Below, in pieces: positions 1 through 64,000 of a DNA stretch of 64,000 nt (position 1 is its first letter; each line of letters opens with the position of its first letter). The notes beneath the pieces are model-generated. The model made no database searches and had not been told where the DNA came from. It was given only the letters and a program-made list of their open reading frames with translations. The position numbers and the translations under genes were made by a program. Source of the DNA: Nitratireductor basaltis (lineage in GTDB: Bacteria > Pseudomonadota > Alphaproteobacteria > Rhizobiales > Rhizobiaceae); the NCBI RefSeq assembly GCF_000733725.1, contig NZ_JMQM01000002.1:372001-436000 (forward strand), read 5' to 3'.

Positions 1-365
1 TCGTGCGTACCTTCTTCATCACGGCCGCATCCTTCGGTGCGCTGTCGCTCTGGGGCTACACTACAAAGCGTGACCTTTCGGGCATGGGCTCGTTCCTGTT
101 CATGGGCCTGATCGGCATCATTCTTGCCTCGATCGTGAACATCTTCCTGGGCTCCAGCGCCCTGCAGTTCGCGATTTCCGTGATCGGCGTGCTGGTCTTT
201 GCCGGCCTCACCGCCTATGACACGCAGCAGATCAAGGAAATGTATTACGAGGGTGACAGCACGCTGGTCGCCGGTCGCAAGGCCATCATGGGCGCGCTGC
301 GGCTCTATCTCGACTTCATCAACCTGTTCATGTTCCTGCTCCAGTTCCTGGGCAATCGCGAATAG
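1..365 (+). CDS. Bax inhibitor-1 (BI-1/YccA/YbhL) family membrane protein, 5' end cut by window edge
   Basis: Only the C-terminal 120 or so residues are visible; the frame runs off the left edge, and family members are usually 230-260 aa. The visible part has several hydrophobic segments with small polar turns. It carries the family's late signature, a helix containing AGLTAYDTQQIKEMY followed by a final helix LRLYLDFINLFMFLLQFLG. Family members are inner-membrane proteins linked to ion leak or stress tolerance; the exact role in alphaproteobacteria is unclear. The GTG at position 3 should not be taken as the start. Any leader RNA upstream of the gene lies outside the window. Confidence 0.85.
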   Translation, partial: VRTFFITAASFGALSLWGYTTKRDLSGMGSFLFMGLIGIILASIVNIFLGSSALQFAISVIGVLVFAGLTAYDTQQIKEMYYEGDSTLVAGRKAIMGALRLYLDFINLFMFLLQFLGNRE

Positions 366-388
366 CAGGTTGGCATAGTCTGCTGATG

Positions 389-418
389 AGGGCGGTCTTC
401 GGGCCGCCCTTTTCTTTT
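389..418 (+). terminator. Intrinsic terminator after the BI-1 gene
   Basis: A GC-rich hairpin (AGGGCGG, loop TCTTCGG, GCCGCCC) is followed by TTTTCTTTT. It lies about 25 nt after the BI-1 stop codon and before the next gene. Confidence 0.75.
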
Positions 419-466
419 GGTGGTGATGGTGCGAAATAGCGGCGACACCTCACGAACGAGACTTCA

Positions 467-1045
467 ATGACCATCGACATCCGTCCCGCAACCTATGAAG
501 ACATACCGGCCATCACGCGCATCTACGCCCATTCCGTGGACCACGGAACCGCGACCTATGAGCTGGAAGCACCGGACGAGGCGGAGATGCGTCGGCGTTT
601 CGATGCACTGACCGGCGAGGGCTATCCCTTCATTGTCGCCTGCGAAGGCAATATCGTGCTTGGCTACGCCTATGGTGGACCGTTTCGCGCCCGTCCCGCC
701 TATCGCTTCATGGTGGAAGACTCGATCTATCTGGCGCCGGATGCGCAGGGGAAGGGGCTTGGCAAGAAGCTCATGCATGCGTTGATCGCCGAGTGCCGCA
801 ATCGCGGCTACCGCCAGCTCCTGGCCGTTATCGGCGATGGTTCGGAAAAGAGCCCGTCAGTGCGCCTGCACACCTCTTGCGGCTTCACCCATTGCGGCGT
901 TCTGGTCGGCAGTGGCTACAAGCACAACCGCTGGCTGGACACCACGTTCATGCAGCTGGAGCTGAATGGCGGAAACCAGACGCCGCCCGATCCGGAAAGC
1001 GTGCCGGAGCGACATTTCCGCAAGAGCGACCTCGCCAAGGCCTGA
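467..1045 (+). CDS. GNAT N-acetyltransferase, phosphinothricin acetyltransferase (PAT/Bar)-like
   Basis: A 192-aa single-domain GNAT enzyme that should transfer acetyl from acetyl-CoA to a small amine or amino acid. The N-terminus IRPATYEDIPAITRIYAHSV and the segment GTATYE are typical of the PAT group, which acetylates phosphinothricin, methionine sulfoximine and related compounds. The acetyl-CoA loop is seen as QGKGLGKKLM around residues 92-101, followed by SVRLHTSCGFTHCGVL. The C-terminal 20 residues are charged and variable. The substrate cannot be told from sequence. The gene stands alone between a terminator and the convergent oxidoreductase gene, with only 3 nt between the two stop codons. 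Confidence 0.85.
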   Translation: MTIDIRPATYEDIPAITRIYAHSVDHGTATYELEAPDEAEMRRRFDALTGEGYPFIVACEGNIVLGYAYGGPFRARPAYRFMVEDSIYLAPDAQGKGLGKKLMHALIAECRNRGYRQLLAVIGDGSEKSPSVRLHTSCGFTHCGVLVGSGYKHNRWLDTTFMQLELNGGNQTPPDPESVPERHFRKSDLAKA

Positions 1046-1048
1046 TAC

Positions 1049-2056
1049 TCAGGCCACGTCGAGCATGATCTTGCCGATATGGTTGCTTTCCTCCATGTGC
1101 TCGTGAGCACGCCATGCCTCGGTCAGCGGATAAATCATGTCCATGACCGGAGCGATCTTGCGCGCGGCGAGGAGTGGCCAGACATGGGCTTCCAGCTCAT
1201 TGGCGATCCGGCCCTTGAATGCAGTGGAGCGCGGGCGCAGCGTCGAGCCCGTATGGGTTAGCCGCTTGACCATGAGCCTGGAGAAATTCACCTCGGCGGT
1301 TGCACCACCCAGAAATGCGATCTGCACGATGCGGCCGTCGAGTGCAGCAGCGGAGTAGTTGCGGTTCACATAGTCGCCACCGACCATGTCGAGGATCACG
1401 TCCGCGCCGCGGCCGTCGGTGACCTCCTTGACCACCTCAACGAAGTCTTCGGTCTTGTAGTTGATGGCCCGGTCCGCGCCGAGTTCGGTGCAGGTATTGC
1501 ATTTTTCGTCCGAGCCCGCAGTGGTGATCACTTTCGCACCGAAGGCTTTTGCAAGCTGAATTGCCGTCGTTCCGATTCCCGACGATCCGCCATGGACCAG
1601 AAATGTCTCGCCTTCCGTCAGGCCGCCGCGCTGGAACACGTTGTGCCAGACGGTGAAGTAGTTTTCGGGAAGGCCGGCGGCTTCGGTAAAGGTGAAGCCG
1701 TGGGGCAGGGGAAGGGCGTTGGACTCATGCGTCAGGCAATATTGCGCGTAGCCGCCGCCGGGCACCAGAGCAGTCACCTCGTCGCCCACCTGCCAGCGAC
1801 GCACATTCGGGCCGCAGGCGGCAACGGTGCCTGAAACTTCGAGCCCGGGCAGATCCGATGCGCCCGGGGGCGGTGGATAAAGGCCCTGTCGCTGTGCAAC
1901 ATCCGGCCTGTTTACACCCGCTGCCTGCACCTTGATCAATATCTCGCCCTCGCCCGGACGCGGTACGGCACGTTCCACCGGCTTCAGCACGCGCGGGCCG
2001 CCGGGCTCGCTGATTGCTATGGCGGTCATCACATCTGGCAGGCTGGTTGCGGACAT
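1049..2056 (-). CDS. NAD(P)H:quinone oxidoreductase, zeta-crystallin type (MDR superfamily)
   Basis: A 335-aa zinc-independent medium-chain dehydrogenase/reductase. It has an N-terminal GroES-like domain (PGEGEILIKVQAAGVNRPDV, with the catalytic zinc ligands absent) and a C-terminal Rossmann domain with HGGSSGIGTTAIQLAKAFGA near residues 150-170. The family reduces quinones or other electrophiles with NADPH in the cytosol. I chose the ATG at 2056 (MSATSLPDVM); the frame stays open 27 codons further upstream but that stretch lacks family similarity. A second ATG 9 codons later is also possible. The start faces the divergent DUF1192 gene across about 130 nt. Confidence 0.88.
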   Translation of the reverse strand: MSATSLPDVMTAIAISEPGGPRVLKPVERAVPRPGEGEILIKVQAAGVNRPDVAQRQGLYPPPPGASDLPGLEVSGTVAACGPNVRRWQVGDEVTALVPGGGYAQYCLTHESNALPLPHGFTFTEAAGLPENYFTVWHNVFQRGGLTEGETFLVHGGSSGIGTTAIQLAKAFGAKVITTAGSDEKCNTCTELGADRAINYKTEDFVEVVKEVTDGRGADVILDMVGGDYVNRNYSAAALDGRIVQIAFLGGATAEVNFSRLMVKRLTHTGSTLRPRSTAFKGRIANELEAHVWPLLAARKIAPVMDMIYPLTEAWRAHEHMEESNHIGKIMLDVA

Positions 2057-2183
2057 GGGGCGATCCTTGCATTGCTGGCAGGCGAACGCGGTGCCAAACT
2101 GGCACCACAATCGGTTCGGATTGAATCGTGCGATCAAGCCTATTTATGGTGCAAGCTGCCGCTCGGCAAATGGAGGAATGAGA

Positions 2184-2378
2184 ATGGCAGAGCCTGATGA
2201 TGAAACCACCCGGAGCGCGCGGCGTTTCCAACCGGGACAGGACCTCTACGGAATTTCCATCGACGAGCTTCAGCAGATTGCCGCCGTCCTGAAGGAAGAG
2301 ATCACACGCATCGAGCGGGAGATTGCCTCACGTGACAGCACGAAAGCCGCGGCCGAAGCGCTTTTCAAAAACGGCTAG
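2184..2378 (+). CDS. DUF1192 family small protein
   Basis: A 64-aa acidic, soluble protein. Its C-terminal half has the DUF1192 pattern: GISIDELQQIAAVLKEEITR followed by a short charged helix ending in KAAAEALF. The family is small, alphaproteobacterial and uncharacterised. Two in-frame ATGs lie close together at 2178 and 2184. The GGAGG at 2172-2176 is 1 nt from the first but 7 nt from the second, so the second is the better start. It is divergent from the quinone oxidoreductase gene. Confidence 0.8.
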   Translation: MAEPDDETTRSARRFQPGQDLYGISIDELQQIAAVLKEEITRIEREIASRDSTKAAAEALFKNG

Positions 2379-2473
2379 GCGTGTCACCAGCCTGCTGTAC
2401 GCGACTCACCCTTGAAGTTCACCCACATACTGCCAACCCTCCGCCTGACTGGCACAAGCGAAACGGACCAGCC

Positions 2474-3724
2474 ATGATTTCTTCTATCGGCCCCATCGTA
2501 GCTCTCCTGTTTGGCACTGCATTCCTTCTCAGTGCTTCCGGTCTGCATGGCTTGCTCCTGCCGCTGCGTGGTCAGATCGAAGGTTTCTCGCCCGCATCGC
2601 TCGGCCTGCTTGGTACCGCCTGGGCGGGCGGCTTCATCGCAGGGTGCTATCTGGCACCGCGCCTGGTGCGGCGCGTTGGACATGTGCGGGCCTTCGGTGC
2701 CTTTGCGGCTGGGGCTGCCATCATCGCACTGCTGTCGGGCATGTTCATCGACCCGATCTTCTGGTTCGTCCTTCGGGTTGGTACCGGTTTTGTCATGGCA
2801 GGTGCATTCATGGTGATCGAGAGCTGGCTCAACGAGCGCGCCACGAACGAGACGCGCGGCAGTGTCTTTGCCATCTACATGATGGTAACCCATGCGGCGA
2901 TCATGGTCGGGCAGATGGTGGTGACGCTGGGTGATGTCTCGAACGCCATGCTCTTCATGTTCACCGGCATCTTGTTCTGCCTGGCGCTTCTGCCTACCGC
3001 CATCTCCACCGCGATCACGCCTGCACCGCTGGCCGATGTATCCATAGACCTGAAGGGACTTTACGCCAATTCGCCCGTCGCTTTCGTGGGTTGTCTCCTG
3101 ATTGGCATCGCCAATGGTGCATGGGGCACGCTTGGCGCCGTCTACGGCGCGGAAGTGGGAATCAGCACGCTCGAAATCGCGATCATGATGAGTATTGCGG
3201 TTCTTGCTGGGGCGCTTGCCCAGCTCCCCGCCGGTCGCCTGTCCGACAGGACGGATCGCCGTTACGTGCTGGCCGCAGCTGCCGTCGGTTCAGCCCTTGT
3301 TGCAATCGTCATCTTCGCCATGGCGCCGCGCTCGGGCTCGATCATCATCGCACTCGTCGCGTTCTATGGGCTGCTTGCTTACACGCTCTATTCAATCGTC
3401 GTCGCACACGCGAATGACCATGCCGATTCGAGTGATTTCGTGAAGGTTTCGAGCGGGCTTCTTCTGCTTTATGGAGCGGGCACCATGGCCGGGCCGATCC
3501 TTGCGGGTGTCATGATGCAGTTCCTGCGGGCGGAGAGCCTGTTTCTTGTGACAGGTGTCGCGCATCTGGGGGTTGCCGGCTATGCGCTCTTCCGCGTTGC
3601 TCAGCGTGCGCCCGTGCCGGTTGAAGAGAGGGAAGCCTTTACCGCACTTCCCTCGGAGCGCACCGTCACGCCGCAAACCATCGTTCTTGATCCGCGCGTG
3701 GATGAGGACGAGCAGCAGCTTTGA
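2474..3724 (+). CDS. MFS transporter, YcaD-like family
   Basis: A 416-aa, 12-helix major facilitator superfamily carrier of the inner membrane. Helix 5 and the loop after it read VIESWLNERATNETRGSVFA, a pattern typical of the YcaD group. The central loop motif GRLSDRTDRRYVL (MFS motif A, second half) lies near residue 260. Substrate unknown. I chose the ATG at 2474 (MISSIGPIVALLFG) because the preceding in-frame residues are hydrophilic and unlike the family. The C-terminal 35 residues are a cytoplasmic acidic tail. It follows DUF1192 by 95 nt. Confidence 0.85.
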   Translation: MISSIGPIVALLFGTAFLLSASGLHGLLLPLRGQIEGFSPASLGLLGTAWAGGFIAGCYLAPRLVRRVGHVRAFGAFAAGAAIIALLSGMFIDPIFWFVLRVGTGFVMAGAFMVIESWLNERATNETRGSVFAIYMMVTHAAIMVGQMVVTLGDVSNAMLFMFTGILFCLALLPTAISTAITPAPLADVSIDLKGLYANSPVAFVGCLLIGIANGAWGTLGAVYGAEVGISTLEIAIMMSIAVLAGALAQLPAGRLSDRTDRRYVLAAAAVGSALVAIVIFAMAPRSGSIIIALVAFYGLLAYTLYSIVVAHANDHADSSDFVKVSSGLLLLYGAGTMAGPILAGVMMQFLRAESLFLVTGVAHLGVAGYALFRVAQRAPVPVEEREAFTALPSERTVTPQTIVLDPRVDEDEQQL

Positions 3725-3751
3725 AAGCCATCTGTCATACAGGCGTGTAAA

Positions 3752-3809
3752 GACCGCGATACGGGTGGCGCACCGCGGTCAGAAGTTCCGGGCAGCCAGG
3801 TGCCCGGAA
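3752..3809. repeat. Pair of adjacent inverted repeats between converging genes
   Basis: Two hairpin-forming palindromes sit side by side. The first has GACCGCG pairing with CGCGGTC (3752-3780). The second, TTCCGGGCA/TGCCCGGAA, spans 3786-3809 and is perfect. Neither is followed by a T-run on either strand. They lie between the MFS gene and the convergent YdcH gene and could act as a bidirectional 3' end or mRNA stabiliser. Confidence 0.5.
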
Positions 3810-3821
3810 TGGTTGGCTATG

Positions 3822-4001
3822 TCAGTGGTGAGTATGCGGTTTCCGCAGGGTTTCAAGCTGGTCCTTGATCGCCAGCTTGCGCCGTTTGAGCCTGGCTATT
3901 TCAAGCTCGTCCACCGAGGGATGCAATAATGCTTCGTCGATTTCACGCTGAAGATCTCCGTGCTTGCGCTGCAGTTCTTCAAGATGTGAATCAAGCGACA
4001 T
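3822..4001 (-). CDS. YdcH family protein (DUF465), copy 1
   Basis: A 59-aa protein starting MSLDSHLEELQRKHGDLQRE and ending in a His-rich tail (RKPHTHH). It is charged and almost entirely helical, with the DUF465 core DELEIARLKRRKLAIKDQLE. The family forms short coiled coils and has no agreed function. An ATG start at 4001 follows GGAGAG with good spacing. It is divergently arranged with a second DUF465 gene at 4212, and together they sit just upstream of purEK. Confidence 0.85.
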   Translation of the reverse strand: MSLDSHLEELQRKHGDLQREIDEALLHPSVDELEIARLKRRKLAIKDQLETLRKPHTHH

Positions 4002-4211
4002 GGTAGGCTCTCCTTCCGTTCCTCGTGGTCCGTCTGAACGCCAACCCGCCCCATATCAGACGGTAGGAAGCAACTGTGCCATTCGTGTGGCCGCTTGTCG
4101 AACATTCAGTGGTAGGATTCCGCTCGTCGGCAAAATGTGATATGGGGCCATGGCCCGCGCGGCGAACCGAGCTGCAGGCGGGCTTTCAGCACCGAGCGGA
4201 GCTTTTCGACC

Positions 4212-4421
4212 GTGAACCATTCGGAACAGGAACAGGCCGACATCCGGCTGGAATTTGCCCGCCTAAAGCAGGAACATGCGGATTTCGATGCGGCCATCAA
4301 CGCGATGATGTCGACAGGCTGCGACCCGCTTCAGATCCAGCGCATGAAGAAGAAGAAACTGTCGCTGAAGGATCGTCTGCAGGAGCTGGAAGACCAGATC
4401 ATCCCGGACATAATCGCCTGA
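4212..4421 (+). CDS. YdcH family protein (DUF465), copy 2
   Basis: A 69-aa charged helical protein with the DUF465 core DPLQIQRMKKKKLSLKDRLQ, close in pattern to the divergent copy at 3822-4001. I chose a GTG start at 4212 (giving NHSEQEQADIRLEF after the initiator) with GGAG 10 nt upstream. The frame stays open to an ATG at 4137, but those 25 residues are Arg/Cys-rich and unlike the family. It precedes purE by about 130 nt. Confidence 0.8.
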   Translation: MNHSEQEQADIRLEFARLKQEHADFDAAINAMMSTGCDPLQIQRMKKKKLSLKDRLQELEDQIIPDIIA

Positions 4422-4552
4422 CCTCGCATTGACGGGGCGGCTTTTGCACAGGCTTCATCTGTGGCAATCGCTTTCGTCTGAACGTCCAGACATTTGCGTG
4501 ACGCTCAAAATGCGCTAGAGCGATCTGCAAATTCGGGCGGATGAGGATCATC

Positions 4553-5044
4553 ATGAAGCAAAGCGATGTCGCCATCATCATGGGCAGCCAGTCGGACTGG
4601 GCCACGATGCGCCATGCCGCCGAAACGCTTGATGCGCTGGAGATCGGGTTTGATGCGCGCATTGTTTCGGCTCATCGCACCCCGGACCGTCTCTATGAAT
4701 TTGCCAAGGGCGCTCGCGGGGAAGGCTTCAAGGTGATCATTGCGGGTGCGGGCGGTGCAGCCCACCTGCCCGGCATGGCCGCCGCACTCACACCGCTGCC
4801 GGTCTTCGGCGTGCCTGTTCAAAGCAAGGCGCTGTCCGGTCAGGATTCACTCCTTTCCATCGTGCAGATGCCGGCCGGAATTCCGGTTGGGACCCTGGCG
4901 ATCGGGAGAGCCGGTGCGGTGAATGCCGCATTGATGGCAGCCGCCGTGCTCGCCCTCAATGACGAGGCGTTGGCTGACCGGCTTGATGCCTGGCGCGCGA
5001 AGCAGGCTGCCAATGTCGCGGAAAAGCCGGTGGATGACGCATGA
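4553..5044 (+). CDS. purE: N5-carboxyaminoimidazole ribonucleotide mutase
   Basis: A 163-aa class I PurE that converts N5-CAIR to CAIR in de novo purine synthesis. Visible motifs: [12 protein letters not shown] (ribonucleotide-binding loop), SAHRTPDRL, and [12 protein letters not shown] with the catalytic His. Length fits the family. Of two close ATGs, 4541 and 4553, the second is preferred because GAGG at 4543-4546 is 6 nt before it. The stop overlaps the purK start by 4 nt (ATGA), so the two are translationally coupled. Confidence 0.97.
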
Positions 5045-6126
5045 AGAATATGCTTCCTCCCGGCAGTGTGATCGGAATTGTGGGGGGCGGGCAGCTTGGG
5101 CGGATGCTCGTGACCGCTGCCGCGCGGCTGGGCTACCGCACCGTGGTTCTCGAGCCGCAGGAAGACTGTCCCGCCGGTCAGGTGGCAGGTGAGCTTATCG
5201 CGACGGCTTATGACGATCCTCACGGCCTGAAGCGGCTGTCGGAGGCAAGTGACGTCATCACCTACGAGTTCGAGAATGTTCCGGTCATAACGGCCCGCAG
5301 TCTCGCCGAAGCGACGCCTGTCTATCCGCCGCCGGAGGCTTTGGAGGCCGCGCAGGATCGATTGGCCGAAAAGCTCTTTCTCAACTCCAGCGGCATCGAG
5401 ACCGCGCCATTCAAGTCCGTGGACGATCAGGCAGGGCTCGAAGCTGCGCTGAAGGCTTTTGACGGCAATGGCGTGTTGAAGACGCGGCGATTCGGCTATG
5501 ACGGCAAGGGACAGCGCGTCTTTCGCAATGCATCTGTCGATGACGCCAAGAATGTCTTTGCCGAAATGGGCAATGTGCCCCTCATACTGGAAGGCTTCGT
5601 GCATTTCGAGCGAGAGATCTCCGTCATCGCGGCCAGGGCGGTGGACGGCGCGGTTGCAAGCTATGATCCGGCGGAAAACATCCACCGTGACGGCATCCTG
5701 CACCAGTCAATCGTTCCGGCAGCCTGCAGCGCCGATACGGCAGTTGCAGCACGCAGCATTGCAGAGCAGATCCTGACGTCGCTGGATTATGTCGGGGTCA
5801 TCGGTGTCGAGTTTTTCGTTCTTCCAGACGGGCGACCGATCGTGAACGAATTTGCACCACGCGTTCATAATTCGGGTCACTGGACCGAAGCCGCGTGTAG
5901 CTGTTCGCAGTTCGAGCAGCATATTCGCGCGGTTGCGGGCATGCCGCTGGGCACCACGCGGCGCCTTGCGGACTGCGAAATGGAGAATTTCCTGGGCGCG
6001 TACGAGCATCGGCTGCCGGATTTGTCGCGCGAGCCGGATGTCGTGCTCAATCTCTACGGCAAGGCCGAAGCGCGGCCCGGCCGCAAGATGGGTCATTTCA
6101 CGCGGCTGAAGCGAAAGGCGGACTGA
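5041..6126 (+). CDS. purK: 5-(carboxyamino)imidazole ribonucleotide synthase
   Basis: A 361-aa ATP-grasp enzyme that makes N5-CAIR from AIR, bicarbonate and ATP, feeding PurE. The N-terminal Rossmann-like domain has [13 protein letters not shown] (residues 11-23). The ATP-grasp core includes [13 protein letters not shown] and the metal-binding segment [15 protein letters not shown]. Length and motif order match PurK. It overlaps purE by 4 nt. The following gene is convergent, 6 nt past the stop. Confidence 0.97.
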
Positions 6127-6132
6127 CCTGCG

Positions 6133-6528
6133 TCAGGGGTTGCACGACAGATCGCCTTCCTCGCACTCCCCCGCCTTGCGCAATTGTTCGGTGCGCGCCT
6201 TTGTCAGGTCTTCCAGACAACCCGCCCGCACCGTGGGGTAGATCGAACCCGTGCGGCTTGAAAAGGTGCGGAAGTCGCATTCCGCATCGCGAAACCTGAT
6301 CCAGGCGCGCTGAGCATCACGCAGGGCGTTCCGCAGATCCTCCTGTTCGGCATAACCGGCTACAAGCTCGCCATAGGCTTCATTCAGCGCCTGGTCTGCC
6401 TCTTCAAGGCTTTGAGCCGTGCACTGGTTCATCTCTGCCTGGGTGATCGCATTGCTGCAATCCAGTGCTGCTGCGGGGGTGAGTGTGGAGAGCAGGAGTG
6501 CTGCACAGGCAACGAAGCGGAAAGACAT
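6133..6528 (-). CDS. Secreted lysozyme inhibitor LprI-like protein (DUF1311)
   Basis: A 131-aa protein with a signal peptide (MSFRFVACAALLLSTLTPAA then ALDCS) and a DUF1311 domain. The family pattern shows as CSNAITQAEMNQC followed by ADQALNEAYGEL and a central RDAQRAWIRFRDAECDF. At least six cysteines in the mature part suggest disulfides, so it should work in the periplasm. Some LprI proteins inhibit lysozyme; that is family knowledge and not shown here. The start at 6528 was chosen because it begins the signal peptide; the frame is open further upstream. Confidence 0.8.
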   Translation of the reverse strand: MSFRFVACAALLLSTLTPAAALDCSNAITQAEMNQCTAQSLEEADQALNEAYGELVAGYAEQEDLRNALRDAQRAWIRFRDAECDFRTFSSRTGSIYPTVRAGCLEDLTKARTEQLRKAGECEEGDLSCNP

Positions 6529-6613
6529 GATAAAAAATCCCGGTTTCACATAAAGCAAGCAATCGGATCTGAAGTGCGTGACCATTAAAGCCGGTTTGCG
6601 GGCCGGGGCAAGC

Positions 6614-6642
6614 TTGACAGGAGGGGCGTTGCTCCGTTAAAG
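6614..6642 (+). promoter_or_regulatory. Predicted sigma-70 promoter for rpmJ
   Basis: TTGACA at 6614-6619, a 17-nt spacer, then TTAAAG at 6637-6642. The -35 hexamer is perfect and the spacing optimal. It would give a leader of about 90 nt before the L36 start at 6741. Confidence 0.5.
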
Positions 6643-6740
6643 CCACATGCGAATTCAGGCGCGCCCGAAAACCAAGGCGCGCTTTGTTGTAAGGCGCTGG
6701 CCACGGCCAAGTGCCGCGTGGCTGATGGACAGGCAGAACA

Positions 6741-6866
6741 ATGAAGATCAAGAACTCGCTCAAGGCGCTCAAGACCCGCCATCGTGAAAACCGCATGGTG
6801 CGTCGCAAGGGCCGTATCTACATCATCAACAAGTCCAACCCGCGCTTCAAGGCGCGTCAGGGCTGA
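6741..6866 (+). CDS. rpmJ: 50S ribosomal protein L36
   Basis: A 41-aa protein beginning [20 protein letters not shown] and ending [11 protein letters not shown], a clear L36. It is the cysteine-free (C-minus) type that lacks the zinc ribbon, which is the usual sole L36 in this order. It sits near the peptidyl-transferase region of the 50S subunit. It stands alone in the genome context, not in the S10/spc operon, with an apparent own promoter and a GC-rich hairpin just after the stop. Confidence 0.95.
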
Positions 6867-6872
6867 TGCTGC

Positions 6873-6892
6873 GGCTGGCATTTTTGCCGGCC
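6873..6892 (+). terminator. Hairpin after rpmJ
   Basis: GGCTGGCA, loop TTTT, TGCCGGCC forms an 8-bp stem (one G-T pair) starting 7 nt after the L36 stop. There is no long T-run, so it may be a weak terminator or an mRNA-stabilising end. Confidence 0.4.
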
Positions 6893-6946
6893 TGATTACG
6901 TAGATTTGACTTTTTTCGGACATGAGGGGCGGCTAGGCTGCCCCTT

Positions 6947-7531
6947 ATGTTTTTCTTGCGCGCCATATTCGCTGCTTTTCTGCTTGTGGTTGTCCCCGCA
7001 CCTATCGCTCATGCGCAGGGAACGGGTGAGACCGAGGCTTCCCTTTCGCCGGCCGAGCGCCTCGAGGCGCTTTATGCGCGACTGCGTGCGGAGCGGAATG
7101 AAGCCGCTGCACGTCGCGTTGCAGAGCAAATCCGAGATGCATGGGCCAGCCAGGGCGGCGAAACCGCCGAACTTCTGATCGATTGGGCGCAAAGTGCCGC
7201 GCGTGAAGACAAGTTTCATGTGGCCCTCGATCTCATCGATCAGGTCACGCTTCTCTATCCGGGCTACGCCAACGGATTCAATGCCCGTGCGACGATCCAT
7301 CTGATGCGCGGTGAGATGGGGCAGGCGATGGCGGATTTCTACCGTGTCCTGTCCATGGAGCCCCGGCATTTCGAGGCCATGGCGGGCGTGGCCGGCATCT
7401 TGCGTTCGCAAGGTCTGGAAGAGCAGGCACTCGGCATCTATCGGCGCATGCTTGAAGTCTATCCAATGCAGCGCAACGCACAGCGCGCGCTTATCGATAT
7501 CACCGACGATCAGACAGATGAGCGGCTTTAG
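6947..7531 (+). CDS. Exported tetratricopeptide-repeat protein
   Basis: A 194-aa protein with a signal peptide (FFLRAIFAAFLLVVVPAPIA then HAQ) and at least three TPR-like helical pairs. The best are ALDLIDQVTLLYPGYANGF, MADFYRVLSMEPRHFEAM and ALGIYRRMLEVYPMQRNA. TPRs mediate protein-protein contacts, so this is likely a periplasmic adaptor; the partner is unknown. It ends at a strong terminator shared with the convergent pyk gene. Confidence 0.75.
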   Translation: MFFLRAIFAAFLLVVVPAPIAHAQGTGETEASLSPAERLEALYARLRAERNEAAARRVAEQIRDAWASQGGETAELLIDWAQSAAREDKFHVALDLIDQVTLLYPGYANGFNARATIHLMRGEMGQAMADFYRVLSMEPRHFEAMAGVAGILRSQGLEEQALGIYRRMLEVYPMQRNAQRALIDITDDQTDERL

Positions 7532-7556
7532 CAGCGCCCAATAATTGGTGCCAAAG

Positions 7557-7586
7557 AAAAACGCCGGGCTGAACCCGGCGTTTTTT
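7557..7586. terminator. Bidirectional intrinsic terminator between the TPR gene and pyk
   Basis: A perfect 12-bp stem (AAAAACGCCGGG / CCCGGCGTTTTT) with loop CTGAA. It has a T-run on both strands and serves both converging genes. Confidence 0.85.
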
Positions 7587-7608
7587 GATTCGGCAACACT
7601 GCTGCCTT

Positions 7609-9045
7609 CTAGATGCCGCTAAGACCGTCCGAACCGACATAGGCGATGCGCAGCATGTTCGTGGCGCCTGGCGTGCGCAGGGGCACGCCGGCCGTGATGA
7701 TGACGCGGTCGCCGGGCTTTGCGAATTTCTCCTCGAAAGCGATGCGGCAGGCGCGGTCCACCATGTCGTCGAGATCACTGGCGTCGGCAGAGACGACGCA
7801 ATGCGTGCCCCAGACAAGGCTCAGGCGGCGGGCGGTTTCCACGACAGGCGACAGCGCGATGATCGGCACATGCGGGCGCTCACGCGCTGCGCGAAGCCCG
7901 GTCGTGCCTGACGAGGTGTAGGTCACGATGGCCGAAAGGTTGAGCGTCTCGGCAATCTGGCGCGAGGCCAGCGAGATGGCGTCAGCGCCTGTCGATTCGG
8001 GCTCGGAACGCTGTGCATTGACGATATTGGCGTAGGTCGGGTCACGCTCCACCTTGGTGGCGATGGAATCCATCATGGACACTGCTTCAACCGGATATTC
8101 GCCGGCAGCCGACTCGGCAGAGAGCATGACGGCATCCGCGCCTTCAAAAACAGCCGTTGCGACGTCGGACACTTCCGCGCGGGTTGGCACCGGCGCGGAG
8201 ATCATGGACTCAAGCATCTGGGTGGCTACCACCACCGGCTTGCCGGCGCGGCGGCAGGCGCGGGTGATCTGCTTCTGGATACCCGGCACCGATTCGATGG
8301 GCATTTCCACGCCAAGATCACCGCGTGCGACCATGAGTGCATCGGAAAGCTCCAGGATCTCGCCGAGGCGCTTGACGGCCTGCGGCTTTTCGATCTTCGC
8401 CATGAGGGCGGCACGGCCACGGGCAACCTTGCGCACATCGGCCAGATCTTCGGGACGCTGGACAAAGGAAAGGGCGATCCAGTCGACCCCCGTTTCCAGA
8501 ACGGCTTCCAGATCCTTCCGGTCCTTCTCGGTCAGCGCGCCAAGCGGCAGGTCGGTATCGGGCAGGCTGACGCCCTTGCGGTTGGAAATCTTGTTGCCGG
8601 CGACAACGCGGCATTTCAAGGCGTTTCCGGTGGTTTCCACGCATACAAGCTGAAGGCGACCATCATCGATGAGCAAGCGGTGGCCCGGCTCAACCGATTT
8701 CAGGATCTCGGGATGCGGCAAGTGAACGCGTGTCTTGTCGCCGGGCGCTTCATCGTCGTCCAGAGTGAAGTCCTGGCCAACTTCAAGCGTAACGCCCTTG
8801 TCCGCAAAGGTACCGACGCGAAGCTTCGGCCCCTGAAGGTCGGCCAGAATGCCGATCGGACGCTCTGCTTCCTTCTCCACGTCACGAATGCGAGCCACGA
8901 GAGTGCGCATCAAATCGTGGTCCGCATGGCTCATATTGATGCGGAAGACGTCGGCGCCTGCCTTGTGAAGGGCTGCGATCTGCTCCTTTTCGGAGGATGC
9001 CGGGCCCAGTGTGGCAAGAATCTTGACCTTGCGATTACGCTTCAT
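7609..9045 (-). CDS. pyk: Pyruvate kinase
   Basis: A 478-aa pyruvate kinase that makes pyruvate and ATP from phosphoenolpyruvate and ADP. The N-terminus KVKILATLGPAS and GADVFRINMSHA are family signatures. The active-site segment is VARGDLGVEMP, with the substrate/metal-binding lysine in LMAKIEKPQAV. The C-terminal allosteric domain is present at full length. The start overlaps the stop of the upstream DUF1036 gene by 4 nt (ATGA), a translationally coupled pair. Confidence 0.97.
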   Translation of the reverse strand: MKRNRKVKILATLGPASSEKEQIAALHKAGADVFRINMSHADHDLMRTLVARIRDVEKEAERPIGILADLQGPKLRVGTFADKGVTLEVGQDFTLDDDEAPGDKTRVHLPHPEILKSVEPGHRLLIDDGRLQLVCVETTGNALKCRVVAGNKISNRKGVSLPDTDLPLGALTEKDRKDLEAVLETGVDWIALSFVQRPEDLADVRKVARGRAALMAKIEKPQAVKRLGEILELSDALMVARGDLGVEMPIESVPGIQKQITRACRRAGKPVVVATQMLESMISAPVPTRAEVSDVATAVFEGADAVMLSAESAAGEYPVEAVSMMDSIATKVERDPTYANIVNAQRSEPESTGADAISLASRQIAETLNLSAIVTYTSSGTTGLRAARERPHVPIIALSPVVETARRLSLVWGTHCVVSADASDLDDMVDRACRIAFEEKFAKPGDRVIITAGVPLRTPGATNMLRIAYVGSDGLSGI

Positions 9046-9548
9046 TGTGATGCCCCCGTGGCTGGTGCTGCTGCAGCCGGGCTCGCGTTGCCTTGTGTAG
9101 CCGAAGTAGGCCCGCCATCCGTCAACTGCACCATCCAGTTCTCCTGTTCGCCTGTGTCATATTCCTGGAAGCCCGCGCGCTGGAAGCCGCGGGCAAAACA
9201 ATCGTTCACGCCCGAAATCTTGAATTCCTTGTCGGCTACGCACATCTGGATCGGGCCTTCCCAGCGCCCGCCGCGTGTCGCATCCTCGGCATAGAGATAG
9301 TAGTAGCGCGACTCCAGGCGGCCCTCGATCAGCGTCTTGCAGGTGGAGCCTTCAATGTGCCACCAGCCTTCACTGATCCAGCCGGTTGCCGCGCGATAGC
9401 CAATGGCCACGCCCACCAGATTCTGCGTCGCGTTGCAAACGCGGAAATCCGCCAGGCCGGGCCTGGCGCCCAAAAGCAGGAACCCGCTCGCTGTTGCGGC
9501 AAGCAAAAGCGCCGACCGCACCATTTTATTCGGTTTAGCGGACAGCAT
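9042..9548 (-). CDS. DUF1036 family exported protein
   Basis: A 168-aa protein with an N-terminal signal segment (MVRSALLLAATASGFLLLGA then RPGLADF). The DUF1036 domain follows, rich in Trp/Tyr with several Cys (FRVCNATQNLVGVAIGY, GWWHIEGSTCKTL, YYYLYAEDATRGG). The family is predicted to be envelope-located and is widespread in alphaproteobacteria; no activity is known to me. The C-terminal 25 residues are a low-complexity Ala/Pro/Thr tail. An ATG at 9548 and a later ATG giving MVRSALLL are both usable starts. It overlaps pyk by 4 nt. Confidence 0.82.
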   Translation of the reverse strand: MLSAKPNKMVRSALLLAATASGFLLLGARPGLADFRVCNATQNLVGVAIGYRAATGWISEGWWHIEGSTCKTLIEGRLESRYYYLYAEDATRGGRWEGPIQMCVADKEFKISGVNDCFARGFQRAGFQEYDTGEQENWMVQLTDGGPTSATQGNASPAAAAPATGASQ

Positions 9549-9699
9549 GATCACGCTCTATCCATGAAAATCAGCATGGCTACCTTTTCGGCAATGTCCG
9601 CCTCACTGTCAACGCGGGGGAAAGATTGGCGAAGCCAAAAGCTGCTTTTCCATCAAAAGATTGCATGAGGGCCGGTGTTTTGGAAAGAAGGAGGCAATA

Positions 9700-9729
9700 A
9701 TGCACTCACCTTTTGAACGAGCCAGATGA
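9700..9729 (+). CDS. Nine-codon upstream ORF (possible leader peptide) overlapping the N-formylglutamate amidohydrolase start
   Basis: ATG at 9700, encoding MHSPFERAR, is preceded by AAGGAGG at 9688-9694 with a 5-nt gap, the strongest ribosome-binding site in the region. Its TGA (9727-9729) overlaps the ATG of the next gene at 9726 (ATGA). The downstream gene is in another frame, has an in-frame stop at 9714-9716 and has no good ribosome-binding site of its own. Reinitiation or coupling from this short frame is therefore the simplest reading. Whether the peptide itself matters is unknown. Confidence 0.45.
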   Translation: MHSPFERAR

Positions 9730-10535
9730 CAGCCGCTTCACAATTCCCGCCTTTTGAGAAGATCGAGGGCGATTTCTCGTCCGGTCTGGTCCTCATCGCG
9801 GACCACGCTTTCAACCTGCTGCCGGATTCATATGGAACGCTCGGCTTGCCGGCTTGTGAAATGCAGCGGCACATCGCCTATGACATCGGGATCGAGGCAT
9901 TGACCCGTGCATTGTCCCGTCTGACGGGCGCGCCAGCCGTCATGGCGCGGTTCTCGCGCCTGTTGATCGATCCGAATCGAGGCGAGGACGATCCGACACT
10001 GATCCGTCAGCTCTATGACGGCACGGTCGTGCCGGGCAATTATCCGCTGAGCGAGCAGGAGCGGTCACTGCGGCTCGAGCGCTATTACCAGCCCTACCAT
10101 CAGGCGGTGGATGAACTGCTGGACAATGTTGAAAACGGCTCCGGCAGGCCGCCACTGGTCATTTCGCTGCATTCCTTCACGCCGCGCATGCAGGGACGCG
10201 AACGTCCATGGCATGCAGGCATATTATGGGACAGTGATGAGCGCGCGGTGAAGCCGCTTCTGGAGATGTTGCGGTCAGAGCCCGGTCTCTTGGTCGGTGA
10301 CAACGAACCTTATGAAGGCGCGCTGGCCGGTGACAGCATGTTCAAGCACTGTACGGTGCGAGGCTATGCCCATGCCTTGATCGAAATACGCCAGGACCTG
10401 ATATCAGGGGATGCCGGCATTCAGGAATGGGCCAACCGCCTGGCACCGATGCTGGATGAGTTGAACAGCCGTTCGGAGTTGCATGAGAGCATAATCGGGC
10501 CGTCGCGTACCGGCCCCGTACCAGGGAGATCATGA
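9726..10535 (+). CDS. N-formylglutamate amidohydrolase family protein
   Basis: A 269-aa member of the FGase family, which hydrolyses N-formylglutamate and related N-formyl or N-acyl amino acids (HutG/HutF-linked in histidine catabolism). Likely zinc ligands lie in LIADHAFNLLPD and SLHSFTPRMQG. Another conserved stretch is ARFSRLLIDPNRGEDDPTLI. No other hut gene is nearby, so a role in histidine breakdown is not supported by context. The start at 9726 is fixed by an upstream in-frame stop. It overlaps DUF1244 by 4 nt. Confidence 0.85.
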   Translation: MTAASQFPPFEKIEGDFSSGLVLIADHAFNLLPDSYGTLGLPACEMQRHIAYDIGIEALTRALSRLTGAPAVMARFSRLLIDPNRGEDDPTLIRQLYDGTVVPGNYPLSEQERSLRLERYYQPYHQAVDELLDNVENGSGRPPLVISLHSFTPRMQGRERPWHAGILWDSDERAVKPLLEMLRSEPGLLVGDNEPYEGALAGDSMFKHCTVRGYAHALIEIRQDLISGDAGIQEWANRLAPMLDELNSRSELHESIIGPSRTGPVPGRS

Positions 10536-10837
10536 TGGACAAGCTGACACCCGAACAGACGCGCGATCTCGAGGCCGCAGCTTTCCGCCGGCTTGTGTCG
10601 CATCTGCGCGAGCGGACGGATGTGCAGAATATCGACATGATGAATCTCGCGGGCTTCTGCCGCAACTGTCTCTCACGCTGGTATCAGGAAGCGGCAGAAG
10701 AAGCCGGAACGCCCTTGTCCAAGGACGAGGCACGCGAGATCGTCTACGGCATGCCCTATGAGGAATGGCGCGCGCGCCATCAGACCGAGGCGAGCCCGGA
10801 GCAGCAGAAGAAATTCGCCGAGCGGCAAGAAGAATAG
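10532..10837 (+). CDS. DUF1244 family protein
   Basis: A 101-aa soluble protein with the family core MMNLAGFCRNCLSRWYQ (conserved Cys-x-x-Cys) and EAREIVYGMPYEEWRARHQ. The family is almost confined to proteobacteria and has a known fold but no assigned activity. Two consecutive ATGs (10532, 10535) start it, and the first overlaps the stop of the amidohydrolase gene. GGGAG a few bases upstream can serve either. The last 15 residues are Glu/Gln-rich. Confidence 0.85.
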   Translation: MMDKLTPEQTRDLEAAAFRRLVSHLRERTDVQNIDMMNLAGFCRNCLSRWYQEAAEEAGTPLSKDEAREIVYGMPYEEWRARHQTEASPEQQKKFAERQEE

Positions 10838-10849
10838 CAGCGCTGCAGC

Positions 10850-12055
10850 TTATTCTCCGGCCGAAATCGCGGTGCCGGCAGCCCAACCTGATGACCATGC
10901 CCACTGGAAATTGTAGCCGCCAAGCCATCCGGTGACGTCGACGACCTCGCCGATGAAATAGAGGCCGGGCACGGATTTCGCTTCCATGGTCTTCGATTCC
11001 AGACCAGCCGTGTCCACGCCGCCGAGGGTAACTTCGGCAGTGCGATAGCCTTCGGTGCCTGTGGGATACAGCTCCCAGTTTTTCAGCCCTTCCGCGATGG
11101 CCGCGAGCTTGCGGTCGGCCTGTTCGCCGAGGATTCCGCTCCAGCCATTCGTTTGCGCCAGATATGCGGCAAGGCGTTTGGGCAAGATCTCGGCAAGAGC
11201 CGTCGGCAGGGTTCTCCGCGGGAATGCCTGCTTCATTTCGATCAGCCTTTCGGCAATATCGACGGTGGGCTCCAGACAGATGCGAATTGGCTGCTTTTCG
11301 CGCCAATAGGATGAAATCTGGAGAATGGCGGGGCCGGACATGCCGCGATGGGTGAAGAGTATCGCTTCCTCAAAGCGCGCCTTGCCAACTTTGACGACCG
11401 CATCGGCGGAAATGCCGGAGATCTCGCGGAAACCGGCCAGAACATCTTCACCAAATGTCAAAGGCACCAGGGCAGGGCGTGTTGGTGTTACCGAGAGGCC
11501 AAAACGCTCAGCGAGCTGGTAGCCATGGCCTGTCGCACCCATTTTCGGGATCGACTTGCCGCCGCAGGCGACGACGAAGTTTCTGGCGGTAATTGCCCCG
11601 GGCCAGTCGCCTCCAAGCCGCAGCACGAAACCGCTTTCGGTCCTGTCGATGGCCTCGAGCGTGGTGCGCAGGCGCATCTCGACCTTTGCCTGCTCCATCT
11701 CGTTGCGGAGCATCTGGATGATGTCCTTGGCGGAGCGATCGCAAAAGAGTTGTCCAAGCGTCTTCTCGTGCCAGGGAATGTCGTGCTTCTCGACGAGATC
11801 GAGAAAGTCGCGCGGTGTGTAGCGGCCGAGGGCGGACTTGGCAAAATGGCGGTTGCCGGAGATGAAGTTCTCCGCCCGTGCGCCGATATTCGTGAAATTG
11901 CAGCGACCGCCGCCGGAGATGCGAATTTTCTCGCCCGGTGCCTTGGCATGATCCACCACAAGAACACGACCGCCCCGGGAGGCTGCATATATGGCACACA
12001 TCATCCCGGCCGCACCGGCACCCAGAATCACTGTGTCGAACTGTTCAACTCTCAT
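10850..12055 (-). CDS. NAD(P)/FAD-dependent oxidoreductase, HI0933/YhiN family
   Basis: A 401-aa flavoprotein of the HI0933-like (YhiN) family. The FAD-binding dinucleotide fold is at the N-terminus ([20 protein letters not shown]), followed by [16 protein letters not shown]. The C-terminus has the second FAD contact ([19 protein letters not shown], then WAWSSGW). Substrate and pathway are unknown; the reaction is inferred only as a redox step. It is convergent with DUF1244 and divergent from gapR. Confidence 0.88.
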
Positions 12056-12226
12056 CGGCGGCGCGGCACCCTTGCTTCAACTGAGGCAGCCCATAGCATT
12101 GCGCGGCACGCTGAGCCAATGACGCAGGCACTCGAACAAGTCTTGACCCGCCGGGACGGCTGGGGCATCGAACCGCAACTCTATTCTTCCCGCGAGTCGG
12201 GCATCACATCACATTCGGAGAGTGTC

Positions 12227-12490
12227 ATGGCAGACGATATCACCAGCGAGACTTCCCAGACCGTTGCCGCCGGCCAGCTGCGGGCCTTCATCGAGCGCGT
12301 GGAACGGCTTGAGGAAGAGAAGAAGACCATCTCGGAGGACATCAAGGAAGTCTATGCCGAGATGAAGGCCAACGGCTTCGACACAAAGGCTGTTCGCACG
12401 ATCGTGCGCCTGCGCAAGAAGGAAGAAGCCGAGCGCCAGGAAGAAGAGGCGATGATCGACCTCTACAAGGCCGCGTTGGGGATGCCCTGA
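12227..12490 (+). CDS. gapR: GapR family nucleoid-associated protein (DUF2312)
   Basis: An 87-aa DUF2312 protein, the family of GapR. In Caulobacter GapR binds overtwisted, AT-rich DNA ahead of replication and transcription forks and stimulates topoisomerases. Visible: a coiled-coil first helix ([20 protein letters not shown]) and the conserved [20 protein letters not shown] followed by [17 protein letters not shown] chose the ATG at 12227 (MADDITSE) because GGAG lies 5 nt upstream and homologues start the same way. The frame is open far upstream only as a shadow of the antisense flavoprotein gene. Confidence 0.92.
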
Positions 12491-12508
12491 TCTTCGGATC
12501 GAATGCCT

Positions 12509-12584
<76 letters not shown>

Positions 12585-12599
12585 ATCGCCATGCGCTGC

Positions 12600-12628
12600 A
12601 TTTAGGAATGCGCTGCGAAGGCTGTCAA
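12600..12628 (-). promoter_or_regulatory. Predicted sigma-70 promoter for tRNA-Ala
   Basis: On the minus strand TTGACA (12623-12628), 17-nt spacer, CTAAAT (12600-12605), ending about 15 nt before the tRNA 5' end. The -35 hexamer and spacing are consensus. Confidence 0.65.
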
Positions 12629-12715
12629 GAAGCGTCGAAGGCCAAGGCTCTTGCCGCTTTGGCCTGCAATGGCTACATGTCGTGTGCTTTTTGAAGAATG
12701 GCCACGGAGAAATGA

Positions 12716-13009
12716 ATGCTCGCGCTTATTCAGACCATCGTCATGGCGCTCGACATCTATTGGTGGCTCATTATCGGATCCGCCATCTTCTCCTGGCTTT
12801 ACGCCTTCAATGTCGTGAATTCGGGCAATCAGTTTGTCGGTGCGGTCGGCAATTTTCTCTATCGCGTGACCGAACCGGCGCTGCGCCCCATCCGGCGCGT
12901 GCTTCCTGATCTTGGCGGGATAGACATTTCACCGATCATACTTCTTCTGATCCTCTTCTTCGTCCGTCAGTTTCTCATCACGACCGTAGCACCTGCGCTT
13001 CTTGGCTGA
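12716..13009 (+). CDS. YggT family integral membrane protein
   Basis: A 97-aa inner-membrane protein with two hydrophobic helices flanking a short cytoplasmic loop. It carries the YggT pattern [20 protein letters not shown] followed by [20 protein letters not shown]. YggT proteins are linked to envelope or osmotic functions, but no activity is proven. GGAG lies 6 nt before the ATG at 12716, which favours it over the ATG 4 nt earlier. Its 3' end overlaps the DUF167 gene by 8 nt, the usual YggT-DUF167 pairing. Confidence 0.88.
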
Positions 13010-13328
13010 GGGCGGGTTCTTCACGATCTGCAGCGAGGGCATACGCGTTCGTATTCGCGTGACGCCAAAAGCAGCGCGTGACGCCATCGGTTCGGTCGAA
13101 GGCGTTGGCGGCGAGGAGGTCTGGCTGAAAGCGCGCGTGCGTGCGGTGCCTGAGGACGGCAGGGCCAATCGAGCATTGGAAAAGCTGCTGGCCAAGACCT
13201 TCCACGTGGCAAAGTCCGACATTGCCATCGAAAGCGGGCAGACGAGCCGCCGCAAGGTGGTTCTGATCCGCGGCAATAGGGATGTCCTGGCTCAGACATG
13301 CATGTCATTTGCAGAAGCTTCGGGGTGA
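13002..13328 (+). CDS. DUF167 (YggU-type) family protein
   Basis: A 108-aa small alpha/beta protein with the DUF167 signature: [18 protein letters not shown] at the start, [22 protein letters not shown] in the middle, and [14 protein letters not shown] near the end. The function is unknown. It most likely starts at the TTG at 13002, inside the end of yggT, because no ATG or GTG fits the domain start. The coupling to yggT by overlap supports this. Confidence 0.82.
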
Positions 13329-13508
13329 GAGCTGCGTTTCGTCCAACAGTGTGGCCGGAATGTCGCCCCGGAAGCCGTGATCTCGCATTACAATCCCTGA
13401 ACGGAAAATAGGTCTGATCGCGGCGTTGTGCGTCATGGTTGATGCTTCATTAACGATGGCTTCGCTATGGTCCGCCGACCGGTAATTTGCAGCAGCAGAA
13501 GGCTCTTG

Positions 13509-14798
13509 ATGAGCGTCGCGTCTTTCAGGCTCCGTTCTTGTTTGCGGCCCCTCGCTGCCGGGGTGCTGGCCGTGAGCCTTGCATGGCCCGTCGGGCTCAA
13601 TGCCCAGACAGTGGATTTCCTCGAACAACAGCGCATCGAGCGGGAGCAGGAATTCGAGCGGGTGACGCAGGAGCTGGAAGCCAGCCAGCAGCGTCAGCAG
13701 GAACTGGCGGAGGAAATCGACAAGGTTCGCGACGACCAGAATGCGGTCACTGCAGCACTTATCCAGACAGCCAAGACCGAGCGCAAGCTCTCCGAAGACA
13801 TCGCTGATATCGAGACCCGGCTGGAAAGCCTGTTGCTGCGCCGGGAGGACCTGAAGACATCGCTACGCGCCCGGCGCGGAACACTGGCGGAGGTGCTGGG
13901 CGCCCTGCAGCGCATGGGTCTCAACCCGCCGCCGGCGATTCTGGTTCGGCCTGAAGATGCGCTGGCCTCCGTGCGCAGCGCGATCCTGTTGGGTGCGGTC
14001 GTTCCGGAGCTTCGCTCGGAAACCGAAATGCTCGCCACGGATTTGCGAGAGCTTTCGCGCGTTGTGGCCTCGATCAATGACGAGCAGGAGCGGCTTACCG
14101 CAAAGATCGCCGCACAGGCGAAGGAGAAGCAGCGCCTAGAGGCCCTTTTGGAAGAGCAGCAGCGCATGCAGGCGGAAGCTGAAGGGCAGATGCGCGAAGA
14201 GCTCGAGCAGGCCGAGACGCTTGCGATGGAGGCGGACAGCCTGCAGGCGCTTATCGGTGCATTGCAGAGCAAGATCACCAGCCTGAGTGAACGCATGGAG
14301 GAGCAGCGGGAAAATGCACGGGAGGGTACGGGCCTTAAGGAGCTAGTGCCTTTTTCGGAGCGCCGCGGCATGGTTCCGCTGCCTGTTTCAGGCACTTTCG
14401 CATCACGCTTTGGTGAAGATGACAGCACCGGAGCAGCGCTGAAAGGCGACATTCTAAGGACACAATCGGGCGCAATCGTTACATCTCCGGCGGATGGCAC
14501 GGTGCTCTATGCGGGGCCTTTCCGCTCATATGGTCAGCTATTGATACTGGACCCGGGCGATGACTATCATATTGTGTTGGCTGGAATGGATCGGTTGAAC
14601 GTCAAGCTTGGTCAGAAAGTGCTGGCGGGAGAGCCGGTTGGCCTTATGGGCGAGGCACGGCTGGCGAGCATCGCGGCAGGACCAATGGAAGGTTCCGAGC
14701 GCGAGCTCTACATAGAATTCAGAAAAGACGGAACACCCGTCGATCCCAGGCGCTGGTGGGCGCGGGAAACACCTGGAAGGATGGGAAATGATACGTAA
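13509..14798 (+). CDS. Murein hydrolase activator EnvC-like protein (coiled coil plus degenerate M23/LytM domain)
   Basis: A 429-aa exported protein. It has a signal peptide (SFRLRSCLRPLAAGVLAVSL then AWPVGLNAQ), a long coiled coil over roughly residues 30-260, and a C-terminal LytM-like beta domain (GTFASRFGEDDSTGAALKG, GTVLYAGPFRSYGQLLILD). The HxxxD and HxH zinc ligands of active M23 peptidases are not seen. It therefore probably activates amidases during cell separation, as EnvC does, and does not cut peptidoglycan. The start at 13509 follows AGAAGG; an ATG 14 codons upstream is possible. It overlaps ctpA by 11 nt. Confidence 0.88.
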   Translation: MSVASFRLRSCLRPLAAGVLAVSLAWPVGLNAQTVDFLEQQRIEREQEFERVTQELEASQQRQQELAEEIDKVRDDQNAVTAALIQTAKTERKLSEDIADIETRLESLLLRREDLKTSLRARRGTLAEVLGALQRMGLNPPPAILVRPEDALASVRSAILLGAVVPELRSETEMLATDLRELSRVVASINDEQERLTAKIAAQAKEKQRLEALLEEQQRMQAEAEGQMREELEQAETLAMEADSLQALIGALQSKITSLSERMEEQRENAREGTGLKELVPFSERRGMVPLPVSGTFASRFGEDDSTGAALKGDILRTQSGAIVTSPADGTVLYAGPFRSYGQLLILDPGDDYHIVLAGMDRLNVKLGQKVLAGEPVGLMGEARLASIAAGPMEGSERELYIEFRKDGTPVDPRRWWARETPGRMGNDT

Positions 14799-16113
14799 GC
14801 TGTCCATGTTGTTCGCTGGAGCCCTGCTCGGCGCGACTGCTGTCACGGTGGTCAATGGCGCGAACGGTGTTTCGGCGAATGCGGCAGGCACGGACACCTA
14901 CCGGCAGCTCGCCATATTTGGTGACATTTTCGAGCGCGTGCGGGCTCAATATGTAACGCCGCCGGATGACAAGGAGCTGGTCGAGAGCGCCATCAACGGC
15001 ATGCTCACCTCGCTTGATCCGCATTCTTCCTACCTCAATGCCGAAGCCGCAAAAGACATGCGGGTTCAGACCAAGGGCGAGTTCGGCGGTCTTGGCATCG
15101 AAGTCACCATGGAAAACGAGCTGGTGAAGGTTGTCGCTCCGATCGATGACACGCCGGCTGCGCGCGCAGGCATTCTTTCCGGCGATCTGATCGAGAAGAT
15201 CGACGGCGAGGAGGTGCGCGGCATGACGCTTTCCGATGCGGTCGACCTGATGCGCGGCCCGGTAAACACACCTATCGAGCTTTCGGTCCTGCGCGAAGGC
15301 GTGGCCAAGCCGCTGCAGATCACCATCATCCGCGACATCGTGAAGGTGAAGGCGGTCAAGTACCGCGTCGAGGAAGATGTCGGTTACCTCAAGATCACAT
15401 CCTTCACCGAGAAGACCACGAATGATCTGAAGGAAGCGATCGAGGCCATCAAGAACGAAGTCCCCGACAAGGACCTGAAGGGCTATGTCCTTGACCTCCG
15501 TCTCAATCCGGGCGGCCTTCTCGATCAGGCAGTCAACGTCTCCGATGCCTTCCTGGAGCGCGGCGAGATTGTTTCGACCCGTGGTCGCGAGGCTGAAGAC
15601 ATTTCGCGCTACGACTCGCGTGCGGGTGACAATATCGATGGCAAGCCGCTTGTCGTCCTGATCAATGGCGGGTCGGCAAGCGCTTCGGAGATCGTGGCCG
15701 GCGCACTGCAGGATCACCGTCGTGCGACGGTTCTTGGCACACAGTCCTTCGGCAAGGGCTCGGTACAGACGATCATTCCGCTTGGCGAGAATGGTGCGTT
15801 GCGGCTTACGACGGCGCTCTATTACACGCCTTCCGGCCAGTCGATCCAGGGCAAGGGCATCACACCGGACATCAAGGTCGAGCAGCCTCTGCCGGAAGAC
15901 ATGGCCGGCAGCGATCTGACACGCGGCGAATCCGATCTTCGCGGTCATATCCAGGGTGAGGAAGAAAGCGAAGAGGGTTCCGGCTCCATCGCATATGTTC
16001 CGCAGGACCCGGAAGAAGACGAGCAGCTGCGTTTCGCCCTGCAGCTTCTGCGAGGCGAGAAATCCGACCCGGCATTCCCGCCCAATCCGGACAAGGCCGT
16101 GATGAACCAGTAG
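14788..16113 (+). CDS. ctpA: Carboxyl-terminal processing protease (S41 family)
   Basis: A 441-aa exported serine protease of the C-terminal processing family. Order: signal peptide (residues 1-30), PDZ domain with GEFGGLGIEVTMENELVKV, then the S41 catalytic domain. The catalytic serine lies in INGGSASASEIVAGALQD and the lysine in TQSFGKGSVQTIIP (Ser-Lys dyad). The last 60 residues are an acidic, disordered tail. It should trim envelope proteins or peptidoglycan hydrolases in the periplasm. It overlaps the EnvC-like gene, which fits joint control of cell-wall turnover. Confidence 0.95.
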   Translation: MIRKLSMLFAGALLGATAVTVVNGANGVSANAAGTDTYRQLAIFGDIFERVRAQYVTPPDDKELVESAINGMLTSLDPHSSYLNAEAAKDMRVQTKGEFGGLGIEVTMENELVKVVAPIDDTPAARAGILSGDLIEKIDGEEVRGMTLSDAVDLMRGPVNTPIELSVLREGVAKPLQITIIRDIVKVKAVKYRVEEDVGYLKITSFTEKTTNDLKEAIEAIKNEVPDKDLKGYVLDLRLNPGGLLDQAVNVSDAFLERGEIVSTRGREAEDISRYDSRAGDNIDGKPLVVLINGGSASASEIVAGALQDHRRATVLGTQSFGKGSVQTIIPLGENGALRLTTALYYTPSGQSIQGKGITPDIKVEQPLPEDMAGSDLTRGESDLRGHIQGEEESEEGSGSIAYVPQDPEEDEQLRFALQLLRGEKSDPAFPPNPDKAVMNQ

Positions 16114-16121
16114 ACCTTTCG

Positions 16122-16150
16122 AAACACCCGCCCGACCGGCGGGTGTTTTT
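16122..16150 (+). terminator. Intrinsic terminator after ctpA
   Basis: AAACACCCGCC pairs with GGCGGGTGTTT around a 5-nt loop, followed by a T-run, 10 nt after the ctpA stop. Confidence 0.85.
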
Positions 16151-16301
16151 CTTTGCGCGGGCTTTTTCCATGCATCGAAGGTGAAATTGCGAACCCGGTT
16201 GCAATTTTTGGCAATAGGGATTCTGTTGCTATTCAGCCACGCTTGGAAAAGATTGAATTGTGGCCATATTCGCCCCCGTTTCCTGAGTCATCCCGAACAG
16301 C

Positions 16302-17495
16302 ATGAAAAGCTCTCAGAACAGGCTCGACACGCCACTTGGACAAACGCCAGAGCCGCGCCAGACGCGGACTGCGCGGCGCGTTGGGCTCGCCAGTTTCCTG
16401 TACGGTAGTCTTGCCGTCGCAGTCGTTGCGGGTTCAACGGTTTTGGCATTGCGCGACAAGGGCTATGACGGCACGGGAAACGGGCAGATGGTGCAAGCAG
16501 CAGCGCCCGATGCCATGGCCACCGATGGCAGCGCCACGCTTGATGATGCAAAACCGGTTGCGGCAGCCGCGAGAGAAGCGCCATCGAACGTGGAAGGCAA
16601 GCCTCAGATCATCAAGGTTCCGAAACCTGTCCCCGAGAACGACAGCTTCAAGCGCATCGTGATCCGCGACCCATCTTCGGTGGGGCCGGATAGTCGGGTT
16701 GCGCATCTGCCGGACCGGGCGTTGCTGGAAGAGTCGGAATCAGGCGTGCTGCCCGTGCGCGACGCCAATGGCCGGCGCCCCTTTGATGCCTATGCGCGTC
16801 CATGGTCGGGGGCAGGGGGCGCAAAGATCGCGATCGTGATTGGCGGGCTTGGTATTTCGCAAACAGGCACTCAGGCGGCCATTCAGGCTCTGCCGGGAGA
16901 GGTGACGCTTGCCTTCGCCCCTCACGGCAACAGTCTGGGGCGGTGGATGCAGGAAGCGCGGCGTGACGGCCACGAGATACTGCTGCAGGTGCCGCTGGAG
17001 CCATTCGACTACCCCCGTGCAAATCCCGGGCGGCATACACTGCTCGTATCGGCCAGTGAAACGCAACGGCAGGATGATCTCCATTGGGTTCTCGCACGCA
17101 TGACCAATTATGTTGGCGTGATGAATTATATGGGCGCGCGCTTCACCGCCGACCAGGCCGCCATGGAAGAGCTCATGGATGAGCTCGCTCAGCGCGGTCT
17201 TGGCTATCTGGATGACGGCAGCTCCGCGCGCAGTCTGGCCCGCGACGTTGCCCAAAGGAAGGGAGTGCCCTTCGCTGCCAGTGATGCGGCCATAGACGCG
17301 AGTGGAAAGCGCGGCGACATATTGGCGAAGCTTGACGAGCTTGAGCGGACAGCACGGGCGAAGGGCATGGCAATCGGGTATGGCTCCGCGCTGGAGGCGA
17401 CAGTGGAAACCGTCAGTGCGTGGGCGGGCGAGGTACGCAAGCGCGGCATAGAACTCGTGCCCGTCACGGCGGTTTCATTCGACCCGGAACGCTGA
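16302..17495 (+). CDS. Divergent polysaccharide deacetylase family protein
   Basis: A 397-aa protein with a cytoplasmic N-terminus, one membrane anchor ([20 protein letters not shown], residues 28-47), a low-complexity linker, and a C-terminal domain of the divergent polysaccharide deacetylase family. That domain starts at [19 protein letters not shown] and includes [34 protein letters not shown] and [16 protein letters not shown]. The catalytic Asp/His pattern of true NodB enzymes is only partly kept, so enzymatic activity is uncertain. It lies between ctpA and rppH, a gene order common in this bacterial order. Confidence 0.85.
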
Positions 17496-17532
17496 TAGTC
17501 GGAACGTCAGATCAGGCAAGGGGCTGGGAACC

Positions 17533-18069
17533 ATGAGCAAGACCATCAGGGCAGAGGATCTTCCTTACCGGCAATGTGTCGGCGTGATGGTGCTGGATGC
17601 GCAGGGCCGGGTCTGGGCCGGACGGCGGATCGTGGAGCCAAAGGGAGAACTCGAGGGTGTTCCGCAGCTCTGGCAGATGCCGCAGGGTGGTATCGACAAG
17701 GGAGAGGACCCTCTGGAGGCTGCCCTACGCGAACTGTATGAGGAGACCGGCATGCGCAGCGTCTCCTTGCTTGCCGAAGCACCCGAATGGATCAACTACG
17801 ACCTGCCCGATCATCTGATCGGTGTTGCTCTCAAGGGGCGCTACCGGGGACAGACACAGCGATGGTTTGCATTCCGATTCGAGGGTGACGAGGGCGAGAT
17901 CGCCATCAACCCCCCGCCGGGCGGTCACAGCGCCGAGTTCGATGCCTGGGAATGGAAGAGGCTGGATGAGCTTCCCCAACTCATCGTGCCATTCAAGCGC
18001 AAGGTCTATGAGCAGGTTGTGGAGGCCTTCCGGCATCTGGTGCCGGAAAGCACGAAAGCTGCATCTTGA
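17533..18069 (+). CDS. rppH: RNA pyrophosphohydrolase (Nudix)
   Basis: A 178-aa Nudix hydrolase. The Nudix box [20 protein letters not shown] followed by TG (residues 55-76) is complete. Flanking [18 protein letters not shown] and [12 protein letters not shown] match RppH rather than mutator-type Nudix proteins. RppH removes pyrophosphate from mRNA 5' ends to trigger RNase E decay. It follows the deacetylase gene by 37 nt and probably shares its transcript. The convergent sodC ends 2 nt away. Confidence 0.93.
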
Positions 18070-18071
18070 GC

Positions 18072-18584
18072 CTATTCGATGACGCCGCAGGCTATCCTGT
18101 CGCCTGCATCACCTGAAGGCTGGCTGGTGTAGTCATCGGCTCCAGCATGAACGACGACCGCAGAGCCGTCTTCATCACGCAAGGGATTGTCACCGTCAGC
18201 AGAAAGGCTCAGGTGCTCAGTGAAGAACTCGAGCTTCAGCACACCGTCCTGACCGACATTCACGTTTGGAAAATCACCCGGATGGGGCCCGCCTTCGGCT
18301 TCAATCCCGTGATCCTTGTCGCCGGCATAATGTCCGCCTGCCGACTTGAAACCGTCAGCGGGGTCGCATGCGCCGGTTTCATGCACGTGAAAACCGTGTG
18401 GTCCGGGTGGCAGGTCGGTCATCTCCACGATCACGTGAACCATGCCGGATGCGGTCTGGTTGAATGTCACGGTGCCGACGGACTGCTCGTCGGTGTTGAT
18501 CATGTTGGCGGACGCCTGATCCTGTGCCTGCGCTGTAACGGCCGTCAGAGCGGTTGCCAAAGCCGCGTAGATGAGTTGACGCAT
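18072..18584 (-). CDS. sodC: Cu/Zn superoxide dismutase, periplasmic
   Basis: A 170-aa exported Cu/Zn SOD that disproportionates superoxide in the periplasm. The signal peptide is RQLIYAALATALTAVTAQA. Copper and zinc ligands are seen in GPHGFHVHETGACDP, AGGHYAGDKDHGIEAEGGPH (bridging and zinc His) and a late VVVHAGADDY. The disulfide partner is the near-terminal Cys in DRIACGVIE. The start at 18584 is set by the signal peptide and GGGAGGA upstream. The upstream in-frame extension is not signal-like. Confidence 0.94.
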   Translation of the reverse strand: MRQLIYAALATALTAVTAQAQDQASANMINTDEQSVGTVTFNQTASGMVHVIVEMTDLPPGPHGFHVHETGACDPADGFKSAGGHYAGDKDHGIEAEGGPHPGDFPNVNVGQDGVLKLEFFTEHLSLSADGDNPLRDEDGSAVVVHAGADDYTSQPSGDAGDRIACGVIE

Positions 18585-18701
18585 ATCTGTCCTCCCTTCT
18601 CTCCTCGTGCGCCATGATGGCGCCATTGGCCTCGGCAGAAGACCGGGCCTAATGATGTCCGAACAGGTGAGCGGGGGATATGTTTCCTTGGCTTCTGAGA
18701 C

Positions 18702-18733
18702 GAAAAAGGCCGGCACTAAGGCCGGCCTTTTTC
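18702..18733. terminator. Bidirectional intrinsic terminator after atpC
   Basis: AAAAAGGCCGGC / GCCGGCCTTTTT is a perfect 12-bp stem with loop ACTAAG. It has a T-run on both strands and closes the atp operon, 21 nt past the atpC stop. Confidence 0.85.
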
Positions 18734-18753
18734 GTAATTCGGATTCGAACAGA

Positions 18754-19161
18754 TCAGGCGGGGATGATCGCGCCCTGAAGGGTCGTAAGCTGGGAGAGAT
18801 AAAGCTCCGCCTTGGAGCGAGCCTCGTAGTCCTTGGCTTCTTCCATCTCCGAACGGACTGCCTCGATCCGCTGCTCCAGATCTTCCTTGCTCAGATCAGC
18901 AAGGCGAACGGCTGCTTCGGCCAGAAGGGTGCACTGGTCGGGAAGGATGTCGGCGAAGCCGCCGAATACGGCGAACTGTTCCTTCTCGCCGCCCTGCGAA
19001 GTAACGGATACCACACCCGGATTGATGCTGGTCATGGTTGGCGCATGGTTGGCCATGACCGTCATTTCACCCTCGGTGCCGGGGATCACGACCTCGGTGG
19101 CCTCTTCGGAGAAAAGGAGGCGCTCAGGCGAAACCAGTTCGAACTTGAAAGCTTGGGCCAT
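18754..19161 (-). CDS. atpC: ATP synthase F1 subunit epsilon
   Basis: A 135-aa epsilon subunit, part of the central stalk, that couples rotation and can inhibit ATP hydrolysis. The N-terminal beta-sandwich reads AFKFELVSPERLLFSEEATE and GTEGEMTVMANHAPTMTSI. The C-terminal helical hairpin (DLEQRIEAVRSEMEEAKDYE) is complete. It is last in atpHAGDC, 70 nt after atpD, and is followed by the terminator. Confidence 0.96.
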   Translation of the reverse strand: MAQAFKFELVSPERLLFSEEATEVVIPGTEGEMTVMANHAPTMTSINPGVVSVTSQGGEKEQFAVFGGFADILPDQCTLLAEAAVRLADLSKEDLEQRIEAVRSEMEEAKDYEARSKAELYLSQLTTLQGAIIPA

Positions 19162-19231
19162 GATTTCCTACCGCTTGAAAAAGAGCCGGGGCGGTGTGTT
19201 CCGCCGCCGGCTATCGTGCATTCGCGCCTTG

Positions 19232-21632
<2,401 letters not shown>

Positions 21633-21644
21633 GCTTTTTCAGCC

Positions 21645-23173
<1,529 letters not shown>

Positions 23174-23174
<1 letters not shown>

Positions 23175-23734
23175 CAGCCGACCTCTTTCAGTGCAAGCTT
23201 GAGCGAATTGAGTTTGGTTTTAAGCGAAGTGTCGATCTGGCGCGACCCCAGCTTCACGACAAGGCCGCCGAGAAGGGAGGGATCGACCGTGACATCGATA
23301 TTGACGTCCTTGCCGGCCACTTCCTTCAGTGTTGCCTTGAGATCCTTCTCCTGCTCAGCGCTCAGCGCATGAGCAGCGGTCACTTCCGCAGCGACTTCGC
23401 CACGAGCTTCTGCAGCGACCTGACGAAACGCGCGGATCATCTGCGGAACGGCGAAGAGGCGGCGGTTTTGCGCCACGACACGAAGGAAATTGCCGACCAG
23501 GCCGGAAACCCCAGCCTTGTCGAGGACCGCACCAAGGGCGCGGGTCTGTTCATCGGAGGAAAAGACCGGACTGTTCACCAGCCTCTGCAGGTCTTCGCTG
23601 TCGCGCAAAATCTTGTCGAAATCGTTGAGATCCTGCTCGACATTGGCGACTGAGTCGGATTCCTGGGCAAGTTCGAAGAGCGACCGCGCATAGCGCCCTG
23701 CCACTCCGGAGATCATCGAGCCAGATTCTGCCAC
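23174..23734 (-). CDS. atpH: ATP synthase F1 subunit delta
   Basis: A 186-aa peripheral-stalk subunit that joins F1 to the b subunits. The sequence [18 protein letters not shown] at the start and [20 protein letters not shown] near the end are the family signatures. I chose the GTG at 23734 (giving [14 protein letters not shown]) because it yields the usual length. The frame stays open 11 codons further to an alternative start without family similarity. It is first gene of atpHAGDC; the F0 genes are not in this window, as is normal for this group. Confidence 0.95.
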
Positions 23735-23960
23735 GGGATGGTCTCTTCTCACAGCTTGCGGCAGCACATTGCGACACGGGAGCCGGATGGCTCGGGTCTA
23801 ACATGCTGACCTTGTTGATAGTTTATCGGCTGAGGAGAATGTACGGCATAACCCCCCTGCCGAAAGCCGATTGCCGTCTAGCACAGGCCTTCCGCAGGCG
23901 CAACACGGCGGAAACGTTGAATCCGTGCTGTTTGACAAAGACTCGGGTGGAATCGTTGTC

Positions 23961-24356
23961 TCAGCTAATGAATCCAAGCGTGAAAGCCAGGGAGAGGGCC
24001 GCCAGCAGCGCGTTAAGTACAAGCGCAATCCAGTTGTGCAGCGTGTTTGCGCGGTCTGACATCATGGAGATTATGCGACCAAAGAGCGCAAGCGACCATC
24101 CAAGACCAAGGGTCAGGTAGATAAGCGGCTGGGCAAACAGAATCGCTGCCACGCCAATGCCGATATAAAATCCGCCAAGCTGTGCGCGAACGGTGCTCAA
24201 ACCAGAATTGTGCATTGGCGGATTGTCGAGCCGCAGGAGCCGCAACGTGGTTCCCGGAGCGAACATGGCGATAAAGCCAATGAAGATGGTGGCTGCCGCC
24301 GATGACCAGGCAAGCCATTCACCGTCGCTGGTGGGCCAGGGTAGTGCAAAATCCAT
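23961..24356 (-). CDS. Small integral membrane protein, DUF4345-like
   Basis: A 131-aa protein with four predicted membrane helices: AAATIFIGFIAMFAP near residue 20, FYIGIGVAAILFAQPLIYL, LGLGWSLALFGRII, and a C-terminal IALVLNALLAALSLAFTLGF. The pattern (AQLGGFYIGIG, then ALFGRIISM) resembles DUF4345-type proteins. No function can be assigned. It lies between atpH and priA on the same strand, with about 226 nt separating it from the atpH start. Confidence 0.65.
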   Translation of the reverse strand: MDFALPWPTSDGEWLAWSSAAATIFIGFIAMFAPGTTLRLLRLDNPPMHNSGLSTVRAQLGGFYIGIGVAAILFAQPLIYLTLGLGWSLALFGRIISMMSDRANTLHNWIALVLNALLAALSLAFTLGFIS

Positions 24357-24463
24357 TGCGGCTCTCCATCCTGTTCATGCAGGCCGAATCAGGCGTTCAG
24401 CCATTGGTTGCGGCGCTATACTCCGTTTCCAGCCTCTTTGGCAGCCCGGTTCACTCCGGCCGA

Positions 24464-26647
24464 TCACAGGAAGCTTTGCGGATCAATGTCCACCTGCACG
24501 CGGATCGAACCACGGGGCTTCGGGGCAGTGGCGATCATCTGGCGCAGATATGCCTGGATGTCGGCGCGGCGGGTGCCATGGACGAGCAGGCGGAAGCGGT
24601 GACGACCGGCCAGAAGCGAGAGAGGTGCTTCAGCCGGTCCAAGCGTTTCCAGAACATCCGAGGCAGGTGCCGCCAGCCTGAGCGCGCGGGCATGGCCTTC
24701 CGCCTCCTTGCGCTCGTTGGCGCTGACAATGATTGCGGCCAGTCTTCCGAATGGCGGAAGGGAAGAGCGCTCGCGTTCTGCAATCTCGCGCTCGTAGAAA
24801 GCCTCCGAATCGCCAGAGATGATCGCGCGCATCACCGGATGTTCCGGCTGATAGGTCTGGATGAGGCCCAGACTTTTGCGACCGGAGCGCCCGGCGCGAC
24901 CGGTAACCTGGCTCAACAGCTGGAAAGTGCGCTCTGCAGCGCGCGGATCGCCATTGGACAGGCCGATATCCGCATCGACCACGCCGACCAGCGTCATGGC
25001 GGGAAAATTGTGACCCTTGGCGACGAGCTGCGTACCGACGACTATGTCGGCCTCACCATCCGCAATGGCCTCCAGTTCAAGGCGCAGGCGTTTCACCCCG
25101 CCCAGCATGTCGGAAGACAGTACGATGGTGCGCGCATCGGGAAAATGGCGGTCAACTTCCTCGGCAATGCGTTCCACGCCCGGTCCGCAGGCGACAAGGT
25201 GGTCGAGCGTTCCACATTCGGGGCAGGCTTCCGGCACCGGCCTGTTGTGCCCACAGTGGTGACAGATAAGTTGTTTCCGAAAACGGTGCTCGACCAGCCA
25301 GCTTGAGCAGTCCGGGCACTGGAATCGGTGGCCACAGACACGGCAGAGCGTCAGGGGTGCGTAGCCGCGGCGGTTGAGGAAAAGCAGCGACTGCTCCTTG
25401 CGCTCCAAGGTCTGTCCGATCGCCCGGATCAGGACCGGTGAAAGAAAGCCTCCCCGTTCGGGCGGGGCCTTGCGCATGTCGATGGCTTTGAGGTCGGGCA
25501 GGGCCGCGTCTGCATAGCGGCTGGAAAGCACGATCCGGTCATAGCGTCCGCTTTGGGCATTGACCCGGCTTTCGATGGAGGGCGTGGCTGATGCCAGAAC
25601 AACCGGAAAATTGCCCAGATGCCCGCGCTTCACCGCCATGTCGCGCGCATTGTAGAAGACGCGGTCTTCCTGCTTGTAGGCGGGGTCGTGTTCCTCATCC
25701 ACGACGATGAGGCCCAGATCGCTGAAAGGCAGGAACAGCGCCGAGCGGGCGCCTGCGACCACGCGAACCTGACCTTCCGCCACCTGCCGCCATATGCGCT
25801 CGCGCTTTTTGGGAGCCAGATCGGAGTGCCAATCGGCAGGCTTCGATCCGAAGCGGTCGTGAAAGCGGTCCAGAAAGGCCTGGGTGAGCGCGATTTCCGG
25901 GATGAGAATCAGCACCTGCTTCCCGCGCTCGAGTGCAGCGGCGACCGCCTCGAAATAGACTTCGGTCTTGCCCGAGCCGGTGACGCCATCAAGAAGCGTG
26001 ACGGAAAAGCCATCACGTGCAGCCTGTTCACGCAGATGTTCCGCTGCCTCAGCCTGCCCATCAGAAAGTTCCGGCCGGCCATATAGCGGGTCCGGTGGGG
26101 CGACAACGGGCTGGGGTGGCAGTTCGACGGTTTTGAATACGCCCTGCTTTGCCAGCCCGTCGATCACGCTCAGCGAAATGCCGGCGGCATGGGCAAGGCC
26201 GGAGCGAGTCCAGGCCTGACCGTCCCGCGCGAGCTCCAGGGCACGCTCGCGCGCGGTGGTCATACGGTCAGGCCGGTTGTCGGTCAGGCGCAGACCCTGT
26301 TGCGGAGGCTCCGGATCAAAGGCACCCGGCGCGCGAAGCAGCATTCGTGCCACCATTCCCGGTGGGGAGAGCGTGTAGGTGCTGATCCACTCGACAAAGC
26401 GCCGCATTTCCCCGCTAATGGGAGGGCAGTCAAACACGGCCTCAATGGGGCGCAGTTTCTTCGGGTCGACGGTGCCGCCATCACCGTCCCAGGCAATGCC
26501 TGCAACCTGTCGCGGCCCGAGCGGGACACGTACAATCGAGCCCGGCGCCACTGGCATGCCCTCGGGAACCGCATAACTGTAGGGTCGTTCCGCCGGCATC
26601 GGCACCATGACGGGAATCACGCGCGATGTGCCCGAATCTTTGTCCAT
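24464..26647 (-). CDS. priA: Primosomal replication protein N' (PriA helicase)
   Basis: A 727-aa DEAD/DEAH-type helicase that restarts stalled replication forks. The N-terminal DNA-binding domain precedes Walker A (LLDGVTGSGKTEVYFEAV, near residue 220) and the DEEH box (LIVVDEEHDPAYKQED). A zinc-binding insert has paired cysteines in LCRVCGHRFQCPDC, LICHHCGHNRP and ACPECG. The helicase motif GTQLVAKGHNFPAMTLVG follows. The length matches the family. It neighbours fsa and the atp operon, a conserved arrangement. Confidence 0.96.
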   Translation of the reverse strand: MDKDSGTSRVIPVMVPMPAERPYSYAVPEGMPVAPGSIVRVPLGPRQVAGIAWDGDGGTVDPKKLRPIEAVFDCPPISGEMRRFVEWISTYTLSPPGMVARMLLRAPGAFDPEPPQQGLRLTDNRPDRMTTARERALELARDGQAWTRSGLAHAAGISLSVIDGLAKQGVFKTVELPPQPVVAPPDPLYGRPELSDGQAEAAEHLREQAARDGFSVTLLDGVTGSGKTEVYFEAVAAALERGKQVLILIPEIALTQAFLDRFHDRFGSKPADWHSDLAPKKRERIWRQVAEGQVRVVAGARSALFLPFSDLGLIVVDEEHDPAYKQEDRVFYNARDMAVKRGHLGNFPVVLASATPSIESRVNAQSGRYDRIVLSSRYADAALPDLKAIDMRKAPPERGGFLSPVLIRAIGQTLERKEQSLLFLNRRGYAPLTLCRVCGHRFQCPDCSSWLVEHRFRKQLICHHCGHNRPVPEACPECGTLDHLVACGPGVERIAEEVDRHFPDARTIVLSSDMLGGVKRLRLELEAIADGEADIVVGTQLVAKGHNFPAMTLVGVVDADIGLSNGDPRAAERTFQLLSQVTGRAGRSGRKSLGLIQTYQPEHPVMRAIISGDSEAFYEREIAERERSSLPPFGRLAAIIVSANERKEAEGHARALRLAAPASDVLETLGPAEAPLSLLAGRHRFRLLVHGTRRADIQAYLRQMIATAPKPRGSIRVQVDIDPQSFL

Positions 26648-26738
26648 GAGGCGTGACCTTGCCGTTTAAATTGTTTAAAGCAACCCACGATGCGTGCGCG
26701 CACATGCCAATGCAGTTCGAAAATCCAGGGAGATGCCC

Positions 26739-27392
26739 ATGAAATTCTTCGTCGATACCGCCGATGTAAATGAAATCAAAGAACTCAACGAGCTGGGTCT
26801 CCTTGATGGCGTGACGACCAATCCTTCGCTTATCATGAAAGCGGGCCGGGACATCACCGAAGTGACCAAGGAAATCTGTGATCTCGTGGATGGTCCGGTT
26901 TCCGCCGAGGTCACGGCGACCGATTTCGACGGCATGATGCGCGAAGCCGAGGTTTTGTCCAAGATTGCCGACAATGTGTGTATCAAGGTTCCGCTGACCT
27001 TCGATGGTCTGAAAGCGTGCAAGAAGATCACCGAGAGCGGCCGCCAGGTCAATGTAACGCTCTGCTTCTCGGCCAATCAGGCTCTTCTGGCCGCCAAGGC
27101 CGGTGCAACCTTCATCTCGCCCTTCATTGGTCGTCTCGATGACATGGCGATCGACGGCATGGACCTGATCGCCGAGATCCGCACTATCTATGACAATTAC
27201 GGCTTCGGCACCGAGATCCTTGCGGCATCCATTCGCACGGTAAACCATGTGAAGCAGGCGGCCCTGATCGGCGCGGATGTCGCGACCGTTCCGCCCGCCA
27301 CGCTGAAGGCGCTGGTCAAGCATCCGCTGACAGACAAGGGGCTTGAGGCCTTCCTCGCCGACTGGGAAAAGACCGGCCAGAAAATCGGCTGA
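26739..27392 (+). CDS. Transaldolase / fructose-6-phosphate aldolase-like protein
   Basis: A 217-aa TalC/FSA-type enzyme. The N-terminus [20 protein letters not shown], the segment [14 protein letters not shown], and the Schiff-base lysine in [13 protein letters not shown] are all present. The short length (about 215 aa) puts it in the fructose-6-phosphate aldolase/transaldolase subgroup. Which of the two reactions dominates cannot be told from these motifs alone. The start at 26739 has GGGAG 8 nt before it; the frame is open 15 codons upstream. It is divergent from priA. Confidence 0.92.
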
Positions 27393-27414
27393 TCTCGTTC
27401 AATCAGTGAAGTTT

Positions 27415-27442
27415 AAGCCCCGGCCATCGTGCCGGGGTTTTT
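27415..27442 (+). terminator. Intrinsic terminator after the transaldolase gene
   Basis: CCCCGGC, loop CATCGT, GCCGGGG followed by TTTTT, about 25 nt after the stop. The next gene converges on it and its stop codon lies at the very end of the T-run. Confidence 0.8.
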
Positions 27443-28356
27443 CATGGCTTGAAGACCGCGTCGCGATCCTTTGCCAAAGCATGCACCGCATGTTCCTGCA
27501 GGCGCTCGGCAAGTTCGGATGGCTCACCATCCTGCAAGGTCTCATGCGGAATGGGGCGCCCGATGATCATGGAGATGGCGCGGCCCTTCTTGTTGAGAAG
27601 CTCGTGAAACAGGGTCATGTCGCGCAACTCGTTCGAATATTTCGAGAGCAGGTAGAACAGCCCGGAATTGCGCGCGGTGATGTTCATCGGGATCACCGGA
27701 ACCTCATAGCGCCGCGCCAGAGCCACGACGGATGGCTGCCAGGGGCGTTCGGTCAGCTTGTCCTCGTTCCAGTAGGCTATGCGACCGGACGGGAAGAGCA
27801 CGACCGCACGCTCTTCGTTGAAGGCCTTGGCCGTCATCGCGAGCGTGTCGCGGCTCTTCGCATGGGACTTCTCCCCAGCACGCCATTCGACCGGTATCAC
27901 CAGCTCACGGAACTGGGGATTGACCCGCAGCGCATCGCGATTGGCAAAGAAGGCCATGTCCGGCCTGATCTCCTTGAGAAGATCGAAAACGGCAATGCCG
28001 TCGGCGATGCCGGTCGGATGCGTCGGGGCAAGGATGAAGCCACCCTTCTTGGGGATGTTATCCAAACCGGTAGAGGAAACCTCAAGCGAGAGAAGTTCGC
28101 TAATATAGGTGAATGCATCCCAGCCCGACATCGCGGCCACTTCATCGGCCATGGCAACGGCCTGACGATAATGGAAGTAACGATAGAGCAGGGGCTTTGC
28201 GACAGGCCAGATGAAGGTCTGCGACAGGTGTGTGGTGCGCTCGGCGATGAGCTGGTCCACGACATGATCTGCCGTCTCGGGGGCCAGAGCTTCACGCTTC
28301 AAGAGCTTGCTTCCGAATACGCCAGCGACAGACATCATCGTGGTATGAAATCCCAT
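27442..28356 (-). CDS. Glycerophospholipid acyltransferase (PlsC/LPLAT-like)
   Basis: A 304-aa acyltransferase probably acting on membrane lipid precursors at the inner membrane. The acyltransferase block I reads APTHPTGIADGIAV, with the catalytic His and Asp separated by five residues (HX5D rather than the usual HX4D). Block III is seen as VLFPSGRIAYW in place of FPEGT, and a late VPVIPMNI matches block IV. The substrate is unknown. There is no strong membrane helix at the N-terminus. It lies downstream of lptE in the place where I would expect holA. Confidence 0.78.
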   Translation of the reverse strand: MGFHTTMMSVAGVFGSKLLKREALAPETADHVVDQLIAERTTHLSQTFIWPVAKPLLYRYFHYRQAVAMADEVAAMSGWDAFTYISELLSLEVSSTGLDNIPKKGGFILAPTHPTGIADGIAVFDLLKEIRPDMAFFANRDALRVNPQFRELVIPVEWRAGEKSHAKSRDTLAMTAKAFNEERAVVLFPSGRIAYWNEDKLTERPWQPSVVALARRYEVPVIPMNITARNSGLFYLLSKYSNELRDMTLFHELLNKKGRAISMIIGRPIPHETLQDGEPSELAERLQEHAVHALAKDRDAVFKP

Positions 28357-28488
28357 TAGCGAAGCACTCCAATGGCGGCTGTTTCACCGATCTCCATGAC
28401 GTCGCAATGACAACCGGAACAAATGCATTGTGCGAAGCCCCTCTCGCACCTCCGATATCACCGCTCATCCTTATAGCATAATCCCGCT

Positions 28489-29028
28489 TCAGATGCCTGG
28501 GGAGGCCGCAAGGTTCTGCGCAACGGAAAGCCGGACAATCTCGGCAAGTTCCCGTGCTGCGCGGTTTTGTGCATCGCGCTCGGCGCGCAAGGCCGCATAT
28601 TCCTGACGCGGACGGTCGAAAGCCGATGAAACCTCGCGCGTGCCGCGCCCAAGAACCGCATCCGTCGTCGCGTCCTTGAGAATGTAAGTGCCCTTCATGC
28701 GCACGGTGCCCGCCGTTGGTTCGTCAATGCCAGCGCGCTGGATCGTTGCGGCGGAGGCGGTGACGGAGGTGACGGAAAGGTCAAGGATGTAGCGCGGATT
28801 GGCCGGAGGCGTGGCGCCTCCGTGCAGCAGGAACATGAGGTGATTGCGCACCTCAAGGCCGTAGCGTGTGTTCTGCTCAGACACGGCGACCGATGCCAGT
28901 GCGGCGGTGGTTCCACCACTCAGTCCTGCGTCGGACGTCGCATAGAGCGGCTTCACCGTACAGGCGGATACAGCTGTCATGGCTGCCAGAAGCCCGCTCA
29001 TGACCAAGGCTTTGAAAACGGACTTCAA
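28489..29028 (-). CDS. lptE: LPS assembly lipoprotein LptE-like
   Basis: A 179-aa lipoprotein. The signal sequence KSVFKALVMSGLLAAMTAV ends in SAC, with Cys23 as the lipidation site, followed by TVKPLYATSDAG, a typical LptE start. LptE plugs the LptD barrel and is needed for LPS insertion in the outer membrane. The assignment rests on this N-terminus, the length, and the position directly after leuS (15 nt), a conserved pairing. The rest of the sequence is weakly conserved even within the family. Confidence 0.85.
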   Translation of the reverse strand: MKSVFKALVMSGLLAAMTAVSACTVKPLYATSDAGLSGGTTAALASVAVSEQNTRYGLEVRNHLMFLLHGGATPPANPRYILDLSVTSVTASAATIQRAGIDEPTAGTVRMKGTYILKDATTDAVLGRGTREVSSAFDRPRQEYAALRAERDAQNRAARELAEIVRLSVAQNLAASPGI

Positions 29029-29043
29029 GGCTGGCTCCTCCGC

Positions 29044-31662
29044 TCAGGCCACCACATTGACGATGCGCTGCGGCACGACGATGACCTTGCGCGGCTCGGC
29101 GCCATTCAGCGCCTTTTGCACGAAGTCGAGTTCAAGTACCGCCTGCTCGATGGAAGACTTGTCCGCGTCGCGAGCGATTGTCAAATCCCCGCGCTTCTTG
29201 CCGTTGATCTGAACGGGCAGGATGATCTCGTTGTCGACCACCAGTGTCGGATCGTAGTCCGGCCAGGAGCGGGCGGCCACAAGGTCGGTGCCCCCGATTT
29301 CGTGCCAGCATTCCTCGGCCAGGTGAGGCATGAAGGGCGCGATCACGTGGATCAGGATTTCAACCGCGTTGCGCGCGGCCGCCTTCTCTTCTTCCGAGGC
29401 ATCTGCACCAAGCTTGCCGATTGTGCCGTGAAGCTCGTTGACGAGTTCGTGCATACGGGCGATTGCCCGGTTGAAGGCGAGACGCTCGATGTCTTCGCCG
29501 ACGGCCTTGAGTGCCTTGTGTGCCGGCTTTGATATCGCGGCTGCACTGCCTTCGCGGGCGGGGCTGCCTTCCACGCCTTCGATCACCGACTTGTTGTCAA
29601 CGACCAGGCGCCAAACGCGCTGAAGGAAGCGATGCGCACCAGCGGCACCGTCGTCGGTCCATTCCACGTCGCGGTCGGGCGGCGAATCGGAAAGCGTGAA
29701 CCAGCGCGCCGTGTCGGCACCGAAGGAGCCGGTGATCTCTTCCGGGCTCACCGTGTTCTTCTTCGACTTCGACATCTTTTCAAGCTGGCCGATCGTGACC
29801 GGCTTGCCCGTATCGATTTCGAATGCTTTGCGATCTGCGCCTGAACCTTCGATACGCACTTCGGTCGGCGCGAGCCAGCGGCCATCTTCGGCCTTGAAGG
29901 TCTCATGGACGACCATGCCCTGCGTGAAGAGACCCTTGAAGGGCTCGTCGAGATCGAGATGGCCTGCCTTGCGCATCGCGCGGGTGAAGAAGCGCGAATA
30001 GAGCAGGTGCAGGATCGCGTGCTCGACGCCGCCGATATACTGGTCCACAGGCAGCCAGCGATTGGCGATGTCGGGGATCGTCGGCGTGTCGGCATCCGGT
30101 GCGGTGAAGCAGGCGAAATACCACGACGAGTCCACGAAGGTGTCCATCGTGTCTGTCTCGCGGCGCGCGTCGCTGCCGCATTTCGGACACTTCACATGCT
30201 TCCAGGTGGGGTGACGGTCGAGCGGGTTGCCGGGCGTGTCGAAGTCCACATCGTCGGGCAGGACGACCGGCAGGTCATCCTTGGGCACTGGCACGACGCC
30301 ACAGCTTTCGCAATGGATCATCGGGATCGGGCAGCCCCAGTAGCGCTGGCGGGAAATGCCCCAGTCGCGCAGGCGGTAATTGACCTTGCGCTCGGCCACC
30401 GGCTTGCCGTTCAGATCGGCCTTCTCGAGGCGCGACGCGACTTCCTCGAAAGCCTTGTCGGTCGGCATTCCGTCGAGGAAGCGCGAATTGATCATCACGC
30501 CGTCGTCGGTATAGGCCTCGTCGGTGATCTTGAAGCTTTCGGGATCAGCGCCTTCCGGCAGCACGACAGGCGTGACCGGCAGGCCATATTTGTTGGCGAA
30601 GTCCAGATCGCGCTGGTCGCCCGACGGGCAGCCGAAGATCGCGCCCGTGCCGTAATCCATGAGGACGAAATTGGCGACATAGACCGGCAGCGTCCATTCG
30701 GGATCGAAGGGGTGCTTCACGCGGATGCCGGTGTCGAAGCCACGCTTTTCCGCCGTTTCGAGAGCTGCTGCGGATGTGCCCATGCGCCGGCATTCCTCGC
30801 AGAATGCAGCCAGTTCCGCATTTTCGGTTGCTGCCTTGCGTGCGAGCGGATGATCGGCGGCGATTGCCATGAAGGAAGCGCCGAAAAGCGTGTCAGGGCG
30901 CGTCGTATAGACCTGCAATTCGCTCTCGCCGCCGGGTGCGGTGTCCGCGTCGAGTTCCCAGCGAACCAAAAGGCCTTCGGAACGGCCGATCCAGTTGCGC
31001 TGCATCAGGCGAACCTTTTCCGGCCAATTGTCGAGGCCGTCGATGGCCTCAAGCAGCTCGTCGGAGAAGTCGGTGATCTTGAAGAACCACTGCGCCAGTT
31101 CGCGCTGCTCGACCTCGGCACCTGAGCGCCAGCCCTTGCCGTCGATCACCTGTTCATTGGCGAGAACCGTCTGGTCCACCGGGTCCCAGTTCACCTTGGA
31201 GGTTTTGCGGGTGATCAGATCGTTTTCGTAGAAGTCCACGAAAAGCATCTGCTGACGGTGGTAATAATCCACATCGCAGGTCGCGAATTCGCGGCTCCAG
31301 TCCAGCGACAGGCCGAAGGTCTTGAGCTGGCCGCGCATGGTGGCGATGTTCTGATACGTCCATTCCTTGGGATGGACCTTGTTCTGCATGGCCGCGTTTT
31401 CAGCCGGCATGCCGAATGCGTCCCAACCCATCGGGTGCAGCACGTTGAAGCCCCTGGCGCGCTTGTAGCGGGCCACCACGTCACCCATCGTGTAGTTGCG
31501 GGTGTGGCCGATATGGATGCGCCCCGACGGATAGGGGAACATCTCCAGCACGTAATAGGTCGGGCGCCCGTCATCATTGCGGGTCTCGAAGAGTTTTGCC
31601 TCTTCCCAGGCCTTCTGCCACTTGGGTTCGGACGTGCGCGGATTGTATCGTTCGGTTGCCAT
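29044..31662 (-). CDS. leuS: Leucyl-tRNA synthetase
   Basis: An 872-aa class I synthetase that charges tRNA-Leu. The N-terminus [17 protein letters not shown] is standard. The HIGH motif is in [19 protein letters not shown], and the KMSKS motif is in [17 protein letters not shown]. The editing (CP1) domain with its threonine-rich region lies between them. I chose the ATG at 31662 (MATERYNP) since the extra 26 residues of the open frame upstream are not family-like. It is divergent from yggS. Confidence 0.97.
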
Positions 31663-31793
31663 GCCGGTTTTTTCACATAGAAAGGTGCCAGAAACAGTCG
31701 GCGGACCTTCACCATGCTTTGTGACGAGCGTCAACCGCATGGGGCTAATGAAGCATGGTCCAGATGAAGCAGTTCAGGGCGGAAAGACGATAA

Positions 31794-32456
31794 ATGGCTG
31801 ACGCAACGCGCAATCTGGTCGAGATTCGGGAGAGAATTGCCAAGGCAGCGGCCGAGGCCGGTCGAAGCGCGGAAGATGTTGCGCTGGTTGCCGTTTCCAA
31901 GACCTTCGATGGTGACGCTATCAGGCCCGTCCTCGAAGCCGGCCAGCGCATATTCGGCGAAAACCGCGTTCAGGAAGCACAGGGCAAGTGGCCGCAGTTG
32001 CGCGAGACGTTTTCCGACATCGAACTTCACCTCATCGGTCCGTTGCAGTCCAACAAGGCGAAGGAAGCGGTGGCGCTTTTTGACGTGATCGAGAGCGTTG
32101 ATCGCGAAAAGATTGCCAAGGCGCTTGCGGACGAGATGGAAAAGCAGGGGCGAAAACTTCCCTGCTACGTGCAGGTGAATACTGGTCTCGAACCACAGAA
32201 GGCCGGCATCGATCCGCGTGAGACGGTCGATTTCGTGAAGCGATGCCGCGAGGTGCATGGGCTGGATGTTGTCGGCCTCATGTGCATTCCGCCGCTGGAA
32301 GAAAATCCCGGTCCGCATTTCGCGCTTCTGGAGAAGCTTGCCCGCGAGGCAGGTGTTGCGCAGCTTTCCATGGGCATGTCGGGCGATTTCGAGACGGCAA
32401 TCGGCTTTGGTGCAACGAGTGTGCGGGTTGGCTCGGCCATTTTCGGCGCACGTTGA
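31794..32456 (+). CDS. Pyridoxal phosphate homeostasis protein (YggS/PLPBP family)
   Basis: A 220-aa PLP-binding TIM-barrel protein. The PLP-lysine is in VALVAVSKTFDGD (residue about 35), followed by FGENRVQEAQGKW and LIGPLQSNKAK. The C-terminal phosphate-binding loop is SMGMSGDFETAIGFGATSVR. The family has no enzyme activity and buffers PLP supply and amino-acid pools. It is divergent from leuS with about 130 nt between. The LysR gene converges with it 4 nt past the stop. Confidence 0.94.
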   Translation: MADATRNLVEIRERIAKAAAEAGRSAEDVALVAVSKTFDGDAIRPVLEAGQRIFGENRVQEAQGKWPQLRETFSDIELHLIGPLQSNKAKEAVALFDVIESVDREKIAKALADEMEKQGRKLPCYVQVNTGLEPQKAGIDPRETVDFVKRCREVHGLDVVGLMCIPPLEENPGPHFALLEKLAREAGVAQLSMGMSGDFETAIGFGATSVRVGSAIFGAR

Positions 32457-32460
32457 AGCC

Positions 32461-33381
32461 TCAGTCGATTTTCACTCGTTCCACCAGAAAATCGATGAAT
32501 GCACGGACCCGGGCAGGCAGATAGCGGCCCTGGCCTACATAGACGGCGTGGACACTATCACGGTCGCCGGGATTGAAATCCTCCAGTACGGGGACGAGCC
32601 TTCCCGCGGAAATGTCGCGCTCCACGTGCCAGCGTGACAGGCGGGCAAGCCCGGTTCCGGCCAATGCCAGAAGGCGCATTGTCTCGCCATCACTCGCCAG
32701 ATTGCGGCTTTGCGGCAGGACGGTGATCTCCTCGCCATCCATGGTGCGAAATGGCCAGGTTTCGTTGATGCGGCGGAAGCTGAAGCCCAGCAACTCATGG
32801 CCGTTCAGGTCGTCGGGATGTTCGGGTACACCTTTTCGCGCCAGATAGCCGGGTGAGGCCACCAGAACCATGGGGGAGTTGCAAAGCCTGCGGGCAATGA
32901 GTGAGGAGACGGCAAGTGTTCCGGCCCGGATGGCAAGGTCCGTCTGCTCCTCCATCAGATCCACGACGCGGTCAGACAGCGACAGCTCAAGGCTGATTTC
33001 GGGATAGAGCTCCAGAAACTCCGGGACCAGTGGCGCCAGGTAGTGGGTGCCGAAGCCAACATTACAGTCGACCTTCAGCTTGCCGCGCGGCACGGCACCG
33101 GCTGCAGCTTCACGCTCGGCGGCTTCCATGTCGGCGAGGATGCGCAGGCAATTCTCGTAGAAGGCCTGGCCTTCGGCAGTGACCTGCAGCCTTCGCGTCG
33201 AGCGGCGCATAAGCGCGGTGCCAAGACGTGTTTCAAGGCGTGCCACGAGCTTGCTGACGGCGGAGGGCGTCATGCGCAATTCGCGCGCGGCGGCGGAGAA
33301 GCTTCCTGCCTCCACAACCTGGGCGAAGACTTCCATTTCTCCGGAGCGGTTGATCTCGCTGCGCGCCATTGATGAACTCAT
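32461..33381 (-). CDS. LysR family transcriptional regulator
   Basis: A 306-aa LTTR. The winged helix-turn-helix is at the N-terminus (AQVVEAGSFSAAARELRMTP then SAVSKLVARLETRLGTALM), and a periplasmic-binding-like effector domain fills the rest. It is oriented away from the MFS gene at 33491, and the 110-nt gap between them is the likely operator region, the common layout for LTTR-controlled exporters. Three ATGs (33393, 33381, 33369) are possible starts; 33381 is an average choice. The effector is unknown. Confidence 0.9.
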   Translation of the reverse strand: MSSSMARSEINRSGEMEVFAQVVEAGSFSAAARELRMTPSAVSKLVARLETRLGTALMRRSTRRLQVTAEGQAFYENCLRILADMEAAEREAAAGAVPRGKLKVDCNVGFGTHYLAPLVPEFLELYPEISLELSLSDRVVDLMEEQTDLAIRAGTLAVSSLIARRLCNSPMVLVASPGYLARKGVPEHPDDLNGHELLGFSFRRINETWPFRTMDGEEITVLPQSRNLASDGETMRLLALAGTGLARLSRWHVERDISAGRLVPVLEDFNPGDRDSVHAVYVGQGRYLPARVRAFIDFLVERVKID

Positions 33382-33490
33382 TTCATAGCACATAATAATT
33401 CAGGCAATCTAATTCTTCGATGGTGAAAGGTCTAGCTATCCCGGACCGGCCTTTGAGGCCGTCTTCCCATCGAGAACGAAGAGCTGGATC

Positions 33491-34660
33491 ATGCCTTTCG
33501 CAGTTTACGCATTGACGACCGGTGCCTTTGGAATCGGTGTCACCGAATTCGTCATCATGGGATTGCTTCTGGAGGTGAGCGCCGATCTTGGCGTGACCAT
33601 CTCTGCGGCAGGCCTTCTCATCACCGGTTACGCGCTCGGCGTTGTGGTCGGCGCGCCGATACTCGGGTCTCTCACCGCCGGCTGGCCGCGCAAGAAGTTG
33701 CTGATGGCCCTGATGGTGGTTTTCACCATCGGCAATCTCGCCTGCGCACTGGCCCCGGACTACTGGACGCTGATGGGAGCGCGTGTGCTGACCTCCTTCG
33801 CCCATGCCTCGTTCTTTGGCGTTGGCTCGATGGTCGCCACGGGGCTGGTGGCCGAAGACAAGAAGGCCTCTGCCATTGCCGTGATGTTCACGGGGCTGAC
33901 GGTTGCGAATATTCTCGGCGTGCCCTTCGGCACCTGGCTGGGTCAGGCCTATGGCTGGCGCGCGACATTTCTTGCTGTGGCTGCAATCGGAGTAGCAGCC
34001 TTTGCAATCATCGCGCTTTTCGTTCCGCGCGATGAGGCTGTTTCGCAACTGCGCGAGGAAGGATCAGCGCTGGAAGTGCTTTCCCGTCCGCAGGTCCTTT
34101 TCGGTCTGGCGATCACGGTCCTCGCCTGGGTGGGGTGTTTTGCGGGCTTTACCTATATCGCGCCGATCCTGACGCAGATCACCGGGTTTTCGGATGCTGC
34201 GGTTTCGGCGATCCTGCTCGTGTTTGGCGGCGGGCTGATTGTCGGAAATCTCGTGGGTGGCAGGCTTGCCGACCGCTATCTGCGTGCGACTGTGGTGGGG
34301 AGCCTTCTGGCGCTGACGGTTTCGCTCTTCATCATGCATTTCGCCATTCACGACAAGGTTGCGGCTGTCATTGCCATCGCCGTCTTCGGTGCTTCCGCAT
34401 TCTCGACCGTCGCACCACTTCAGATGTGGGTGCTGAGCGAGGCAAAGGGTGCGGGCCAAGGCCTAGCTTCATCCTTCAATATCGCGGCCTTCAATCTGGG
34501 CAATGCCATGGGAGCGTGGCTAGGTGGTGCGGTCATCGACCACGGCCCGGGTCTGGGCGGCATCATGTGGATCGCAGCACTTGTTCCGCTCGGCGCCTTC
34601 ATGGTCGCATTGCTGGCGCAGCATGTGCACCGGCGGGTCTCTGCCGCACAGCCTGCCTGA
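33491..34660 (+). CDS. MFS transporter (AraJ/YdhP-like drug or sugar efflux family)
   Basis: A 389-aa, 12-TM MFS carrier. Helix 1 starts FAVYALTTGAFGIGVTEFVI, and the loop 2-3 motif appears as GSLTAGWPRKKLLMALM. The third periplasmic-half helix has FGVGSMVATGLVAEDKKASA. This belongs to the DHA1-type efflux group that includes AraJ and YdhP. It is likely controlled by the divergent LysR gene. The substrate cannot be inferred. Confidence 0.88.
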   Translation: MPFAVYALTTGAFGIGVTEFVIMGLLLEVSADLGVTISAAGLLITGYALGVVVGAPILGSLTAGWPRKKLLMALMVVFTIGNLACALAPDYWTLMGARVLTSFAHASFFGVGSMVATGLVAEDKKASAIAVMFTGLTVANILGVPFGTWLGQAYGWRATFLAVAAIGVAAFAIIALFVPRDEAVSQLREEGSALEVLSRPQVLFGLAITVLAWVGCFAGFTYIAPILTQITGFSDAAVSAILLVFGGGLIVGNLVGGRLADRYLRATVVGSLLALTVSLFIMHFAIHDKVAAVIAIAVFGASAFSTVAPLQMWVLSEAKGAGQGLASSFNIAAFNLGNAMGAWLGGAVIDHGPGLGGIMWIAALVPLGAFMVALLAQHVHRRVSAAQPA

Positions 34661-34666
34661 GGATAC

Positions 34667-34695
34667 AGCGCAGCCGCTTCCAAAGTGGCTGCGCT
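34667..34695. terminator. Hairpin between the converging MFS and usg genes
   Basis: AGCGCAGCC pairs with GGCTGCGCT over an 11-nt loop, 7 nt after the MFS stop and 9 nt before the usg stop. There is only a short T-stretch, so termination is probable but not certain. Confidence 0.5.
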
Positions 34696-34703
34696 TATCT
34701 TCA

Positions 34704-34973
34704 CTATTGCAGGACGAGCTCGCCGCTCACATTGCGCCATTCGGTCGGGCTGATCAGTTTCTGATGCGTGTATGAAACCGAGTGCAGCGGGCCGTCGAGC
34801 TTTTCCTTCCAGAAGTCGATGAAACGATAGAGCGCCGGGAACTTCGGTGCGAGATCATAGGTCTGCCACACGAAGCTCTGCAGGAGATGCGGGTGGTCCG
34901 GCATATGGTAGATGAACTCGGCTGTGGTCAGGCCATAGCCCTTGAGCATCAGTTCGGTTTCATTCGTCCTCAT
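34704..34973 (-). CDS. Usg family protein
   Basis: An 89-aa soluble protein. The conserved family pattern is ELMLKGYGLTTAEFIYHMPD followed by HPHLLQSFVWQTYDLAPKFP and a final EWRNVSGELVLQ. Usg is an alphaproteobacterial family first noted next to tryptophan genes, with no known activity. I chose ATG 34973 (MRTNETEL), which has AAAGGA 8 nt before it. The frame is open 20 codons upstream. Confidence 0.85.
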   Translation of the reverse strand: MRTNETELMLKGYGLTTAEFIYHMPDHPHLLQSFVWQTYDLAPKFPALYRFIDFWKEKLDGPLHSVSYTHQKLISPTEWRNVSGELVLQ

Positions 34974-35258
34974 TTGCGTCCTTTCCTCATCACGCCGGCA
35001 CAATGCGGCATCCACGGTTGACGTGGAATGCAAATGATGATGAATGGCGCGTGAAAAATCAATTAATACAATATGTTAGCAGCATACTTGGGTGGCTGCT
35101 ACCATTTCTGCCCCTGCTGGTCCAAGCGGGCAAGTGTCATCCAATGTCTAATGTTGAAGTCGCGCCCAGAATGGTAACAATGCGCGCGACACGAGGTGCA
35201 TGGTCTCATGCGCCAGGCCATTCGGCCGAAAATGACCGGTTATTGTGGAGGAGGTACC
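34974..35258. other. Intergenic region between usg and acs
   Basis: About 285 nt with no gene I can support. It has an AT-rich stretch near 35050-35080 and a 7-bp inverted repeat TAGCAGC/GCTGCTA (35077-35101). A GGAGGAGG ribosome-binding site sits directly before acs. A TTGACG at 35018 could be a -35 element but no clear -10 follows. Confidence 0.5.
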
Positions 35259-37214
35259 ATGTCCGAGGTGCATGTTCATCGCGTGAAGGATGAATGGAAG
35301 AAGGACGCGCTGATTGATGCTGCGACCTATGAGAAGTGGTACCAGGACAGCATCACCGATCCGGAAGGTTTCTGGCGCGAGCATGGCAAGCGCATCGACT
35401 GGTTCACGCCCTACACCAAGGTGAAGAACACGTCCTATGAAGGCGATGTCTCGATCAAGTGGTTCGAGGATGGCGTCTCCAATGTCTGCCACAATTGCGT
35501 CGACCGGCATCTGGAAAAGCGCGGTGACCAGACCGCGATCATCTGGGAAGGGGATGATCCGGCTGACGACAAGAAGATCACCTATCACGAACTTCACGAG
35601 CAGGTCTCGAAGCTTGGCAATGTTCTGAAATCGAACGGCGTCAAGAAGGGCGACCGCGTCACCATCTACATGCCGATGATCCCGGAAGCAGCCTATGCGA
35701 TGCTGGCCTGCGCGCGCATCGGTGCGGTGCATTCGGTCGTCTTTGGCGGGTTCTCGCCGGATTCGCTTGCCGGACGTATCGAGGACTGCAAGTCCGATTT
35801 CGTCATCACCGCCGATGAAGGTCTGCGTGGCGGCAAGAAGGTGCCGCTGAAAGCCAATACCGACAAGGCCATTGAGATTGCCGAAAAGGCAGGCGCGAAG
35901 GTGCGCAACGTGCTGGTGGTCAAGCGTACCGGTGCGGATGTGAACTGGGTGGATGGCCGCGATCTCGCCTATGAGGCGGAGATGGAAAAGGCGTCCGCCG
36001 AATGCGAGCCGGAGAAGATGAATGCGGAAGATCCGCTCTTCATTCTCTACACGTCAGGTTCGACCGGAAAGCCCAAGGGCGTGCTCCACACCACCGGCGG
36101 CTATCTCGTCTATGCGTCCATGACGCATCAGTATGTGTTCGATTATCACGAGGGTGATGTCTACTGGTGCACGGCTGATGTGGGCTGGGTCACGGGCCAC
36201 AGCTATATCGTCTACGGGCCGCTCGCCAATGGCGCGATCACGCTCATGTTCGAAGGTGTGCCCAACTATCCCGATGCGGGGCGCTGCTGGGATGTTGTCG
36301 ACAAGCACAAGGTCAACATCTTCTATACGGCCCCGACAGCCATTCGCGCTCTGATGGGTGCGGGCGACGACTATGTGAAGCGCGCGTCACGTTCGTCGCT
36401 GCGCGTGCTCGGTTCGGTGGGCGAACCGATCAATCCGGAAGCCTGGGAGTGGTACTACAAGGTCGTTGGCGACGAGAAGTCGCCCATCGTCGATACCTGG
36501 TGGCAGACGGAAACCGGCGGCATTCTAATCACACCGCTGCCCGGCGCCATCGACCTCAAGGCCGGCTCGGCGACCAAACCCTTCTTCGGCGTTCAGCCGC
36601 AGCTCGTTGACAATGAGGGCGGGGTTCTCGAAGGCGCCGCCAGCGGCAATCTGTGCATTGTCGATTCATGGCCGGGCCAGATGCGCACGGTCTATGGCGA
36701 TCACGAGCGTTTCATCCAGACTTATTTCTCCACCTACAAGGGCAAATATTTCACCGGTGACGGCTGCCGACGTGACGAGGACGGATATTACTGGATCACG
36801 GGCCGCGTCGATGACGTGCTGAATGTCTCCGGTCACCGCATGGGCACGGCGGAAGTGGAATCGGCACTTGTTGCGCATCCCAAGGTCTCGGAAGCCGCTG
36901 TGGTTGGCTATCCGCATGACGTAAAGGGGCAGGGCATCTATTGCTATGTCACGCTCATGGCCGGTGAAGAAGGCTCGGAAGAGCTCAAGAAGGAGCTGGT
37001 TGCCCATGTGCGCTCCGAGATTGGCCCCATCGCATCACCGGACAAGATCCAGTTCGCCCCCGGTCTGCCGAAAACACGCTCGGGCAAGATCATGCGCCGC
37101 ATCCTGCGCAAGATCGCGGAGGATGATCCCAAGGCCCTGGGTGACACCTCCACCCTGGCTGATCCGGCGGTTGTCGACGATCTGGTGAACAACCGTCAGA
37201 ACAAAAAGGCCTGA
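35259..37214 (+). CDS. acs: Acetyl-CoA synthetase (AMP-forming)
   Basis: A 651-aa enzyme converting acetate, ATP and CoA to acetyl-CoA. The AMP-binding motif is [19 protein letters not shown] (residues near 265). The TWWQTETGG loop and [20 protein letters not shown] follow, and the regulatory acetyl-lysine lies in [16 protein letters not shown] near residue 610. The start at 35259 has GGAGGAGG upstream and gives the standard N-terminus. The open frame extends 21 codons further but lacks similarity. The mini-ORF RNA lies immediately downstream. Confidence 0.97.
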
Positions 37215-37271
37215 GAAGGTCTTGCAGTCGTTTCCAGTTGCCTCCACATTGGGGGCAACGTCAACGAAGTG

Positions 37272-37286
37272 AAAGGAGGTGATCCA
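37272..37286 (+). promoter_or_regulatory. Extended Shine-Dalgarno sequence complementary to the 16S rRNA 3' end
   Basis: AAAGGAGGTGATCCA is a perfect 15-nt complement of the universal 16S 3'-terminal TGGATCACCTCCTTT; a preceding G adds a sixteenth pair if the rRNA ends ...TTTCT. It is followed directly by the ATG of the 22-codon ORF, with GGAGG 7 nt from that ATG. Ordinary sites pair over 4-7 nt. Confidence 0.8.
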
Positions 37287-37355
37287 ATGTCGAGTGGTTA
37301 TCGTTTCAACGTGGTCTCGATGGATTGCCTTTGCGGGGAGCAGTCTTCCCGCTAG
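37287..37355 (+). CDS. 22-residue mini-protein with an extreme ribosome-binding site
   Basis: Encodes MSSGYRFNVVSMDCLCGEQS ending in SR, then TAG. It has no signal peptide, no membrane segment, one Cys-x-Cys pair, and no run of a single amino acid, so a classical attenuation leader is not suggested. Its Shine-Dalgarno region pairs over at least 15 nt with 16S rRNA, far beyond normal. It sits 72 nt past acs and before a terminator 57 nt after its own stop. The function is unknown; translation seems likely from the site, but the peptide may only be a by-product of a ribosome-binding RNA. Confidence 0.5.
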   Translation: MSSGYRFNVVSMDCLCGEQSSR

Positions 37356-37411
37356 AGCGCATGACACGCGGCCGCTTTCGGGCCAAGACCGCGTGAGAAC
37401 GTTGAACACGG

Positions 37412-37444
37412 AAAGGGCTGCCTCCATGCGGGGCAGCCCTTTTT
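37412..37444 (+). terminator. Intrinsic terminator of the acs/mini-ORF unit
   Basis: AAAGGGCTGCC pairs with GGGCAGCCCTTT around a TCCATGC-type loop, followed by TTTTT. It is the first good terminator after acs and the mini-ORF. Confidence 0.85.
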
Positions 37445-37460
37445 CAGTTTCGATGCGCGT

Positions 37461-38201
37461 TCAGGCTACGGCGCGAGTGCGCTCGCAAGGGGCTTCATGG
37501 TTCGGAGGCCTGGCGCAGGCGCCCTGAAGTTCGAACATGCGATAGAAGTCGGCCAGCTGCTTGCCCGGCTCCGGCCGGAAGCTGCGTCCGGCATGTTCCA
37601 TTGTGGCGATGCGGTCCAGCCGGAAGGCGCGGAAGTCGCTGCGCAACTCGCACCAGGCGACGAGTGTCCAGACCTTGCCCCAGAACCACAAGCCCAATGG
37701 CCGTATCTCACGCTGCGAGTTCTGACCTCCTTCGTCGCGGTAGGAAACACGCAGCACGTCGCGTTTCTCCACCGCCTTCTCAAGTTCGTCGATTATCAGA
37801 CGCTCGGCATCCGAAATGACCCAGTCGGGCGTGTAGATTTCGGTTCGGGCAATGCGGTGGCGGTCCTGTTCGGGCAGCACACTTCGAATCTTCATCAGCG
37901 CTTCTTCGGCAGCGCGTGCCATGGTCGCTCCGCCAAATGCACGCACCATGCGTGCGCCGGCAACCAGTGCCACGATTTCATCGCGGTTGAACATCATGGG
38001 CGGGAGCTCGAAACCCTCGCGCATGAGATAGCCAACGCCGGCCTCGCCATCGATTGGAACACCCGATGACTGAAGATCGGCAATGTCGCGATAAATGGTG
38101 CGCTCGGAAACTTCCAGCCTCTCGGAAAGCATGCGAGCGGTAACAAGCCGCCCTCCACGCAGATGCTGGACGATCTGGAATAGTCGGTCTGCTCTTCTCA
38201 T
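37461..38201 (-). CDS. YafY-type transcriptional regulator (HTH plus WYL domain)
   Basis: A 246-aa regulator. The N-terminal helix-turn-helix reads MRRADRLFQIVQHLRGGRLV then SERLEVSERTIYRDIADLQS. A WYL-type ligand-binding domain follows, with the LGLWFWGKVWTLVAWCELR segment near residue 180. WYL regulators sense nucleotides or other ligands and often repress neighbouring genes. The ATG at 38201 is preferred because AGGA lies 8 nt upstream and the family starts there; an ATG 5 codons earlier is possible. No obvious target operon lies divergent to it. Confidence 0.88.
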   Translation of the reverse strand: MRRADRLFQIVQHLRGGRLVTARMLSERLEVSERTIYRDIADLQSSGVPIDGEAGVGYLMREGFELPPMMFNRDEIVALVAGARMVRAFGGATMARAAEEALMKIRSVLPEQDRHRIARTEIYTPDWVISDAERLIIDELEKAVEKRDVLRVSYRDEGGQNSQREIRPLGLWFWGKVWTLVAWCELRSDFRAFRLDRIATMEHAGRSFRPEPGKQLADFYRMFELQGACARPPNHEAPCERTRAVA

Positions 38202-38431
38202 GAGGTCTGTCCTCATTTGCAGCGGAAGCTGCCTGCACCAGGGGGAATGGTGCCGGAAAGGGGCAATATGGCGGTATTCATGCCAGTAGGCAAATTAACA
38301 GCTGTTCATCTGCGCAGGGGCAGCACCAATGCCACGTCTCCCTCATTGACGCGGCGTCACTTTCGCACAGGGCTCCTGACAACATAGAGTCAGGAGCCTT
38401 TTCAGCGGGCTTGATAAAACAGCGGCGCGCC
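38202..38431. other. Intergenic region with an orphan plus-strand terminator
   Basis: Lies upstream of the YafY-type gene and downstream of the SDR gene, both on the minus strand. It carries a plus-strand intrinsic terminator but no plus-strand gene that I can support. It may hold a short plus-strand RNA of up to about 180 nt; I find no convincing promoter pair. Confidence 0.4.
38371..38402 (+). terminator. Intrinsic terminator with no plus-strand gene upstream
   Basis: GGCTCCTGAC, loop AACATAGA, GTCAGGAGCC, then TTTT: a perfect 10-bp stem. The T-run is on the plus strand only. The nearest genes on both sides are minus-strand; the SDR gene stops 30 nt to the right, so it might instead act as that gene's 3' hairpin. 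Confidence 0.65.
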
Positions 38432-39226
38432 CTAGTCGTCGGTTTCCTTCACATCGACCGTATAATTGAGGGGCAAGCGTCCGCCATCGGCATAGATTGT
38501 CTGGCCGGTGACATAGCTTGCGTCGTCGGATGCGAGGAAAGCTGCGATGGAGGCGATCTCCTTCGGCTCGCCGATGCGCCCAAGCGGAGTACGCGACAGA
38601 ATGCGCTTCTTGGCAGCAGGGTCCGCGTTCACGCTTGCCAGCATTTCGGTCATGATCGAGCCTGGTCCGATGGCATTCACGCGGATGCCATAGGGAGCAA
38701 GCGACAGGGACATGACCTTGGTCAACTGGTTCATACCGCCCTTGGAGACCGAATATGGAACCTGGTTGGCGATAGCGAAGACCGCATTGACCGACGACAT
38801 GTTGATGATGGAACCGGCAGCGCCGCCAGTCTTCACTTTTTCGACCATGTAGCGCGCCACGGCCTGCCCCACGAGGAAAGCGCCCTTGAGGTTGACGCCG
38901 ATCACGCGATCAAAATCCTCCTCCTTCAGGTCGAGGAAATCCGCGCCATGCACAATTCCGGCATTGTTGACGAGAATGTCGATGTCGCCCAAAGCGTCGA
39001 TGGTCGAGGCGACGAGATTGTGCACGTCGAGACTCTTGGAGACATCCGTCTTGACGAAGCGGACCTCGCCAAGCTTCTCGAGGTCTTCAACGGCCTGAGC
39101 GCCCTTCTCGGCATCAATATCGGCGAGAACCACGCGCACGCCTTCGCGCAATAGCCGTTCTGCAATCGCGTAGCCGATGCCGCTCGCTGCGCCAGTCACG
39201 ATTGCCGTCTTGCCGTCGAGTGCCAT
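38432..39226 (-). CDS. Short-chain dehydrogenase/reductase (SDR, classical)
   Basis: A 264-aa classical SDR that oxidises or reduces an alcohol or ketone with NAD(P). The cofactor motif is TGAASGIGYAIAERLL and the NNAG motif is in ILVNNAGIVHGADF. The catalytic Ser-Tyr-Lys is seen as IINMSSVNAVFAI and VPYSVSKGGMNQL. The C-terminal YVTGQTIYADGGRLPLNYTV is typical of 3-oxoacyl-ACP/glucose dehydrogenase-like enzymes. The substrate is not known. Confidence 0.9.
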   Translation of the reverse strand: MALDGKTAIVTGAASGIGYAIAERLLREGVRVVLADIDAEKGAQAVEDLEKLGEVRFVKTDVSKSLDVHNLVASTIDALGDIDILVNNAGIVHGADFLDLKEEDFDRVIGVNLKGAFLVGQAVARYMVEKVKTGGAAGSIINMSSVNAVFAIANQVPYSVSKGGMNQLTKVMSLSLAPYGIRVNAIGPGSIMTEMLASVNADPAAKKRILSRTPLGRIGEPKEIASIAAFLASDDASYVTGQTIYADGGRLPLNYTVDVKETDD

Positions 39227-39388
39227 GTCTCACCTCATTTCATCTATCGGTGGCGAAACTGGTCTTTCAACGAGGGAAGGTCAAGCTGCAAGATCCAATG
39301 GGTTTGGGCCAGTCGCTGCCCAAGCATTTTGACAGTTCTGCTGCCAACGGGCACAAGATCCGCTCAGGAATCCGGAGAGCGGGCACAT

Positions 39389-39547
39389 ATGACCAAGATA
39401 CTTTCGCTTCTGGTGATCGCCATGATGGTGCTTCACCTCATTCGTCCGCTCGGATTGCCGGGGCTGAAGAAGCGCAAGGATTTCTGGAAGCTGGCCATTG
39501 TCGCCATCGCCGCGATCATGCTGACGGTCGCTGTCAGCCACGGGTGA
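39389..39547 (+). CDS. Small membrane protein of unknown function
   Basis: A 52-aa protein with two hydrophobic helices, KILSLLVIAMMVLHLIRPLG and KLAIVAIAAIMLTVAV, joined by a basic loop (GLKKRKDFW). The topology is likely a hairpin with a cytoplasmic basic loop. I chose the ATG at 39389 (MTKILSLL) with GGAG 11 nt upstream. The stop is 2 nt from the stop of the convergent SGNH hydrolase. I do not recognise the family. Confidence 0.6.
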   Translation: MTKILSLLVIAMMVLHLIRPLGLPGLKKRKDFWKLAIVAIAAIMLTVAVSHG

Positions 39548-39549
39548 GA

Positions 39550-40299
39550 TCAGGCGACCAGCCGTCCCGGGCGATCCACCTGACGGCGTTCCTCCATGTA
39601 GTGCAGCAGATGTTCCGCCCAAGCGCGGTAGCCTGCAGCCGAAGCGTGAAAGCCGTCTTCGGCGAAGCCTTGCTCAGGATCGTCGATTGGCAGTGGCAGG
39701 GCCGGTACCACGCCGCGCTCCTGACAGAGCAGCGTCCCCTTGCGGTTCACAAGCTCGGCGCGGATGGCGAGAATCTTTCCCAGAAGCGGCGGCAGCGCTG
39801 GCATCTGCCGCATATTCACGATGGGCGACCAGACGATCAGCGCTTCCGGCCACTTGGCCCGCAATGCGTAAAGCAGCCCGCCGAATTCGCGCTTGAAGCG
39901 GGGGATGGTGTGGAAGTTCTTGGCATCATTCGTGCCCACGACCAGCACGATATGCGTCCAGTTTTCATCCGCCAGATTGGGAATGACATGATCGCGCAGC
40001 TGGCCAGATGTCGCCGAGTTGAAACCCGCAGCACGCCAGGTAACGGCGCGGTCATGGCGAAGTGCGATCAGGCGCGCCAGCTGCGATGGAAGCCCGTGGC
40101 TGTTGTCTGCAATGCCCACACCCGCGGCAGAGGAGTCGCCGATCACCAGCAGGCGTACCGCGGGGTCCTTGCCTTCGATGCGATGGCGAACAGGGCCCTG
40201 GGGCGGCAGCATGCGCGGTGTTCTGAGGCGGACACCGATGCCCTGCCAGGCATAGACGGGAAAGGCGATCCAGGAGAAGGCGGCTTTGAGTGCGTTCAT
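39550..40299 (-). CDS. SGNH/GDSL hydrolase family protein
   Basis: A 249-aa SGNH-fold esterase or lipase. Block I is LLVIGDSSAAGVGIADN with the catalytic Ser. The Gly of block II lies near TSGQLRDHVIPNL, block III is VLVVGTNDAKNF with the Asn, and block V is GFHASAAGYRAWAEHL with the Asp/His pair. An N-terminal hydrophobic stretch (KAAFSWIAFPVYAWQG) may be a membrane anchor, suggesting action on envelope lipids or polysaccharides. The start is set at ATG 40299. Confidence 0.85.
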   Translation of the reverse strand: MNALKAAFSWIAFPVYAWQGIGVRLRTPRMLPPQGPVRHRIEGKDPAVRLLVIGDSSAAGVGIADNSHGLPSQLARLIALRHDRAVTWRAAGFNSATSGQLRDHVIPNLADENWTHIVLVVGTNDAKNFHTIPRFKREFGGLLYALRAKWPEALIVWSPIVNMRQMPALPPLLGKILAIRAELVNRKGTLLCQERGVVPALPLPIDDPEQGFAEDGFHASAAGYRAWAEHLLHYMEERRQVDRPGRLVA

Positions 40300-40402
40300 G
40301 GCCAAGCCTTAGCAAAGGCTGCCGGTGGCGTGAACTCACATTCGCTTCATGCGTGAAGCGAAACGGCGGAGGAGCATCGGCCCTCCGCCGCATTTACAAC
40401 GA

Positions 40403-41428
40403 TCAGGCAGCCTGTTCGAGGTCCTGCTTCCAGCTGCCGCTGGCTGCAAGGCCGTTCATGCGGGCACGGTGGGTGAAGGCGCGCTGGCCTGCAGCCACGT
40501 TTTCCGCCTTGCCGCCCCATGCCTTCAGGGCTGCTGCCTGCAGCGCGCGGCCATAGGAGAAGGTCAGCTTCCACGGCATGTCATAGGTCGCATTCATGAT
40601 CGACAGATGTGCGGTTGCCTCTTCATCCGACTGACCGCCGGAGAGGAAGGCGATGCCTGGAACTGCGGCCGGCACGGTGGCCTTGAGGCAGCGTACGGTC
40701 CGCTCTGCAACCTCTTCGCGGCTGGCAGTGCGTACATTCTTGCCGTCGATGATCATGTTCGGCTTCAGGATCATGCCCTCAAGCTTCACGCGGGCATCGA
40801 AAAGCTCGTCGAAGACGGTCTTCAGAACCCACTCGGTCACGTCGTAGCAGCGCTCGATCTTGTGGGTACCGGGATTGCCGTCCATCAGCACTTCGGGCTC
40901 GACGATCGGGACGATGCCGGCTTCCTGGCAGAGCGCCGCGTAGCGTGCGAGCGCCTGCGCGTTCTGCTTCACCGCACCCCAGGTGGGAAGACCATCGGCA
41001 ATCGAGATGACACCGCGCCATTTGGCAAAGCGCGCGCCGAGCTCGTAATATTCGTTCAGGCGCTCGCGCAGGCCATCGAGACCTTCGGTGATTGTCTCGC
41101 CTTCAAAACCTGCAAGCGGCTTTGCGCCCTTGTCGACCTTGATGCCGGGAACCGCACCGGCGTCAGCGATCATCCGCGCGAGCGGCGTGCCGTCCTTTGC
41201 CTTCTGGCGAAGTGTCTCGTCGTAGAGGATGACGCCGGAGATGTGGTTCTTCATCGCCTCGTCAGCGGAGAACAGCATCTCGCGATAGTCGCGGCGGTTC
41301 TCTTCGGTCGACTCAAGGCTGATCGTGTCGAAACGCTTCTTGATGGTGCCGGTGCTCTCGTCTGCGGCGAGGATGCCCTTGCCCTCAGCCACCATCCTGG
41401 CGGCGATATCTTCAAGACGTTCGCTCAT
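40403..41428 (-). CDS. Fructose-bisphosphate aldolase, class I
   Basis: A 341-aa Schiff-base aldolase splitting fructose-1,6-bisphosphate into dihydroxyacetone phosphate and glyceraldehyde-3-phosphate. The N-terminal GILAADESTGTIKKRFD is a class I signature. The Schiff-base lysine is in LEGMILKPNMIIDGK, followed by FLSGGQSDEEATAHL. It is last in the tkt-gap-pgk-fba run, 104 nt after pgk. GGAGG precedes the ATG by 7 nt. An AATCGATT palindrome lies 78 nt upstream. Confidence 0.95.
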   Translation of the reverse strand: MSERLEDIAARMVAEGKGILAADESTGTIKKRFDTISLESTEENRRDYREMLFSADEAMKNHISGVILYDETLRQKAKDGTPLARMIADAGAVPGIKVDKGAKPLAGFEGETITEGLDGLRERLNEYYELGARFAKWRGVISIADGLPTWGAVKQNAQALARYAALCQEAGIVPIVEPEVLMDGNPGTHKIERCYDVTEWVLKTVFDELFDARVKLEGMILKPNMIIDGKNVRTASREEVAERTVRCLKATVPAAVPGIAFLSGGQSDEEATAHLSIMNATYDMPWKLTFSYGRALQAAALKAWGGKAENVAAGQRAFTHRARMNGLAASGSWKQDLEQAA

Positions 41429-41505
41429 TCTCGTGCCTCCTTTAAAGCCATTGAGAGGCGATTAGCAGAAGGCACGAGAAAACGGAATGTGGGTAGAAGA
41501 ACCCT

Positions 41506-41513
41506 AATCGATT
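41506..41513. promoter_or_regulatory. AATCGATT palindrome upstream of the aldolase gene
   Basis: The perfect 8-nt palindrome AATCGATT sits 78 nt before the aldolase start. The same 8-mer occurs upstream of sdhC (58608-58615). It could be part of a regulator site; no regulator is assigned. Confidence 0.25.
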
Positions 41514-41532
41514 GAAAGGAAAGGATTTTACG

Positions 41533-42729
41533 TTAATTGCTTAACGCGGCCACGCCCGGCAGCTCCTTGCCTTCCATCCATTCAAGGAATGCACCACCCG
41601 CGGTGGAGATATAGGTGAAGTCTTCGGCGACACCTGCCTGGTTGAGTGCTGCGACCGTGTCACCGCCACCGGCGACGGACACGAGCAGACCTTCGCGGGT
41701 GCGCTGGGCGGCGAAGCGCGCGGATTCCATCGTGGCCTTGTCGAAGGGTTCGATCTCGAATGCACCAAGCGGTCCGTTCCAGACCACGGTGTCGGCGCGC
41801 TCAAGCCATTCCTTGACCTTCTCGATGGAATTCGGCCCCACATCGAGGATCATGGCATCAGCGGGGACCGCGTCCACATCCACGACCTCAGAGGCAGCGC
41901 CTGCCTTGAATTCGCGTGCCACCACCGCATCGGAGGGCAGGATGATGGCACAACCGGCGGAAGCCGCATCGATCATGATCTGCTTTGCCGTCTCTGCCAG
42001 GTCATGCTCGCAAAGCGACTTGCCGACATCGCTGCCACGGGCTGCAAGGAAGGTGTTGGCCATGCCGCCACCGATGACCAGTGCGTCGACCTTTTTCACG
42101 AGGTTGAGCAGGAGATCGATCTTGGTGGAGACCTTGGCACCGCCGACCACGGCCAGAACCGGACGGTCCGGATTGCCGAGGCCCTTTTCCAGCGCCTCAA
42201 GCTCTGCCTGCATGGTGCGACCGGCATAGGCGGGCAGGAGGCGGGCGAGACCTTCGGTGGAAGCATGGGCACGGTGGGCCGCGGAGAAGGCGTCGTTCAC
42301 GTAGATGTCACCATTCTCTGCCAGCGCCTTGGCAAATTCGGGGTCGTTCTTTTCTTCGCCTTCGTGGAAGCGGGTGTTCTCCAGAAGCAGTATGTCGCCG
42401 CCGGTCATTTCCTCGATTGCATCGGCAGCTTCGTCCCCGATGCAGTCGGAGGCGAAATGGACGCGGCGGTCAAGCGTGGTTTCCACGGCATATGCAATGG
42501 GCCCGAGCGAATCGGCTTCCGTGCGCTTGCCCTTGGGGCGTCCGAAATGGGCGAGCAGGATGACCTTGGCGCCCTTGTCGGAAAGTTCGGTAATGGTCGG
42601 CGCGATACGCTCGATCCGGGTCGTGTCGGTCACGCTGCCATCCTTGACCGGAACATTGAGGTCAACGCGCACAAGCACGCGCTTGCCGGATACATCGTCC
42701 AGATCGTCAAGTGTCTTGAAACCAGCCAT
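41533..42729 (-). CDS. pgk: Phosphoglycerate kinase
   Basis: A 398-aa kinase that interconverts 1,3-bisphosphoglycerate and 3-phosphoglycerate. The N-terminal signature is [16 protein letters not shown], the hinge region [20 protein letters not shown] is present, and the nucleotide-binding loop is [17 protein letters not shown]. Full length. It lies between the aldolase and antiporter genes on the same strand. Confidence 0.97.
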
Positions 42730-42825
42730 CTACCCGCCACTCCTTCTTGAAAGGCAAAACGCAATCGGGCTGGAACATACAGTGAGGCTGGCGTCTTGCA
42801 AGGTGGCTGCACGAGGCCAAAGCGC

Positions 42826-44658
42826 TTAATTTTCTCCGGCGCGTGGCTCTCGCGCGGTTTTGCGGCTCTGCAACATCGCCCACAGCCGACGCAGCAATTC
42901 GCTGACGCTGATGAAGGCAGGCACCTTGGGCGCCTGGGCAGGTGGTTCGACCGACAGACCGATGGAGGTGATGTGATCGTCGTCGTCCACGTCGCGCACA
43001 ATAAGCTCGATATTGCCGAGGGTGACACGGTCGGCATATTCGGCGCGCCCTCCAAGCCTTGCCGCGACGAGCTCGGCGATGGTCATTTCGAGTTCTTTCT
43101 CCTTCAGGCCGGGCGCATAGGCCTGTTCCAGTTCCAGCGCAGGGCGGTCGGGATCAACCGCGAATGCACCGAAGAATTCGGCATCTTCGGAATCAACCTC
43201 GGCGGGGCTGGCAAACAGGCGGTCGAGCAGACGCGGATAGCGGTCGGGGACGAAGATGTAGACCCGATCGCCGGCCATGAGGCGGCCTGCATACTGATAG
43301 GTCATGGATCGCCCGTCGCGCAGCACGAGCGACGGTCTCGCCCAGCGCGGAATGCGCGCGCCGCGTTCCACCGGACTGCCGGCGACGATGCGATAGGCTA
43401 GTAATTCGTGGTGGGCGGAACCGGGCAGTTCCAGTTCCACCTTGTTGAGTGGCCCGAGGCGTGGTGGAACGACCATTCCGAGGCGACGCGCAAGCGGGCC
43501 CACGGTCCAGCCCTGTATCATCAGCGAGACGAGAACGATGATGAAGACCGTGTTGAAGAGCGCCCGCCCACCATCAATATTGTCGATGACCGGCGTGATT
43601 GCGAGCAGGATCGAGACGGCGCCGCGCAGCCCAACCCAGGAGATGAAAGCGGTTTCCTCGCGAGTGAAACGGAACGGAAGAAGGCATAGCGCAACCGCGA
43701 TCGGCCGGGCCACAAAGATCAGGAATACGCCGAGGACCAGGGCGGGCAGGGCGATCTCCGGGAACTGCGACGGTGTGGCGAACAGCCCCAGAACCAGGAA
43801 CATGATGATCTGGGCAAGCCAGGTCACCCCATCCTGGAAACGCTTGATCTGATCGGTCGCGCGCAGGCGGCTGTTGCCCGCAACGAGCCCGGCAATATAG
43901 ACCGCAAGAAAGCCCGAGCCTCCAAATGCGCCTGTGATTGAGAAGACCAGCAGGGAAAGCGCGAGCACGAAGATCGGGACCAGCCCCTGGTCGAGCCGCA
44001 GGCGGATGACGAGGCGCACGATCAGATAGCCTCCGATCAGGCCGGCCACGAGACCGATGCCCATCTGCTGCAGGAACCCGAATGCAACGTCGAGCGCGAG
44101 CTTTTCCGGTTCGGCAGCCGCACCGGTAGCGATCAGGCTTACCAGGGAAAGGGTGAGGAAGATCGCGATGGGATCGTTCGAGCCGGATTCCACCTCCAGC
44201 GTCGAGCGCACTCGGTCTCGCACGGAAATGTTGCCAACGCGCAGCAGGAAGAAGACCGCCGCGGCGTCCGTGGAGGCGACCGTGGCGCCCAGAAGCATGG
44301 AAGGCAGCCAGCCCAGATCGGTGATGAAATGCGCCGCAACGCCAACAATGCCTGCCGTCAGCAATACACCAAATGTTGCAAGAGTGATCGCCGGAGCTGC
44401 CGCCGCGCGAAAGGAAGCGAGAGAGGTGCCGAAGCCTGAATCGAACAGGATCACGGCGAGCGCGAGGGAGCCGATGAAATAGGCGGCAGTCGCATTGTCA
44501 AAATCCAGCCCCAGGCCATCGGTACCCGCGGCCAGTCCAATGCCAAGAAATATGAGAAGGAGAGGCGCGCCGAAACGTCGAGCGATCAGGCTTGAGAAAG
44601 CTGCGAGTAGCACCAAGGCAGTGCCGATCAAGATGATTACGTAAATGCCCTGATCCAT
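42826..44658 (-). CDS. CPA1 family potassium/proton (or sodium/proton) antiporter, CvrA/NhaP2-like
   Basis: A 610-aa protein: about 13 membrane helices over residues 1-400, then a cytoplasmic tail with a RCK_C (TrkA-C) like and an additional domain. Conserved elements include GIGLAAGTDGLGLDF, TVASTDAAAVFFLLR and ESGSNDPIAIFLTLSLVS (the ion-binding Asp pair), and FISWVGLRGAVSILLAI. The tail segment RPALELEQAYAPGLKEKELE precedes a soluble CorC-like region. It fits cytosolic K+/pH control. I chose ATG 44658 (MDQGIYV) with GAGGGCG upstream. It is inserted between pgk and gap. Confidence 0.85.
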   Translation of the reverse strand: MDQGIYVIILIGTALVLLAAFSSLIARRFGAPLLLIFLGIGLAAGTDGLGLDFDNATAAYFIGSLALAVILFDSGFGTSLASFRAAAAPAITLATFGVLLTAGIVGVAAHFITDLGWLPSMLLGATVASTDAAAVFFLLRVGNISVRDRVRSTLEVESGSNDPIAIFLTLSLVSLIATGAAAEPEKLALDVAFGFLQQMGIGLVAGLIGGYLIVRLVIRLRLDQGLVPIFVLALSLLVFSITGAFGGSGFLAVYIAGLVAGNSRLRATDQIKRFQDGVTWLAQIIMFLVLGLFATPSQFPEIALPALVLGVFLIFVARPIAVALCLLPFRFTREETAFISWVGLRGAVSILLAITPVIDNIDGGRALFNTVFIIVLVSLMIQGWTVGPLARRLGMVVPPRLGPLNKVELELPGSAHHELLAYRIVAGSPVERGARIPRWARPSLVLRDGRSMTYQYAGRLMAGDRVYIFVPDRYPRLLDRLFASPAEVDSEDAEFFGAFAVDPDRPALELEQAYAPGLKEKELEMTIAELVAARLGGRAEYADRVTLGNIELIVRDVDDDDHITSIGLSVEPPAQAPKVPAFISVSELLRRLWAMLQSRKTAREPRAGEN

Positions 44659-44727
44659 CGCCCTCGCTGCCTGCTTTTTACACTCTACAACATGAGGCCG
44701 GTTAACAACCTCATCAACAGCCAACAT

Positions 44728-44759
44728 AAAAAAACGCCCGGTTGATGGCCGGGCGTTTT
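44728..44759. terminator. Bidirectional-type terminator between gap and the antiporter gene
   Basis: AAAAACGCCCGG, loop TTGATGG, CCGGGCGTTTT. It lies about 27 nt past the gap stop and 70 nt upstream of the antiporter start, so gap is probably not co-transcribed with the genes downstream. Confidence 0.8.
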
Positions 44760-44786
44760 GTCACAGCGGAATTTTTGGCGCGTCGA

Positions 44787-45794
44787 TCAGAGGGTCTTGG
44801 CGATTGCCGTTGCGGTATCGGCCATGCGGTTGGAGAAGCCCCATTCGTTGTCATACCAGGACATGACACGCACGAGGTCGCCGTCGATCACCTTGGTCTG
44901 GTCGAGAGCAAAGGTGGAGGAGGCGGGGTTGTGGTTCATGTCGATCGAGACAAGCGGCTCGTCGGTGAATGCAAGGATGCCGTTCAGCGAACCATTGGCT
45001 GCGTCGACAAGGGCCTTGTTGACCTCTTCGACCGTGACCTTTGTCTTCGGCACGAACTTGAAGTCGACCACCGAGACATTCGGGGTGGGAACGCGGATGG
45101 CAACACCATCGAGCTTGCCCTGAAGCTCGGGCAGAACAAGGCCGACAGCCTTGGCCGCACCCGTCGAGGTCGGGATCATGGACATGGCTGCCGCGCGGGC
45201 GCGGTAGAGATCCTTGTGCATCGTGTCCAGCGTCGGCTGGTCGCCGGTATAGGCGTGAACCGTTGTCATGAAGCCCTTCTCGATGCCGAAAGCATCGTTG
45301 AGGACCTTGGCGACCGGTGCCAGGCAGTTCGTGGTGCAGGATGCGTTGGAGATGATCGTGTGGTCGGACGTGATCTTGTCGTGGTTCACGCCATAGACGA
45401 CGGTGATGTCGGCGCCGGATGCGGGAGCGGAAACAAGAACGCGCTTGGCGCCTGCCTCCAGATGCATGGAGGCCTTCTCCTTGGAGGTGAAGATGCCGGT
45501 GCATTCCATCACGATGTCCACGCCAAGGTCACCCCATGGCAGCTTGGACGGGTCGCGCTCGGCGAACACCTTGAAGCTGTCGTCGCCGATGCGGATCGTG
45601 TCGCCGTCGACCTTCACCTCGCTCGGGAAACGACCGTGAACACTGTCATAGCGCAGCAGATGTGCGTTAGTCTCGGCAGGGCCAAGATCGTTGATGGCAA
45701 CGATGTCGATGTCCTTGCGGCCGGACTCGTAGATTGCGCGGGCTACATTGCGGCCGATGCGGCCAAACCCGTTGATGGCGACTTTCACTGTCAT
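44787..45794 (-). CDS. gap: Glyceraldehyde-3-phosphate dehydrogenase
   Basis: A 335-aa GAPDH. The NAD-binding N-terminus [20 protein letters not shown] and the active-site cysteine in [20 protein letters not shown] are clear. A conserved [20 protein letters not shown] follows. It lies 129 nt downstream of tkt and upstream of the antiporter and pgk, part of a glycolysis/pentose-phosphate gene run. The strong terminator after it suggests it is transcribed with or without tkt but apart from pgk. Confidence 0.97.
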
Positions 45795-45923
45795 GGACTT
45801 CCTCCGGAACTTGGAGCCTTGGGAAAGGCGTGAGGGGACGCGGTCTGTCTAGCTTTCACAGCCAGCAATTGAAAGCGGCAGTCCGGCGTCTGGCATGAGC
45901 CAGCGCCGGACGCTCGTTCACGT

Positions 45924-47918
45924 TCAGTCGGCCTTGTTCAGGCGTGCTTCCGCCGCCTGAACCGCGGCTTCCGCGGTGATGCCGAAATGCTCGTAGAGCT
46001 CGGGCGCAGGCGCGCTGGCACCGAAACCCTTCATGCCGATGAAGACACCGTCTTCGCCGATAAAGCGTTCCCAGCCCATCGAGATGCCGGCTTCAATGGC
46101 GATGCGAACCGTGTTCTTGCCCAGAAGCATATCCTTGTACTCGTCGGACTGCGCCTCGAAGAGCTCGAAGCACGGCACGGAGACAACCCGGGTTGGCACG
46201 CCGCGGCCTTCAAGCTGGTTGCGCGCGTCGACGGCGATCTCGACTTCCGAGCCGCTGGCAAAGATGGTGACCTTTGCCTCGTCGCTTGCAGCGAGAAGCT
46301 CGTATGCACCGCGGGCGCAAAGATTTTCCGACTTGTAGTCGTTGCGCACCGGCTCAAGCTTCTGGCGGGTGAGCGCCAGCGTAGAAGGAGCATCCTTCGT
46401 TTCCAGCGCGACCTGCCAGCACTCGGCTGTCTCGACCGGATCGGCCGGACGGAAGACGAGGTGGTTCGGGATCGCACGCAATGCAGCCAGATGCTCCACC
46501 GGCTGGTGGGTCGGGCCGTCTTCGCCAAGTCCGATGGAATCATGCGTCATCACGAAGATGGAGCGGATGCCCATCAGCGACGCCAGACGCATGGCCGGTC
46601 GTGCATAGTCGGAGAAGGTGAGGAAGGTGCCGCCATAGGGTATCACGCCGCCATGCAGCGCCATGCCGTTCATGGCTGCAGCCATGCCATGCTCGCGGAT
46701 GCCATAGTGGATGTAGCGACCGGAAAACTCGCCCGGCTTCACCGCGCCCAGCTGGCTGGTGCGGGTGTTGTTGGAACCGGTGAGATCAGCAGAGCCGCCA
46801 ATGGTTTCGCTGAGCGCATCATTGATGACTTCGAGAGCGTTCTCCGAGGCTGCGCGGGTGGCAAGCTTCGGGTTCTCCTCGCCAAGCTTCTTCTTGTAGT
46901 CGTCGATGGCGCCAGCAAAGCTTTCCGGCAGGTCGCCACGCATGCGGCGCTCGAACTCGGCGCGCACTTCGGCGCTGACCGCAGCCAGGCGCTTCTCCCA
47001 CTCCTTGCGCTCCTTGGCGGAGCGAAGGCCGGCGAGGCGCCAGTCGTCCAGAATGTCTGAAGGAACCACGAAGGGTTCTGCTTCCCAGCCGAGTTCCTTG
47101 CGGACGGCTGCGATTTCCTCGGCACCCAGCGGCGAACCGTGAACCTTGTTGGTGCCGGCCTTGTTGGGCGAACCGTAGCCGATGGTGGTGCGGAATGCGA
47201 TCAGCGTCGGCAGGTCGGATTCGCGTGCGGCTTCGATCGCGGATGCAATGGCATCGGGATCGTGACCGTCTGCGCGGATCGTGTTCCAGCCGGACGCTGC
47301 AAAGCGTGCGCACTGGTCGGTGCTGTCGGAAAGGGACACAGGACCATCGATGGAGATCTGGTTGTCGTCCCACATCACGATGAGCTTGTTCAGCTTCAGG
47401 TGACCGGCAAGTGCGATCGCCTCCTGGCTGATGCCTTCCATGAGGCAGCCGTCGCCGGCGAGCACATAGGTGTAGTGATTGACAAGCTCGTCGCCATAGC
47501 GGGCATTGAGCAGGCGCTCGGCGAGCGCCATGCCGACCGAGTTTGCCAGACCCTGGCCCAGCGGACCCGTCGTCGTCTCGATACCGGCCGCATAGCCATA
47601 TTCGGGATGGCCGGCAGTGCGGGAGCCGAGCTGACGGAAATTCTTGATCTCGTCGATCGTGATGTCCTCATAGCCCAGCAGGTAAAGCAGGGAATAGAGA
47701 AGCATCGAGCCGTGACCGGCGGAAAGCACGAAGCGGTCGCGGTCTGCCCAGTCCGGCTTCTTCGGGTCATGGGTCATGAAGCGCGTATAGAGGACAGTTG
47801 CTATGTCCGCTGCGCCCATGGGCAGGCCAGGATGGCCGGACTTCGCCTGTTCGACGGCGTCCATAGAGAGGAAGCGGATCGCATTTGCCATCCGGTCGTG
47901 TTTGTCGCGTGAGATCAT
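45924..47918 (-). CDS. tkt: Transketolase
   Basis: A 664-aa thiamine-diphosphate enzyme of the pentose phosphate or Calvin cycle. The ThDP motif is in [20 protein letters not shown] and the second conserved region in [20 protein letters not shown]. The N-terminus [20 protein letters not shown] is typical. It heads the tkt-gap run and is divergent from DUF4164. No RuBisCO gene lies nearby, so a pentose-phosphate role is the safe reading. Confidence 0.97.
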
Positions 47919-48198
47919 TGGTGCTCGCAGGTCGGGTGCCAGGTTGTGATCGAGCTTGAGGCCGGCGGCCCCAAAAAAGCAGGCGAGACATAGCAGGTAG
48001 GGACTTTAAGTCAATAAACAGCCTGATTCGTGGCTGCGGTCCTGCGTGTTCCGGTAGGACCTGAAGCAAGAGAATTGCACTGCTTCAAATTGGGGGATAG
48101 ATGGTGCACTTTGTTGACGCCGGGTTCATCCGGCGCATAATCTTTCAGAACTAAAACATTCAGATTCCGCATATTTTGCAGGCGGGCGGCTGGGAAAG
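47919..48198. other. Intergenic region between tkt and DUF4164
   Basis: A 280-nt divergent intergenic region with a clear promoter for the rightward gene (48114-48141). The rest holds no gene that I can support and no recognised RNA structure. Confidence 0.5.
48114..48141 (+). promoter_or_regulatory. Predicted sigma-70 promoter for DUF4164-zapA
   Basis: TTGACG (48114-48119), 16-nt spacer, CATAAT (48136-48141). The DUF4164 start is 58 nt downstream. Confidence 0.5.
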
Positions 48199-48489
48199 AT
48201 GTCCATGAACATCCAAAATTCCGGCGATACCACGCTCCGGGAAGCGCTGGGGCGCCTTGGAAAAGCCATCGAGACGCTTGAGGCGTCTGTCGATGCACGC
48301 CTGGAAAAAGAGCATGACTATGCCGAAGCCGAAGCGGAAGTGCAGCGTATGGGCGCAGATCGTGCGCGACTGGCCCAGGAACTCGACAAATCCGAAGCAC
48401 GTGCCGAGCGGCTGGCGGATGTGAATCGCGAAGTGTCGCGCCGGCTGGTCACGGCGATGGAAACCATACGCGCCGTTCTTGACCGGTAG
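48199..48489 (+). CDS. DUF4164 family coiled-coil protein
   Basis: A 96-aa charged protein, nearly all one helix with heptad-like spacing (ALGRLGKAIETLEASVDARL then AEVQRMGADRARLAQELDKS). DUF4164 genes usually precede zapA in alphaproteobacteria, which suggests a link to cell division, but no function is proven. It is 17 nt upstream of zapA on the same strand. ATG at 48199 and a second at 48205 are both possible. Confidence 0.8.
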   Translation: MSMNIQNSGDTTLREALGRLGKAIETLEASVDARLEKEHDYAEAEAEVQRMGADRARLAQELDKSEARAERLADVNREVSRRLVTAMETIRAVLDR

Positions 48490-48506
48490 GCGCAACGAGG
48501 CACCTG

Positions 48507-48893
48507 ATGGCACAAGTCACGGTCACCATTGATGGCAAGGCCTATCGCATGGCCTGCGACGAGGGGCAGGAAGAGCACCTCATCAGCCTGGCGGAGCGTT
48601 TCGACCGCTATGTCGGTCACCTGAAGGATTCCTTCGGCGAGATCGGCGATCAGCGGATCACCGTCATGGCGGGCATCATGGTGATGGATGAGCTCGTTGA
48701 ACTGCAAAAGCGCATCCAGGGGATGGAAACCGAGGTCGCAACGCTTCGAAAGACGCGTGACGAGGCGCTTCTGAAGGCGGACAAGCAGGATTCCGCGCTG
48801 ACCGGCGTGATCCTGGAGCTTGCCGAGCGTATCGAAGCCGTGGCAGTGAAAATCTCCAGCGGGGACAGTTCGACCGATACGCCGTCGGGCTGA
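48507..48893 (+). CDS. zapA: Cell division protein ZapA
   Basis: A 128-aa FtsZ-associated protein that crosslinks protofilaments and stabilises the Z ring. The N-terminal globular part reads QVTVTIDGKAYRMACDEGQE followed by HLISLAERFDRYVGHLK. The C-terminal helix RITVMAGIMVMDELVELQKR continues into a coiled coil. The C-terminus is Ser/Thr-rich. It follows DUF4164; rimM starts 54 nt downstream. Confidence 0.92.
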   Translation: MAQVTVTIDGKAYRMACDEGQEEHLISLAERFDRYVGHLKDSFGEIGDQRITVMAGIMVMDELVELQKRIQGMETEVATLRKTRDEALLKADKQDSALTGVILELAERIEAVAVKISSGDSSTDTPSG

Positions 48894-48947
48894 TCTTTCC
48901 GGAAAAGCGCGGTCTTGCGCGGCCTTGCAACTTGGACTGAGGTGATG

Positions 48948-49508
48948 ATGGCAGTGCTTCGCGATCCCGTGCAGCTCGGCGTGGTGGGTGCGCCCCACGG
49001 CATTCGCGGTGAGCTGCGGGTCAAGAGCTTTACGCAAGATCCATTGGCTATCGGTGACTACGGGCCGCTCCACACGGATGATGGGCGGGAGCTTCTCGTG
49101 CAGAAAGCGCGTCCGGCAAAGAATGTGCTGGTGGTTTCCTTCGCAGGCGTCAATGACAGATCGGGTGCCGAGGCATTGGCTGGCGCGAGACTGTTCGTGG
49201 AACGTGCCGTGCTGCCGCAGGATCTGGATGAGGAAGAGTATTACCACGCCGACCTCATCGGCCTTTCCGTGCGCGATGCAGCAGGTGAAGACTTCGGCAA
49301 GGTGATCGCCGTTCATGACTTCGGGGCAGGCGACATCCTTGAGGTGAAACCGGTTTCGGGTCGCAGCGTCATGATGCCCTTTACCCGAGATGCCGTGCCG
49401 GAGGTAAAGCCGTCAGCGGGCTATATGGTCGTCGATCCGGCTGCAGCGGGCCTGATCGCCAGTGACGAAGACGGCAGCGAAGCCGATGAGAGCGAGGCGC
49501 ATCCATGA
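48948..49508 (+). CDS. rimM: 16S rRNA processing protein RimM
   Basis: A 186-aa ribosome maturation factor for the 30S head (binds S19). The N-terminal barrel reads [20 protein letters not shown]. The PRC-barrel domain includes [20 protein letters not shown] and [20 protein letters not shown]. The C-terminus is acidic. The GAGG at 48939-48942 is 5 nt before ATG 48948 and 2 nt before ATG 48945, so the second is favoured. It overlaps trmD by 4 nt. rpsP, the usual upstream neighbour, is missing here. Confidence 0.93.
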
Positions 49509-50215
49509 GTTTTCGCGCCAGCATCCTGACGCTTTATCCCGAAATGTTTCCCGGCCCGCTCGAAACCTCGCTGGCGGGAAAGGCGCGCGAGGCGGGCACC
49601 TGGGAACTGGAGACGGTTCAGATACGCGATTTCGCCACCGACAAGCATCGAAGCGTTGATGACACCCCTGCCGGTGGAGGCGCTGGCATGGTGATGCGGC
49701 CGGATATTCTGGCCAAGGCAGTCGATCATGTCGCGCCTGCCGATGATCCGCGCCCCAAGCTTCTGATGAGCCCGCGCGGGCGGCCTCTCAACCAGAAGCG
49801 CGTGCGCGCGCTGGCAGAAGGGCCGGGGGCTGTCATTCTTTGCGGGCGCTTCGAAGGTGTGGACCAGCGCCTGATAGAAGCGCGGGATTTCGAGGAAGTC
49901 TCGATCGGTGATTACATCCTGTCAGGTGGAGAACCTGCGGCCATCGTGCTTCTCGATGCGGTGATCCGATTGTTGCCGGGTGTCATGGGAAACCAGCATT
50001 CGGGCGAGGAGGAAAGCTTCGAGAGCGGACTTCTGGAACATCCGCAATATACCCGTCCGCGCGAATTCGAGGGCATGACAATCCCCGAAATTCTTGCCTC
50101 GGGCAATCATGCCAGGATTGCAGAATGGCGCTACGACCGGGCCGTGGAACTGACGAAGAAGCGCCGGCCCGATCTCTGGGCTGCCTATTGTCGTGAAGGG
50201 AAGGCGCAGCGATGA
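49505..50215 (+). CDS. trmD: tRNA (guanine-37-N1)-methyltransferase
   Basis: A 236-aa SPOUT methyltransferase that makes m1G37 in tRNAs and prevents frameshifting. Conserved segments: [20 protein letters not shown], the central [15 protein letters not shown], and the trefoil-knot SAM site [20 protein letters not shown] followed by LPGVMG. Length is standard. It overlaps rimM (upstream) and the GFA gene (downstream) by 4 nt each. Confidence 0.97.
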
Positions 50216-50634
50216 GTGGTCCGAGCGCGCCCAGGCGTATTGGCAGTTGCCATTGCGGGAGCGTGAAATTTGCCGTGCGGCTTGTCGATGACCTCGACCG
50301 GCCCCGACGCTGCACCTGCTCCTTTTGCCGAATGCGCGGGGCAGTGACCGTGTCGGCGCGCCTGGACGATCTGGAAATCCTGCAGGGGCAGGAAGCCTTG
50401 ACGCTCTACACCTTCAATACCGGCGCGGCGAAGCATTACTTCTGCTCGCGCTGTGGGATCTACACCCATCACCAGAGGCGCTCCAATCCGGAAGAGTTCG
50501 GCATCAATGCCGCCTGTCTCGAAGGTGTGACGCCGTTCGATTTCAGCGACGTGCCGGTAACCGACGGGGTCAACCATCCTTCGGACGGCAATGAAAGCCG
50601 CATCGTCGGTCGGCTGAAATACGAACAGGACTGA
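50212..50634 (+). CDS. GFA (glutathione-dependent formaldehyde-activating/CENP-V) domain protein
   Basis: A 140-aa zinc protein of the GFA fold. The zinc sites are [14 protein letters not shown] (Cys-x-Cys), [10 protein letters not shown] and [13 protein letters not shown]. Family members include an enzyme that speeds the glutathione-formaldehyde adduct, but most have unknown substrates, and no formaldehyde dehydrogenase is nearby. It overlaps trmD by 4 nt, so it is co-translated with it. A hairpin GGGGAGC/GCTCCCC at 50645-50662 follows without a T-run. Confidence 0.85.
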
Positions 50635-50677
50635 AAAGGAAACAGGGGAGCCGTGGCTCCCCCGCTTGTCGTACATC

Positions 50678-51502
50678 CTACATCTGTTCCTTCTGCGCGC
50701 CTGAGCCCTTGCGCGCCTTGCCGAGTGATGGCTCCTGACCCTGCGGTTCGGGCTTTTCCCTGACCGAGAATTCCGCCTTGCCGTCGAGCGAGGGACCTTC
50801 GGTCCAGCGGCCCTTTGGCGCTTCCTTGTCGAGCAGCGTGTTGAGGAAGTAGTAGGAATGCTCGGTTGCCTCGTGATCTTCCGGAGTGGAGTTCGGGATC
50901 GGCAGCGATTTCTCCAGGCCGCCAAGTTCCTCGATCACGGCAAGCCACTGCTGCTGGTGCATCGTGTCGCGTGCGATCAGGAAGGACAGCATGTCCTTCA
51001 TGCCGCCATCGTCCGTCATGTTGTAGAGACGCGACGCAAGAACGCGCCCGCCTGCCTCGGCGGTGGCATTGGCCAGCATGTCGGCGCCGATATTGCCGGT
51101 CGCATAGATGTGGCTCATGTCGAAAGGCACGCCATTGGAATTGACCGGCATGGCCGAAAGGCCCGAAGACAGGATGTGGCGCGGATTCATTCCGCCCAGG
51201 ATGGCATTGACCACCGGGTCTTTCGCGGCTTCCTCCTGCATGGACAGGGGCGCCCCCTCAAGGTTCAGCGCCACGGCATGTCCGAGAAATTCGATATGGG
51301 ACAGTTCCTCGGTTGCGGTCGCAATCAGCAGGTCGCGATATTTGTCATCGCCGCGTGCGCCCATGGCCTGAAAGAAATACTGCATCGCCACGCGGATTTC
51401 GCCTTCGACACCGCCAATGGCTTGCTGAAGCATTTTCGCAAAAACGGGATTGGGCTTGTCAACGCGCACTTCGTATTGAAGCTTTGAGGAGTGATGAAAC
51501 AT
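50678..51502 (-). CDS. Manganese catalase (non-haem)
   Basis: A 274-aa di-manganese catalase that converts hydrogen peroxide to water and oxygen. All expected metal ligands are present: E35 (GVEGEIRVAM), E66 and H69 (TEELSHIEFLGHA), E149 (NATAEAGGRVLASRLY), and H182 (ARDTMHQQQWL). The C-terminal third is a variable, Lys/Glu-rich tail. It lies alone on the minus strand between the trmD group and rplS. Manganese catalases are patchy in alphaproteobacteria, so this looks like an accessory gene. Confidence 0.92.
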   Translation of the reverse strand: MFHHSSKLQYEVRVDKPNPVFAKMLQQAIGGVEGEIRVAMQYFFQAMGARGDDKYRDLLIATATEELSHIEFLGHAVALNLEGAPLSMQEEAAKDPVVNAILGGMNPRHILSSGLSAMPVNSNGVPFDMSHIYATGNIGADMLANATAEAGGRVLASRLYNMTDDGGMKDMLSFLIARDTMHQQQWLAVIEELGGLEKSLPIPNSTPEDHEATEHSYYFLNTLLDKEAPKGRWTEGPSLDGKAEFSVREKPEPQGQEPSLGKARKGSGAQKEQM

Positions 51503-51806
51503 AAGTTTGGTCCCTTCAATTGTCTTGGTGACCGGAAACCAACAATGGCTGCAGCCACGATGTTCCGGAAAAAGTGAGCGGTGGGGTCATGTTTTTGCGA
51601 CTGTGGCCGGTCCCGATTGCAGTTGATTTCCGGGTCCCGTTGCGTTATGTGCGCGTACCGCTGCCATGGGAGGTCCATGGCCGTGACCAATCAATGAAGG
51701 TGAATTCGCTCCTGCTTCGTTCGAAAGAACGGACACTCCTCAGGCGGTCAGAGACTGTCGGCGAGATGAGCGCTCTGGCACTTCGCAAAGAACAAGAGGT
51801 GTGACG
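51503..51806. other. Intergenic region upstream of rplS and the manganese catalase gene
   Basis: About 304 nt. An open plus-strand frame (51574-51804) is not protein-like and is not called. TTGATT (51623-51628), 17 nt, TATGTG (51646-51651) is a possible promoter for rplS. AGAGGT directly precedes the rplS start. The leader might hold an L19 autoregulatory site, but I see no specific structure. Confidence 0.4.
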
Positions 51807-52325
51807 ATGGACCTTATCCGTCAGCTTGAGGCCGAGCAGGCCGAGAAGATTGCTGCACAGCGCCAGCTTCCCGAATTTTCCGCAGGCGACACTGTTCGCG
51901 TGCAGGTTCGCGTGACCGAAGGTACGCGTACCCGCGTACAGGCCTTCGAAGGCGTCTGCATTGCCCGTTCCGGCTCCGGCTTCCAGGAGAACTTCACGGT
52001 TCGCAAGATCTCCTATGGTGAAGGCGTTGAGCGCGTGTTCCCCGTCTACTCCCCGCTGGTCGAGGGCGTGGAAGTGGTCCGCCGCGGTAAGGTTCGCCGC
52101 GCGAAGCTCTACTATCTGCGTGACCGTCGCGGCAAGTCCGCCCGTATCACCGAGAATACCGGCGTTCGCGCCCGCAAGCTCAATGATGCCGAACGTCAGG
52201 CCGTTGCCGACGAGAAGGCTCGCATCGAGGCCGAGAAGGTCGCAGCTGCAGAGGCTCTCGCACAGCAGAAGGCCGCAGAGGAAGCAGCACAGAACGAGGC
52301 TGCAAACAACGAGAACCAGGGCTAA
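51807..52325 (+). CDS. rplS: 50S ribosomal protein L19
   Basis: A 172-aa L19 at the 30S-50S interface. The core is clear: [56 protein letters not shown]. After residue 125 comes a long Ala/Glu/Gln-rich helical tail, common in alphaproteobacterial L19. I chose ATG 51807; an in-frame GTG two codons earlier is less likely. It is separated from trmD by the GFA and catalase genes, unlike the usual trmD-rplS order. Confidence 0.96.
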
Positions 52326-52382
52326 GCCACGGGTTTTCTCTGAAGGGAGCAGATCCGCTCCTGTCAGATGAGCAGAATATCG

Positions 52383-52412
52383 AAATGGCCGGTGCGATTG
52401 CGCCGGCCATTT
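52383..52412 (+). terminator. Candidate terminator after rplS
   Basis: AAATGGCCGG, loop TGCGATTGCG, CCGGCCATTT: a 10-bp perfect stem about 57 nt past the rplS stop. The T-run is short, so termination may be partial. Confidence 0.55.
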
Positions 52413-52463
52413 GCGTTTCGCGCCATGCCGGAACCAGCAAGCAGCATCATCCGTTTGTGCGGA

Positions 52464-52958
52464 ATGGATGCTCTGGTTCAAGAATTCGATTTCAAAACCG
52501 TCATTCCCGTGCAGATCATTGCGTTGCGCCTTGTCGCGGCTGTCATCATGGGCGGTTTCCTGGGCTTCGAGCGGGAACTGGCGGACCGGCCTGCCGGACT
52601 TCGCACGCATATGCTCGTCTGTCTGGCTTCGGCAGCATTTGCCATCATTGCGATTGAAATTGTGTCGATGCCTGTTTTTGGCGCCGATTCCGTGCGTAGC
52701 GATCCGATCCGTCTCGTTGAAGCCATCACGTCCGGCGTGGCCTTTCTTGCCGCCGGTTTCATCCTGTTCAAGGGTGGCGAGGTGAAGGGCCTGACCACCG
52801 GGGCCGGGATGTGGATTGCCGCTTCCACGGGCCTGGCGCTGGGGCTTGGCCTCTGGATCGTCGCACTTCTGGGATGTCTTCTTGGCGTGCTTGTTCTGGC
52901 CACAATGCGACGCTTCGAAACAAAGCTCGATCTCAAGGAGCCGCGCTCCGAAGAATAG
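52464..52958 (+). CDS. MgtC/SapB family membrane protein
   Basis: A 164-aa protein with four to five membrane helices and the family pattern IIALRLVAAVIMGGFLGFER followed by DRPAGLRTHMLVCLASAAF and ITSGVAFLAAGFILFKGGEV. MgtC proteins affect Mg2+ adaptation and F1F0 ATPase control in pathogens; this short form lacks the C-terminal regulatory domain of MgtC proper. ATG 52464 (MDALVQ) is one plausible start; other ATGs lie upstream in frame. It is about 140 nt after rplS. Confidence 0.82.
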   Translation: MDALVQEFDFKTVIPVQIIALRLVAAVIMGGFLGFERELADRPAGLRTHMLVCLASAAFAIIAIEIVSMPVFGADSVRSDPIRLVEAITSGVAFLAAGFILFKGGEVKGLTTGAGMWIAASTGLALGLGLWIVALLGCLLGVLVLATMRRFETKLDLKEPRSEE

Positions 52959-53006
52959 GGGCTCGCATAATTGCCGATCTCGCAAAAGCTTGGTAAAAGC
53001 GCGGTC

Positions 53007-53123
53007 ATGGAGCGAATGGACGGCACAAGCGCATATCAGATGATTGTCCTGCAGGATGCAAAACGCCTGCCGGGACGCTTCTATGCGCATCTGACCGGTG
53101 CGGTCAGCTGTCGACTTCGCTAG
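53007..53123 (+). CDS. Possible 38-aa ORF between mgtC-like and leuC
   Basis: ATG at 53007, ending at TAG 53123; it begins MERMDGTSAYQMIVLQDAKR. I see no family similarity and only a weak ribosome-binding site. The 237-nt gap before leuC otherwise holds nothing that I recognise. It may be a chance frame. Confidence 0.15.
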   Translation: MERMDGTSAYQMIVLQDAKRLPGRFYAHLTGAVSCRLR

Positions 53124-53195
53124 GCGGACCAGCCCGGGCGCTGCCATAGCAGCGCGTCAGCCATCAAATTCAAAGCTCCGCCCAGGAATAGTGAC

Positions 53196-54611
53196 ATGAC
53201 CAAACCACGCACCCTTTACGACAAGGTATTCGACGATCATCTGGTTGACAGCCAGGATGATGGCACGTGCCTGCTCTATATCGACCGCCATCTCGTTCAT
53301 GAAGTGACCAGCCCGCAGGCTTTCGAAGGACTGCGCATGGCAAGCCGCCCGGTGCGCCACCCGGAAAAGACGCTGGCTGTGGTCGACCACAATGTGCCCA
53401 CCTCGCCGGATCGCAAGTTCGGCATCAAGAACGAGGAAAGCCGCATTCAGGTCGAGGCGCTTGCCCGGAACGCATCGGAATTCGGTATCGAGTACTACAA
53501 CGAGGCCGATCAGCGGCAGGGTATCGTGCACATTGTCGGTCCGGAACAGGGCTTCACACTGCCGGGCATGACGATCGTGTGCGGTGACAGCCACACTTCC
53601 ACCCATGGCGCCTTCGGCGCGCTGGCCCATGGCATCGGCACCTCGGAGGTCGAGCATGTTCTGGCCACGCAGACGCTGATCCAGCGTCGCGCGAAGAACA
53701 TGCTCATCCAGGTGGATGGCAAGCTGCCGGAAGGCGTGACCGCGAAGGACATCATCCTCGCCATCATCGGCGAGATCGGTACGGCCGGCGGCACCGGTCA
53801 CGTGATGGAATATGCAGGCGAGGCCATCCGTGCGCTTTCCATGGAAGGCCGCATGACGGTCTGCAACATGTCCATCGAAGGCGGCGCGCGCGCAGGCATG
53901 ATCGCGCCTGACGAGACGACCTTCGAATATATCAAGGATCGCCCGCGCGCACCCAAGGGCAAGGCTTGGGACATGGCACGTGCCTATTGGGAGACGCTGA
54001 AGACCGACGAAGGTGCGCATTTCGACCGCGTGGTGAAACTGGACGCGGCCAATCTGCCGCCCATCGTCACCTGGGGTTCTTCACCTGAGGACGTGGTTTC
54101 CATCACCGGCGTCGTGCCCAACCCGGAAGACATTCCAGACGAGAACAAGCGTCAGTCCAAGCGCCGCGCGCTTGAATATATGGGCCTGACACCTGGCACC
54201 AAGATCACCGATATCGCGGTCGACCGCGTCTTCATCGGCTCGTGCACCAATGGTCGCATTGAGGATCTGCGCGAAGCAGCCAAGATCGCCGAAGGCCAGA
54301 AGGTGAAGGACGGTCTGGATGCCATGATCGTTCCGGGCTCCGGTCTGGTGAAGGCGCAGGCCGAGGCCGAAGGGCTCGACAAGATCTTCAAGGCTGCCGG
54401 TTTCGACTGGCGCGAACCGGGCTGCTCCATGTGCCTTGCCATGAATGACGACCGCCTGAAGCCGGGCGAGCGCTGCGCCTCGACCTCCAACCGTAATTTC
54501 GAGGGCCGTCAGGGCTTCAAGGGCCGCACGCATCTCGTATCGCCCGCCATGGCCGCGGCGGCAGCAATCGCCGGACGCTTCGTGGATATCCGAGAGTGGC
54601 CAAAGGTGTAA
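53196..54611 (+). CDS. leuC: 3-isopropylmalate dehydratase large subunit
   Basis: A 471-aa aconitase-type hydratase that isomerises isopropylmalate in leucine synthesis, needing LeuD as partner. The 4Fe-4S cysteines are in [19 protein letters not shown] and [14 protein letters not shown]. Conserved starts: [14 protein letters not shown] and [13 protein letters not shown]. leuD is not in the window; in this order the genes are often apart. A strong terminator follows. Confidence 0.97.
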
Positions 54612-54631
54612 GCTTCATCATCTGAAACAGG

Positions 54632-54659
54632 AAAAGGCGGCTTTCGGGCCGCCTTTTTT
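54632..54659 (+). terminator. Intrinsic terminator after leuC
   Basis: AAAAGGCGG, loop CTTTCGGG, CCGCCTTTTTT. It lies 20 nt past the leuC stop. Confidence 0.85.
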
Positions 54660-54678
54660 CGTTTGCGAAAGCTGATAA

Positions 54679-54981
54679 TCAGCGCCGTATGATCTCGTGG
54701 AATTCGTCGCGCTGGCCGGGCACGTCGACACTGACCACCAAGGCCAGTTCGCGCTTTTCGAACTCCTCGAACCACTCGTCCCATTCGACGATCTGGTTGC
54801 CGCCGATATGGTCCGCACCCTCGTCGGTATCCTGATAGGCATGTTGTCCGAAAGCGATGCGCAGAACCGGGCGTCCTTCGTCCATGCCCGGTGCGGGGTC
54901 GCTGATGACGGGCTTGCCCGCCCGTGCGGCTGCCCAGTCGCGGATCTCGTCGTGATCGGTAAGTGTTCTTGTCTCTGCCAT
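54679..54981 (-). CDS. Conserved hypothetical protein
   Basis: A 100-aa soluble acidic protein. Visible segments: TLTDHDEIRDWAAARAGKPV, PVLRIAFGQHAYQDTDEGAD, VEWDEWFEEFEKRELALVVS. The pattern looks like a small alpha/beta protein; I do not recognise a named family and assign no function. It converges on the leuC terminator. Confidence 0.6.
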   Translation of the reverse strand: MAETRTLTDHDEIRDWAAARAGKPVISDPAPGMDEGRPVLRIAFGQHAYQDTDEGADHIGGNQIVEWDEWFEEFEKRELALVVSVDVPGQRDEFHEIIRR

Positions 54982-55047
54982 CTGGGAAGCTCCTTTGTCT
55001 GCTTCCCAACGCGTCCAGCTTCCAGCGGTTCCCCTGAGAGCGCTACC

Positions 55048-55881
55048 CTAGCTGCGGGCGAGGCGCTGGGGCTTGGTCACCAGACCGTAGTCGCGCAGCT
55101 GGTCGGGCGAAAAATAGTAGAGGGCACGCGGTGGCGTATCGAGCGCGTGCAGCCAGAGCGCGGGATCGATGCCCATTTCGTCCAGATGGCGCGAAATGCG
55201 GGCCGTGGTCATCTGGGCGTCGGCCATGGCCTGTGCTGCAGAAATGATGTTGTCGGTTGCCGCATAGAACTGGTGCACGCCGATTGCAGCCTTTTCAGCA
55301 ATCTGACGATCTATTCCTCCGGCGAAGAACAGCGGGCAGGAAGAAGCGCAGATTGCACCTTCTTCCACGACGGTTGCGAGCTGGTATTCCCGAACCATGC
55401 GCGCCATGGCGATGGCATCATCCAGCGAGCCGCCGGGTGAATTGACGCTGATACGCGAGACATATTCTCCACGCGCTTCAAGCTCCGTGCGAAGGCGTTC
55501 GGCCGAGCCGGGGTCGATAGCGCCACTTGCGCGCAATATGCCTCCTGCTTCCAGAGCAAAGGTCATTGGCTGGCTCAATGTCTCCCGACCGCCCTCCACA
55601 TGCTGGCGCGGGTCATTGGGTTGCGCATCGGCAGAAGGCACAGCAGTCACGGCGGGCGGCAGCACGCGAAATTCGCGCGTCAGCTGCTGCCTGTTTTCGC
55701 CCCATAGACCGCCATTGCGGTCGACCATCTCGCGCAGATCCATGCCCAGAAGCGCGGCTGTTCCAAGCAGCACACCCACAAATGCCCAGCGCACCACCGC
55801 AGCTTCGTCAAAACGGCTGATATAGCGGATGAAGGCGTTGCGGCGCTTGGGCTGGAGGGTTGGATACAGGTTCTGACTCAT
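55048..55881 (-). CDS. Membrane-tethered ClpP-fold protein (COG3904-like)
   Basis: A 277-aa protein. Residues 1-30 are cytoplasmic, and a single membrane helix spans about 31-47 (RWAFVGVLLGTAALLGM). A linker follows, then a ClpP/crotonase-like domain from about residue 105. Features of the fold: SRISVNSPGGSLDDAIAMAR, then the likely nucleophile region GAICASSCPLFFAGG (Ser180 aligns with the ClpP serine) and a His in AIGVHQFYAA (His203). Protease activity is plausible but untested. It overlaps the upstream gene by 4 nt, so the two are coupled. Confidence 0.7.
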   Translation of the reverse strand: MSQNLYPTLQPKRRNAFIRYISRFDEAAVVRWAFVGVLLGTAALLGMDLREMVDRNGGLWGENRQQLTREFRVLPPAVTAVPSADAQPNDPRQHVEGGRETLSQPMTFALEAGGILRASGAIDPGSAERLRTELEARGEYVSRISVNSPGGSLDDAIAMARMVREYQLATVVEEGAICASSCPLFFAGGIDRQIAEKAAIGVHQFYAATDNIISAAQAMADAQMTTARISRHLDEMGIDPALWLHALDTPPRALYYFSPDQLRDYGLVTKPQRLARS

Positions 55882-57191
55882 GGCTCTTGCCGCTTGCGTT
55901 CATTGAGTGAAAGGGGAGTGACGTTCTGCCCGGGTGAGGGTTCCTCGACCGGGTTTTCGGGCCGTGCCTGCGGGGAGGCTTCTGGCTCGGACGCCCGGTC
56001 CTGTCGGGCAGTCAGCGCGCGCTGTACATCCAGCGACCGCAGCAGATCGGCTGCCGTGAGGCGTTCGGCATCGCTCATGACGGCCTCGTCACGACGAATG
56101 GAGGCGTAGACTACGCTCATGATGCCCACGAGCACGGCGGGCAGAAGGTCGATGGAAATTGCGCCAGCCCAGCTCGGGAGGAAGCTTGATGCATAGCGCA
56201 GCACGGCTTCGGCGGCTGACAGCGGCACGTAGCGCCGCTCGGCGACCTGCGGCTGCGCCATGATCTCTTCGGCGGCGATGCTGAGAGCCTTCGACTGCGC
56301 AGCGACGGATTCGCGGACGGTCGCCATCACCTGGTCCTGGCGTCCTGCAAGCTCGGCATTGCTGCCATCGGCGACGGGCGCAATGAACCCGGCGGAGAGG
56401 TCTGAGGCAGCGCGCGCAACGGAGGGGGCGATCGAGGTCTGCTCAAGCGACGCGATAACGCCGGCCAGCGCCACGGCCTCTTCGGCAAAGCGGTCCGAGC
56501 GTGGCTGCACAGGGCCGGGCGCAGAGACAAGGCCGCGCATCGTGGCCAGATGCTGCTGACCTTCCTCGAACAATGTCGAAACCGTGTCGCGGGAATTTAG
56601 GATGGTGGCGTGCAGCTCGTCCATCTGCGCCGACATTTGTGTGAGCAATTGCACCACGCTGCCGGAACCTGAGGTGCCGGTCAGGGCGCCGGACTGGCGC
56701 TCGTCGTCGGCAAGTCTGGCGAAGCGGTCGGAAGCACGCTGGATGTCGGGCAGAAGCGAGAGGGCGCCAAGTGCGTTGCCATGCGCCTGGTCCAGATCGC
56801 CGGTGTAATCTTCAAGTGTCTCGGCCAGGTGCTGCTCGACCGCTGCCGAGCCTGCAAGAGCGGCGGCATTTAGCCAGGACGACATGGCGACAATCATCAG
56901 GCATCCAAGGACCATGACGCCCATGAGCACCAGTCGCGAAGCGGCATCGCGCATCTCCGGCACGAAGCGGATCAGGTAGCTCCAGAAGCCATAGATGCCG
57001 ACCGACACCGCTGCTGAATAGATAATGGCGGAGAAGAACACGAGCGTGGCCGAGCCGTCGAGCAGGCTGCGCACGCCCAGATAGGTGTAGACACCGCTGG
57101 CAAGCGCAAGCGTGGCCAGCACAAAGCGGGTCATCGGCTGTATCTGGTCGATCTGCGCGCGAAGATTTCGCGCTGCTGACGCATTGCTCAT
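55878..57191 (-). CDS. Multi-TM membrane protein of unknown function, coupled to the ClpP-fold gene
   Basis: A 437-aa protein. About three membrane helices lie at the N-terminus (FVLATLALASGVYTYLGV, VFFSAIIYSAAVSVGIYGFW, VLMGVMVLGCLMIVAMSSWL). A long helical, probably coiled-coil periplasmic region follows over about 110-340, then a last helix near AISIDLLPAVLVGIMSVVYA and a Pro/Glu-rich cytoplasmic tail. This layout resembles a sensor or scaffold. I know no named family. It overlaps the ClpP-fold gene by 4 nt, so the two may form one complex. Confidence 0.6.
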   Translation of the reverse strand: MSNASAARNLRAQIDQIQPMTRFVLATLALASGVYTYLGVRSLLDGSATLVFFSAIIYSAAVSVGIYGFWSYLIRFVPEMRDAASRLVLMGVMVLGCLMIVAMSSWLNAAALAGSAAVEQHLAETLEDYTGDLDQAHGNALGALSLLPDIQRASDRFARLADDERQSGALTGTSGSGSVVQLLTQMSAQMDELHATILNSRDTVSTLFEEGQQHLATMRGLVSAPGPVQPRSDRFAEEAVALAGVIASLEQTSIAPSVARAASDLSAGFIAPVADGSNAELAGRQDQVMATVRESVAAQSKALSIAAEEIMAQPQVAERRYVPLSAAEAVLRYASSFLPSWAGAISIDLLPAVLVGIMSVVYASIRRDEAVMSDAERLTAADLLRSLDVQRALTARQDRASEPEASPQARPENPVEEPSPGQNVTPLSLNERKRQEP

Positions 57192-57256
57192 TACTCGTTC
57201 CCAGCCTGCAGGTGGTGCAGGTATTCGAAATTGATCTTACCTATGCCGGCCGCAGA

Positions 57257-57619
57257 TCACGGGCAGTCGGCGCGCAGGACCGGCAAGGCATTGTCCGGCA
57301 GGCCGTACATGTAGGAGCGGCCCTTCACGAGCACGCCATAGGGGCAGCGCCGACGGTAGGACCGTTCCGTTGTTGAAGTATCGTCGAGGTAGACGACCTC
57401 CGGCTCCTCGGCCTGATCCGGTACGACCGCATCCAGGCGATGTCCCTCACCGACGATGATCCGCTTGAAGCCGGATGCGGCGTGGATGACGAGATTGCCG
57501 TAGCCGTCCGCGTAAACAAGAGCATCCGCGCGGTCGCCAGCCACACCAGAAGCGCTTGCCGTAAAGAATGCGGCCAGGGCAAGCGCACCGGCCGCGATCG
57601 TATTTCTGTTCCAAGGCAT
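57257..57619 (-). CDS. Small exported protein of unknown function
   Basis: A 120-aa protein with a signal peptide (TIAAGALALAAFFTASASGV). The mature part contains LVYADGYGNLVIHAASGFKR then RRRCPYGVLVKGRSYMYGLP. Two cysteines near the end may form a disulfide. It is upstream of the multi-TM gene on the same strand with a 65-nt gap. The start at 57619 (MPWNRNT) is chosen for the signal peptide; an ATG 4 codons earlier is possible. No function can be assigned. Confidence 0.6.
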   Translation of the reverse strand: MPWNRNTIAAGALALAAFFTASASGVAGDRADALVYADGYGNLVIHAASGFKRIIVGEGHRLDAVVPDQAEEPEVVYLDDTSTTERSYRRRCPYGVLVKGRSYMYGLPDNALPVLRADCP

Positions 57620-57785
57620 CGCGCACTCCATGTCTGTCGCGGCCTCCTCACAATTTAGATTAATGCTTTCTTAACTGTTGTCCATTGCGAGTGCGGCGAT
57701 CCCATGACGCAATTGACAGCTGTGGTTAATTTGACGAACTGTGCGCGGTGAGTGCTTCGCGGCGCAAAACCGACCAGGACTATTC

Positions 57786-58247
57786 ATGACTGACACGCCT
57801 CAGATCGATATCGGTCTCCTGCGGCTGAAGGATGCGCACAGTCTCGCGCCACTCCTTGCCGCTCATACACAATCGCTGAAACGGGGTGCGCCGCGGCGGC
57901 CCGACGAGTTTTATGCAGAGACGCTGCTGCAAGACCGCGTGGCGGAAGTTCTGGGCGCGCATCTCGACGGTGCGCTTGTGGGTTTTGCCGTTTTCTATGA
58001 CTTGCCGGACCCGCTTTCCGGTCTGCGCTACGGTTTGGCCGAGCATCTCTATGTGCATCACGACCATCGCGGCAAGGGCATCGCCAAGGCGCTGGTGGAC
58101 GTGCTCGGCGACAGTGCCGAGGAGCGCGGCTGGACACGGCTCGTGCTGAATGCTCCGCGCGGTTCGGTCGAAGGTCGCCGCCTCTACGAGAAGATCGCCG
58201 GCCCTGCCGACTGGACAAGCCACGTGGTGCGCTTCAATGGCAGCTAG
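57786..58247 (+). CDS. GNAT N-acetyltransferase
   Basis: A 153-aa GNAT enzyme. The acetyl-CoA site is in HHDHRGKGIAKALVDVLGDS, preceded by GLAEHLYVH. The N-terminal region IGLLRLKDAHSLAPLLAAHT matches the start of the fold. The substrate is unknown. I chose ATG 57786 (MTDTPQID). Its end overlaps the following lipoprotein gene by 11 nt. Confidence 0.8.
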   Translation: MTDTPQIDIGLLRLKDAHSLAPLLAAHTQSLKRGAPRRPDEFYAETLLQDRVAEVLGAHLDGALVGFAVFYDLPDPLSGLRYGLAEHLYVHHDHRGKGIAKALVDVLGDSAEERGWTRLVLNAPRGSVEGRRLYEKIAGPADWTSHVVRFNGS

Positions 58248-58593
58248 CTCCCGTTCCGGCTGGGGCCGGCGGGGGCGCAAGATCACAGGAAGCCTGATTT
58301 TGCTGACAGTCCTTTCGGGCTGTGCGGCAACCGGCAGTGAGCCGGGCGAATCAGGCTCCGGTCTGCGCTTGCCGGTGACATTCCACTGTGATGGCGGACG
58401 AAGCCTCACGATCTCGACATCCGATGTGGGCGGGATCAGGGTCTTGAGTCCGCGCGGGCAGGACGTGGTGCTTTTTCCCTCTCCGCCGGATCAGGATGTT
58501 CGTTTCCAGTCACCGCCTTACGCAATCAATGTCGATCCGGAAGAAGCCCTCTGGATCGTGACCGGAAAGCGTCCGCTTTCATGCAAACGATAG
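58237..58593 (+). CDS. Small lipoprotein of unknown function
   Basis: A 118-aa protein with a basic N-terminus (RSGWGRRGRKI), a hydrophobic stretch (TGSLILLTVL) and a lipobox ending in SGC, then a mature domain. The mature part reads PVTFHCDGGRSLTISTSDVG followed by VLFPSPPDQDVRFQSPPYAI, resembling the small MliC-like lipoprotein shape, but I cannot confirm that family. Starting at ATG 58237 it overlaps the GNAT stop by 11 nt. Confidence 0.6.
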   Translation: MAASSRSGWGRRGRKITGSLILLTVLSGCAATGSEPGESGSGLRLPVTFHCDGGRSLTISTSDVGGIRVLSPRGQDVVLFPSPPDQDVRFQSPPYAINVDPEEALWIVTGKRPLSCKR

Positions 58594-58607
58594 CGGCACC
58601 ATGCCCA

Positions 58608-58615
58608 AATCGATT
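58608..58615. promoter_or_regulatory. AATCGATT palindrome upstream of sdhC
   Basis: The same 8-nt palindrome as upstream of the aldolase gene (41506-41513), here 27 nt upstream of the predicted sdh promoter. A shared regulator is possible but not shown. Confidence 0.25.
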
Positions 58616-58641
58616 AAGGCGAAAGTTGGGTGTCTGCGGCT

Positions 58642-58669
58642 TTGACGCAGTGCAAAAAGCGCATTAGAA
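58642..58669 (+). promoter_or_regulatory. Candidate promoter for sdhCDAB
   Basis: TTGACG (58642-58647), 16-nt spacer, TTAGAA (58664-58669), about 70 nt before the sdhC start. The -10 is poor, so moderate support only. Confidence 0.4.
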
Positions 58670-58739
58670 AGCCACCTGCCGCGGATCTGCCCAACACTTC
58701 ATCAGTGTGAGGCTTGTTCCGCCAGATAACGGGGAAGCC

Positions 58740-59147
58740 ATGAGCAAGCCAACAGCCACCCACGCGAGGCCCCTCTCGCCACATCTTTCTGTCTATCGTT
58801 TCATTCCGACAATGGTCATGTCGATCCTGCACCGCATCACGGGGGCGGCGCTATATTTCGGTACGATCCTGCTGGTCATCTGGCTGGTCGCCGCAGCGTC
58901 CGGACCGGAAGCTTTCGAGACGGTGAACGGCATTTACGGATCCTGGTTCGGGCGGCTCATCCTGTTCGGCTACACCTGGGCGCTTCTTCATCACATGCTG
59001 GGCGGCATCCGCCACCTTATATGGGATACCGGTCACGGTCTTGAGAAGCAGACGGCGACCAAGTTCGCCTATGCGACCATCATCGGCTCGGTCACGCTGA
59101 CCGTGCTGATCTGGGTCGCCGGCTACGCGTTCGGTGGGGGAGCCTGA
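58740..59147 (+). CDS. sdhC: Succinate dehydrogenase cytochrome b556 subunit
   Basis: A 135-aa membrane anchor of complex II. Three helices; the quinone/haem region is SILHRITGAALYFGTILLVI and the haem-ligand His region is LLHHMLGGIRHLIWDTGHGL. The N-terminus RPLSPHLSVYR is typical. I chose ATG 58740 (MSKPTATH) with GGGGAAG upstream. It is first gene of sdhCDAB. Confidence 0.95.
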   Translation: MSKPTATHARPLSPHLSVYRFIPTMVMSILHRITGAALYFGTILLVIWLVAAASGPEAFETVNGIYGSWFGRLILFGYTWALLHHMLGGIRHLIWDTGHGLEKQTATKFAYATIIGSVTLTVLIWVAGYAFGGGA

Positions 59148-59149
59148 TC

Positions 59150-59530
59150 ATGAGTGACTTTCGCACACCCTTGAACCGCGTTCGCGGCCTCGGCTCTGCC
59201 AAGGAAGGCACTGACCATTTCTGGCGTCAGCGCCTGACGGCCGTATCCAACCTTTTCCTGGTGATCTTTTTCGTCGGGTTTGTCGTCTTCTATAACGGCG
59301 CTTCCTACGAGACCGTGCGCGGCGCGCTCGGCAATCCCGTTGTTGCCATCCTGATCGCGCTGATGCTGCTTTCGATCCTGTATCACATGAAGATCGGTAT
59401 GCAGGTCATCATCGAGGACTATGTGCATGGTCCGGCCAAGGTGCCGTTGATCCTGCTCAACATCTTCTTTCCCTTCATAGTCGGCGTGAGCGCACTCTAC
59501 GCCCTTGTAACGATTGCCTTTGGAGGCTGA
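59150..59530 (+). CDS. sdhD: Succinate dehydrogenase membrane anchor subunit
   Basis: A 126-aa anchor with three helices. The segment [20 protein letters not shown] leads into the first helix, and the haem or quinone region is [18 protein letters not shown]. It starts 2 nt after sdhC and its stop shares one base with the sdhA start (TGATG). Confidence 0.94.
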
Positions 59531-61371
59531 TGGCGGATATGGCTACAGCAAGTGAGAAGAAGGCTGGCAGCGCCTATACCTATGTCGATCACAAGTTCGA
59601 CGTGGTGGTTGTCGGTGCCGGCGGTGCGGGTCTGCGTGCAACGCTTGGCATGGCCGAGCAGGGGCTGAAGACGGCCTGCATCACCAAGGTTTTTCCGACC
59701 CGTTCGCATACGGTTGCTGCCCAGGGCGGCATCGCGGCATCTCTGCAGAATATGGGTCCCGACCACTGGCAGTGGCACCTTTACGACACCGTGAAGGGGT
59801 CGGATTGGCTTGGCGACGTGGATGCCATGGAATATCTGGCTCGCGAAGCTCCGGCTGCGGTCTATGAGCTTGAGCATTATGGCGTTCCTTTCTCGCGTAC
59901 CGAGGATGGTCGCATCTACCAGCGTCCATTCGGCGGCCACATGCAGAATTTCGGTGACGGCCCGCCGGTGCAGCGCACCTGTGCGGCAGCCGACCGTACC
60001 GGTCACGCCATCCTGCACACGCTCTACGGCCAGTCGGTGAAGAACAACGCACAGTTCTTCGTCGAGTATTTCGCGCTCGACCTCATCATGACCGATGGTG
60101 TGTGCACCGGCGTTGTGGCCTGGAACCTGGAAGACGGCACCATCCACCGTTTCGCTGCCAAGATGGTGGTGCTTGCGACCGGTGGCTATGGCCGCGCCTA
60201 TTTCTCCTGCACGTCGGCCCATACCTGTACGGGCGACGGCAATGGCATGGTTGCGCGCGCGGGCCTGCCGCTGCAGGACATGGAGTTCGTGCAGTTCCAC
60301 CCGACCGGTATCTATGGAGCCGGCTGCCTGATCACCGAAGGTGTACGCGGTGAGGGTGGCTATCTGGTCAATTCCGAGGGCGAGCGCTTCATGGAGCGTT
60401 ATGCGCCGTCCGCCAAGGATCTTGCCTCGCGTGACGTTGTCTCGCGCTGCATGACCATGGAAATCCGCGAAGGCCGCGGTGTTGGCAAGAACAAGGACCA
60501 TATCTTCCTGCATCTTGACCATCTGGACCCGGCGGTCATTCACGAGCGCCTGCCCGGCATCGCCGAATCGGCGCGCATCTTTGCCGGCGTGGACGTGACG
60601 CGCGAGCCGATCCCGGTTCTGCCGACGGTTCACTACAATATGGGGGGCATCCCCACCAATTACTGGGGTGAAGTGCTGAATCCGACGAGCGAAAACCCGG
60701 ACGCGGTGGCGCCTGGTCTGATGGCCGTGGGCGAGGCAGCCTGTGCTTCGGTGCACGGCGCCAACCGTCTCGGCTCCAATTCGCTGATCGATCTCGTGGT
60801 CTTCGGTCGTGCCGCAGCCATCCGTGCAGGCCAGGTGGTCGACCGGGATTCGAAGGTTCCGCCGATCAACGAGGCGGCGTGCGAGAAGATCATGGACCGC
60901 TTTGATCGCTTGCGCCACGCTTCCGGCTCCACGCCAACGGCTGAGATCCGCGAGCACATGCAGCGCACCATGCAGGAAGATGCTGCCGTGTTCCGCACGC
61001 AGGAATCGCTGGAGCAGGGCTGCAAGCGCATCTCCGAGGTCTGGAAGGAACTGCCGGATGTGAAGGTCTCCGACCGTTCGCTGATCTGGAACTCGGACCT
61101 GATGGAAACGCTGGAGTTGGAAAACCTGATGGCCAATGCGGTTGTCACGGTCTACTCGGCAGAGGCTCGCAAGGAGAGCCGTGGCGCGCATGCACGTGAG
61201 GACTTCACCGAGCGTGATGACGCCAACTGGCGCAAGCACACGCTTTCCTGGATCGACGAGAGTGGCAAGGTCACCCTCGATTATCGCCCGGTGCACACCG
61301 ACCCGCTTCTGAGCGAAGAGGATGGCGGCATCGAGTTGGCCAAGATCGCGCCCAAGGCGCGCGTCTACTGA
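59530..61371 (+). CDS. sdhA: Succinate dehydrogenase flavoprotein subunit
   Basis: A 613-aa FAD subunit that oxidises succinate to fumarate at the inner face of the membrane. The FAD motif is [20 protein letters not shown]. The covalent-FAD His lies in [18 protein letters not shown], and the active-site segments [19 protein letters not shown] and [15 protein letters not shown] are clear. ATG 59530 is taken as the start; a second ATG at 59539 (MATASEKK) is possible. Full family length. Confidence 0.97.
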
Positions 61372-61383
61372 GGCGGGGATATC

Positions 61384-62163
61384 ATGGTTGAACTTACACT
61401 TCCCAAGAACTCCAAGGTTCGTCAGGGCAAGGTCTGGCCAAAGCCTGAGGGCGCGACCAATCTGCGCGAATACAAGGTCTATCGCTGGTCGCCTGATGAC
61501 GGCGAAAATCCGCGCATCGACACCTATTATGTCGATATGGACGATTGCGGGCCGATGGTTCTCGACGGTCTGCTCTGGATCAAGGACCATATCGATCCGA
61601 CCCTGACCTTCCGCCGCTCCTGCCGCGAGGGCATTTGCGGTTCCTGCGCGATGAATATCGACGGCACGAACACGCTGGCCTGTACCAAGGGCATGGACGA
61701 GATATCCAGCGACGTGAAGATCTACCCGCTGCCTCATATGCCGGTGGTGAAGGATCTGGTGCCGGATCTCTCGGTGCCCTACGCCCAGCTTTCCTCCATC
61801 AAGCCCTGGCTTCAAACGGTTTCGCCCGAACCTGCGAAGGAGTGGAAGCAGAGCCATGAGGACCGCTCGAAGCTCGACGGTCTTTACGAGTGCATTCTCT
61901 GCTTCTGCTGCCAGACTTCCTGCCCGAGCTATTGGTGGAATGGCGAGCGCTATCTGGGACCGGCGGTTCTTCTGCAGGCCTATCGCTGGCTGATCGACAG
62001 CCGCGACGAGAAGACGGGCGAGCGTCTCGACAATCTCGAGGACCCGTTCCGTCTTTATCGGTGCCACACGATCATGAATTGCACGCAGGCCTGCCCCAAA
62101 GGGCTGAACCCTGCCAAGGCGATTGCCGAGATCAAGCAGATGATGGTGGAGCGCCGCGTCTGA
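61384..62163 (+). CDS. sdhB: Succinate dehydrogenase iron-sulfur subunit
   Basis: A 259-aa subunit carrying the three Fe-S clusters. The 2Fe-2S region is [20 protein letters not shown] followed by the fourth Cys in ACTKGM. The 4Fe-4S and 3Fe-4S cysteines are in [16 protein letters not shown] and [19 protein letters not shown]. It lies 12 nt after sdhA. The next gene starts about 120 nt on; a 10-bp inverted repeat (TCAAGCCGCT/AGCGGCTTGA, 62198-62230) follows the stop. Confidence 0.97.
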
Positions 62164-62197
62164 TCGCACGCCATCCCATATCTGAACGCCCAGTTTT

Positions 62198-62230
62198 TCA
62201 AGCCGCTCACACAGACGTGTAGCGGCTTGA
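62198..62230. repeat. Inverted repeat downstream of sdhB
   Basis: TCAAGCCGCT, a 13-nt centre (CACACAGACGTGT, itself partly self-complementary), AGCGGCTTGA. There is no T-run on the plus side, so it is an unusual 3' hairpin rather than a standard terminator. Confidence 0.55.
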
Positions 62231-62284
62231 ATTGCATTCAGGCGCGGTCACGCTAGGTGTCGGATGAGCCTTGAGGAGATTTCC

Positions 62285-62926
62285 ATGCGCAGAATTCTGA
62301 CACGCCTTGCCCTTGCTGCCGGTATTGTTGGTGCAAGCTTTTCCACCGTGAGTGCCGCGGAACAGACAGCCATTTTCGCCGGTGGCTGCTTCTGGTGCGT
62401 CGAAGCCGATTTCGACAAGGTTCCCGGCGTAACGAGCACGGTTTCCGGATATACGGGCGGACGGACTCAAAACCCCACATATCGCACCCATACCAGCGGC
62501 GGGCACCGTGAAGCGGTAAAGATCACCTATGACGACGCGCAGGTGAGCTATGCCGAGCTCCTCGATGTCTTCTTCCACTCGGTCGACCCAACGGATGCAG
62601 GCGGGCAGTTCTGCGACAGGGGCGAGAGCTATACGACCGCAATCTACACGCTGTCGCCAGAGCAGGAGGCTGCGGCAAAGGAAGCAAAGACGGCTGCTGA
62701 AAAGGAATTGGGACAGAGTGTGGTAACGCCCATTATCGGCGCCAGCACCTTCTGGACGGCCGAAGACTATCACCAGAACTACTATCGCAGCGACGAGCGC
62801 ATCCTGACGCGGTTCGGACTGGTGACCAAAGCCGACGCCTATGAGGGCTATCGGCAGGGTTGTCGGCGTGATGCGCGTCTGAAGGAGGTATGGGGGGAAA
62901 CCGCGCTGCGCGGCATCAAGAAATAA
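62285..62926 (+). CDS. msrA: Peptide methionine sulfoxide reductase MsrA, exported form
   Basis: A 213-aa MsrA that reduces methionine-S-sulfoxide in proteins. The catalytic motif is FAGGCFWCVEADFDKVPG, followed by VSGYTGGRTQNPTYRTHTSG and YTTAIYTLSPEQ. A resolving cysteine is likely in YRQGCRRDARL. Unlike the cytoplasmic form it begins with a signal peptide (RRILTRLALAAGIVGASFST then VSAAE), so it should work in the periplasm. The start at 62285 has GAGGAG upstream. Confidence 0.92.
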   Translation: MRRILTRLALAAGIVGASFSTVSAAEQTAIFAGGCFWCVEADFDKVPGVTSTVSGYTGGRTQNPTYRTHTSGGHREAVKITYDDAQVSYAELLDVFFHSVDPTDAGGQFCDRGESYTTAIYTLSPEQEAAAKEAKTAAEKELGQSVVTPIIGASTFWTAEDYHQNYYRSDERILTRFGLVTKADAYEGYRQGCRRDARLKEVWGETALRGIKK

Positions 62927-62973
62927 GCGCATTGTCAGGTCATGCTCGCTTCGTTCGAACTGGAGTGATTTCA

Positions 62974-63438
62974 ATGAGCCAATTTCTGAAGAGTATTTTC
63001 GGTGCCAGCGCCGCCCTCATCCTTTCTGCTACTGCTTCCCTGGGCGCCGAAGGCTGGGTCATCAAGGACAGCCCGCACAGCGTGACCGAGACCGCTGACC
63101 GTCTGGCAGCCGCCGTGGAGGAGAGTCCCGCCAAACTCGTCGCGCGCCTCGATCATCAGGCGAACGCAGAGCGGGTCGATCTGAAGATGCAACCGGCAAC
63201 GGTTCTTTTCTTCGGCAATCCGAAGGTTGGCACCCCGATCATGCAGGCCAATCCACGCGCCGCACTGGACCTTCCTCTTCGTGTGCTGGTCTGGGAGGAA
63301 GAGGGCAAGGTTCGCGTTGGATATCTCTCCGCAGAAGCACTCAAGGAGCGCTACGGAGTGAATGGTGCCGATGAGGCTTTCGACGCGATGGCCAAGGCCC
63401 TTGACGGGCTGACGTCGAAAGCCGTCGACGAAGAGTAG
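62974..63438 (+). CDS. DUF302 family exported protein
   Basis: A 154-aa protein with a signal peptide (SQFLKSIFGASAALILSATA then SLGAE) and a DUF302 domain. The pattern KDSPHSVTETADRLAAAVEE then LFFGNPKVGTPIMQANPRAA then LPLRVLVWEEEGKVRVGYLS matches the family. The function is not known; fold relatives bind small ligands. ATG 62974 (MSQFLKS) has TGGAGTG upstream. It lies 47 nt after msrA on the same strand. Confidence 0.85.
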   Translation: MSQFLKSIFGASAALILSATASLGAEGWVIKDSPHSVTETADRLAAAVEESPAKLVARLDHQANAERVDLKMQPATVLFFGNPKVGTPIMQANPRAALDLPLRVLVWEEEGKVRVGYLSAEALKERYGVNGADEAFDAMAKALDGLTSKAVDEE

Positions 63439-63488
63439 CGCGATCTGCAGGCGCTCCACCTTTTTGGGCGGGGCGCCAATTGCTGTCG

Positions 63489-64000
63489 TCAGGAGCGTTT
63501 GTCGGCGATACGGGCCATCGCGATATCAGAAGCGACTTCGTTGGTGGGCCGCTTTTCAGCATCTGCCTTCTGGAAGATAGCGGTGAGAGTCCGGGGTATC
63601 TCAGTCACCTTGCGCATTGTCGCCTCGCGGTTATAGCCGCCGGGTGCAAGCTCGGCTGCGACATTCATCAGGCCGCCTGCATTGATGACATAATCCGGCG
63701 CGTAGAGAATGCCGCGCTCCATCAGAAGGCGGGCATCTTCGTGGCGGGCAAGCTGATTGTTGGCGGCACCGGCGATGATGCCTGCTTTCAACTGCGGGAT
63801 CGTATCGCTTGAGAACAACCCACCCAGGGCGCAAGGTGCCAGGATATCCGCTTCGACGAAGAGGATGTCGCCCGCATCCGCCATGCGGGCACCAAATGTG
63901 TTGGCAGCACGGTCGACCGCGTCCGTGTCGATATCGGCAACCACAAGTTCTGCGCCTTCGGCATGGAGCTTTTCGCACAAAGACCACCCGACCGACCCAA
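63489..64000 (-). CDS. Leu/Glu/Phe/Val dehydrogenase family protein, 5' part beyond the window
   Basis: The C-terminal 170 or so residues of an amino-acid dehydrogenase. The NAD-binding Rossmann start is visible at the very edge, GSVGWSLCEKLHAEGAELVV, followed by ADIDTDAVDRAANTFGARMA. ILAPCALGGLFSSDTIPQLK and LYAPDYVINAGGLMNVAAEL are family signatures. The reaction is oxidative deamination of a branched-chain or related amino acid. The frame is open off the right edge; family members run to about 350 aa. Confidence 0.88.
   Translation of the reverse strand, partial: GSVGWSLCEKLHAEGAELVVADIDTDAVDRAANTFGARMADAGDILFVEADILAPCALGGLFSSDTIPQLKAGIIAGAANNQLARHEDARLLMERGILYAPDYVINAGGLMNVAAELAPGGYNREATMRKVTEIPRTLTAIFQKADAEKRPTNEVASDIAMARIADKRS

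Follow-up and report, generated by a model that had tools for sequence, protein, structure and literature searches.

A putative ribosome-loaded, structured RNA of the RF01867 (CC2171) lineage with a mini-ORF in Nitratireductor basaltis and other Alphaproteobacteria

Introduction

What use could a bacterium have for a 22-codon open reading frame (ORF) that is led by an extended Shine-Dalgarno (SD) sequence and framed by RNA hairpins? The question is raised by a locus of Nitratireductor basaltis that adjoins acs, which lies upstream of it, in the 64,000-nt stretch of DNA analysed here (the whole of which we call the window). A preliminary description of this stretch had proposed several roles for the locus, and we followed these up by comparison with relatives at the level of genus, order, class and phylum.

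Results

Parts of the element

The 15-mer AAAGGAGGTGATCCA singled out in the preliminary description was present at 37272-37286, with an ATG immediately 3' of it at 37287, and its proposed match to the 16S rRNA was borne out and extended to 16 nt (37271-37286) against the 16S ends of two class members. The 22-codon ORF with its TAG at 37353-37355 and the hairpin at the stop codon (37333-37352) were found as described, and the terminator lay where it had been placed, its stem (37410-37444) being part of the minimum-energy fold. The parts of the element are as follows.

37222..37227, + strand: -35-like hexamer TTGCAG (promoter-like match, absent from a stricter promoter scan)
37245..37250, + strand: -10-like hexamer CACATT, after a spacer of 17 nt; predicted transcript start ~37257
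37271..37286, + strand: extended SD, a 16-nt complement of the free 3' tail of 16S rRNA
37287..37355, + strand: putative mini-ORF MSSGYRFNVVSMDCLCGEQSSR, 22 codons, stop TAG (basis includes the frame-specific scarcity of stops in the family)
37294..37306, + strand: 5' strand of helix P1, GUG.UUA.CGUUU, which closes the RNA domain
37322..37332, + strand: imitation of the 16S tail, GGATTGCCTTT, which could pair with the SD (lineage-specific, tentative)
37333..37352, + strand: CARY-type tetraloop hairpin, loop CAGU at 37341-37344, within the ORF and abutting the stop codon
37397..37409, + strand: 3' strand of P1, GAACG.UGA.CAC, whose last base directly precedes the terminator stem
37410..37444, + strand: predicted intrinsic terminator (from the fold; the stricter terminator scan does not list it)

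A convergent gene for a WYL/HTH regulator (Pfam) occupies 37461-38216 on the minus strand, directly after the terminator.

Assignment to RF01867 and distribution

At Rfam gathering thresholds only a tRNA was found in the window. A permissive scan aligned the element over the full length of RF01867, CC2171 (model positions 1-159, including the SD core and the terminator), with E=6.9e-7 and a score of 38.7 bits, where Rfam's gathering threshold is 75 bits. The earlier guess of a catalogued family thus proved right as to relationship, at a score under that threshold. The SD core, NTG start, P1 and terminator follow one another in the same order in RF01867 and in the window copy; in contrast, the RF01867 consensus starts with GTG, whereas the window copy has ATG and a different P1 sequence, and the family's Rfam type is sRNA gene, while the window element looks translated. 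At E<=0.01, RF01867 recovered 16 of 20 tested relatives (L296, L298, L299 and L317 were missed), and five of the 20 exceeded the gathering score (L277, L262, L276, L313, L290). The window type and the Caulobacter type are joined by intermediates: a covariance model, R1, built from 74 sequences that did not include them, recovered RF01867-passing members through partial matches of 34-35 nt. P1 placement of the RF01867 type, which joins start-codon-proximal sequence with the bases before the terminator, was also present, with the type CATTGTC:GACAATG in L267, L275 and L276. By these sequence comparisons the element is placed in the RF01867 (CC2171) lineage, though under Rfam's own threshold.

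No function for RF01867/CC2171 was found in the literature searched. Among the matches listed for CC2171, RF01867, the 15-mer and the peptide, only the Rfam 15 and the Mesorhizobium huakuii papers were relevant, and the matches to the 15-mer look, by their titles, like 16S primers. The Rfam 15 paper reports one covarying pair added for RF01867. In M. huakuii, MH_s33 was assigned to RF01867 and listed as an sRNA with a 215-nt unit sequenced by RNA-seq, and in the available text of that paper it is not among the sRNAs analysed further (PMC5596092). MH_s33 is probably the counterpart of the window element.

Conservation in relatives, which had been named as a check on the locus, was found in 14 of 15 same-genus genomes by DNA match, and all 14 carried the 14-mer, the ATG and a 22-codon ORF. 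The DNA search as a whole found the element in 35 of 61 genomes (its own included), and for many close pairs divergence is much greater in the flanks than in the ORF. When the class was scanned for the pattern, 48 of 385 genomes had it, against none for the reversed-pattern control in the rows listed. R1 matches were obtained for 171 of 297 genomes at the level of the order, for 109 of 372 in the class, where 15 turned out to be false on reading, and for 108 of 398 in the phylum, including 99 class members; plasmid searches for the element gave no match. Most genomes listed had a single match. Two or three model matches per genome were seen in G543, G499, G705 and G072, the last with two types (L274, L275).

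We read 119 weak or middling matches (60 + 59), which were hand-picked and not random. All 15 weak matches read from the order look element-like. The false class matches comprised nine antisense 16S ends (G264, G209, G077, G221, G217, G090, G397, G319, G145) and six without any element (G171, G215, G150, G342, G365, G097), and four more were doubtful, with frames like those of ordinary proteins or the usual start missing (G165, G191, G196, G408). Nine genomes matched outside the class, of which only G724 and G925 look real; G842 was an antisense 16S match, and the rest resemble ordinary gene starts or nothing. L283, L284, L285 and L297 were left out before start codons and positions were counted; L146 and L089, for which a wrong start was picked, are still among the 258 distinct members counted below and were dropped from the promoter, stop, P1, duplex-energy and anti-SD counts. 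The doubtful L282 and several SNGLV-type relatives were retained, and the 59 later-read loci stay outside the earlier counts. L282, L365 and L366 have longer, exported-protein-like frames behind the same 14-mer SD and are perhaps ordinary genes.

Complementarity to 16S rRNA

The 16S 3' end is CTGGATCACCTCCTTTC in two class members (L319, L320), with a tail reading ...CTGGATCACCTCCTTTCT, and on this reading the complementarity was counted as 16 nt. Complementarity to the organism's own 16S was deduced from relatives, since the own 16S end was not found in its genome sequence, where it may be masked. The exact 14-mer AAAGGAGGTGATCC occurs once in that genome sequence (0 for the reversed-pattern control); looser SD matches were ordinary, with two in the window at <=3 mismatches versus 1.34 in shuffles. 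The predicted duplex of the window copy with the 16S tail reached -30.6 kcal/mol, versus -22.0 kcal/mol for the best duplex over all candidate starts of the 53 window ORFs of >=150 aa. The family median was -29.7, and none of 155 non-redundant members was weaker than -21.5.

Position 15 was A or G, either of which can pair with U, in 144 of 151 members. Among the ungapped members of the 258, A>G was the only change at position 11 (11/11, the wobble pair being kept), and C14 was changed to T in 10, G in 4 and A in 4; these position counts leave out six gapped members. Within the 14-mer, 29 changes kept a wobble pair versus 14 that broke pairing once an inserted-base lineage and two misread loci were set aside, the raw tally including those loci being 37 and 25. 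The inserted-base group of seven loci, AAAGGAAGGTGATCC, was misread by the ungapped position count as A3>G and G5>A. It is a Rhizobiaceae lineage with one base inserted in the SD (L022, L025, L216, L218, L220, L221, L224). The full extension is thus not indispensable, since it is interrupted in this lineage and shorter in six members. Members were found via the SD or an SD-rich model, so that SD conservation is partly circular. In G724 and G925, gammaproteobacteria as judged from their 16S, the copies start with TAAGG instead of AAAGG and the 16S reads CTCCTTA; three class members (L174, L250, L255) share TAAGG, with its T at position 1. L296 and L298, outside the class, are apparent distant copies with an 18-codon ORF, whose TAAGG matches their own 16S end.

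Strong SD sequences close to the 5' end, known as STAB-SD 5' stabilisers, can protect RNA. The element shares such a strong SD near its predicted 5' end, but STAB-SD has no mini-ORF, and protection is only a possibility here. Staphylococcus aureus 70S ribosomes accept SD pairing lengthened toward the start codon, as in the element; however, that case concerns two extra pairs on ordinary mRNAs, whereas the element has a 16-nt tail match on a single dedicated RNA (PMC13009471).

Complementarity beyond that before any of the 53 long window ORFs would suit a decoy RNA tying up 30S subunits through mass action, yet most matched genomes hold one copy, and a frame of 20-26 codons with a stop near the hairpin would be needless in a decoy. 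We consider this explanation unlikely, although it fares best among the alternatives.

RNA structure

Two helices covary across lineages, the CARY hairpin and the long-range P1, which answers the co-variation check that had been suggested for the locus. The hairpin lies near the ORF end, with the loop CAGC, CAGU, CAAC or CAAU. Of 173 loci, 130 have its motif within the span searched, and the 43 loci without it were removed before the hairpin tests and the building of R1. Among the 74 selected sequences, 92.1% of hairpin cells were paired versus 72.2% when shuffled and 44-62% in slid controls, with 128 both-sided changes versus 51; because of selection by motif the three inner pairs are partly fixed, while the outer four are free of it.

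P1 joins ORF nt 7/8 onward with the bases just before the terminator. Its pairing was 78.2% versus 65.6% in 500 shuffles (maximum 69%) and 29-45% in slides, on 91 of 114 rows, the other 23 being not anchored. Among 129 loci with a terminator call, the own P1 helix exceeded helices formed with dissimilar members (Wilcoxon p 2e-16, uncorrected for relatedness), although only 28 of the 129 were in the top 5% against dissimilar members, and an earlier, cruder test of this kind was weaker (14.0 vs 12.4). The best helix began at nt 7 or 8 in 97/129. Compensated forms include GCATTTT:AAAATGC, ATGAGATT:AATCTCAT, CATTGTC:GACAATG and CACCAAA:TTTGGTG.

In the window, P1 (37294-37306 with 37397-37409) is part of the minimum-energy fold computed from the predicted start ~37257; in that fold the SD is held by three-pair local helices only and does not pair with 37322-37332. 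When upstream sequence was included, the SD paired with 37322-37332 instead, and this pairing of the SD with a mid-ORF anti-SD had p=0.23 in the window itself. Sequestration of the SD by a mid-ORF anti-SD was rejected as a general feature (mean score 12.1 vs 11.45 shuffled, 74 sequences), though it was seen in window-like lineages. A switch between TTCAACGT (37306-37313) and ACGTTGAA (37399-37406) had also been proposed; both sequences are present, but the switch is not credible, as enforcing the helix with GUG:CAC gave -56.0 versus -81.4 kcal/mol.

Translation and the peptide

Among 154 non-redundant members, frame 0 had 4 stops in 1848 codons over nt 18-54, whereas frames 1 and 2 had 91 and 55; over nt 54-96, frame 0 had 168 in 2156 and the other frames 60 and 57. 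This depletion followed by enrichment, found in frame 0 only, suggests selection for a frame that stays open and then ends at a given distance. Start codons were ATG in 217, GTG in 34 and TTG in 7 of the 258 distinct members, a tally that is partly built in because a nearby NTG was needed for detection. ORF lengths ranged from 13 to 36 codons, with one of 56. From these patterns, translation from the start to a stop near the conserved hairpin looks to be under selection.

The amino acid sequence behaves differently. A comparison of 35 independent close pairs showed 33 synonymous cases among 116 single-change codons (28% vs 27.7% expected), and changes fell 50/65/50 on the three codon positions. 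A search of NCBIfam with the 22-aa peptide gave no match. The frame in which the hairpin falls differs between lineages, all three frames of the ORF being represented (88/14/5 of 107), and two members have their stop ahead of the hairpin loop. MSS was considered as a peptide signature and rejected, as the constant AGTGA ("MSS[DEG]") is accounted for by P1 pairing. The peptide sequence thus appears to be under no visible selection. A mini-mRNA that encodes a working small protein (~22 aa) would explain why the open frame is kept across lineages, why the MSS start is constant and why start and stop appear selected; against it stand the synonymous fraction and the even spread over codon positions, the coincidence of MSS with P1 pairing, the three hairpin frames and the variable ORF length, and we regard it as improbable. 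The related proposal that the peptide is made for its own sake at a high level found no support, given the lack of constraint at the amino acid level. Like SgrS/SgrT and Spot 42/SpfP, the element appears to be a short, structured RNA whose small ORF is translated. The peptides of those dual-function sRNAs are functional; the peptide of the element, in contrast, does not show the purifying selection expected of such a product.

A plain non-coding, base-pairing sRNA with an accidental ORF would agree with the Rfam type 'sRNA' and with the listing of MH_s33 as an sRNA in the available text on M. huakuii (PMC5596092). The available text of Schrader 2014 reports that its Caulobacter ncRNA regions are untranslated, but also that two previously predicted Caulobacter ncRNAs are nonetheless translated (PMC4117421). 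Frame-specific stop depletion (4/1848 vs 91 and 55) argues against an accidental ORF, as does an NTG at fixed spacing in 252 of 258 members, which is partly built in through detection. This explanation too has little chance of being correct, about as little as the small protein.

Transcript unit and neighbouring genes

In 156 of the 220 upstream regions, the -10 of the best promoter-like match begins 26-29 nt ahead of the SD, with a mean score of 9.9 versus 8.4 when shuffled, and from this recurrent position the transcript start was predicted near 37257. A stricter scan of the window, of the E. coli type, found neither a promoter nor a terminator at the element. In the explanation that we prefer, the element is an autonomous transcript of ~190 nt with its own predicted promoter and terminator.

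Neighbouring genes vary across the class. With flanks of <=8 kb, 62 of 173 loci had acs upstream in the same orientation, a lower bound, and one further locus had it on the other strand; a general linkage to acs was rejected on this count. In Rhodobacteraceae-like loci (family f49 and the named Ruegeria and Albimonas, the family name being deduced), arfB, a ribosome rescue gene, begins 201-359 nt after the SD in 15 of 17 cases. It directly follows the element in L077, L085, L219, L222, L223, L225, L229, L230, L252, L271, L272, L273, L299, L300 and L302, identified by an NCBIfam equivalog for L085 and by similarity for the others. An internal anti-SD-like stretch before the terminator (p<=0.05) was found in 12 of these 17 loci versus 13 of 144 others, with none at that level in the two named loci. 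Several Hyphomonadaceae-like loci have arfB close by on the opposite strand. Shared synteny alone could explain the arfB link.

That the element acts in cis as a leader or attenuator of the following gene, for which the position of arfB (15/17) and the anti-SD-like sequence (12/17) would speak, is the least likely explanation and a very improbable one, as the next window gene is convergent, acs is upstream rather than downstream and present in 62/173 loci only (a lower bound), neighbours differ across the class, and a conserved downstream gene was lacking in general and found only in Rhodobacteraceae-like loci. The stalling leader suggested earlier is likewise unlikely in the window, given that a terminator closes the unit and the gene beyond it is convergent; in Rhodobacteraceae-like genomes, which have arfB downstream, the RNA could act as a leader.

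Discussion

The explanation that we prefer, with roughly even confidence, is that the element is an autonomous, ribosome-loaded structured RNA of the RF01867 lineage whose fold depends on 30S loading. Comparison across genomes backs it through the extended SD, the apparently selected translation, the apparently neutral peptide, the two covarying helices and the predicted autonomy, and the ribosome-binding role put forward in the preliminary description is thereby favored for a unit that is probably promoted separately.

According to this explanation, the 5' part of the RNA complements the single-stranded 16S 3' tail up to the base before the start codon, and the RNA folds via P1, with its 5' strand from ORF nt 7/8, and the CARY hairpin. 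An initiating ribosome covers ~15 nt past the start codon. A 30S subunit on the extended SD would therefore have to melt P1; the strong SD may pay for this melting, and subsequent translation would open the hairpin. The RNA would thus alternate between a closed, untranslated fold and an open, ribosome-loaded form, and with two such forms it could report the supply of free initiating 30S subunits, a sensing role that we infer. Its output might be RNA stability, an exposed pairing sequence or transcription of an adjacent gene, arfB for instance. In two lineages, stretches that imitate the 16S tail, namely the mid-ORF GGATTGCC of the window (tentative) and a CACCTCC-like sequence in Rhodobacteraceae-like loci, would fit such competition.

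A broader and more speculative proposal, which we hold only tentatively, is that this widespread, mostly single-copy alphaproteobacterial RNA is translated for the sake of translation itself. It would sense free 30S subunits, opening its own fold as ribosomes load through an SD that matches the entire free 16S tail, and would be linked to the ribosome-rescue factor ArfB in one branch, with lineage-specific 16S-tail imitations as competitors.

A family filed as a Caulobacter sRNA thus appears to be structured, translated and spread through much of the class, with a 16S complementarity that beats every long ORF tested in the window and no visibly selected peptide. If the explanation is true, bacteria maintain an RNA whose purpose is ribosome loading, and the sensing of ribosome supply would become directly testable at one small locus of Caulobacter or a rhizobium.
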